Below the pieces are notes generated by a model. The model was not told where the DNA came from and ran no database searches. It saw only the letters and a list, made by a program, of their open reading frames with translations. From a virus: DNA of 36,131 nt. Of this stretch, positions 1 through 36,131 are shown one piece after another. The translations under genes were made by a program, and so were the position numbers. The stretch is taken from IMG/VR virus record IMGVR_UViG_3300021375_000085, positions 1 through 36,131 of that record; one strand, 5' to 3'. Every line of letters starts with the position of its first letter. Position 1 is the stretch's first letter.

Positions 1-2351
1 AAGTAAAAGCAAGTTTAGACTACGGCATACAAGTCGCTAGAGCTATCGAAGGAGAGTGGTTTCAAGAAGGTAGATCTGGAAACAGATATGCTCAAAGTTA
101 TAGTAATTTTCATCAATTAAGATTATACGCTAGAGGTGAACAATCAATAGCCAAATATAAAGATGAGTTATCAATTAATGGTGATTTATCTTATTTAAAT
201 TTAGACTGGAAACCTGTACCTGTTATACCTAAGTTCGTAGATATTGTAGTTAATGGTATGTCTAATAAATCTTACGACATCCAAACAGTTGCTCAAGATC
301 CTTTTTCTTTAGAACAAAAATCAAAATACGCTCAAGCTGTTTCTAGAGATATAAACATGAAAGGCACTTTAGATAAGTTTAAGCAAAATTTAGGTTTAGA
401 TTTGTATAATGTTTCTAATCCAATTGATCTACCAGCTAGTCAAGAAGAGTTAGATCTATATATGCAAATGAGTTATAAGCAAACTGTAGAAATTGCTGAA
501 GAAGAACTTATAGAAAACACATTAGCAGTAAATAAATACGACGAAACTAAAAAAAGACTAGCTTACGATTTAACTGTACTAGGTATAGCTGCTACTAAAA
601 CAAGTTTTAATGAATCCGAAGGTATAACTATTGATTACGTAGATCCAGCGTATATGGTTTACTCATATACTGAAGATCCAAATTTTGATGATATATATTA
701 TGTAGGTGAAGTTAAATCAATAACAATAGCTGAACTTAAAAAACAATTCCCTAATATATCTGACGCTGAATTAGATCAAATACAAAAAATGCCAGGAAAT
801 TCTCAGTATATAACTGGTTGGGGTAATTACGACGAAAACACTGTTCAAGTTATGTATTTTGAATACAAAACTTATATGGATCAGGTTTTTAAAATAAAAC
901 AAACAGAACAAGGTCTTTTAAAAGCTATAGAAAAAACTGATGAGTTTAATCCTCCGCCAAATGATAATTTTGAAAGAGTTAGTAGAACTATAGAGGTATT
1001 GTATACAGGTGCTAAAGTTTTAGGTAACAATCATATGTTGGAATGGAAGCTAGCTGAAAATATGACAAGACCATCAGCTGATTCGACTAGAGTGGAAATG
1101 AATTATTGTATAGCTGCTCCTAGAATGTATAAAGGTAGAATTGAATCAATAGTAAGTCGTATTACTGGTTTTGCTGATATGATTCAATTAACTCACTTAA
1201 AACTACAGCAAGTAATGTCTAGAATAGTACCTGATGGTGTATTCTTAGATATGGATGGTTTAGCAGAAGTCGATCTAGGTAATGGTACAAATTACAATCC
1301 AGCTGAAGCTCTTAATATGTATTTCCAAACTGGTAGTGTTGTAGGTAGATCACTTACACAAGACGGTGGAATGAATGCTGGTAAAGTTCCAGTTCAAGAA
1401 TTAGCATCATCTTCTGGTCATGCTAAAATACAAAGTTTAATTGGTACATACGAGTATTATTTAAAAATGATACGTGATGTAACCGGACTAAATGAAGCTA
1501 GAGATGGTTCAATGCCTGATAAAGATTCTTTAGTTGGATTACAAAAATTAGCCGCTAATGCTTCTAATACAGCTACAAAACATATATTACAATCTTTATT
1601 ATACATAAGTCTTAGAGTTTGTGAGAATATAAGTTTAAAAGCTGCGGATTTATTAAAGAATCCTTTATTAAGAAACTCTTTAGCAAACTCTATAAGTACT
1701 TTTAATACTAACACGTTAGAAGAGTTAATTAACCTACAGCTGCATGATTTTGGTATTTACTTACAATTAGAACCAGAAGAAGAAGATAAAGCTAAGTTAG
1801 AACAAAATATACAAGTAGCTTTGCAAACAGGTGGTATATCTTTATCTGATGCTATTGATGTTAGAGAGATAAAAAATATAAAGCTAGCCAACAAATATTT
1901 AAAACTTAGACAACAACAAAAAATAGAAAGAGAACAGGCTCAAGCCCAGCAAAATATTCAAGCTCAAGCGCAGGCTAACGCTCAAGCTTCAGAAGCTGCT
2001 GCTTTAGCTGAAGTTCAAAAACAACAAGCTCTTACACAAGAAAAAGTTAGTATAGAACAAGCTAAGTCTCAATTTGAAATACAACGTATGCAAACAGAGG
2101 CTCAAATTAAAAAGCAATTAATGGCTGAAGAGTTTGGTTATCAAATACAATTAGCTCAAGCAAGAGCTAAAGCAGAAAGAGATAAGGAAGAAAAAATAGA
2201 AGATCGTAAAGACGAAAGAACAAGAATACAAGCAACTCAACAATCAGAGATGATAGCTCAAAGAAAAAACGATGAGTTACCTAAAAACTTTGAATCCGCT
2301 GGGTTTGATACTCTTGGAGGTTTTGGACTTGAACAGTTTGAACCTCGGTGA
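1..2351 (+). CDS. Portal protein, 5' end missing (reading frame starts at base 3)
   Basis: The first ATG in this frame is at base 258, but the frame is open without interruption back to base 3. Those upstream codons read as typical protein (RLYARGEQS near bases 160-140, then NGDLSYLNLDWKPVPVIPKF), so the gene begins outside the window and 258 is an internal Met. Portals form the dodecameric ring at the capsid vertex through which DNA is packaged and ejected. The body (through about base 1850) looks like a podovirus/crAss-type portal. The C-terminal 170 residues are a Q/A/E-rich coiled coil, as in portals with a long barrel. The call rests on position directly before scaffold and capsid genes, size (at least 782 aa), the portal-like N-terminal motifs and the coiled-coil tail. 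The large terminase is expected just upstream, outside the window. Confidence 0.85.
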   Translation, partial: VKASLDYGIQVARAIEGEWFQEGRSGNRYAQSYSNFHQLRLYARGEQSIAKYKDELSINGDLSYLNLDWKPVPVIPKFVDIVVNGMSNKSYDIQTVAQDPFSLEQKSKYAQAVSRDINMKGTLDKFKQNLGLDLYNVSNPIDLPASQEELDLYMQMSYKQTVEIAEEELIENTLAVNKYDETKKRLAYDLTVLGIAATKTSFNESEGITIDYVDPAYMVYSYTEDPNFDDIYYVGEVKSITIAELKKQFPNISDAELDQIQKMPGNSQYITGWGNYDENTVQVMYFEYKTYMDQVFKIKQTEQGLLKAIEKTDEFNPPPNDNFERVSRTIEVLYTGAKVLGNNHMLEWKLAENMTRPSADSTRVEMNYCIAAPRMYKGRIESIVSRITGFADMIQLTHLKLQQVMSRIVPDGVFLDMDGLAEVDLGNGTNYNPAEALNMYFQTGSVVGRSLTQDGGMNAGKVPVQELASSSGHAKIQSLIGTYEYYLKMIRDVTGLNEARDGSMPDKDSLVGLQKLAANASNTATKHILQSLLYISLRVCENISLKAADLLKNPLLRNSLANSISTFNTNTLEELINLQLHDFGIYLQLEPEEEDKAKLEQNIQVALQTGGISLSDAIDVREIKNIKLANKYLKLRQQQKIEREQAQAQQNIQAQAQANAQASEAAALAEVQKQQALTQEKVSIEQAKSQFEIQRMQTEAQIKKQLMAEEFGYQIQLAQARAKAERDKEEKIEDRKDERTRIQATQQSEMIAQRKNDELPKNFESAGFDTLGGFGLEQFEPR

Positions 2352-2370
2352 GAATAAATTTTTAACTATT

Positions 2371-2388
2371 TAATTATATTATATTATG
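2371..2388 (+). promoter_or_regulatory. A/T-only leader ending in the scaffold ATG
   Basis: This 18-nt stretch (TAATTATATTATATTATG) matches 16 of 18 positions of the leader at 5113-5130, which ends in the ATG after the capsid terminator. No purine-rich Shine-Dalgarno site is present at either place. It is probably a translation-initiation leader of the Bacteroidetes type. A promoter role is possible because both copies precede structural genes. Confidence 0.4.
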
Positions 2389-3606
2389 TCAGAAGTAAAA
2401 CAAGAGGGAGAGTTTTCTTTAAAAGGTAAGAAAACTAAACCAAAAGATTTAGGAAAATCTACAAATGAAGTTGTAAAAGTTGATTTGTCAGCTCCTGTAG
2501 AAAAACAAGTTGAACAAGAAGTTACTAAAGTAGTAATTGGTTCAGAAGAAAAACAACCAGAAGAAAATGCCAATACAGAGCAAGAAACAGCAGACGTGGT
2601 TGCAGATCAACAATCCGGAGTTGTACAAGAAGTGGTTGAAGAAGTATCATCAGAACAAAGCACCGTTCAAGATGAAACTCCAATCATTCAAGAAATAACA
2701 GAGCAAGAAGTACAAGAAGAAGTAAAACAAGTTGAGCAACAAGTAAAAGAAGCTATTAGAGATGAAAAGGTATTAGGTAAACCACTACCAGAAAACATCG
2801 AAAAACTAGTTTCATTCATGGAAGAAACAGGAGGTGATATTAATGATTATGTCCGTTTAAATGCTGATTACTCTAGTGTTGATTCAAACACATTATTAAA
2901 AGAATACTATAAAAAAACAAAACCTTATTTAGAAGGTGATGATATAAATCTTTTACTTGAAGAATTTTCTTATGATGAAGATTTAGATGAGGAAAAAGAT
3001 ATACGTAAGAAAAAGCTTGCGTTTAAAGAAGAAGTTGCAAAAGCCAAAAACTTTTTAGAGGAAACTAAGAGTAAATATTACGACGAGATCAAGTTGAGAC
3101 CGGGCGTAACTCAAGAACAAAAAAAAGCAATGGACTTTTTCAATCGATATAATGATCAGCAAACAAAAGCTGAGCAACAACATGAAGAGTTTAAAAACCA
3201 AACTAAACAACTTTTTAACGAAGATTTCAAAGGTTTTGATTTCAACTTAGGTGAAAAAAAGTTTAGATATGGTGTAAAAGATCCTTCAAAAGTTGCAGAG
3301 ACCCAATCAAACATTAATAATCTTATAGGGAAGTTCCTTAACGAAGATGGTAGTGTAAAAGATCCGGTTGGTTATCATAAAGCTATGTACGCTGCTTCAA
3401 ATGCTGACACTATTGCAAATCATTTTTATGAACAAGGTAGAGCTGACGCTGTTAAAGAAGTTGTCAATAGTTCTAAAAACCCTAGTTCAGCTCCAAGGCA
3501 AATTGCTCAAAGTGATTTTAAAGATGGTATTAAAGTAAAAGTGTTAAACAACGATGCATTAAGCGCATCGAAATTAAAAATTAAAAAATTTGGATTTAAC
3601 AATTAA
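2386..3606 (+). CDS. Scaffolding protein (putative)
   Basis: This 406-aa protein sits between portal and major capsid protein, the usual place of the scaffold that templates procapsid assembly and is then removed. Residues 1-120 are very rich in E, Q and V and look disordered or coiled-coil. Residues 125-290 are helical and acidic with several YY/K-rich segments. The C-terminus is short and basic (SASKLKIKKFGFNN), as expected of a capsid-binding tail. It lies 34 nt after portal and 12 nt before the capsid gene, so the three are likely co-transcribed. Known scaffolds diverge beyond recognition, so the call rests on position, composition and the basic tail, not on a catalytic or diagnostic motif. 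Confidence 0.7.
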   Translation: MSEVKQEGEFSLKGKKTKPKDLGKSTNEVVKVDLSAPVEKQVEQEVTKVVIGSEEKQPEENANTEQETADVVADQQSGVVQEVVEEVSSEQSTVQDETPIIQEITEQEVQEEVKQVEQQVKEAIRDEKVLGKPLPENIEKLVSFMEETGGDINDYVRLNADYSSVDSNTLLKEYYKKTKPYLEGDDINLLLEEFSYDEDLDEEKDIRKKKLAFKEEVAKAKNFLEETKSKYYDEIKLRPGVTQEQKKAMDFFNRYNDQQTKAEQQHEEFKNQTKQLFNEDFKGFDFNLGEKKFRYGVKDPSKVAETQSNINNLIGKFLNEDGSVKDPVGYHKAMYAASNADTIANHFYEQGRADAVKEVVNSSKNPSSAPRQIAQSDFKDGIKVKVLNNDALSASKLKIKKFGFNN

Positions 3607-3618
3607 AACAATTAAAAA

Positions 3619-5046
3619 ATGGCTTTATCACCAACATTCGGTTCAATTAAACCGAGTCAAAAACAACAAATACTATCTGATAACTATTTAAATTTTACAG
3701 ATGGATCAGGAAATGATTTTGCACAACAATATCTACCTGAAATTTATGAGCAAGAAGTAGAGCGTTATGGAAACAGAACTCTTTCTGGATTCTTGCGAAT
3801 GGTAGGCGCTGAAATGCCTATGACTTCTGACCAAGTAGTATGGTCTGAACAAAACCGATTACATATTGCTTATGATTCTGTTACCAAAACAGCTGGAGGA
3901 GATTTAACTTTTGTCCTTAATGCTACTGCTGGAAACAGTTTCGTTGCAAACGTAATTTCACCAAACCAAACTATCGTAATTTTAGATCCCGCTACAGGAA
4001 CTGAAGTAACTGCTTTAGTTGAAACTAGTACTAACACAAGTGCTGTTTTAGCTACTCTTGAAGTTGCTCCTTATACTGGAGCTGATCTTGACGCTACTTT
4101 TGGCGCTGGTGCAGTAACTGGTCTTAAGATTTTTGTCTACGGTTCTGAATATGCTAAAGGAACTGGAGATGATGATATTAAATCAATCACTCCTTCTTTC
4201 ACTCAATTTTCTAACTCACCTATCATCATCAAATCTAAATACGCTATTTCTGGATCTGATGCTGCTCAAATCGGTTGGGTTGAAGTTGCTACTGAAGACG
4301 GAACTGGAGGATATCTTTGGTACTTGAAAGCTGAGTCTGAAACTCGTTTACGTTTTGAAGATTATTTAGAAATGTCTGTAGTTGAAGGTACTTTGGCTGC
4401 TGCTGGTTCTGCTGCTTTAGCTGCTGGTAAAAAAGGTACTGAAGGTCTTTTCGCTGCTATAAAATCAAGAGGAAATGTTTACTCTGCGTTTGCACCAGCT
4501 AAAGGAGACTTAACTCAATTTGATGAGATTCTTAAAAATCTTGATACTCAAGGAGCTATTGAAGAAAACATGCTTTTCTTGAACAGAGGTACTTCAATCG
4601 CTATCGATGATATGCTAGGTGGTGTATCAAGTGGAACTAATGGTGGTGTTGCTTTTGGATTGTTTGAAAATTCAGAAGATATGGCACTTAACCTTGGTTT
4701 CTCTGGATTCCGAAGAGGTTCTTATGACTTTTACAAAACTGACTGGAAATACTTAAATGACGCATCTACTCGTGGAGCTGTTGCTGATTCAGGTATCGAA
4801 GGTGTATTGGTTCCAGCTGGAACTTCTACAGTTTATGATCAAGTTTTAGGAACTAACATCCGTCGTCCATTCCTACACGTACGTTACCGAGCTTCACAAG
4901 CTGATGATCGTCGTATGAAGTCTTGGTTGACTGGATCTGTTGGAGGTGCTTACACTTCTGATCTTGATGCAATGGAAGTACACTTCCTATCTGAAAGATG
5001 TCTATGTGTGCAAGGTGCTAACAACTTTGTATTGTTTACTGACTAA
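3619..5046 (+). CDS. Major capsid protein
   Basis: This 475-aa protein is the likely main shell subunit, probably of the HK97 fold. It follows the scaffold at once and is followed by the strongest terminator of the late block. Its codon use differs from its neighbours: many Arg codons are CGT/CGA (for example five CGN codons at 4860-4915) and Gly is often GGA, while flanking genes use almost only AGA and GGT, a common mark of a very highly expressed gene. Residues about 90-180 form a Thr/Ala/Gly-rich insertion that may be a surface domain. The C-terminus (HFLSERCLCVQGANNFVLF) resembles the end of capsid proteins in crAss-like and marine podophages as I remember them. No motif is diagnostic by itself. 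Confidence 0.85.
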   Translation: MALSPTFGSIKPSQKQQILSDNYLNFTDGSGNDFAQQYLPEIYEQEVERYGNRTLSGFLRMVGAEMPMTSDQVVWSEQNRLHIAYDSVTKTAGGDLTFVLNATAGNSFVANVISPNQTIVILDPATGTEVTALVETSTNTSAVLATLEVAPYTGADLDATFGAGAVTGLKIFVYGSEYAKGTGDDDIKSITPSFTQFSNSPIIIKSKYAISGSDAAQIGWVEVATEDGTGGYLWYLKAESETRLRFEDYLEMSVVEGTLAAAGSAALAAGKKGTEGLFAAIKSRGNVYSAFAPAKGDLTQFDEILKNLDTQGAIEENMLFLNRGTSIAIDDMLGGVSSGTNGGVAFGLFENSEDMALNLGFSGFRRGSYDFYKTDWKYLNDASTRGAVADSGIEGVLVPAGTSTVYDQVLGTNIRRPFLHVRYRASQADDRRMKSWLTGSVGGAYTSDLDAMEVHFLSERCLCVQGANNFVLFTD

Positions 5047-5059
5047 GAATACTTTATAT

Positions 5060-5102
5060 AATAACCACCCTCGTCTTATCGGCGGGGGTAGTTATTATTT
5101 TT
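5060..5102 (+). terminator. Rho-independent terminator after the major capsid gene
   Basis: A 16-bp stem (5060-5075 with 5081-5096) has a single C/A mismatch and two G-U pairs, a 5-nt loop (TTATC) and a following ATTTTT tract. It starts 13 nt after the capsid stop codon. It would end or attenuate transcription after the capsid gene, raising capsid mRNA relative to the tail genes. The stem is much more GC-rich than its surroundings. Confidence 0.85.
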
Positions 5103-5112
5103 ACTAACATTT

Positions 5113-5130
5113 TTATTATATTATATCATG
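5113..5130 (+). promoter_or_regulatory. A/T-only leader ending in the ATG of the gene after capsid
   Basis: This element (TTATTATATTATATCATG) matches the leader of the scaffold gene at 2371-2388 in 16 of 18 positions. It lies between the capsid terminator and the next start codon, so it could also carry the promoter or anti-attenuation signal that re-starts the tail operon. No -33/-7 Bacteroidetes promoter pair is clear. Confidence 0.4.
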
Positions 5131-5958
5131 GCTAAAAAAGTCCAAGCAGAAGAAATTGTTGAGGTTGCACCTCAGCCTACTGTTGCAAAAACTGCACCAG
5201 TTAAACAAGCACCAGCTAAACCAAGTTGGGAAATAAAAGATAGAGTTTATATTTTAAAAAACTCATTTTCTCCATTAACGTTCACATTACCATCAAAACA
5301 TTCTAATAGATATCCTTTATTATGGTTTGATGAAAAAACTGGAGAACAAAAAGAAATAAGATATGCTACAAATCAAAATTCACCATTAGTTGAAGACCAA
5401 AAAGGTGAAGCAACACTTGGGCATATAGTTTTTGAAAACGGTACTTTATTTGTACCTAAAGAAAAACAAAACTTACAAAAACTTTTATCTATATATCATC
5501 CGTCGTTAAATAAAAAATATTATGAATTTAACAAAGTTGCGGTTGCTGAAACAGAACTAGATGATTTAGAGTTAGAAATAGAAGCTTTAAACGCGGCTAG
5601 AGCTATAGACATTGATCAAGCTGAAGCTATATTAAGAGTTGAAATTGGATCTGAAGTTTCTAAAATGAGTAGTAGAGAGATAAAAAGAGATTTACTTTTA
5701 TTTGCTAAAAGAAATCCAAGTTTATTTCTTAATCTAGCTAACGATGAAAACGTACAACTTAGAAACATGGCTGTAAAAGCTACAGAAGCTGGCATAATTA
5801 ATTTATCACCAGACAAAAGAACTTTTACTTGGGCTACAAATGGTAGAAAATTAATGACAGTACCATTTGATGAACATCCATACTCAGCTATGGCTGCTTT
5901 CTTCAAAACAGATGAAGGTATTGAAGTTTTTAAATCTGTAGAGAAAAAACTCTCATAA
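5128..5958 (+). CDS. Hypothetical virion-associated protein between capsid and neck genes
   Basis: This 276-aa protein is not recognised. Residues 1-35 are Ala/Pro/Lys/Val-rich and look like a flexible linker. Residues 36-125 contain short aromatic and proline-rich strands and may be a small beta domain (WEIKDRVYIL, YPLLWFDEKTGEQKEIRY). The remainder is helical, with a charged segment rich in E and L at about 140-185. It stands alone between two hairpins, the capsid terminator upstream and a UUCG stem-loop downstream, which suggests separately tuned expression. By position it could be a capsid-decorating, head-completion or assembly protein; nothing in the sequence decides between these. Confidence 0.6.
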   Translation: MAKKVQAEEIVEVAPQPTVAKTAPVKQAPAKPSWEIKDRVYILKNSFSPLTFTLPSKHSNRYPLLWFDEKTGEQKEIRYATNQNSPLVEDQKGEATLGHIVFENGTLFVPKEKQNLQKLLSIYHPSLNKKYYEFNKVAVAETELDDLELEIEALNAARAIDIDQAEAILRVEIGSEVSKMSSREIKRDLLLFAKRNPSLFLNLANDENVQLRNMAVKATEAGIINLSPDKRTFTWATNGRKLMTVPFDEHPYSAMAAFFKTDEGIEVFKSVEKKLS

Positions 5959-5976
5959 CATGTAATACTAATATAT

Positions 5977-6000
5977 AGAAGATCGCTTCGGCGGTCTTCT
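5977..6000 (+). terminator. UUCG-capped stem-loop
   Basis: A 10-bp stem (AGAAGATCGC with GCGGTCTTCT, one G-U pair) closed by TTCG starts 18 nt after the stop of the upstream gene. It lacks a clean U-tract (GTGTATTATA follows), so it may be a weak terminator or an mRNA 3'-end stabiliser and processing element rather than a full stop. Confidence 0.65.
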
Positions 6001-6025
6001 GTGTATTATAATAAAAAAATAACAA

Positions 6026-6718
6026 ATGGCAATAAGTGTAGACACGGTTTATAAAACAGTCTTATTAATACTAAATAAAGAACAACGAGGTTATATGACG
6101 CCTGATGAGTTTAATAAGATAGCTACTCAAGTTCAACTTGAAACTTTTGAAGATTATTTTGAAAGTTTAAACCAACAACTTAGAGTGCCAGATAACGACA
6201 GTGAATATGCTGATCGTATAAAAAATCTTGATGAAAAAATAGCTGTATTTAAAAAATATGGAACAGCTAATTATTCATCACCCCACTTCACATTACCAGC
6301 GGATCTATATAGATTAGGCACCGTTGTTTATAAAGATGAAATAGAAGCTCAACTAATCCAAAGAAATGATCTTCTATATGTTAATCAATCACCTTTAACG
6401 AAACCCACAGAAAAATATCCGTTATATTTATACGAGGACAATAAGTTGTATTTGAAACCAACTAGTATAAATTCAAACATTAGTGTTTCTTATGTTAAGA
6501 AACCAGCTGATGTTGTTTGGAATTTTATTATACCTCAAGGCCAAAACTACTATCAATATAGCGCGGGTACTTCTACAGATTTTGAACTAGACGTATCAGA
6601 ACAACCTGAAGTAATTATAAAAGTATTATTGTACGCTGGGGTTGTAGTTAAAGACTATCAAATAGTTCAGCTAGCCGCTCAAGAAGTACAATCACAAGAA
6701 ATAAATCAAAAAAGCTAA
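6026..6718 (+). CDS. Neck/head-tail connector (ring-type) protein
   Basis: This 230-aa protein begins with a helical segment (NKEQRGYMTPDEFNKIATQ) of a kind I recall from marine Bacteroidetes podophages and crAss-like ring proteins. A middle part rich in beta strands follows (LYLYEDNKLYLKP, then VSYVKKPADVVW). Placement after capsid and before the tail genes, together with size, fits an adaptor ring below the portal (role of T7 gp11 or P22 gp4). It is 6 nt from the next gene. The function is inferred from position and pattern, and no catalytic motif is expected. Confidence 0.65.
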   Translation: MAISVDTVYKTVLLILNKEQRGYMTPDEFNKIATQVQLETFEDYFESLNQQLRVPDNDSEYADRIKNLDEKIAVFKKYGTANYSSPHFTLPADLYRLGTVVYKDEIEAQLIQRNDLLYVNQSPLTKPTEKYPLYLYEDNKLYLKPTSINSNISVSYVKKPADVVWNFIIPQGQNYYQYSAGTSTDFELDVSEQPEVIIKVLLYAGVVVKDYQIVQLAAQEVQSQEINQKS

Positions 6719-6724
6719 TAAGAT

Positions 6725-7948
6725 ATGCCTACACCTAATGGAGGTTTAATAACCGAAAATAATCGCCAATATTACGCAGGAGCACAAAGCTTTTTATCAA
6801 CAGCTAGTCAAACTATTTTTGGTCCAACTACTTTTGATACAGATCTAGTTTTTGGAAGTTATGATCCTTTAGAAACTAATTATGCTTTAAATAATTTTAA
6901 ACTATATACAGCTGCGCCTGGTGATTTAGTTTACACAGAATACACAGCTGAATATACAGTTCTAAATAATGTTATAACTTTCACAACAGGATTAGCTGAA
7001 AATACTTCAGTTGCTATTCAGTTAAAATCACTTGAAGGTGGTAACTATGGTAATAGAGATGCTTATGGTAACACTGTAGAGGAAAACTGGGGATCATATT
7101 CTTATATAAAACTAGATGATGTTATAACAAACTTTATGGTTGCTTATGTAGGTACTGGTAAAATTATATCTGATGTAAAAAGAACAGATGTTATTTTCTT
7201 TGCTAAAAGAGCAATGCAAGAATTTAGTTATGATACATTAAAAAGCGTAAAGTCCCAAGAATTAACTATACCACCAAGTTTAAGTGTTCCAATGCCTCAA
7301 GATTACGTTAACTATGTCAATATGTCTTGGGTTGATCAATCAGGTATAAAACACATTATATATCCAACTACACTTACAAGTAATCCTTACGAAAATCCTT
7401 TACAAGATTCCCAAGGTATTCCAACACAAGATAACTTTAATGCTAACACCCAAGGAACATCGATAACTGAAGAAAGATGGGACGCTAACGGTATTGGAGT
7501 TATAAACAATCAAATTCAAGACGGGTCACCTGTTTGGGCTAATATATATGGCGGTGGATTTGGTCAAGGTTTTGCATGGAACAGTGGTTTTTACGGTATA
7601 CAACCAGAAGTTAGTCAAATTAACGGTTGGTTTACAATAAATGAAAGAGAAAATAAGTTTTCTTTTTCTAATGATCTAGTTGATCGCTTAATCATTTTAG
7701 ATTATGTTTCTGATGGTTTAGCATATGACTTAGACACTAGAGTCCCTAAGATGTCAGAAGAAGCTATATACGCTTATATTTTGCATGCTATAGTTTCTAC
7801 TAGAGCTAATCAACCAGAGTATTTAGTACAGAGATTACGTCAAGAGAAAAGCGCTAAACTAAGAAATGCTAAAATAAGATTATCTAATATTAAGCTCAGC
7901 GAATTTATACAAATTATGCGAGGTAAATCTAAATGGATAAAACACTAG
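6725..7948 (+). CDS. Tail/neck ring protein with an N-terminal beta-domain
   Basis: This 407-aa protein appears to have two parts. Residues 1-115 (YYAGAQSFLSTASQTIF to QLKSLEGGNYG) follow the repeating strand pattern of the small beta-sandwich found at the N-terminus of some phage fibre or adaptor proteins. Residues 120-407 (from YIKLDDVITNFM) look like a P22 gp4/T7 gp11-type connector: helices at 130-175, a Gly/Asn-rich aromatic loop (about 265-295) and a C-terminal helical bundle rich in Arg and Lys. It is followed after only 6 nt by the large tail protein. It is probably part of the collar between portal and nozzle, with the N-terminal domain exposed. The domain assignment is pattern-based. 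Confidence 0.6.
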   Translation: MPTPNGGLITENNRQYYAGAQSFLSTASQTIFGPTTFDTDLVFGSYDPLETNYALNNFKLYTAAPGDLVYTEYTAEYTVLNNVITFTTGLAENTSVAIQLKSLEGGNYGNRDAYGNTVEENWGSYSYIKLDDVITNFMVAYVGTGKIISDVKRTDVIFFAKRAMQEFSYDTLKSVKSQELTIPPSLSVPMPQDYVNYVNMSWVDQSGIKHIIYPTTLTSNPYENPLQDSQGIPTQDNFNANTQGTSITEERWDANGIGVINNQIQDGSPVWANIYGGGFGQGFAWNSGFYGIQPEVSQINGWFTINERENKFSFSNDLVDRLIILDYVSDGLAYDLDTRVPKMSEEAIYAYILHAIVSTRANQPEYLVQRLRQEKSAKLRNAKIRLSNIKLSEFIQIMRGKSKWIKH

Positions 7949-7954
7949 AATTAA

Positions 7955-10900
7955 ATGGCTGAAATTAAAAATACTTTTCTAAAATCCAAGATGAATAAAG
8001 ACTTGGATGATAGATTACTACCAAATGGTGAATATCGTGATGCGCAGAATATATCTGTAGGTAAATCAGAAGATGCTGATGTAGGTGCTTTAGAAAATAT
8101 TATAGGTAATATTAACGCTACACCAGTTCTTCCTTATTCTTCTGATTGTGAAATAATAGGTTACTATAGTGATAAAACAAACGATAGAATTGTAACTTTT
8201 GTAACAAACTATACTGATCCAGCACCTAATAATCCAACATATGCTCCGCCAACTGCAGAATGTCATATATGTATTTTCAACAGTAATAATGATACATATG
8301 AAAATATTGTTAGTGGTAGTTTTTTAAATTTTTCAACTACAGATAGAGTTTTAGGTGTAAATCTTATAGAAAACTTATTATTTTTTACTGATAATAGAAA
8401 CCAGCCTAGAAAAATAAACATTAATACTGCTATCTTATCACCAAGTTATTATAACTCTGAAGACAATATATCTGTTGCTAAATACAACCCATATAAATGT
8501 ATTAGTCTTGTTAGAAAAATAGATCAAACAACCACAGCAGATACTATAAATTCAAATGTCTTGTTTATAGATGATTTAAGTAATAAAGTTATACCAGGCA
8601 TGGTTGTTGTGGCTAAAAAACCCACTGGTGGTTATTCTATATCTGGTGACGATTACATAACTGTTGAATCTGTAACTTCTAATTCTGTAACTTTAAAACA
8701 ACAAGCTGCCGGAAGTGTTTCTTTAAATATTGATACAGGTTCTACTATTACTTTTTTGCAATCAACAATGTCTAATAAAGAAGATCCTACAGAATATCCA
8801 AACTGGCCAGGTGATCCTGATTTATTAGAAGATAGATACGTTAGGTTTTCTTATAGATTTAAGTTTGACGATGGAGAATATTCTTTAACAGCACCATTTA
8901 CTCAAATAGCTTATGTACCTAAACAAAAAGGATATTTCCAAAACGGAGATGAAGATGCGGCTTATAGATCTACTGTTCTTGATTTCATGGAAAATGAAAT
9001 AAATGATATAGAGTTATTAGTTCCTCTTCCTTCTAAAGGTAGTTTACTTCAACAAGAGTATAAAGTTCAATCTGTAGATATACTATATAAAGAATCAGAT
9101 GGTTTAAGTATTAAAGTTCTAGAAACTATACCTATTTCTGATATATCTACAACTGAGGATGGTAATCCTAGGGAGGAAAATATATACACATATATTTATC
9201 AATCAAGAAAACCATATAAAACTTTACCTCAATTTGAAACTACTAGAGTCTACGATAAAGTTCCTGTTAGAGCTAAAGCTCAAGAGGCTTCAGGTAATAG
9301 AATAATATACGGTAACTATAGAGATATAAATACTCCACCTGATTTTGTAGATTATTATGTAGGTGCTTTTGAGAAAAATACAAATCTAGGTGATTCGTTT
9401 GTAGAATATCCTAACCATACTCTTAAACAAAATAGAAATTATCAAATAGGTTTTATTTTAGCTGATAAATTTGGTAGACAATCACCTGTTATTTTGTCTC
9501 CTGTTACTGTAGCTGGTTTAGATACTGGTAGTAATTTTAAAGGTGGTTCAACAATATATCATCCGTATAATAGTGAGAATTCACAAGGTAATATTAGAGA
9601 TTGGTTTGGTGACGCTATACAAGTAGTTATAAACACTGAAATTAATAGTATTTTTAATAGACCTTTAGGTAGACCAGGCATGTACGCTGAAAGATATAAA
9701 GATTCTAATTTTTTAGGTGAAGGTTTTTCTATAAGTTCAAGTTCTTTTTTAAATAACGATCAAACCCAATATGTTTTTACTTTAGACACTTTAAACCCAG
9801 ACAATGCAAGTGTACCTATTGTAGGTACTAGTTTGTCCGGCGAATATAGAGATTACGTAAAAGTAACAAGCGTAATAGATAATGGTGGTGGAACTTACAC
9901 TGTAGAAGCTGACGGTTCTATAAGTTCATCATATTTACCTAAAGTTTTAATAGAAAACGATATAAAATTTGCTTACAATATAAATCCAATAGGATGGTAT
10001 TCTTACAAAATAGTTGTAAAACAAACTGAACAAGAATATTATAATTGTTATTTACCTGGAATACTAAATGGTTATCCAGATCCAATAGTTACACCGTCTC
10101 CTTATCCAACTAGTGAAGTAGGTAAAACTGCTCATGTTGTATTATTGAATGATAATATAAATAAAATACCTAGAGACTTATCTGAGGTTGGTCCAGATCA
10201 AAAACAATATAGAAGTTCAGTAAGATTATTTGGTAGAGTTGAAAATAATACATCGTCAAATGAACAATATTTTCCAGGTAGAGCGACAGATACCGTATCT
10301 ACAATAGCCACGTCTAGTGATTTAAATATGGATTTCAACGATATAAATAGTGTTGAAAACTTTTATCAACTAGACACAAATCCAAACATAGCTAGAATAT
10401 CTACTTTATCTGCTCCTATAGGTGTAACTGAAGATTCTATGCTTCCTTTTTTAGCTATATATGAAACTGAACCGGTTGTATCATTATTAGATATATTTTG
10501 GGAAACAACAAGTACTGGTTCTATATCTGAATTAAATGAAGATGTATCTACAGGTAGCCCAGCACCAGTTGGTTTTACTGAAATAAATTTTAATTTTAGA
10601 GAAAATCAAGATTCTCAAGGAACTGGAGAGGGGACTGGAGACGTTGATTCACCCTGGGTTACTGATTCTTTTTTTCCAATAACAGCTGAAGGTACACCTA
10701 TAACAGGAACAACAATAACTTCTTTTACCGTTACAGATAGCAACGATCCAGCTCAATCTGTCACCTATTTCAGCATAGAACAAGAAACAGATATTAGTAG
10801 TCCATTTTATGGATCTTATAGAATAAAATTTAATAGTCAAGATATTGCTTACACTAGTAATTACGCTACAAATAGTGTTTTCTTTTTTAGTATGACTTTT

Positions 10901-12754
10901 AATTATGTTTTTGGCGAAGAAGTTTATACGCCTACTTTAGGCTTTCAAGGAAGTTTAGCAAACATAGATCCTTATTTATCTATAAGTCAATTTTCACATT
11001 TAGATCCAGCGCCTCAAATATTACCTCAAATAACAAGTTATCAAGGTAGCCCTTTAAGTTTAGGTAATATAGCTACCGCTGTAGTTAATGGCGCTCATGA
11101 ATTTAATCCCGCTAAGCAAGATGTCGGTGTATTTTTTACTAGTGTACCAGATAGCCCAGATCCAATAACAATACCAAATAGTGTTACTATAAATCATTCA
11201 ACAAGTGAAATGGTTAAAGGTTACGATTGGGGTCAAGGTATATATGAGATAAAATTAAAAGTTAAAGATGCTTTATCTAGCTTTAACTCTGGTCAACAAT
11301 CAATATCTTCACAAGGAAACACAACCCCTGGAACAAATGAAAGTATAGAATATTCTCAAGAAGTTAGAGTTATTCAAGAACCTTTACCAAGCGGATTGAT
11401 AACAAATTGTTTGAGTACGTATGACCAAATAAATCCTGATCCTAGAGTAATAAACAAAAAAGTTAAGCTATCAGGTACAAACTCCTACGATTATCCCGTT
11501 AGTGTAGAGGCTGCTTGGTATGTTGCAGATAATATATTAGCATCTAATGATTATCCTAGTGAATATCCTCCAGTAAATACAGATCCAAACGCTCCAGGAA
11601 ATTATGTTGCAGAACCAATCAGACTTGGGACAGAAGGTTTTTCAAATACTTCAGCTACAATTCAATTTGATTTAATGGCTGAAATACTTAGAAGTAAAGA
11701 AAATAATTCTTGGTGCGCGTATTCGTGGAGAATATATTATAGATCAAGTTCTTCTCAATCATGGACAGATCAAGGTATTTATGACTCCAACGGAACCAAT
11801 ATAAGTTATATGCTAAATGAAAAAATTAACGGCAACGATGACGCAAATGGAAGAAGAGGTGAAAGAAGTACAAACGCCGGACAATTTAGCGAAACAACTA
11901 CGCTATGGCTTTTAAATGACTCTTTTGCGAATACTAAAGAAGCTTTAAACATTCCTATTGCTTTCGACGTGAATGGAGAATATTTCATTCATGCGGAGCT
12001 TCTTGATAAGCTCGATGCTGAGCAAGAAGGTAATTCATTTTATTATGCGTGTGCTTGGGTTAATGTAAACGATGCCTACAATCCTACATGTGTTCCTAAT
12101 TATGGAGATAATGAAGCTGCTAATAAATCAGCTTGGGAATATTCAGTTCTACCTGAAAGATCCTCTAGAACATTAGCTTGTGAAGCTTCAGAAGGCGCTA
12201 ACACTTATTGGGCTAGAACACCTTATCCTCATATTGTTAAACAGTTTTGGAGTAATAGTAGTTTTACACAAGAACCATTACCGTCAATAACAGATGGTTT
12301 TCATTCTTACTTTTATCAAGCAGCTCCTCCTGTAGTGGGTGAAGCACAAGACACTGGTTTGAACATTAAAATGTCAGCTAACTTTACAAACACAACAGAT
12401 TCTGTAGTTAGAAAAGGATGGATAGACGGTGTTAGAGTTATTTGTCAACAAGATGAAAACGTACAAAGAGTAGGTTATCAATATGATCCAGTTACTAATA
12501 CTCCTGATTTAACTATACTACCAATTTGGCAAGACACAGGTCTTCTTCATTCAATATCTAGAGATGGTACTTTTCCTGTAGAATTTATAACGCCACCTCC
12601 CGGCGGGACAACTTTTAACGTGTACGAAGGAGACGCTCTTTATACAAGAACGCGTTTTGATAATCAAACAATTCCACAATATAACTATCATGTTTCAACA
12701 ACTGGAACTTTTGAATATAATTTAGTTTATTATAGATGGTTAAATTTTACTTAA
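7955..12754 (+). CDS. Large tail stabilisation/nozzle-associated structural protein
   Basis: This 1599-aa protein opens with a signature I recall from crAss-like and marine podophage stabilisation proteins: residues 1-52 include LLPNGEYRDAQNI followed by an acidic stretch and ALENIIGN. The rest is mostly beta-rich and Asn/Ser/Thr/Pro-rich with few charged helices, as in tail nozzle and fibre-bearing proteins. Several parts (for example 1010-1150) look like Ig-like or beta-sandwich repeats. It probably forms the distal tail tube and holds receptor-binding modules. The next gene, 36 nt downstream, carries what looks like the C-terminal nozzle domain usually fused to this N-terminus. No enzymatic motif was seen. 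The exact role is inferred. Confidence 0.7.
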   Translation: MAEIKNTFLKSKMNKDLDDRLLPNGEYRDAQNISVGKSEDADVGALENIIGNINATPVLPYSSDCEIIGYYSDKTNDRIVTFVTNYTDPAPNNPTYAPPTAECHICIFNSNNDTYENIVSGSFLNFSTTDRVLGVNLIENLLFFTDNRNQPRKININTAILSPSYYNSEDNISVAKYNPYKCISLVRKIDQTTTADTINSNVLFIDDLSNKVIPGMVVVAKKPTGGYSISGDDYITVESVTSNSVTLKQQAAGSVSLNIDTGSTITFLQSTMSNKEDPTEYPNWPGDPDLLEDRYVRFSYRFKFDDGEYSLTAPFTQIAYVPKQKGYFQNGDEDAAYRSTVLDFMENEINDIELLVPLPSKGSLLQQEYKVQSVDILYKESDGLSIKVLETIPISDISTTEDGNPREENIYTYIYQSRKPYKTLPQFETTRVYDKVPVRAKAQEASGNRIIYGNYRDINTPPDFVDYYVGAFEKNTNLGDSFVEYPNHTLKQNRNYQIGFILADKFGRQSPVILSPVTVAGLDTGSNFKGGSTIYHPYNSENSQGNIRDWFGDAIQVVINTEINSIFNRPLGRPGMYAERYKDSNFLGEGFSISSSSFLNNDQTQYVFTLDTLNPDNASVPIVGTSLSGEYRDYVKVTSVIDNGGGTYTVEADGSISSSYLPKVLIENDIKFAYNINPIGWYSYKIVVKQTEQEYYNCYLPGILNGYPDPIVTPSPYPTSEVGKTAHVVLLNDNINKIPRDLSEVGPDQKQYRSSVRLFGRVENNTSSNEQYFPGRATDTVSTIATSSDLNMDFNDINSVENFYQLDTNPNIARISTLSAPIGVTEDSMLPFLAIYETEPVVSLLDIFWETTSTGSISELNEDVSTGSPAPVGFTEINFNFRENQDSQGTGEGTGDVDSPWVTDSFFPITAEGTPITGTTITSFTVTDSNDPAQSVTYFSIEQETDISSPFYGSYRIKFNSQDIAYTSNYATNSVFFFSMTFNYVFGEEVYTPTLGFQGSLANIDPYLSISQFSHLDPAPQILPQITSYQGSPLSLGNIATAVVNGAHEFNPAKQDVGVFFTSVPDSPDPITIPNSVTINHSTSEMVKGYDWGQGIYEIKLKVKDALSSFNSGQQSISSQGNTTPGTNESIEYSQEVRVIQEPLPSGLITNCLSTYDQINPDPRVINKKVKLSGTNSYDYPVSVEAAWYVADNILASNDYPSEYPPVNTDPNAPGNYVAEPIRLGTEGFSNTSATIQFDLMAEILRSKENNSWCAYSWRIYYRSSSSQSWTDQGIYDSNGTNISYMLNEKINGNDDANGRRGERSTNAGQFSETTTLWLLNDSFANTKEALNIPIAFDVNGEYFIHAELLDKLDAEQEGNSFYYACAWVNVNDAYNPTCVPNYGDNEAANKSAWEYSVLPERSSRTLACEASEGANTYWARTPYPHIVKQFWSNSSFTQEPLPSITDGFHSYFYQAAPPVVGEAQDTGLNIKMSANFTNTTDSVVRKGWIDGVRVICQQDENVQRVGYQYDPVTNTPDLTILPIWQDTGLLHSISRDGTFPVEFITPPPGGTTFNVYEGDALYTRTRFDNQTIPQYNYHVSTTGTFEYNLVYYRWLNFT

Positions 12755-12790
12755 TTAGTAATAAAAAATAAAAATAAGTGATAATAAAAT

Positions 12791-14125
12791 ATGTCAGCAA
12801 CACTAGAAGTTAAATATTTCAACTCTTTTTGGTTAAAGAAGATAGATAGCATTGTAAACGCTGAAACCGTTGATGAAGAAAACGTTCCAGGCGCTTATCC
12901 ATCTGACAATTTAAAAGACTGGTATATCGAGGAAGCTAGAATACGAGGCGGTTACAATAACACGTCTGTAGATTTTGGTGTTAAAGCTTACTTAGTTGAA
13001 GATGAAAACTTACAACAACATAGATTTAACTCTCTTATATATTCAGGTGTTTTTAATTCTAGAACAGGTATAAATAGAACTAATGTTTTTTCTGTTGGTG
13101 AAGATATAACTAAGTCAGCAGACCCGGCAAATGGCTCTATACAAAAACTATACGCTGAAGATACTAACTTAATAGTATTTCAAGAAGATAAAGTTAGTAG
13201 AGCTTTAATAGATAAAGATGCTATTTATTCAGCCGAAGGAAACGCAGCTATAACATCATCTACTCTTGTTATAGGGCAAATAATTCCTTACGCTGGTAAC
13301 TTTGGTATAAGTACAAACCCAGAAAGCTTTGCTGTTTACGGTTATAGAAAATACTTTACTGATAGAAAACGTAATGCTGTTTTAAGACTCTCTATGGATG
13401 GTTTAACTGAAATATCATCTTATGGTATGACAGACTTTTTTAGAGACAATCTAGGTACACTGACAACTTCTGACGACGTTATTGGTGGATGGGATATACA
13501 TAACAAAAATTATACTATATCTATAAAGAAACAAAGCGGTGATTATGAAACACTTTCTTTTGATGATAGTGTAAATGGTTGGACTAGTTTCTTTAGTTAT
13601 AATCCAGATTTTATTTTTAGTTTAAACACATCAATGTATTCAGCTTATAAAGGTAAACTTTGGAAGCATTATACTTTAAATGTTGGATCTGAAGAAAGAA
13701 GTAATTTTTATGGTGTATCTAATGATTCAACAGTAACGTTTGTATTTAACGCTAATCAATCATTAGTTAAAAACTTTAAAACAATAAATTACGAAGGTAG
13801 TAATGATTGGGAGTTAGATTCTATGCAAACTTCTACAGATAATGCTCTACCTATTACTAAAGCTATAAATATTCAAACACAAGCAAGCACACTAGTAGAT
13901 TTACAAAATCAATTATTTCAAAATAACTTTAAAGTAAAAGAAAATAAATACTTTGCAAACTTAATAAACAGTACTGGTTCTCAACCTGGTGAAATTGTTT
14001 GGGGACAATCAAGTTCTGGTATTAAAGGTTTCTTTGCTACAGTTCAAATGAGTGTTGACAACACGTTGGGTGGTAAAAAAGAATTATTTGCAGTTTCTAC
14101 AAATTACGTAGAATCATCATATTAA
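12791..14125 (+). CDS. Tail nozzle (beta-propeller-like) protein, probably the second half of the stabilisation protein
   Basis: This 444-aa protein holds a conserved-looking block (residues 45-260) with EEARIRGGYNN, LIYSGVFNSRTGINRTN, DPANGSIQKLYAEDTNLIVF and YGYRKYFTDRKRNAVLRLS. I recall these from the C-terminal part of single-chain marine phage stabilisation or nozzle proteins of 1500-2300 aa. Alternating strands and GGWDIHNK/TISIKK repeats fit a T7 gp12-like propeller. Here it is a separate gene 36 nt after the 1599-aa protein, in an AT-rich gap with stop codons in all frames, so the pair looks like a split version. It would complete the tail tube. Confidence 0.65.
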   Translation: MSATLEVKYFNSFWLKKIDSIVNAETVDEENVPGAYPSDNLKDWYIEEARIRGGYNNTSVDFGVKAYLVEDENLQQHRFNSLIYSGVFNSRTGINRTNVFSVGEDITKSADPANGSIQKLYAEDTNLIVFQEDKVSRALIDKDAIYSAEGNAAITSSTLVIGQIIPYAGNFGISTNPESFAVYGYRKYFTDRKRNAVLRLSMDGLTEISSYGMTDFFRDNLGTLTTSDDVIGGWDIHNKNYTISIKKQSGDYETLSFDDSVNGWTSFFSYNPDFIFSLNTSMYSAYKGKLWKHYTLNVGSEERSNFYGVSNDSTVTFVFNANQSLVKNFKTINYEGSNDWELDSMQTSTDNALPITKAINIQTQASTLVDLQNQLFQNNFKVKENKYFANLINSTGSQPGEIVWGQSSSGIKGFFATVQMSVDNTLGGKKELFAVSTNYVESSY

Positions 14126-14138
14126 ATTAAATTAAATG
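14126..14138 (+). promoter_or_regulatory. Tandem ATTAA leader before the cupin-like gene
   Basis: Two ATTAA units run from the stop codon of the nozzle gene straight into the ATG at 14136. The same pentamer occurs in four tandem copies before the primase-helicase gene (33411-33430) and singly before the endolysin gene. There is no Shine-Dalgarno sequence, so this A/T leader is the likely ribosome entry site. Confidence 0.45.
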
Positions 14139-14588
14139 GAAAATAAAGTTAGTGATTTTGTTCAAAAAATAGAGCAACTTCAAAACGCTTTAATAGCTAT
14201 TAATGATAATAAAACTATACAAGGTGACGGTGAAACGTTGGTTAGTAGTGTAGAGTTTCCTATAGCTCATGATTTTTCAGATCAATTGTACATGAGAAAA
14301 ATGGAAATGAAAGCTGATTCTATTGTTGTTAGTGCAATACACCATACTGATCATTTTTGGTTTCTTTTAAAAGGAAAAATATTAGTAGCGACAGATGGTG
14401 AAACCATAGAGTATTCTGCTCCATATATAGAAAAATCTATAAAAGGAGCTAAAAGAGTTATAGCTTGTTTAGAGGATTGCATTTTTGTTAATGTTCACAA
14501 AAATCCAAGCAATACAAAAGATATGAAAGAAATTGAAAATAACTTATATTCTTTTACAATAGAAGATTATATAAAAAAAGAAAAATAA
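14136..14588 (+). CDS. Cupin-like small protein
   Basis: This 150-aa protein has a helical start (residues 1-35) followed by a compact beta-barrel pattern: IVVSAIHHTDHFWFLLKGKI, then VATDGETIEYSAP, IKGAKRVIAC and CIFVNVHKNP. The H-H-x-x-H cluster near residue 70, the Gly in LLKGKI and the later VNVH resemble the two cupin motifs that bind a metal through three His and one Glu. Cupin-fold proteins of this size occur in the tail modules of marine phages, where their substrate is unknown. It lies between the nozzle gene and the internal virion proteins, so it could be a virion component or an assembly factor. Enzymatic activity is not shown. Confidence 0.55.
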   Translation: MENKVSDFVQKIEQLQNALIAINDNKTIQGDGETLVSSVEFPIAHDFSDQLYMRKMEMKADSIVVSAIHHTDHFWFLLKGKILVATDGETIEYSAPYIEKSIKGAKRVIACLEDCIFVNVHKNPSNTKDMKEIENNLYSFTIEDYIKKEK

Positions 14589-14589
14589 T

Positions 14590-15306
14590 ATGTCAGCAAT
14601 AGTAGCAGGAATAATAGGAGGTGCAGGAAGCATAATTGGCGGAATGTTTGGTGCTAGCTCAGCTAAGAAAGCAGCTAGAGAAGCCGCTATGCAGAAAAAA
14701 AGACTTGAGGCAAAATTAAAAAACTTAGAGGACAATAGACAACCTATTATAAATCCTTATGAAGAAGTAAAGAGTGTAGCTGGTTTAGCAGAAAATCTAA
14801 CTAGTCAAATGTCTAATCCTTATGCTAACCTAGGTGTAGCTACTCAAGCCGCTGAAATGCAGGCTGAAGAAGCTGATATTGCTTTAGCTAATACTTTAGA
14901 CACTATTAGAGCCACAGGTAGTGGTGCTGGTGGAGCTACAGCGCTTGCTCAAGCTGCTCTGCAAAGTAAAAAAGGAGTTTCAGCTAGTATTGAAGCTCAA
15001 GAAGCTAACAATGAAAAGTTAAAAGCTCAAGGTGAACAAGATCTTCAAAGACAAAAAATAGCTGAAGAGCAAAGAATACAAGGTATAGAGATGAGTGAAG
15101 CTCAGCGGTTACAACAAGCCGATGTCATGGGTAAGCAATTTACATTTGGTGCAACCGAACAAAGAGAGACAGCTGCTATGGATAGAGTTGCAGCTCAAAT
15201 ATCAGGTGCTGAAGCTAGAGGAGCTCAAGCACAAGCAGATAAAGCAGGAGCTATTACAAGTGCTATAGGTGGTTTTGCTAAATCAATAGGCGGTATAGAT
15301 TTTTAA
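14590..15306 (+). CDS. Internal virion protein, T7 gp14-like (reading probably continues to 15407 by -1 shift)
   Basis: This 238-aa protein starts with a Gly/Ala/Ile-rich hydrophobic segment (about residues 3-25), then a long Ala/Gln/Glu-rich helical and coiled-coil body. That is the pattern of gp14-like ejection proteins, which insert in the host outer membrane during DNA entry. It is the first of three consecutive internal-protein genes. The frame ends at TAA 15304-15306 inside TTTTTAA, but a -1 shift gives 34 more sense codons up to TAA at 15405-15407. The added piece begins LKATPSVSPQISDAF and lacks any ATG, GTG or TTG, so it cannot start by itself. Either a programmed shift or a one-T indel seems likely; see the separate entry. 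Confidence 0.7.
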   Translation: MSAIVAGIIGGAGSIIGGMFGASSAKKAAREAAMQKKRLEAKLKNLEDNRQPIINPYEEVKSVAGLAENLTSQMSNPYANLGVATQAAEMQAEEADIALANTLDTIRATGSGAGGATALAQAALQSKKGVSASIEAQEANNEKLKAQGEQDLQRQKIAEEQRIQGIEMSEAQRLQQADVMGKQFTFGATEQRETAAMDRVAAQISGAEARGAQAQADKAGAITSAIGGFAKSIGGIDF

Positions 15307-15407
15307 AGGCAACTCCTAGTGTAAGTCCTCAAATAAGTGATGCTTTTATAAATACAAACGCAGATATATTTTCATCTAATGCTACTACACAATATGGTAC
15401 TGCTTAA
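15300..15407 (+). other. Candidate -1 frameshift site (T5) and frameshifted C-terminal extension
   Basis: The zero frame reads GAT TTT TAA. The Phe tRNA on TTT can slip one base back onto TTT, after which reading goes TTA AAG GCA ACT and stays open for 34 codons to 15407. Codons in the extension match the style of this genome (GCT, ACT, AGT, AAT). Stop 15407 is 21 nt before the next ATG, a normal spacing here, whereas the un-shifted stop leaves an unusual 122-nt gap. No strong downstream stem was seen, so a missing T in the homopolymer (natural or assembly) is the simplest alternative. Confidence 0.55.
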
Positions 15408-15428
15408 AAATATTAAAATAAAAAACAA

Positions 15429-16874
15429 ATGAGTTATAGAAATCCAAGTCAATACGTCGACACGCAGACAGGCCAGCATTATAGAAACTTAATACAAAAA
15501 TTGTCTGGAGTAGCTGAAGATATTTTTGAAAGAGAAAGAAAAAAACAAGCTTCTATATCTAAACAATTAAAAGAAAATGAAGAAAAAAATATAAAACTAG
15601 CTAAAGAGCAGTTTGAATATGAAAATAAAACTAGCGGCGAGATTAATAAAGCTGCACCAAATATTCAAAGCTTTGTAACTAATGATATTACAGATAGTTT
15701 TTATAATAATATAGATCTAGGTGGTAAAATAAGTACAAAAGGTATTTTAAATAAAGATGAAAAATCATTTTTAATGAATCTAAATCAACTCCCAGATGTA
15801 ATGATTAGAGATGGTGAAGCTAGATCTATTTTGTTAAGTGAAGATGGATTAAAAAACGCTGGCACAATGGGTGGTGTCTCAAATTTAAATGATCCAAATG
15901 CTATTAAATGGGCACAAGCCGTTACAAGAAAAGGACCAGGCAAAGGCGAGTTAATTTTTAATTACGACTTATTAAGTGAAGGCGGGCCAGAAACATATTA
16001 CAGCTATAAAGATGATACAATGGAAGAACCTTTTCAAGTATCAGGATCTATGTTAAACACATTGGCTCAAGACCCATCTCGAAGTCTTATAGTTACTATA
16101 CCAGATGAAAACGCAAACATGCAGCAAATGGTTGAAAGTTATGCTTATGGTAAAGACGCTATGGGTGAAACTTCTAAAAATTTAAAATCTAAATATATAG
16201 AAAATCAACCTATAAAAGAAGAACCACTTCCTGGTGGCGGCATAAGACGATATAGAGAAACTAACGAAGCATTGCTAGCAACTGACATGAGAGCTGATGT
16301 TGTTGCTACTATAGATTCTTTACCTGAAAACCAGCAAGTTGCTTTGTTAGATTATTTTCTTAGTAAAGATCAGGTTACAGCTGATATTAAATATGACTTA
16401 AATCAAAGTTTAGATGACGATGCTAAAAATCTATTAGCTTCATTATACGCCTCACACGCTATAGGTAAATACCCTATGCCTAAACAAGTGGACGTTGAAA
16501 TTATAAAAGCAGAAAAACCAAAAGAACCTACAGTTTCTGAGATTAAGTCTAAAAAACAAGAAGACAAATTAAGAAAAAGAGCTGAAGATAGGCTAAGTGC
16601 TATTAAAGGAGGCGCAAAAACAGCCATTAGAGCTGCGTTAGGCGAAGTTGAAGTTGCTCAAGAAGGTACAATTATTAGATTATATCCAGACACTGATGAT
16701 GAGCAAAAATATGATATGAATAGAAAAGAAGATATTGCTAGGTTAGCAAAAGACCTTGAAGTGTCTGAATTTGGCTCAGATCAACAAACTGATGATGTCT
16801 TAATTTTAATAGATGAAACACTTGAGCGAAAAAGAAAAGAAAGACTTGAAAAAGAAAAAAATAAACTACCTTAA
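15429..16874 (+). CDS. Internal virion protein, position of T7 gp15
   Basis: This 481-aa protein is not recognised from motifs, but it lies between a gp14-like protein and the giant gp16-like protein. That is the place of gp15, a component of the trans-envelope DNA channel. Residues 1-75 are charged and helical (YRNLIQKLSGVAEDIFERER and following), the centre (90-340) is mixed with many turns, and the last 120 residues are Lys/Glu-rich helices. There is no signal peptide and no clear membrane segment. It starts 21 nt after the end of the proposed frameshifted extension and ends 9 nt before the giant gene. Function is inferred from gene order. Confidence 0.55.
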   Translation: MSYRNPSQYVDTQTGQHYRNLIQKLSGVAEDIFERERKKQASISKQLKENEEKNIKLAKEQFEYENKTSGEINKAAPNIQSFVTNDITDSFYNNIDLGGKISTKGILNKDEKSFLMNLNQLPDVMIRDGEARSILLSEDGLKNAGTMGGVSNLNDPNAIKWAQAVTRKGPGKGELIFNYDLLSEGGPETYYSYKDDTMEEPFQVSGSMLNTLAQDPSRSLIVTIPDENANMQQMVESYAYGKDAMGETSKNLKSKYIENQPIKEEPLPGGGIRRYRETNEALLATDMRADVVATIDSLPENQQVALLDYFLSKDQVTADIKYDLNQSLDDDAKNLLASLYASHAIGKYPMPKQVDVEIIKAEKPKEPTVSEIKSKKQEDKLRKRAEDRLSAIKGGAKTAIRAALGEVEVAQEGTIIRLYPDTDDEQKYDMNRKEDIARLAKDLEVSEFGSDQQTDDVLILIDETLERKRKERLEKEKNKLP

Positions 16875-16883
16875 AATTTAATT

Positions 16884-19800
16884 ATGTTTGAATACGAAGG
16901 TTCTGAATATACGTTAGAAGAAGTAACTAAAGCCGCAGAAGACAAAAAACTTTCTGTAGAAGATTATGTTAGTAAGTTTAATTTAAAAGAAATTAAAACT
17001 GAACAACCAGTGGAAAAGCCAAGCGATGTTGTAGTAAAGGATGCAGCTGTAACATCGGAACCGGAGCAAGCATCCGAGAGTATGGAATTAGAGTCGGTAA
17101 ATTATTTCTTGGCGCCACCTTCAAAAATTCTTGAAAAAGGTAGATTTGTATCAACTCCAGAAGGCGCTGTATATGCTGAAAAGGGTGAAGCTATTTTAGC
17201 TCAACCTGAAGAAGGTGCTTTTGCACCTATTGCTTTAGAAGAGGTTGTTATAACAGCTGATCAATATAAAGAAAGAGAACAACAAGAGGAAAACGAAGCT
17301 GCTAGAAAGTTAATAGAATTAACAACTGGCGTTCCTCAACTTACAGAGGAGCAAGTTTTAGAACAAAAAGAAAAAGAAGGTGAATTAACTTCCATAACTG
17401 AATTTGAAGAAACTCAAAGAATTTCTTCAGGGGAAATTGCTGCAAGAGAAAAAAGACAAGAAGAAAGATTAAAAAAAGATTTAGGTTTTCAAGAAAGCGT
17501 TTTTAACAGCTTGACAAATGGATTAGGTCAATTAGCTGGTGTTGATGACAGAGCTAAATGGCTTGTAAACTATATTGGATCACAAGAAGATTTAGTTAGA
17601 AACATTTTTTCAGAAGAAACAGCTAATAAAATATTAAAATCTAGTTCTAAAGGTCTTGGTGAAGCTACACTTGAAATAGATAGATTAAACTCTTACTCAG
17701 CGCCTGTTCAACAATTTACAGACATAAAAACAGAAGAAGGTTTGGTATCAGCTGCTACAAAAGGAATTGCTGGTGTCATTGATGGTATAACAGCCTTTGG
17801 CACATCAGCATTAACAGCATACACAACGTTTGGAACAGGTTTAGCTAGCGACATGATAAGCGCGTCTATTAAAGATTTTAACGAAACAAAAGCTGAATCT
17901 TTAGGTATAAACGTAGATGAATTAATTAAATCTGGTCAATCAAATTTTCTTATTCCAGCTGCTTTAGGTTCTTTTGGCTATTCGTTAGAAAGATTAGGTA
18001 TAAAAGGCGTAACCAATTACATTAGAGGTCTTAGTAATCCCGGTGCGAAAGGACTTTTTAACTTAATTAATGTTGGCACTAAAGAAGGTGGAACGGAATT
18101 AGCGCAACTTGGTATTGAAACGTATAACACTGCTTTAGCTAGTGGAGAAAAAAATCCAGAAGCTGTCGCTATGGACGCTATGTTTTCTAAAGAAGGATTA
18201 GAAGTTTTACTTAAAGGAGCTGCTGGTGGTAAAGGCGTTGCTTTAGGTGGAAGCTCTTTAAGAGCTATGACAGCTGTTAGAAGTACTGGTGAAAACAAAA
18301 GAATAGCAGACAATATAAGAAAACTAAATGATCTTGAAAATAGTAAATTTAGAAAAAATTTATCTGAAAGTGAAATTGGTATAATAAACCAGCAACAAGA
18401 GCAAATAAGAAAAGACTTAAGTGTAATACTAGATAAAAGTGAAAATATAGTAACTTCTTTAACTGAAGATCAAATAAACTCTATAAATAACAACTTTGAT
18501 TTTTTAACTTCTTCTTCTAGTGAAATACAAGCTATTAATAATTCTAAAAAATATACAGATCAAGATAAAAAAGTATTAATAGAAGGTATAGAGCAGTCAA
18601 GAAAAATAGCTTCTCAAGAAATATACGACATACGAAATGAAGCTGAAAAGCTGCAAGGAGAAATAAGTAAAGTTAAAAAAGTTTCAAAACTAGTAAAAGG
18701 AGTTAGCGTACAAGATTTTGCAAACGCTTCAGAAATAAATTCTTTTCTAAAAGAAAAAGGATTAGATAAAGATTTTGATACTAAAGCTTCAGAACAGCAA
18801 GGTTTTATCATACAAAACCCTGAAACAGGAGAGCAAACTATTGTTATAAACAGAGATGTTGCTAGTAAAGAAAAAGCTATGAATGTAGCTGGACACGAAC
18901 TTGGTCACGCTATACTATTTAAAACAGTAAAAGATAGCCCAGAAACAGCTATAAACTTAGGTAACGCTTTATTAAATGAACTAGATAAAATTGATGCAGA
19001 TCAAATAAAAGATAGTAAGTTTAAAAAACGAATGGATCTATATAAAGATCAAAAAGTTGAAGTTAAAATGGAAGAAGCTTTAACTTTGTTTTCAGATGCT
19101 TTAGCTACTGGTGATATTAAATTTAATGAAAACGTATTCACTAAAATAGGTGATCAAATACGTAGAGTTATGCAAAGGTTTGGAGTTAAGGTTAAGTTTA
19201 ACACAGGCAGAGATGTATATAACTTTATAAAAGATTATAACAAAAGTTTAGAAAAAGGTGATTTAAGTTTATCACAAGTTGAAGCAGCTGCTAAAGGCGT
19301 AAAAGGCGCTTTGGTTAAAGATGCTGTTAAAGAAGCTGAAGCTATAGTTAAAGAATCAAGATCAGAAGAAGCTTCTCAAGAAGTTCAAAGAATTTATGAA
19401 GAACAAGGTGCTGCAGGCGCGTTCGATATTATAGAGCAGTTTAAACCTATTACAAGTAAGCTTGTAGAGCGTAGATCTGAAGCGCCTGGTTTTGATCGTC
19501 AACTACTTACAGATGAAATAGAAACAGGTAAGCGTGGTATATTTGATTTAATTAGTGAATACAACCCAGATTCAGGTGTTCCATTAGCAGCGTATATAAA
19601 TAAGTTTTTACCAGCTAGAGCTATAGAAGCATCGAAAAGAGTTCTTGGTGAAGAGTTTACTGAAGATGTATCTGAAGCTAGAGGTGTTGCCGCTGAAGAA
19701 GCTGTCACTGAAGTAACTGAAGAACGTGTTACTAAAAAAATAAAACCAACCTCACTTATACCTGCTGAATCTGTAACTGAAATTAAAAAACAAGTTGTAG

Positions 19801-22800
19801 CAAAAGTAAAAGATATTCCAGCTGATAAACTTTCGTTTAAAAAACTAGGTGATTTAGCTCCGGATATTATAGCTGAAGCTATTGGTATACCGGTTAAAAA
19901 ACTAGTAGATCCAAAAGCTAACTTATCTAAAGGTGATGCTAATGCTATTCAAAGATTTGTTAGTAAAAATGCTGATAAATTATTGAAAATATTACCAGAA
20001 GGAGCAGTATTAGAAGCAGCAACTGAAAAACTTATTGGAACATCGACAGGTGTACCTAAAGGTTTGCTTAACTCTTTTTACACTAAACAAGCTAGAGTTG
20101 GTAAAGGCGCTGGACTTGCTCCGTTTAAGAAAAATGCAAATATAACTAAAGCTGATTTCTTAAAAGCGTTTGGTATAGTTGAAGGTAAAAAAGCTGAAGA
20201 ATTTAGTGCTAGATCACCCGAGGCTCAAGCTTTAAAAGGTATAGCTAACTTATATGGTAGACTAGTTACAAATGAAGTAATTAGATCTGAAACTGATTTA
20301 GACTTAACTAAAAAGCAAGATGTAGCGGCTGGTAAAGCTAGACTTATGTTTAGTAGACAAGGTTTATTAGACGTTACACAAGCTAGAGATATTAATGCAG
20401 TAGCTAAAATATTAAATATATCTAAAATTACTGTTAACGACAATAATAGAGTTGAAAAACAAAAACAAATGGAAGAAGCTATAGTAGCTGCTAAAATTCC
20501 TAGTTGGATGTTTGAAGGTTCTAAGTTTGGTAATTTTGCTAGGCGAAAAGTTAACGGTGTTAGAGTAGACTTACCCGCTAGAGGTGGTTTATATTATGGT
20601 GGTAAAGATCCAGCTTATCAAAGAGCTTTAAATTTATCTAAACAAAACGATGCTGATTACGATATAAAACCTCCTAAAAGAGTTAACGTTTTAAAGGCTT
20701 TTACTAAAGAAGGACAACAACAAGGTAAAGACAATTTAAAAGCTTTAGAGTTTTTTGGTAATAAGTTAGCTGACGCTGTAGCTAAAAATCAAATGCCATT
20801 AGAAATAGCGTCATTGTTTGTTTCTTCTGGTTATCAAGCTACAAACGGTATTATAAAAATAGCAGCTCCATTTAAATATTTTTCTAAAGTTTTTGAATAT
20901 GGAACTGAGCCTAAGCAGAGAACTGGTGAAAAATTTAGAGAAGAACATAATCCTCCAGCTTCGGTAATTGGAGCTACTTTAATATATGGTATAGCTACTA
21001 ATAACATGAGTAGTGTAATGCTTGATATTAAAAAGAACTATTATCAAACTAAACTTTCTAAATTTGACGATCAAAAATTAGATCAAGCTAAATTAGATGC
21101 TACATTACCTGTTGGAACAACTATATCTGACAACCCAGCTATAAGACTTATTGAAGCTGGTATAGATTTAAATAGTATTGTTAATTACGAAACAGGTCAA
21201 ACTATGGCTGAAGAGTTAGGTGTTGCTTTAAAACCTAGTGATGTAAATGTTGAAACTGTATTTGAGCAAAATAAAATATTAAAACAAGTATTAAATGGAG
21301 ATATAACTGCTAAAATAGGTCAAAATAGGTTAAATGAATTTTCTAAATTAAAATCTATACCTAAAGCTAGCGTTGATAACAACAACGAAAATAACACTAT
21401 TAAGTTTAGCGAGGAAGTACCTAATCAAAAAATACTTGATAACCTAAGCAATGCAGACAAAGCTATGGCTATCTCTAGAAACCCTGAAGCGCCTGTTAAA
21501 AAAATACGTGTATTTGACTTTGATGATACGCTTGCTAAATCAAATAGTCAGGTTCTTTATGAACTTCCTGATGGTACAACCGGTAAATTAAACGCTACAC
21601 AGTTTGCTGAAAGATCTGGAGAGTTACAAGAGCAAGGAGCTAAGTTTGATTTTTCAGAGTTTAGTAAAGTAGTTGACGGTAAAAAAGGTCCTGTATTTAA
21701 AGCTATAGAGAATATTATATCTAAACGCGGTGCTGAAGATGTGTTTATACTTACAGCTCGTCCAGCTAACGCTGCTGGTCCCATTAAAGAATTTATGGAC
21801 GCGCTTGGTGTTAACCTACCTATAGAAAATATTGTAGGTTTAGGTGACGGTAAAGCAGAAGCTAAAGCACGTTGGATGACAGCTAAAGCTGCTGAAGGTT
21901 ATAATGACTTTTTCTTTGTAGATGATGCTTATAAAAATGTTAAAGCAGTGCAAGATGCACTAAACGTATTTGATGTTAAATCTAAAGTACAACAAGCTAA
22001 AGTTAAGTTTAGTAAAGCATCTGAATTAGATAAATCTTTTAATGATATACTAGAAAATAAAACTGGTATTGCATCTGAAAAAACATATGGTAAAGTTAAA
22101 GCCGAAGTTGCTGGCGCTGGTAAAGGTAGATTTAACTTTTTTATACCACCATCAGCTGAAGACTTTGTTGGTTTGTTATACAGTACTTTAGGTAAAGGTA
22201 AACTAGGTGATTCTCAAATGGCTTGGTATAAAACTCATTTGTTAAATCCATATGCTAGAGCTATGAACGAATTAAGTTCTGCTCGTATTGCTTTAATGAA
22301 TGACTATAAACAACTTAAAAAACAATTAAAAGTAGTACCAAAAGATTTACTTAAAAAAGTACCAGGTGAACCTTACACAAGAGAGCAAGCCGTACGAGTT
22401 TATATATGGAATACCCAAGGAATGGATGTTCCTGGTATAAGCAAAGCGGATTTAAAAGATTTAACAGATTATGTGTCTGATAACGCTGATCTTCAAGTGT
22501 TTGCTGATCAACTTATAGCTATGCAAAAAGGTGATCAATACGCTAAACCAAAAGAAGGTTGGCCAGCTGGTACTATAACTACAGATTTACTTGAAGGTTT
22601 AAATACAACTAAAAGAACTAAGTATTTAGAACAATGGCAAAGTAATGTAGATGTTATATTTTCAGAGAAGAACTTAAACAAACTTCAAGCCGCTTACGGT
22701 AAAGATTATCGTAAAGCATTAGAGAACATGTTACAACGTATGAAAACTGGTCGTAACAGAAACTTTAGCGGTGATACATTAACAGGTAAATTTACAGATT

Positions 22801-24029
22801 GGATAACTGGTAGTATTGGTACTATAATGTTCTTTAATACAAGATCAGCTGTGCTTCAAACTATATCTGCTGTTAACTTTGTTAACTTTACAGATAATAA
22901 TATTCTTGCTGCCGGTAAAGCTTTTGGAAATCAAAAACAATTTTGGTCTGACTTTTTAACGTTAGCGAACTCTGATTTCTTAAAAGAACGTCGCGGTGGT
23001 TTACGTATGAACGTTAATGAAGCTGATATTGCTGAAATGGCTAAGAAAGGTGGTGTTCAAGGTGTTATTAATAAATTACTAGAGTTTGGTTTTACACCAA
23101 CACAACTTGCTGATAGTTTTGCTATTGCGTCCGGTGGAGCTACTTTTTATCGCAATAGAATTAAAACTTATGAAAAACAAGGTTTAGATTCTAAAGAAGC
23201 TCAAGAAAAAGCATTTACAGATTTTAGAGAAATTGCTGAAGAGTCACAACAGTCTTCAAGACCTGATAGAATATCAATGCAACAGGCTGGTTCATTAGGG
23301 CGTCTTGTATTGGCTTTTGCTAACACACCAGCACAATATGCACGATTGATTAAAAAAGCCGCTAGTGATCTTAAAAATGGCCGAGGGGACGCTAAAACAA
23401 ATATATCTAAAATAATTTATTACGGAGCTGTACAAAACCTTATATTTAACGCTTTACAACAAGCTTTGTTTGCTTTTGCTTTTGGAGATACAGAACCAGA
23501 AGACGAAGAAAAAGAAAAGAAATATGTTGGTATAGCTAATGGTATGATGGACTCTCTTCTTAGAGGTATGGGTCTTGGTGGCGCTGTAGTATCTGTTGGT
23601 AAAAATGCGCTTAAGCGTATATACGATGAAATGCAAAAGAAACAACCTAAACTTGAAAAAGTTGGTTATGAACTTACTAAATTATCACCACCTATCTCAG
23701 CTAAGTTATCTCGTATAAATCAAGCAGCAAGATCATATCAATGGGATAAAAAAGAAATGGCTGAAAAAGGTTGGAGTTTAGACAACCCAGCTTATTTAGC
23801 CGGTGCTAATGTTGTGTCTGCTTTAACTAATATACCTCTTGATAGAGCTGTTAAGAAAACTAACAATGTTATTCAAGCTACATCGCAAGATCTTGAAACC
23901 TGGGAAAGAATGGCTTTACTCGGCGGTTGGTCTGATTGGGAAATAGGTATAAAAGAAGAAAACGAAACAACCAAACCTCAACCTAGAAAAATTAAAAAAC
24001 GTAAAATAAAAAAGAAAATTATTAAATAA
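16884..24029 (+). CDS. Giant polyvalent ejection protein: zinc protease, HAD domain, C-terminal LPD38-like region
   Basis: This 2381-aa protein is a likely T7 gp16-type protein delivered into the cell with the DNA. A 37-residue N-terminal unit (EYTLEEVTKAAEDKKLSVED) resembles a small module common at the front of marine phage virion proteins. A zincin motif HELGH is at 671-675, with MEEALTLFSDAL about 55 residues on as a possible third ligand. A complete HAD phosphatase lies at about 1540-1700: DFDDT (1545-1549), LTARP (1623-1627), a Lys in GDGKAEAK, and VDDAY (1679-1683). Residues about 1720-2330 resemble the large-polyvalent-protein domain LPD38 (GRLVLAFANTPAQYARLIKK, then YYGAVQNLIFNALQQALF) with hydrophobic helices. 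The C-terminus is Lys/Arg-rich. The substrates of the protease and phosphatase are unknown. Confidence 0.8.
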   Translation: MFEYEGSEYTLEEVTKAAEDKKLSVEDYVSKFNLKEIKTEQPVEKPSDVVVKDAAVTSEPEQASESMELESVNYFLAPPSKILEKGRFVSTPEGAVYAEKGEAILAQPEEGAFAPIALEEVVITADQYKEREQQEENEAARKLIELTTGVPQLTEEQVLEQKEKEGELTSITEFEETQRISSGEIAAREKRQEERLKKDLGFQESVFNSLTNGLGQLAGVDDRAKWLVNYIGSQEDLVRNIFSEETANKILKSSSKGLGEATLEIDRLNSYSAPVQQFTDIKTEEGLVSAATKGIAGVIDGITAFGTSALTAYTTFGTGLASDMISASIKDFNETKAESLGINVDELIKSGQSNFLIPAALGSFGYSLERLGIKGVTNYIRGLSNPGAKGLFNLINVGTKEGGTELAQLGIETYNTALASGEKNPEAVAMDAMFSKEGLEVLLKGAAGGKGVALGGSSLRAMTAVRSTGENKRIADNIRKLNDLENSKFRKNLSESEIGIINQQQEQIRKDLSVILDKSENIVTSLTEDQINSINNNFDFLTSSSSEIQAINNSKKYTDQDKKVLIEGIEQSRKIASQEIYDIRNEAEKLQGEISKVKKVSKLVKGVSVQDFANASEINSFLKEKGLDKDFDTKASEQQGFIIQNPETGEQTIVINRDVASKEKAMNVAGHELGHAILFKTVKDSPETAINLGNALLNELDKIDADQIKDSKFKKRMDLYKDQKVEVKMEEALTLFSDALATGDIKFNENVFTKIGDQIRRVMQRFGVKVKFNTGRDVYNFIKDYNKSLEKGDLSLSQVEAAAKGVKGALVKDAVKEAEAIVKESRSEEASQEVQRIYEEQGAAGAFDIIEQFKPITSKLVERRSEAPGFDRQLLTDEIETGKRGIFDLISEYNPDSGVPLAAYINKFLPARAIEASKRVLGEEFTEDVSEARGVAAEEAVTEVTEERVTKKIKPTSLIPAESVTEIKKQVVAKVKDIPADKLSFKKLGDLAPDIIAEAIGIPVKKLVDPKANLSKGDANAIQRFVSKNADKLLKILPEGAVLEAATEKLIGTSTGVPKGLLNSFYTKQARVGKGAGLAPFKKNANITKADFLKAFGIVEGKKAEEFSARSPEAQALKGIANLYGRLVTNEVIRSETDLDLTKKQDVAAGKARLMFSRQGLLDVTQARDINAVAKILNISKITVNDNNRVEKQKQMEEAIVAAKIPSWMFEGSKFGNFARRKVNGVRVDLPARGGLYYGGKDPAYQRALNLSKQNDADYDIKPPKRVNVLKAFTKEGQQQGKDNLKALEFFGNKLADAVAKNQMPLEIASLFVSSGYQATNGIIKIAAPFKYFSKVFEYGTEPKQRTGEKFREEHNPPASVIGATLIYGIATNNMSSVMLDIKKNYYQTKLSKFDDQKLDQAKLDATLPVGTTISDNPAIRLIEAGIDLNSIVNYETGQTMAEELGVALKPSDVNVETVFEQNKILKQVLNGDITAKIGQNRLNEFSKLKSIPKASVDNNNENNTIKFSEEVPNQKILDNLSNADKAMAISRNPEAPVKKIRVFDFDDTLAKSNSQVLYELPDGTTGKLNATQFAERSGELQEQGAKFDFSEFSKVVDGKKGPVFKAIENIISKRGAEDVFILTARPANAAGPIKEFMDALGVNLPIENIVGLGDGKAEAKARWMTAKAAEGYNDFFFVDDAYKNVKAVQDALNVFDVKSKVQQAKVKFSKASELDKSFNDILENKTGIASEKTYGKVKAEVAGAGKGRFNFFIPPSAEDFVGLLYSTLGKGKLGDSQMAWYKTHLLNPYARAMNELSSARIALMNDYKQLKKQLKVVPKDLLKKVPGEPYTREQAVRVYIWNTQGMDVPGISKADLKDLTDYVSDNADLQVFADQLIAMQKGDQYAKPKEGWPAGTITTDLLEGLNTTKRTKYLEQWQSNVDVIFSEKNLNKLQAAYGKDYRKALENMLQRMKTGRNRNFSGDTLTGKFTDWITGSIGTIMFFNTRSAVLQTISAVNFVNFTDNNILAAGKAFGNQKQFWSDFLTLANSDFLKERRGGLRMNVNEADIAEMAKKGGVQGVINKLLEFGFTPTQLADSFAIASGGATFYRNRIKTYEKQGLDSKEAQEKAFTDFREIAEESQQSSRPDRISMQQAGSLGRLVLAFANTPAQYARLIKKAASDLKNGRGDAKTNISKIIYYGAVQNLIFNALQQALFAFAFGDTEPEDEEKEKKYVGIANGMMDSLLRGMGLGGAVVSVGKNALKRIYDEMQKKQPKLEKVGYELTKLSPPISAKLSRINQAARSYQWDKKEMAEKGWSLDNPAYLAGANVVSALTNIPLDRAVKKTNNVIQATSQDLETWERMALLGGWSDWEIGIKEENETTKPQPRKIKKRKIKKKIIK

Positions 24030-24313
24030 TGGCTACAGAACTTGGAGAAGGAACTAAAGTCACACTTGACTTGAAAACAATTGGAATGGTTATAGCTGGT
24101 GCTGTGTCTTTAGCCGCGATGTATTTTACGTTGCAAAAAGAAATAGAAATAGCTAAAGAACTACCTGAACCTACAATAAGTAGAACTGAGTATGATTTAA
24201 AAGATCGATTGATTCGAGAAACAATCATAAACACGCAGAAAAAAGTTGAAGAAAATAGTAAAAAGCTTGACAAAATAGATGAAAAGCTGTATGAAATAAT
24301 TGAAAGAAAATAA
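24029..24313 (+). CDS. One-TM coiled-coil protein, holin- or spanin-like
   Basis: This 94-aa protein has one transmembrane helix (about residues 18-36, IGMVIAGAVSLAAMYFTL) and a charged coiled-coil C-terminus (LIRETIINTQKKVEENSKKL). Its start overlaps the giant gene's stop by one base (TAATG), so translation is probably coupled. It precedes a secreted protein and an M15 peptidase, so a lysis role (holin or inner-membrane spanin-like) is likely, but topology alone cannot say which. No clear two- or three-TM holin exists elsewhere in the window. A structural role is also possible because it follows the virion genes directly. Confidence 0.6.
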   Translation: MATELGEGTKVTLDLKTIGMVIAGAVSLAAMYFTLQKEIEIAKELPEPTISRTEYDLKDRLIRETIINTQKKVEENSKKLDKIDEKLYEIIERK

Positions 24314-24314
24314 A

Positions 24315-24629
24315 ATGAAAAATTTAATCACTTTAATATTATTTTTGTTTTGTTCTTTTGCATACGCTCAAAAGTTTACTCTACTAGAAATAAACGCTAA
24401 ATGGAATCAAAACAATAAAGTCTACTTACCAAATATCAAAGGTGTAGAGAATATATATGCTAATTTAGAAGATCAAGCTGAAAGTTTAAAAAGTAAAATT
24501 TCTTCTTTACCTGTGGTTATATTATACAAAGACGATATAGCTGTTTATCAATGGACGGCTGATTTAAGCTTTAAACTAGAAATAACAGAAGCCGAAATTA
24601 AACAAGTTATTTTTAATAATTCTAAATAA
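24315..24629 (+). CDS. Secreted cysteine-less thioredoxin-like protein
   Basis: This 104-aa protein has a clear signal peptide: MKN, a hydrophobic core (residues 4-14) and AYA|QK with cleavage after residue 18. I chose the ATG at 24315 because it follows the previous stop directly; a TTG at 24300 would only add five residues before the signal peptide. The mature part has a thioredoxin-like order: strand LLEINAKW, a turn NQNN (31-34) where thioredoxins carry CxxC, helix, then SSLPVVILYKDD with the cis-Pro-like P66 and a final strand VYQW plus helix. No Cys is present in the mature part, so disulfide chemistry is excluded. It lies in the lysis cassette and probably acts in the periplasm. Confidence 0.6.
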   Translation: MKNLITLILFLFCSFAYAQKFTLLEINAKWNQNNKVYLPNIKGVENIYANLEDQAESLKSKISSLPVVILYKDDIAVYQWTADLSFKLEITEAEIKQVIFNNSK

Positions 24630-24635
24630 AATTAA

Positions 24636-25097
24636 ATGAGTAAAATTAGCGCACACATAACCTTAAGAGAAGGCATTGAATCTTATACCGCTAAAAGAAA
24701 AGGTATAGAAAATATACCTAGTGATTACGAGCTTACAAATATGGTTGGAGTTGCTGAAAATATATTTGAACCATTACGCGAATGGGTTGGTGGTCCTATA
24801 AAAATAAACTCATTTTTTCGCAGCATTGAACTTAATAAAGCTATCGGTGGAAGTTCACGTTCTCAGCATTGTGAAGGTAGAGCTATTGATATCGATGATA
24901 TATATGGTTACAAAACAAACGCGGAGATGTTTGAGTACATTAAATGTAATTTAGATTTTGATCAAATTATATGGGAGTTTGGAGGAAGTGATAACCCTGA
25001 CTGGGTACATGTTAGCTATGTATCACCTGAAGAAAATCGTAGGCGATGTTTAAAAGCTGAAAAAATTAACGGAAAAACTAAATATTCAATAATATGA
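24636..25097 (+). CDS. Peptidase M15A-type endolysin
   Basis: This 153-aa protein has the zinc-ligand pattern of M15 peptidases: SQHCEGRAIDID with H78 and D85, and WVHVSY with H125. The IIWEFGG segment just before it is also typical. These enzymes cleave peptide bonds in peptidoglycan stems (D-Ala-D-Ala or L-Ala-D-Glu). Length fits a single-domain phage endolysin with no cell-wall-binding domain and no signal peptide, so export would need a holin or the neighbouring membrane protein. It is preceded by an AATTAA leader and overlaps the next small gene by four bases (ATGA). Confidence 0.85.
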   Translation: MSKISAHITLREGIESYTAKRKGIENIPSDYELTNMVGVAENIFEPLREWVGGPIKINSFFRSIELNKAIGGSSRSQHCEGRAIDIDDIYGYKTNAEMFEYIKCNLDFDQIIWEFGGSDNPDWVHVSYVSPEENRRRCLKAEKINGKTKYSII

Positions 25098-25249
25098 GTT
25101 CACCATTGTATGAAAAAATAAGCGGACCTTGTAAAGCAGCCGCAAAAAGAAAGTTTAAAGTTTGGCCTAGTGCTTATGCTTCCGGTTGGGGAGTAAGATG
25201 TACTAGAGCTGGAGGTCCAAGTAAGTTTGGTAATAAAAATAAAAAGTAA
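25094..25249 (+). CDS. 51-aa conserved-type phage protein (DUF5872-like motif)
   Basis: This small gene starts in an ATGA overlap with the endolysin stop and ends 67 nt before the convergent terminator. The 51-residue product carries FKVWPSAYASGWGVRCTRAG, a motif I recall from many phage proteins as DUF5872; the family name is from memory and unchecked. It is basic (many Lys/Arg) with two Cys (C13, C36). A Gly/Asn/Lys-rich tail follows the motif. Function is unknown; a DNA- or virion-associated role would fit its charge and place at the end of the late operon. Confidence 0.7.
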   Translation: MSSPLYEKISGPCKAAAKRKFKVWPSAYASGWGVRCTRAGGPSKFGNKNKK

Positions 25250-25316
25250 TGGATAAAAAAATATAAGGAACATAAATAAATAGGCGTACCATACCTAAAA
25301 GTTCCTGTAACCAAGA

Positions 25317-25346
25317 AAGGGGATCTCAAACGAGGTCCCCTTTTTT
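25317..25346 (+). terminator. Terminator at the convergent operon junction
   Basis: An 11-bp stem (AAGGGGATCTC with GAGGTCCCCTT, one G-T pair) closed by AAAC is followed by TTTT. It lies 67 nt after the last plus-strand gene and 33 nt from the nrdA stop on the minus strand. It ends the rightward late operon. On the minus strand the tract after the stem is only TTCTTGG, so leftward termination would be weaker. Confidence 0.9.
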
Positions 25347-25379
25347 AATTATACACTATATTAAATGTGTATAGCATAA

Positions 25380-27146
25380 CTATCCGTCACATGCTAAACA
25401 ATCTTCACTCATAGCTTGCTGTGCAATATCTCCACGTAAAACAGATTCTGTTCTAGTATAGTATAAGGTTTTAACACCTTTTTTCCAAGCTTCAAAATGT
25501 ACTTTGTTAATCCATTTAGGTGTTGCCTCTGATGGAAAAGCTAAATTTAAACTAACAGCTTGATCTATATATTGCTGACGTATACCAGCTTGATTAACTA
25601 GCTCTAGTTGATTAATTTCTTTAAATGTTTTAAACACATCCTTAACTTTATCATAACCAGTAGAATCTACTTCTTCTTGTTCTGATAACTTAACTAACTT
25701 CCTATTAACATAACCCCAGCCATCAAGCTCTGGTATATCTTGAACACTACCGCCATCAGCTAGTATCTTGTTCCAAGTTTCATTATTGTTAATATTGATT
25801 TTTCTTAATACCTTTATTAACTCTTTGTTTTTCCTAATGAACGTACCCTTCGCACTTTGTTCAGTGAATACATTAGCGGCCCAAGGCTCAATGCCAGGGC
25901 TAACATTACCACTAAGCTTACTGTTAGAAACGGTAGGAGCAATAGCACGAAGATGAGTGTTACGCATACCCGTTCCAGCACACCATAAAGGTTCACCATA
26001 AATCTCAGCAAGATCTCTGGAAGCTCTTTCACTTTCGATTTTAATTTGGCTAAAAATCTTCCTAGTTTCAAACTGAGATTGTAAGCCTTCAAAAGGTATT
26101 CCTCTTTCTTGGAGGTATGTGTGCCATCCAAGGACTCCCAAGCCCAAAGCACGCCCTTTATTTGCTGATCTAACACTATTTTCGAAACCTCGAAGCCCTT
26201 TGGCGCGTTGAATAAATTCTTCCATAACCCCATCAAGAAAGTATATTGAGTCATATATAAGGTTAGTATCTTTCCATTCTTCATATTTTGCTAAATTTAA
26301 TGATGATAAGCAGCAAACAAAGCTGTGCGACTCATCTGTATGTAATGCGATTTCTGAACATATATTTGTCATATGAACTTTTAAACCATTTTCTTTGTAT
26401 GCTTTTGGATTTGATTTGTTAACATTCCCTTTAAACATGACATACGGTTCTCCAGTTGCTTTTCGTTTTCTAAGAAGTTTACTCCATCTATTTCTAGCGT
26501 CCGCATCTCCTTGTTCAAGACGTCGCATAAACTTATCACCAACAACTGCGCACTGATGTAAATTAAGCGATTGTCTGTTAACATCTCCTTTCGGTTCTCG
26601 TATTTCAAGCCACTCTTCAAAATCATCATGCTCAATGTTGATGTTAACGCTTGCAGCTCCTCTTCGAACTGATCCTTGATTTGTTGCAAGGATTGTTGAG
26701 TCATATATTTTGCAGAATGGTACGACTCCATCTGATGTTCCATTTCCTGTAATTTTAGCGCCAGCGGGTCTAATCATATTAACTCCGACGCCAACTCCAC
26801 CGCCGTGCTTAGCGAGTAGCATCATCTCTAAATTCTTTTGTCCTATGTCTTGGATGCTATCAGCCACATCAATCCCGAAACAGCTAATAGGCAAACCCCG
26901 ATCAGTACCTGTATTAGATAGTACTGGGCTAGCGAGACATAGCCAGCCATTCCATATGTATTCGAAGAAAGTTTGCGCCATTTCCGGCTTATATAATCTA
27001 CGAGCAACTGTTTTAGCAACCCGAAGGTAAGCTTCTCTCGGCGACTCTCCGTCGAATAAATATCCCCCGGATATAGTCTTCTTGTATACGTCCGTATCAC
27101 CCCACGTAGGGTAATCTTCACCTTTGATCCATTCATTATTCCACAT
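25380..27146 (-). CDS. nrdA: Ribonucleotide reductase class I, large (catalytic) subunit
   Basis: This 588-aa protein reduces ribonucleoside diphosphates to deoxy forms with its NrdB partner. Key residues are visible: redox Cys C89 (PISCFG) and its likely partner in SFVCC (278/279); the active-site triad N261-C263-E265 (TNICSEI); radical-transfer tyrosines Y562/Y563 (YYTRTES); and the C-terminal re-reduction pair C583/C586 (DCLACDG). Compared with the about 760-aa E. coli protein, the N-terminal ATP-cone is absent, so dATP feedback inhibition is probably missing. It is the last gene of the leftward operon; its start overlaps the 68-aa gene by 11 nt. nrdB lies four genes upstream in transcription order. 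Confidence 0.95.
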   Translation of the reverse strand: MWNNEWIKGEDYPTWGDTDVYKKTISGGYLFDGESPREAYLRVAKTVARRLYKPEMAQTFFEYIWNGWLCLASPVLSNTGTDRGLPISCFGIDVADSIQDIGQKNLEMMLLAKHGGGVGVGVNMIRPAGAKITGNGTSDGVVPFCKIYDSTILATNQGSVRRGAASVNINIEHDDFEEWLEIREPKGDVNRQSLNLHQCAVVGDKFMRRLEQGDADARNRWSKLLRKRKATGEPYVMFKGNVNKSNPKAYKENGLKVHMTNICSEIALHTDESHSFVCCLSSLNLAKYEEWKDTNLIYDSIYFLDGVMEEFIQRAKGLRGFENSVRSANKGRALGLGVLGWHTYLQERGIPFEGLQSQFETRKIFSQIKIESERASRDLAEIYGEPLWCAGTGMRNTHLRAIAPTVSNSKLSGNVSPGIEPWAANVFTEQSAKGTFIRKNKELIKVLRKININNNETWNKILADGGSVQDIPELDGWGYVNRKLVKLSEQEEVDSTGYDKVKDVFKTFKEINQLELVNQAGIRQQYIDQAVSLNLAFPSEATPKWINKVHFEAWKKGVKTLYYTRTESVLRGDIAQQAMSEDCLACDG

Positions 27147-27342
27147 TTGTATTATTTGTATTTGATGTTATTGTCCAAGAAGGTTGTTCGTAAGGTCTGT
27201 AAGTCCAGTCAGGATAATATGGCACGGGTATAAAAGTTGTACCCGCTGTTTTATTAATTGCGTCCAAAAGTAAATGCGCTTCCCCTCTTGTTATATGATC
27301 TTCTTTGTATAATTCTAAAATTAAATCTCTTGCTGTTTTCAT
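27136..27342 (-). CDS. Small hypothetical protein before NrdA
   Basis: This 68-aa protein is not recognised. Residues 1-35 form a helical, mildly amphipathic segment (RDLILELYKEDHITRGEAHL) of the kind seen in small helix-turn-helix or dimerising proteins. The rest is Pro/Tyr/Thr-rich and probably extended (PVPYYPDWTYRPYEQPSW). It overlaps the upstream 116-aa gene by four bases (ATGA) and NrdA by 11, which suggests coupled translation and supports it being real. Confidence 0.6.
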   Translation of the reverse strand: MKTARDLILELYKEDHITRGEAHLLLDAINKTAGTTFIPVPYYPDWTYRPYEQPSWTITSNTNNTNVE

Positions 27343-27689
27343 TGTGATAAATATAATATTATGTAAGCTATCGCTACGTTTAAATTAACTGCCACTAAGT
27401 TCCATTGTTTTGCTACGAATACTTGCGGTATAGATAATACACCAGCTATAATATATGTAACAACTCCAACGGTTTCTGGTAACAAATGGGGAGACGTCAT
27501 CATAAACGCCGTCCCCATATATCCTAGTCTATTAGCAATTCTTTCTGTAGCTGTTAGACGTCTGTTGTGTACTAAGTGTCTAAGAAATCTTTGCTTAAAC
27601 CTATACTCGCATTTTTTACATGTCCTTTTATTGCTCGTCAGGAATTTCGAGTTTGGTTTCTCCTTTCGACACTTGTTGCATTTCTTCAT
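27339..27689 (-). CDS. Zinc-ribbon plus membrane protein
   Basis: This 116-aa protein joins two unlike parts. Residues 4-27 hold two CxxC pairs (C4/C7 and C24/C27) in a Lys-rich context, as in the zinc ribbon at the front of some phage HNH nucleases. Residues 52-115 are two or three hydrophobic helices (GVVTYIIAGVLSIPQVFVA, then VNLNVAIAYIILYLS). Membrane anchoring with a cytoplasmic zinc-binding head would be one reading. Its start lies inside the upstream coiled-coil gene, with a 62-nt overlap in another frame. Function is unknown. Confidence 0.55.
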   Translation of the reverse strand: MKKCNKCRKEKPNSKFLTSNKRTCKKCEYRFKQRFLRHLVHNRRLTATERIANRLGYMGTAFMMTSPHLLPETVGVVTYIIAGVLSIPQVFVAKQWNLVAVNLNVAIAYIILYLSQ

Positions 27690-27870
27690 TTTCTTTCTTT
27701 AACTTTTCAACAGCTTCTTCATAACCTGGTAAATTCTTTGTTAAAGAATAATTACCAAGTGTCATTGTTTTTAAGTTGTCCATTTCGTTTATTAATTGCT
27801 GTAATACATTTGTAACAGCAGCCATACGTTTTTCTAGGTTATCAACTCTACTTTGTTTTTGTCCTTTCAT
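27628..27870 (-). CDS. Small coiled-coil protein after NrdB
   Basis: This 80-aa protein is almost entirely predicted helix: heptad-like leucines and isoleucines in residues 8-36 (VDNLEKRMAAVTNVLQQLI), then a Glu/Lys-rich helix (48-65). No enzymatic motif is present. It starts 38 nt after the NrdB stop and overlaps the next gene by 62 nt. It could be a small regulatory or scaffold protein. Function is unknown. Confidence 0.55.
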   Translation of the reverse strand: MKGQKQSRVDNLEKRMAAVTNVLQQLINEMDNLKTMTLGNYSLTKNLPGYEEAVEKLKKENEEMQQVSKGETKLEIPDEQ

Positions 27871-27908
27871 ATAAGTCTTTTTCTATTTCTTCACGTGTTA
27901 ATTTTAAA

Positions 27909-28877
27909 TTACCAAATATCCTCGAAGTCCTCTCCTTCACCAGCTTTCGAGTAATCTGTCGGCCTAATCGCGAAAAAATCAGTATGAGTGACCCCGCCGG
28001 TAAGATGATAGAACCAATCAAGATTAGCCGCTGCCACCTTGTCATATTTGAAATGCGATTCCAAATCTTTATATCCAAGTTCAACCAGTTTTTCATTTGT
28101 TCTTTTCTTTATAAAATGTTTAAGATCATTAGCTTTGATGCCTTCAATGTCACCCATTTCAAACATCTTATCGATATATTTAGTCTCTAGATTAATCATA
28201 GTTTCAGCTGCATCAATAATATCTTTTTTACAAAGATCTTTTAATTGATTGTTTTCAGCACACATATCACGGAATAGCTTGCATCCCATTTTACTGTGTA
28301 ATGATTCATCTCTTACACTCCATTTCATTTGCTGACCAATACCCTTAAGTAGATTACGCAACTGAAAAGAATAAAGTACTGCAAATGCAGAATATAAAGA
28401 TACTCCTTCTGCGAAAGCTGAAAAGATAGCAAGTGACTTACCAATACCAATAGATGAGGTACCATTATAAGCAACAAGATTATTAAATCTATCGCTAGTA
28501 GCCGGCTCGTGTAAAAATGCTTCATAATCTTCTAATCCTAAAGTTTCGTTTAAATAACTATAAGCAACCGCATGTATTGTTTCTTGCGAACCAAACATCA
28601 TTGCCATTTGTTGTATCTCATGTTTTGGAAACCAACCAACAACTTTTTGTGTCCAGTAATCTGAAACAGCACACTCAGTTTGTGCAAAACCTAGTAGTAT
28701 ATTTCCTACTAAGTTTTTTTCTTCAGCTGTAAGTCTTTCGTTCCAATCTTTGATGTCACTTTGCATTGATATTTCAGTGTGTAACCAAAACGCTTGTGCT
28801 TGCTTTAACCACCCTTCAGTATAGTACTCTGGATATTCAAACGGTTTGTACGCTATGCGCTCATCAAATAATCCCAT
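27909..28877 (-). CDS. nrdB: Ribonucleotide reductase class I, small (radical) subunit
   Basis: This 322-aa protein is a di-iron ferritin-like subunit that generates the radical for NrdA. The ligand set reads E68, E99, H102, E157, E191 and H194, with spacing like E. coli NrdB (31 residues between the first two, 34 between the fourth and fifth); the first ligand is Glu instead of Asp. The radical tyrosine is kept (Y106 in ETIHAVAY), so this is a tyrosyl-radical type and not the Phe-substituted class Ic. The acidic C-terminus (GEDFEDIW) would dock on NrdA. Its start overlaps the upstream 53-aa gene by one base. Confidence 0.95.
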   Translation of the reverse strand: MGLFDERIAYKPFEYPEYYTEGWLKQAQAFWLHTEISMQSDIKDWNERLTAEEKNLVGNILLGFAQTECAVSDYWTQKVVGWFPKHEIQQMAMMFGSQETIHAVAYSYLNETLGLEDYEAFLHEPATSDRFNNLVAYNGTSSIGIGKSLAIFSAFAEGVSLYSAFAVLYSFQLRNLLKGIGQQMKWSVRDESLHSKMGCKLFRDMCAENNQLKDLCKKDIIDAAETMINLETKYIDKMFEMGDIEGIKANDLKHFIKKRTNEKLVELGYKDLESHFKYDKVAAANLDWFYHLTGGVTHTDFFAIRPTDYSKAGEGEDFEDIW

Positions 28878-29038
28878 TATTTATCTATTTCAATTGCCAA
28901 ATCTATAAACGGTAAATAAAATACATGTGTCGTAAAGTCTTCCTCGTGATAACTTCTCATACCGAACAATATACCTGGATATAATCCAATTGATACTGAC
29001 CAGCCTTTAACGCCCTTGTCCTCTATATTTTTTGACAT
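28877..29038 (-). CDS. 53-aa small protein coupled to NrdB
   Basis: This gene ends in a TAATG overlap with the nrdB start. The 53-residue product contains WSVSIGLYPGILFGMRSY and HVFYLPFIDLAIEI, two hydrophobic beta-like stretches around an acidic turn (HEEDFTTH). I recall near-identical small proteins in marine phages, which supports it being real, but no function is known to me. Its first 32 nt overlap the 46-aa gene upstream in a different frame. Confidence 0.6.
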   Translation of the reverse strand: MSKNIEDKGVKGWSVSIGLYPGILFGMRSYHEEDFTTHVFYLPFIDLAIEIDK

Positions 29039-29147
29039 AATTTTTACTTTGTTTTATTTTACTTGACTTAGACTTAGCGTGTACACCAGGTCTTTTTGTT
29101 TTAGACTTTTCAGTAAAAGTCACTAAATTCATTTTTGCTTTAGCCAT
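29007..29147 (-). CDS. 46-aa very basic small protein
   Basis: The product is strongly basic: about 15 Lys/Arg in 46 residues, including EKSKTKRPGVHAKSKSSK and a YRGQGR end. Such proteins often bind nucleic acid or ribosomes. The KRPGVHAKSKSSK motif and the YRGQG end are ones I recall in marine phage genomes beside RNR genes. It overlaps the upstream gene by 8 nt and the downstream gene by 32 nt. Confidence 0.6.
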   Translation of the reverse strand: MAKAKMNLVTFTEKSKTKRPGVHAKSKSSKIKQSKNYVKKYRGQGR

Positions 29148-29313
29148 AACACTTTATGTTATATTTATCTTGTATTTCAACAAGCTCTATGTATTTAACT
29201 TTGCCTCGTACTTCCCAACTCCATTTAATAAACTTTTCAATCTGTCGTTCGGCATACTTTTGTCTTGCTATCCTTTTTGTTTGCTGAGGATCAACTGAAC
29301 GGTTCTGTCGCAT
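29140..29313 (-). CDS. 57-aa small protein overlapping the endonuclease gene
   Basis: The start ATG at 29313 lies inside the end of the endonuclease gene (46-nt overlap). The product reads as a basic helix (RIARQKYAERQIEKFIKWSW) followed by a beta-like half (VKYIELVEIQDKYNIKCYG). Because the second half lies outside the nuclease gene and still reads as sensible protein to a stop that overlaps the next ATG, it is likely real. The exact start is uncertain because no leader is visible. Function is unknown. Confidence 0.5.
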   Translation of the reverse strand: MRQNRSVDPQQTKRIARQKYAERQIEKFIKWSWEVRGKVKYIELVEIQDKYNIKCYG

Positions 29314-29729
29314 TCTGCTTGATTTTGTGGTTTATATAATGTATAATTAGGAAATTGTCTCATAACTAATTGTTTGAATAATTTCCAACGCATTGGAAAA
29401 GATTCGTTAGCTCTACCTTTTGTTTCAATTATAAAATCATCACCAATGAAATCAGGTGTATACTTTATAGGTAATATTCTTTTACTACCTCTATTTGTAT
29501 AATCACCTTTTCCATTAGCTTGTCTTTCATAACATTCATTTTCAAAATGAAAACCATTTAATAAAACAAAAGTTTCTCCTTCATACTTAGCTTTTATTTT
29601 AGCTTTCTTTAAAGCCATATACATATAACGTTCAAGACCAGAAGCAAAGTTAATACCATCGTATGTTATCTTCTTTGCTTGTACTGGCCCACGTTTTTTT
29701 GGCTTTCTTTTATAAGGTTTCTTCATCAT
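29268..29729 (-). CDS. PD-(D/E)XK nuclease, T7 endonuclease I-like
   Basis: This 153-aa protein has a Lys/Arg-rich N-terminus, an early Glu (E33 in SGLERYMY) and the catalytic core D93 with E102 and K104 (TPDF, then IETKG). That order and the nine- then two-residue spacing resemble T7 gp3 endonuclease I (D55, E65, K67), which cuts Holliday junctions and branched DNA and helps degrade host DNA. DUF1064-type nucleases are the alternative. It begins 20 nt inside the preceding MazG-like gene and would process replication and recombination intermediates made by the ERF/exonuclease pair. Confidence 0.75.
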   Translation of the reverse strand: MMKKPYKRKPKKRGPVQAKKITYDGINFASGLERYMYMALKKAKIKAKYEGETFVLLNGFHFENECYERQANGKGDYTNRGSKRILPIKYTPDFIGDDFIIETKGRANESFPMRWKLFKQLVMRQFPNYTLYKPQNQAECDRTVQLILSKQKG

Positions 29730-30033
29730 AAACTTCGATATTTTTCAAAGAATCGTAATGATCTCCGTCATTACCGTTTTGGCCTATAATGTTCATGCGT
29801 CTTAACAGAACATCTTCAACCTCGTCGGCTAGACAACGCTTAGCAGCCTCTATGTATAGCAAAGCATCCATTAGTTCTTCTTGAACATCTACTAAAAATC
29901 TATTAAGATCTTTTTCTTGACCTTCAATTTCTTGCATCATAGTAGCTCCATATTTTTTTTGACCTACTAAGCTACGTTCGTCCATTTTAGCTAGTACTTG
30001 TTGTACAATTTTATCTTTAGTTTTAATCTTCAT
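29710..30033 (-). CDS. MazG-like NTP pyrophosphohydrolase (short form)
   Basis: This 107-aa protein is helical and contains GQKKYGATMM near residue 25 and LNRFLVDVQEELMDALLYIE (43-62). The QEEL-xx-A-xx-Y core and the KYG element match all-alpha NTP pyrophosphohydrolases found in many phages. These hydrolyse non-canonical or surplus (d)NTPs to monophosphates. The C-terminal 30 residues are acidic and probably unstructured. It overlaps both neighbours (11 and 20 nt). With RNR, the ThyA homologue and the adjacent MazG fusion it suggests an active dNTP-remodelling module. Confidence 0.65.
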   Translation of the reverse strand: MKIKTKDKIVQQVLAKMDERSLVGQKKYGATMMQEIEGQEKDLNRFLVDVQEELMDALLYIEAAKRCLADEVEDVLLRRMNIIGQNGNDGDHYDSLKNIEVYDEETL

Positions 30034-30802
30034 CTTTTACAAATGTTCCGTTAATCATTTTACCTGTTCTTTTGTTTATAATATCATAAGCAGACGCTAT
30101 ACAGTCTTCAATATAATAACCTTTTAAATGTGCTAAGTTTGTTAAAACAACAACTATATCACCGATAGCATCAACAACTTCAGGTTCATCTTTTTTAAGT
30201 AAAGCTTTAGCTAACTCACCAGCTTCTTCTTGAAGTTTAACATATTGAGTCATCGGATCACCTTTGTCGTATAAACCCCTATTTTCTGCCCACTCTCTAA
30301 TGTTTTCAAAAACAGTCATTGTTTTTAAACCAGCTATAGGTTTACTAGCATTTGTTGGATTAAAAAAGGCTTCATAAAAAGCCTTGTTATAAATGTAGCT
30401 TCGATTGTCGTTATACATCGAGGTTTTAGCGTTAGACATAATCCACTTAATATTATCGTTTGTAATTTCAAACTCATACCCTTGTGGTGTTTGCCATTTT
30501 AATCCTACATTATCAGCAAGATGTCCTTTTAATTTATTAATAGGAACAGGAAACGTACTTGTTTGTTCTGTTGGGTTTATTTTCATATTTGATTTAAATA
30601 AATTTTTATAAAGTGTTCTATCTTTTTTATAGCCATAAGACTGTTGAAGTTCTATTTCGCGGTCTGATATATAATCTATATCGTCTGACTGCTCAAGAAC
30701 TTCGTACTCACCCTCCTTATAGCCTTGTATAAGGGTTACTCTGGTATTAAGATTACGTGTTACACCGATTTTTTTACCCGGTATGTGATATAAATAATAC
30801 AT
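30023..30802 (-). CDS. GIY-YIG-like domain fused to MazG pyrophosphohydrolase
   Basis: I place the start at the ATG at 30802, 5 nt after the upstream stop and behind a TTTAATTAT leader; an ATG at 30868 would add 22 residues lying inside the ThyA gene. The 259-aa product has three parts. Residues 1-65 (MYYLYHIPGKKIGVTRNLNTR and DREIELQQSYG) show the Tyr, Arg and Glu pattern of GIY-YIG nucleases. Residues 70-155 are a linker region with IKWIMSNAKTSMY. Residues 160-259 are a MazG domain: KLQEEAGELAKALLKK, then VVDAIGDIVVVL (EExxE and ExxD ligands of Mg). MazG hydrolyses NTPs or (p)ppGpp; the N-terminal part may be catalytically degenerate. Confidence 0.7.
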   Translation of the reverse strand: MYYLYHIPGKKIGVTRNLNTRVTLIQGYKEGEYEVLEQSDDIDYISDREIELQQSYGYKKDRTLYKNLFKSNMKINPTEQTSTFPVPINKLKGHLADNVGLKWQTPQGYEFEITNDNIKWIMSNAKTSMYNDNRSYIYNKAFYEAFFNPTNASKPIAGLKTMTVFENIREWAENRGLYDKGDPMTQYVKLQEEAGELAKALLKKDEPEVVDAIGDIVVVLTNLAHLKGYYIEDCIASAYDIINKRTGKMINGTFVKDED

Positions 30803-30806
30803 ATAA

Positions 30807-31457
30807 TTAAATTTTATTGTTATATAAGTGCATGTTATGCGCGTGATGATAATACCAACCCGTGTCAATAGACAGCCTGTCTGCGATCATCTCTTGCAAT
30901 GATGCAAATTGATACTGATCGTTGCAGAAACCGTACCATAAATCATTAGAACGCATATAGACGGACATACAAAGCTTATTGTTTAATATAGTAAACTGAA
31001 TAGCATACGTACAAGGTGTATCTTTTTTATACGATGGCCATTCTTTAGCGTCGTATATACTTATAGCTGCGTGTCGTGTTTCTGGGTTATCTTTAAGCTT
31101 AGCGACAACATAATCTATTTGATCGTGTCGTTTCCACTGATAACCGTAATTAGAATTAACTTCACCATTTTCGTCAGCCATCATTTCCCATATAAGAGGT
31201 ATGCTTCCGTATAACTCACCAAGCTTGCTAATTCTAGGATCACCAGATAAATACCATTGCCATTCAGCTTCAGCATATTTTTGATTCCATTTTCTATTTT
31301 TAGATCTTATAATTTTATCAGAAGGATTTTCCATATAAAACCCTACATTAAACAAAGCTACAGTGTCACTAAATTTTACACCTGTTTTAATAAGAGCATC
31401 GTGTAAATAATCGAAAGCTTCATTAGCGTTTTTAAATGTTCTGTTTGTATCTGTCAT
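30807..31457 (-). CDS. Thymidylate synthase-fold enzyme, possible dCMP-type
   Basis: The 216-aa product from the ATG at 31457 has the ThyA layout: E65 in AEWQWYL, W90 in LIWEMMADENG, nucleophile C149 in DTPCTY, phosphate-site R169-S-N-D, and HLY near the end. Longer starts exist (ATG 31478, TTG 31496), but they add only non-conserved residues inside the upstream gene. In a gap-free alignment to E. coli ThyA from RSxD onward, N177, which reads the uracil ring, becomes D180. T4 dCMP hydroxymethylase carries Asp there, so this may act on dCMP. N179 next to it could substitute with a one-residue shift, so plain dTMP synthesis is not excluded. Confidence 0.8.
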   Translation of the reverse strand: MTDTNRTFKNANEAFDYLHDALIKTGVKFSDTVALFNVGFYMENPSDKIIRSKNRKWNQKYAEAEWQWYLSGDPRISKLGELYGSIPLIWEMMADENGEVNSNYGYQWKRHDQIDYVVAKLKDNPETRHAAISIYDAKEWPSYKKDTPCTYAIQFTILNNKLCMSVYMRSNDLWYGFCNDQYQFASLQEMIADRLSIDTGWYYHHAHNMHLYNNKI

Positions 31458-31698
31458 AATAGTATTTACAATATTCATATAGTTTCTCCCACACAAGTCC
31501 TTCTATAAACGTGTTAGGGGATTTGTTAGTTTTACCGTTGATTGTTATTTCAATCCACCACAAACCTTCTTCTTTTGCTTTTGGTGATATTTTTATATTA
31601 TTTCTAACACACCAAATATAAGCTTCAGTTTCTTCTTGTGTTGGATTATACTCGCCCATGTACCAACCGGTTTTCTTTTTATTCCAAGCAGCCGCCAT
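31432..31698 (-). CDS. 88-aa hypothetical protein between primase-helicase and ThyA homologue
   Basis: Not recognised. The product has an aromatic-rich N-terminus (KKTGWYMGEYNPTQEE), a central strand-rich part (LWWIEITINGKTNKSPN) and a Tyr-rich helix at the end (YEYCKYYYDRYK). Trp and Tyr make up an unusually large share. It starts one base after the primase-helicase stop and overlaps the ThyA homologue by 26 nt, so it is probably translated with it. Confidence 0.6.
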   Translation of the reverse strand: MAAAWNKKKTGWYMGEYNPTQEETEAYIWCVRNNIKISPKAKEEGLWWIEITINGKTNKSPNTFIEGLVWEKLYEYCKYYYDRYKQNI

Positions 31699-33411
31699 TT
31701 ATTCCCAAGGCATTTTCTCTTGTTCCATACCTAACGGTTGATGAGGTATAAAGCAACCTGACTTTGGTTCCCACTTGAAGTGAGCTTCAGCACCGTTTTC
31801 ACCGAGGTTTTGGAATTTGACTTTAAGTATTTTTGCTTTAACAGTTTTCTCTTCATAGTTTCTATGAACAAGTATACCATGATAACTAGCATCATACCAT
31901 TCACCACCACCCTTGATGTTATACATTGTTGGTTCTTCAATTTTACCATCTTTATCTTTATACATTTTAGTTGGATGTGCTACTATAAAAACTAATACAT
32001 CGTACTTTTTAGCAAATGATTCAATCTTAGTTAGATATTCCATTGTATAACGGTTAACATCTTCTGTCTTACAATCAACGTCTCTAACTTTATTAAATGG
32101 GTCAATGACTAAGCATTTAATACCTTTACGTTTTACAAGCTCAGCGCCTTTGCGTAGTACTGATTCAAGCGTGTAACGTTCCATATCAATAAAAAAGTAA
32201 TTACTATTAACATGATCTGCTACTTGATTCCATTTATCACCGTGTATATCAGCTGACGTAGGCATACCTTGCCAGGTTTTACGCATTAATTTATGAGCGT
32301 GTAAATATGTCGGTGCATTTTCTGGAGAAGCAAATGCCGTTTTCCAACCATAATTAGCGTTATACCCAACAACCATTTGATCGACAAAATCCGACTTCCC
32401 AGAAGACGGTATCCCAGTAACAGTAATGAATTGACCAGTGTAAGTTGAAAAGATGTCGTCAAAATTTGGTAAGCCAACTTGAAATCCTTTCTTAAAGCCA
32501 TTACGAACAAAGTCGGTAACTTCGTCTTCAATATCCCTGAATGTTGTAACATTCTCAAGCGGTACTGGTCTTGCGTTTGAAATACGCTGTACCAATTTTT
32601 CTTTGCCATATTTTAATAAATATTCATTAGCATCTTTACAGTCTTCAAACGTGGCTAAGAAACAAACTTCAGCACCAAGACGTCTAACTAATTCTTGTTG
32701 TAAAGCTTGACCTGCTTCGTCTGAATCTACAGCTAAGATAATCTTTTCTTTATCATCGAAATAATCGATGCAGTTATCAAGATAATCTAAGTTGTTAGAA
32801 TTAAGCGTAGCGCCGTTTGGAACTGAAACAGCATTTGGTATACCAGCTTCGTGTAAAGCTAACACATCCATCTCACCTTCAGTAACTATACAATATTCAT
32901 AACCAACAATACTATTGATGTTATAAAATACTTTCTCAGCGCCTTTAAATAATTTAAAGTTCTTTCTACCATCGCGATACTTAATATTAATAAGTTGATC
33001 GCCCATGAAATAATTGAACTTTATAGTATTCTCGGTCTTACCGGTTTGTGGCATATACTCAGTACCCTCACCAACTTTTACATCGGTGAGAGTTTGCTGA
33101 GATATTCCTCTAGATTTAAACCATTCAACAACTTTACTACTAACCTCAGGTAATACCTCAGGCGTATCAGGTCGCACATATACTTTTTCAGACGCACCTT
33201 TGCGTTGATAAGTATGTAGTTGAAAACTAGTGTTACAATTGTGACAAGTACCGAGACCCCGTTCCCAATCATAAGAAGCACATTTTGCTTTTTGGTTTTT
33301 GGGTTGTCTATTATCGGAACACAAAGGACAAGTCCCCTGTGTTTTACCCTCTTCTAGACCATATTGATTGAAATTATCAATCAAGAATCCATTGATCTCT
33401 GTTGTCTGCAT
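31699..33411 (-). CDS. T7 gp4-like primase-helicase
   Basis: This 570-aa bifunctional protein primes and unwinds DNA at the fork. A zinc-binding domain at the N-terminus has C28/C31 and C56/C59. The TOPRIM primase follows with E178 (TEGEMDV) and D229/D231 (VDSDEAG). The RecA-like helicase has Walker A at 333-340 (GIPSSGKS), Walker B LVIDPF at 434-439 and VAHPTK as the following H-type motif. The acidic C-terminus (EKMPWE) is like the T7 gp4 tail that contacts the polymerase. The order matches T7 gp4. It stands after an ATTAA-repeat leader and a 21-codon micro-ORF. The DNA polymerase is not in the window. Confidence 0.92.
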   Translation of the reverse strand: MQTTEINGFLIDNFNQYGLEEGKTQGTCPLCSDNRQPKNQKAKCASYDWERGLGTCHNCNTSFQLHTYQRKGASEKVYVRPDTPEVLPEVSSKVVEWFKSRGISQQTLTDVKVGEGTEYMPQTGKTENTIKFNYFMGDQLINIKYRDGRKNFKLFKGAEKVFYNINSIVGYEYCIVTEGEMDVLALHEAGIPNAVSVPNGATLNSNNLDYLDNCIDYFDDKEKIILAVDSDEAGQALQQELVRRLGAEVCFLATFEDCKDANEYLLKYGKEKLVQRISNARPVPLENVTTFRDIEDEVTDFVRNGFKKGFQVGLPNFDDIFSTYTGQFITVTGIPSSGKSDFVDQMVVGYNANYGWKTAFASPENAPTYLHAHKLMRKTWQGMPTSADIHGDKWNQVADHVNSNYFFIDMERYTLESVLRKGAELVKRKGIKCLVIDPFNKVRDVDCKTEDVNRYTMEYLTKIESFAKKYDVLVFIVAHPTKMYKDKDGKIEEPTMYNIKGGGEWYDASYHGILVHRNYEEKTVKAKILKVKFQNLGENGAEAHFKWEPKSGCFIPHQPLGMEQEKMPWE

Positions 33412-33430
33412 TTAATTTAATTTAATTTAA
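33411..33430 (-). repeat. Four tandem TTTAA units upstream of the primase-helicase
   Basis: Four perfect TTTAA copies (read as TTAAA on the coding strand) end directly at the primase-helicase ATG. They replace a Shine-Dalgarno site and match the two-copy version before the cupin-like gene. They could set the translation rate or be a site of copy-number variation. Confidence 0.6.
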
Positions 33431-33492
33431 TCTTCTATTGATAATACATTACCGTTTTTATCAGTTATTATACTGATGTAGTCATCATCCAT
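33427..33492 (-). CDS. 21-codon micro-ORF between SSB and primase-helicase
   Basis: The ATG overlaps the SSB stop (TAATG) and the frame ends inside the TTTAA repeat. The product (MDDDYISIITDKNGNVLSIED) is acidic and has a plausible beta-turn-beta pattern, ISIITD then GNVLSI. Translational coupling is possible. The length is too small for confidence, and it may be a leader peptide that sets expression of the primase-helicase. Confidence 0.35.
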   Translation of the reverse strand: MDDDYISIITDKNGNVLSIED

Positions 33493-33809
33493 TAGAAAGG
33501 TAGATCATCTTCAACAGCAGCTGGAGCTTTTGCAGCTTGAGCTTGTTGTGGTTGACCTTCGCGAGGAGCTGCGGCTACATTATCACCGTTAGTCCAAACA
33601 ACCTGAACATTACCTAAGTAAGTTTTTTGTGTTTTAGCTTCGCGTTCTTCTTTTGTTTGTGCTACAATAATAGGTCCTTGATTACCAAACTGATCAGGCT
33701 CATCGTTAAGCGTGATAGTAATCGGTAGGTATTTACCTTTTTTACCGTCAATAATTTTTGACTTGTCAATAGCATTTAAATTAATACTTGCTTTAATAAT
33801 ACTTGCCAT
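33492..33809 (-). CDS. Single-stranded DNA-binding protein (SSB-like)
   Basis: This 105-aa protein has a beta-rich N-terminal 75 residues consistent with an OB fold (KYLPITITLN, then IIVAQTKEE and VQVVWTNG). A Gln/Ala/Pro linker follows, and the acidic tip VEDDLPF is the hallmark that recruits partner proteins in SSBs. It is short for SSB, so it may be a minimal or divergent form. It sits between recombination and primase-helicase genes as expected for a fork and annealing protein. The OB fold is inferred; the tail is seen. Confidence 0.65.
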   Translation of the reverse strand: MASIIKASINLNAIDKSKIIDGKKGKYLPITITLNDEPDQFGNQGPIIVAQTKEEREAKTQKTYLGNVQVVWTNGDNVAAAPREGQPQQAQAAKAPAAVEDDLPF

Positions 33810-33810
33810 A

Positions 33811-33987
33811 CTAGTAAGTTTGTAATTGATTAAACATTCTTGTTAATTGCTGTTTGTTAGCACCAGTTGCCCTACGTAAATTATCTACAGCTTTAACATG
33901 GTTTTGGTTTGTGTAAAAGTTTTCAACATTGGTTTCCATGCCTGTTACTGCACATACTCTGGTTCTTGGTTTTCTTGTTCTTGCCAT
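33811..33987 (-). CDS. 58-aa basic hypothetical protein
   Basis: This small gene lies 1 nt upstream of the SSB start and 3 nt downstream of the exonuclease stop. The product opens Arg/Lys-rich (ARTRKPRTRVCAVTG) and then has a helical Asn/Gln-rich part (VKAVDNLRRATGANKQQL). A single CAVTG resembles half of a zinc knuckle, but no second pair exists. It may bind nucleic acid. No family was recognised. Confidence 0.6.
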   Translation of the reverse strand: MARTRKPRTRVCAVTGMETNVENFYTNQNHVKAVDNLRRATGANKQQLTRMFNQLQTY

Positions 33988-33990
33988 TTT

Positions 33991-34719
33991 TTAAAGGGTT
34001 TCGTTAATAAAAAATTGTGAAGGATCAAAATCCTCCTGTTGATAAAAAAGTTGATATTGTTCAACTGCTTTTTTAACCTTGTCTTGTCCTTTTTCTAAGA
34101 ACTTAGGCGAGCAATCAAATATACCGATTTGATGTGTTGTTTTGTCTATAGCTATAAATATCATATCATAACCAAACAACTTTTGATAAATGTAAGCTTG
34201 ACTGTCGTAGTTGTATTTAGATGCTGACCATCTAAACTTTGCTAGATCTGCTGTTGTCTTTAAATCAATGATAAGTTTTTCATCATGATTAATTATATCA
34301 GCTTTACCTTTCCACAACTCATTTTCAATCTCACTTATACCTGGTACTTCGTATTCGCATTTACCTCTGATTAGTTCTTCACAAACTTTGTTAGATAAAA
34401 TTTTATCTGTCATTAAGTTTACTTGATCAACCTCGGATTGTAGCAAACACATTTCACCACCAGATATCTCTTTATACGCTTTTGTGTTTCTGTTAGCAGA
34501 CTCAACAATCTTGAAGTTCTTTAATTTATCAGGCTCAAGTATTGCTGTGTGGAAATAACCACCAACAAGAAACGCTGGGATTTGTTTAGATGGTTGCCCA
34601 AGCGCTAAAGGGTTTGTAAGCAAAGTTGATATGTCACTATTACTAAGATATTGTTTACCAAATTTACCGTAATAATGCTTATCTTCTTTAAGCTTTTTAA
34701 TAATATCAGCTTTGTTCAT
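33991..34719 (-). CDS. PD-(D/E)XK exonuclease of the RecE/Cas4 type
   Basis: This 242-aa protein has the motif order of RecB/RecE-like phage nucleases: H57 in GGYFHTAI, D141 in WKGKADII, D152 and K154 in IDLKTTAD, and Q174/Y176 in SQAYIYQ. DUF3799-type exonucleases have this layout. It would resect 5' ends so that ERF can anneal the 3' strand, with endonuclease I-like and SSB-like proteins nearby. It overlaps the ERF gene by 14 nt. The region around 100-130 is less certain. No CRISPR genes are present, so a Cas4 role is excluded by context. Confidence 0.8.
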   Translation of the reverse strand: MNKADIIKKLKEDKHYYGKFGKQYLSNSDISTLLTNPLALGQPSKQIPAFLVGGYFHTAILEPDKLKNFKIVESANRNTKAYKEISGGEMCLLQSEVDQVNLMTDKILSNKVCEELIRGKCEYEVPGISEIENELWKGKADIINHDEKLIIDLKTTADLAKFRWSASKYNYDSQAYIYQKLFGYDMIFIAIDKTTHQIGIFDCSPKFLEKGQDKVKKAVEQYQLFYQQEDFDPSQFFINETL

Positions 34720-35284
34720 TCTTTTTTAGTTCTGCTTTAGCAGCTACAGATACATTATATTTAGTGTTGATAGCTTTTATTGAACCACCAGCTTTAATAT
34801 AATCTACTGCTTTCTTAAAAGCATCTGTACCTACGTCTAACGTTGGTTTAACTTTACTCTCAGTTTTACCGTGAGTATTACTTGCATCGCTGTCTTGCGT
34901 GTCATCTATTAGGAATAAATTACCTAACGCATATTTCTTACCGTAACTGGAAGCACTACCAAACTGCTGAGGAGTTTGCATACCTTTCTGATTAAGATCA
35001 ACACCTACTAATGCGGTAGCGTGTATAGCATTTTCACCATCAGAAATTGTAGCAGTTGTTTCAATAATAGGTATATCAGCCATTGCTATTGTTGCCATTG
35101 CTTCTCTAATAGTTACTGTAACTCCTAACTCTAATAGAAAGGGTTTTGTTGCTTCGAGAATGTCTTCGGCTGATCTGAAGTAGTATTTGCCGAACGAATT
35201 AAATCTACTTTTCTTCGATTTAAATTTAGTCTGGATAGTAGCCAGCTTTTCGTTTAAGGTTTGTTGGTTTTTATCGGTCTTCAT
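34706..35284 (-). CDS. ERF-family single-strand annealing protein
   Basis: This 192-aa protein anneals complementary single strands during recombination. ERF signatures are visible: RFNSFGKYYFRSAEDI at residues 27-42 and QFGSASSYGKKYALGNLFLI at 107-126, then DDTQDSDA. The C-terminal third (from about 140) is Lys-rich and variable. It forms an annealing/exonuclease pair with the next gene. The gap of 53 nt to the sigma gene upstream holds only AT-rich sequence. Confidence 0.88.
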   Translation of the reverse strand: MKTDKNQQTLNEKLATIQTKFKSKKSRFNSFGKYYFRSAEDILEATKPFLLELGVTVTIREAMATIAMADIPIIETTATISDGENAIHATALVGVDLNQKGMQTPQQFGSASSYGKKYALGNLFLIDDTQDSDASNTHGKTESKVKPTLDVGTDAFKKAVDYIKAGGSIKAINTKYNVSVAAKAELKKNEQS

Positions 35285-35337
35285 ATTATTATAATTACAT
35301 ATTTAAATTAAGTTTTACATTAAATAATAGACTTAAA

Positions 35338-36093
35338 CTAAAGATAATCAAGCACTTGCGAGTGATCTACGTTGTTAATTAATTTTTGTACAGCGGCTTT
35401 TTTTAGCTCACTTACACGCACGTAATTACTAGTTCCTTCTATATTTAATTTAGCTGCTATTTCTTTTGCAGAATGTTTATCGCAATCTAACCCGTAAGAC
35501 AATCTAAGTACTTGATATTCTTTTTCATCAAGATGTCTTTGTAATAAACCTTTTAAATAACCGTTTAATAATTGTAAATTATAAGGTTCATGTTTATCAG
35601 GTATTTGGTGCATCATGTTTTCTTCATCATCGTTTAAAGGTTGAGCATCAATAGATAAAAATATAGAGTTGAAAAACATTTGAACCATTTTTTCATCTTT
35701 AGGATTTTTACGTATTTCATTTATTTTATGTTCTGGTATACGTATATCCCCTCTGTTGATATCTATACGACGTCTAATGGCTCCTTTTATTCGTTTAGAT
35801 AAAAAACTTTTTAATGTTTTTTCAATGTCTTCAGACTCAGCTAACATAAGCCAGTCTAATTTATCTACAGCTTTAATTAAACCTTCGCTACCTATCTGTA
35901 TAAGATCATTAATACTTAGTACTCCCGAAGCCTGTTGAGTCGTAGAAAACTTACGGGCTAGATTCTCTACAAGAGGTAGGAATTTTACTATAAGCTCATC
36001 ACGTGAGTACTCAGCATAATAATTATCAATAGGCATAGAAGCTTTAACATCTTCTTTATACCTTATATAGTTTTGTACATTGTACTTTTTCAT
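35338..36093 (-). CDS. Phage-encoded sigma-70 family RNA polymerase sigma factor
   Basis: This 251-aa protein has sigma region 2 at about 34-115 (PLVENLARKF, then INDLIQIGSEGLIKAVDK and FLSKRIKGAIRRRI), which binds the -10 element and core RNA polymerase. A region-4 helix-turn-helix lies at about 180-240 (LDEKEYQVLRLSYGLD, then SAKEIAAKLNI and RVSELKKAAVQKL). Region 1.1 is missing, as in alternative sigma factors. It is near the promoter-proximal end of the minus-strand operon, so it could be made early and direct host polymerase to later phage promoters. Those promoters are not identified here. The ATG overlaps the previous stop (ATGA). Confidence 0.9.
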   Translation of the reverse strand: MKKYNVQNYIRYKEDVKASMPIDNYYAEYSRDELIVKFLPLVENLARKFSTTQQASGVLSINDLIQIGSEGLIKAVDKLDWLMLAESEDIEKTLKSFLSKRIKGAIRRRIDINRGDIRIPEHKINEIRKNPKDEKMVQMFFNSIFLSIDAQPLNDDEENMMHQIPDKHEPYNLQLLNGYLKGLLQRHLDEKEYQVLRLSYGLDCDKHSAKEIAAKLNIEGTSNYVRVSELKKAAVQKLINNVDHSQVLDYL

Positions 36094-36131
36094 AGTTGTT
36101 GATTAAGTAATTCTTTTTCTTTTTTAAGTTC
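36090..36131 (-). CDS. C-terminal end of an upstream gene (partial)
   Basis: Thirteen codons and a stop (TGA) run in frame from the window edge and overlap the sigma ATG as ATGA. The residues (ELKKEKELLNQQL) look like the end of a coiled coil. The gene lies mostly beyond the window and its identity cannot be told. Confidence 0.45.
   Translation of the reverse strand, partial: ELKKEKELLNQQL

Follow-up and report, generated by a model that had tools for sequence, protein, structure and literature searches.

Genes around the thymidylate-synthase-fold enzyme

The window analyzed here is the entire IMG/VR record of 36,131 bases, which may be a piece of a larger genome. At 30807-31457 on the minus strand lies an ORF of 216 aa, judged to be real, that begins with the ATG at 31457. 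A longer form of 223 aa (P0001) would result from an in-frame ATG further upstream, at 31478; its residue numbers are those of the 216-aa form plus 7. The start at 31457 was preferred, as the proteins of many relatives begin at the matching position, where the gene runs over the 3′ end of a conserved ORF ahead of it. Residue numbering throughout is that of the 216-aa form. The order of genes on the minus strand is primase-helicase, small ORF, enzyme, MazG/PRA-PH protein, DUF1064 nuclease, and the small and large subunits of ribonucleotide reductase, of which the following were used:

31699..33411, minus strand: DNA primase-helicase, the neutral marker for sampling the slot in relatives
31432..31698, minus strand: small conserved ORF of 88 aa without family match, its 3′ end overlapping the start of the enzyme gene
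30807..31457, minus strand: D177-type thymidylate-synthase-fold enzyme, predicted dCMP 5-hydroxymethylase (E65, C149, T150, R169, S170, D172, N179, D180, H210, Y212)
30023..30802, minus strand: protein whose C-terminal domain is a MazG/PRA-PH nucleotide pyrophosphohydrolase (PF03819 and PF01503, both exceeding their curated cut-offs; phrog_1992/715, MazG-like)
27909..28877, minus strand: ribonucleotide reductase small subunit (PF00268, 8e-56), deoxynucleotide supply
25380..27146, minus strand: ribonucleotide reductase large subunit (PF02867, 1.5e-90), deoxynucleotide supply

The enzyme matches Pfam PF00303 with an E value of 2.7e-28, the profile being covered up to position 215 of 266, where the window protein family stops. 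The names given to it by NCBIfam are those of thymidylate synthase (TS), every such match lying far below its cut-off. Megablast of the DNA against known phages returned zero matches, and scans of the window for promoters, terminators, tRNAs and Rfam families returned nothing above chance.

The gene for the MazG/PRA-PH protein begins a few bases after the stop of the enzyme gene. This adjacency is kept in relatives, a PRA-PH/MazG domain is present in 28 of 28 related records, and the protein is a candidate dCTPase. In the MetaGPA study, TS co-occurs with PF01503 on modified contigs, and the PF14743 DNA ligase is among the modification-associated domains (PMC8670742); that ligase was found in 16 of 23 related records, outside the window. 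Adjacency to MazG was dropped as proof of dCTPase activity, since MazG accompanies all three enzyme types described below. It was also observed that Pfam matched only the C-terminal part of the protein at 30023-30802, and that its N-terminal part (YLYHIPGKKIGVTRNL...) appears by eye to be of the GIY-YIG type.

Regarding other genes of the pathway, one TS-fold gene per genome is the rule among 53 records, the exceptions being G012, where one end is duplicated, and G018, which seems to be a double record. In records that may be fragments, neither ThyX nor dCMP deaminase was found (28 related records), nor phage DHFR (53 records), a thymidylate-kinase-family protein (23 records) or a carbamoyltransferase (38 records); no glycosyltransferase was recognized in the one relative annotated. 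Since no thymidylate-kinase-family kinase, carbamoyltransferase or glycosyltransferase was recognized, nothing resembling the downstream pathway of T4 is seen. The presence of DHFR was considered as a means of separating methylase from hydroxymethylase across the slot types and was uninformative, as no type has it. In the same 23 records, again possibly fragments, no family A DNA polymerase was found, yet primase-helicase, reductase and mostly ligase are present. One relative, G007, encodes a 239-aa protein between its reductase genes (L091:5297-6016) with an HxD...H pattern and a match to phrog_1644, which by eye resembles 2-oxoglutarate/Fe(II) oxygenases and was not seen at the equivalent place in the window. 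A GroEL-like chaperonin and a GroES-like protein are encoded in the same relative (L090:701-2251 and L089:14054-14659).

The base-selecting residue and the predicted reaction

The enzyme (RSNDLWYGFCND) and T4 gp42 (RSNDVVFGFRND) align without gaps through the base-selecting motif in the phmmer comparison with the PDB, and the structure of the T4 D179N mutant (6l18) reads FRNN there, so that D180 equals D179 of T4. A separate MAFFT alignment places D180 on N177 of E. coli ThyA, on T4 D179 and on the Asp of MilA, with Asn kept in the SPO1 dUMP hydroxymethylase; N179 falls on T4 Asn178 and E. coli F176. The original prediction had described a ThyA fold with Asp at the base-selecting position, aligned on N177 without gaps and paralleled by an Asp in T4 dCMP hydroxymethylase. 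The agreement of the two alignments, the Pfam match and the invariance of D180 in 81 sequences bear this out. It had also left a one-residue shift as an alternative, with N179 at the N177 site. This was dropped, since T4 gp42 itself carries Asn just ahead of Asp (FRND).

Relatives are encoded on 478 IMG/VR stretches, and the best 80 of these 478 are 66-75% identical to the window protein. Asp177 (E. coli ThyA numbering) and the preceding Asn176 are invariant in these 81 sequences. The equivalents of E58, W80, Y94, R126, C146, R166, S167, D169, G173, H207 and Y209 are all present in the window enzyme by alignment and, together with Thr147, are likewise invariant. That threonine, Thr150 here, takes the place of ThyA His147 and is found in T4 gp42 and MilA as well. 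As a control, 74 of 74 bacterial ThyAs have Phe-Asn at 176-177 and 73 of the 74 have His147; Asn177 is also found in the canonical phage ThyAs of Geobacillus E2 and D6E, Salmonella S16, Bacteroides BfrS23 and Arthrobacter Dynamite. In MetaGPA, the two residues that best separate the TS of cytosine-modified phage contigs from that of unmodified ones are those at 177 and 147, and the modified contigs have mostly Asp at 177 (PMC8670742). The Asp rule for cytosine was previously known (Hardy & Nalivaika 1992, and MetaGPA 2021, PMC8670742), and, as relayed in PMC8670742, replacement of Asn by Asp at 177 shifts preference to dCMP. Furthermore, Ser170 and Arg128 equal E. coli S167 and R126, residues of the deoxyribose type, at which MilA has Ala and Lys. 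The CMP preference of MilA is due to Ala176 and Lys133, and Ser and Arg are the residues of the deoxy-type enzymes (PMC5175136); Ser170 and Arg128 in the window protein therefore point to dCMP rather than CMP as the substrate.

The protein stops just past the HxY motif in the window and in nearly all of the 80 relatives. The short C-terminus is thus a trait of the family, and truncation or frameshift as its cause was ruled out. The tail of ThyA closes over the folate, and T4 gp42 is without 27 of those residues, its folate site being more open (PMC5175136). By analogy, the missing tail may favor hydroxymethylation, with water reaching the intermediate; the rule is not firm, as the TS of phage AXL1 has an unusual tail too.

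An AlphaFold2 model built from 29 sequences reached a pLDDT of 84 and a pTM of 0.84. Foldseek ranked T4 dCMP hydroxymethylase and MilA first for this model, followed by ThyA. In VIA-align comparisons, which hold at the level of ranges, the first two structures were tied, namely 9iqc (Z 23.9, rmsd 2.3, 209 aligned) and MilA (Z 23.4, rmsd 1.6, 205 aligned), followed by T4 gp42 (Z 20.7, rmsd 2.4, 197 aligned) and ThyA at about 20.

Taken together, the active-site alignment, the fold, the relatives, the neighboring genes and the published association of residue and phenotype favor dCMP over dUMP, in support of the candidate dCMP-modifying enzyme that had been predicted. The enzyme is probably a folate-dependent dCMP 5-hydroxymethylase of the T4 gp42 kind. 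Within this reading, specificity for cytosine is well supported, and a hydroxymethyl rather than a methyl product is moderately so. The cytosine base would be read by D180, with C149 attacking C6 and one carbon passing to C5 from methylene-tetrahydrofolate. Water, not hydride, would end the reaction, giving 5-hydroxymethyl-dCMP. The adjacent MazG-like protein would remove dCTP, and host kinases, none having been recognized in the phage, would raise 5-hydroxymethyl-dCMP to the triphosphate. Subsequently, 5-hydroxymethylcytosine would replace cytosine in the phage DNA and may shield it from host nucleases. The phage thus probably makes 5-hydroxymethyl-dCMP and carries a modified cytosine in its DNA, the case for incorporation of the modified base being a moderate one.

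The alternative that survives best, though it is rather unlikely, is a dCMP 5-methylase, in which hydride from tetrahydrofolate would reduce the intermediate to 5-methyl-dCMP and the DNA would contain 5-methylcytosine as in phage Xp12. An engineered Asn177-to-Asp ThyA yields 5-methyl-dCMP, according to work cited in PMC8670742, and AXL1, which is related to Xp12 and resembles it in restriction pattern, has an Asp177 TS beside a nucleotide pyrophosphohydrolase. W80 and the folate-site residues are conserved in the window enzyme, as a methylase would have them; W80 helps shield the intermediate in ThyA, but its retention does not discriminate, since T4 gp42 keeps it too. Against a methylase stand the absence from the window family of the tail with which ThyA closes its site, the position of the family outside the canonical ThyA clade, and the lack of a phage DHFR in the 53 possibly fragmentary records, though the host has one.

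It is very unlikely that the protein is a normal thymidylate synthase that uses dUMP and tolerates Asp180. The fold is common to both and the Pfam and NCBIfam names agree with it, the NCBIfam matches at their sub-threshold scores; however, Asp177 with Thr147 in 81 of 81 sequences, set against Asn177 in every bacterial ThyA of the control, the published exchanges relayed above and the missing tail all argue otherwise. An RB69/AfhB-like flavin-dependent enzyme, which would hydroxylate dCMP at C5 and lead to 5-hydroxycytosine, is likewise very unlikely. The tie of 9iqc with MilA, the similar length and the Asp kept there too would suit it, whereas RB69 ORF048c lacks E58, W80, D169 and G173 (F, V, N and a non-Gly residue are aligned there) and the window family keeps all four; loss of these four residues may mark the flavin-type family. 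Moreover, the sequence profile score to this flavin-type enzyme is 54.7 bits, compared with 90.8 for MilA and 76.3 for T4 gp42. A ribonucleotide (CMP) hydroxymethylase like MilA is highly improbable, since the Ala176 and Lys133 of MilA are Ser and Arg in the window enzyme, even with MilA as the top PDB sequence match.

Enzyme lineages in a single slot

Relatives were sampled by the primase-helicase, a marker blind to the enzyme. This gave 80 loci, which are nearest relatives rather than independent draws; 79 reach the slot and one contig ends too soon. Three types of enzyme can be observed among the 79 loci: type 1, the window kind, in 48; type 2, ThyA-like and full-length with His147, in 19; and type 3, ThyA-like and full-length with Tyr147, in 12. 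Asp177 is present in 79 of 79 slot enzymes and Asn in none, and the order primase, enzyme, MazG is found in all 79. In one type 1 copy, Ile replaces the Asn directly before Asp177. In a separate search, His147 was combined with Asp177 in 80 of 80 relatives of type 2. Examples of type 2 are L180-L259, L132 and L134, and of type 3 L149, L151, L159, L175 and L179. Record G018 (129,537 bases; L100, L101) contains the replication module twice, with a different slot enzyme in each copy, and probably represents two joined genomes; its type 2 gene is split, with near-identical intact copies in other records.

In a tree of 63 proteins, whose deeper placements are unsure owing to long branches, the canonical ThyA clade (support 100/100) includes type 2 beside Asn-type ThyAs, and type 3 forms an outer branch of that clade (100/99). 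Type 1 lies outside it, nearest to an enzyme of Bacteroides phage BF503P2 (89/58). T4 gp42 lies outside as well, on a very long branch of unsure place. Most likely, Asp177 was gained independently by type 2 at least. On the tree of the primase-helicase, the three types need 13 changes compared with a shuffled mean of 28.0; for each type, branches with good support require a minimum of five or six changes. Together with Asp177 in every slot enzyme, these changes imply that the slot swaps its enzyme but keeps the base-reading residue.

Judged from their residues, types 2 and 3 are predicted to be natural dCMP methylases, a reading that gains support from the Asp177 of AXL1 and PaMx28. It is about an even chance that in these marine phages the slot is selected for a cytosine-directed TS-fold enzyme, with unrelated lineages swapped repeatedly, one tail-less and gp42-like (5hmC) and two of the ThyA type (methylases, 5mC), such that relatives switch their cytosine chemistry through one gene. 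If the proposed function is true, a large group of aquatic phages with kinship to Bacteroidota phages, none of it cultured to date, swaps cytosine for a modified cytosine, and restriction, CRISPR and sequencing of that group would be affected. Three natural Asp177 enzymes in one slot also provide a test of the single-residue rule for uracil versus cytosine, and the same exchange probes what decides between methyl and hydroxymethyl.

Comparison with known systems

The closest enzyme found in a cultured phage is WAX07047.1 of Bacteroides phage BF503P2, annotated by similarity only as a “deoxycytidylate 5-hydroxymethyltransferase”. It shares about 41% identity, an FCND motif and the short C-terminus with the window enzyme; unlike the window, BF503P2 carries a second, divergent TS-fold gene. 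The product of this second gene (L002:17148-17954) has Leu, Tyr and Leu at E58, W80 and G173 and keeps Asp177. It is a candidate for 5-hydroxy-dCMP synthase chemistry, its losses at the folate site being rather like those of the RB69 enzyme. No TS-fold gene was found in the examined parts of Panino, elemo and phi10:1, to judge by portal or primase the nearest Bacteroidota phages in culture, and of the assembled genome MW202828; among these, no close cultured relative carrying the enzyme thus came to light.

T4 gp42 (PDB 1b49, 1b5d, 6a9a; D179N, 6l18) resembles the window enzyme in its fold, the Asn-Asp motif, the Cys-Thr pair and the lack of a ThyA C-terminal tail, and its catalytic, phosphate and folate residues are identical at the positions compared. 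It differs in sequence (about 31% identity) and in length, the window protein having 216 aa and ending right after HxY and that of T4 246 aa, and neither a glucosyltransferase nor a thymidylate-kinase-type kinase was recognized with the window enzyme. MilA (PDB 5jnh, 5b6d), the top sequence match in the PDB by phmmer (3e-20, with T4 gp42 at 2e-17), shares the fold, Asp at 177 and Thr at 147, but has the ribose-type Ala and Lys, carries Ala in place of W80 and is extended at the C-terminus by a helical domain.

Mosigvirus 5-hydroxy-dCMP synthase is a TS-superfamily homologue (PMC13390438). PDB entries 9iqc and 9iqu are near-identical to RB69 ORF048c, and their titles describe a riboflavin-dependent monooxygenase (9iqc, with dCMP and FAD) and the dCMP hydroxylase AfhB. 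This enzyme has the fold, Asp at 177, the Cys-Thr pair and the short C-terminus in common with that of the window and differs in the four folate-site positions discussed above and in being reported as flavin-dependent.

The Xp12-type dCMP methylase can be viewed through AXL1 and PaMx28. All cytosine of Xp12 is 5-methylcytosine, and the DNA of the related AXL1 resists restriction enzymes similarly, by a genetic mechanism reported as unknown (PMC9206674). The TS of AXL1 (L351:16623-17564) and that of PaMx28 read GLPYD, that is Asp177, and a pyrophosphohydrolase or hydrolase gene adjoins; such neighbors lend support to a pairing of enzyme and pyrophosphohydrolase. By its sequence, the AXL1 enzyme is a likely genetic basis of the Xp12-like restriction resistance. 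Asp177 and the pyrophosphohydrolase next door are shared with the window, while Pro at 147, the longer protein, and DHFR and dCMP deaminase in the cluster set AXL1 and PaMx28 apart.

The TS proteins of MetaGPA, from samples that include coastal seawater, agree in their published pattern, with Asp177, a changed residue 147 and co-occurring PF01503; the study makes no statement on three lineages in one slot (PMC8670742). A limited literature search likewise found no description of three Asp177 lineages replacing one another repeatedly in a single slot. The window enzyme belongs to a known kind of enzyme, and the repeated exchange in its slot is the new part.
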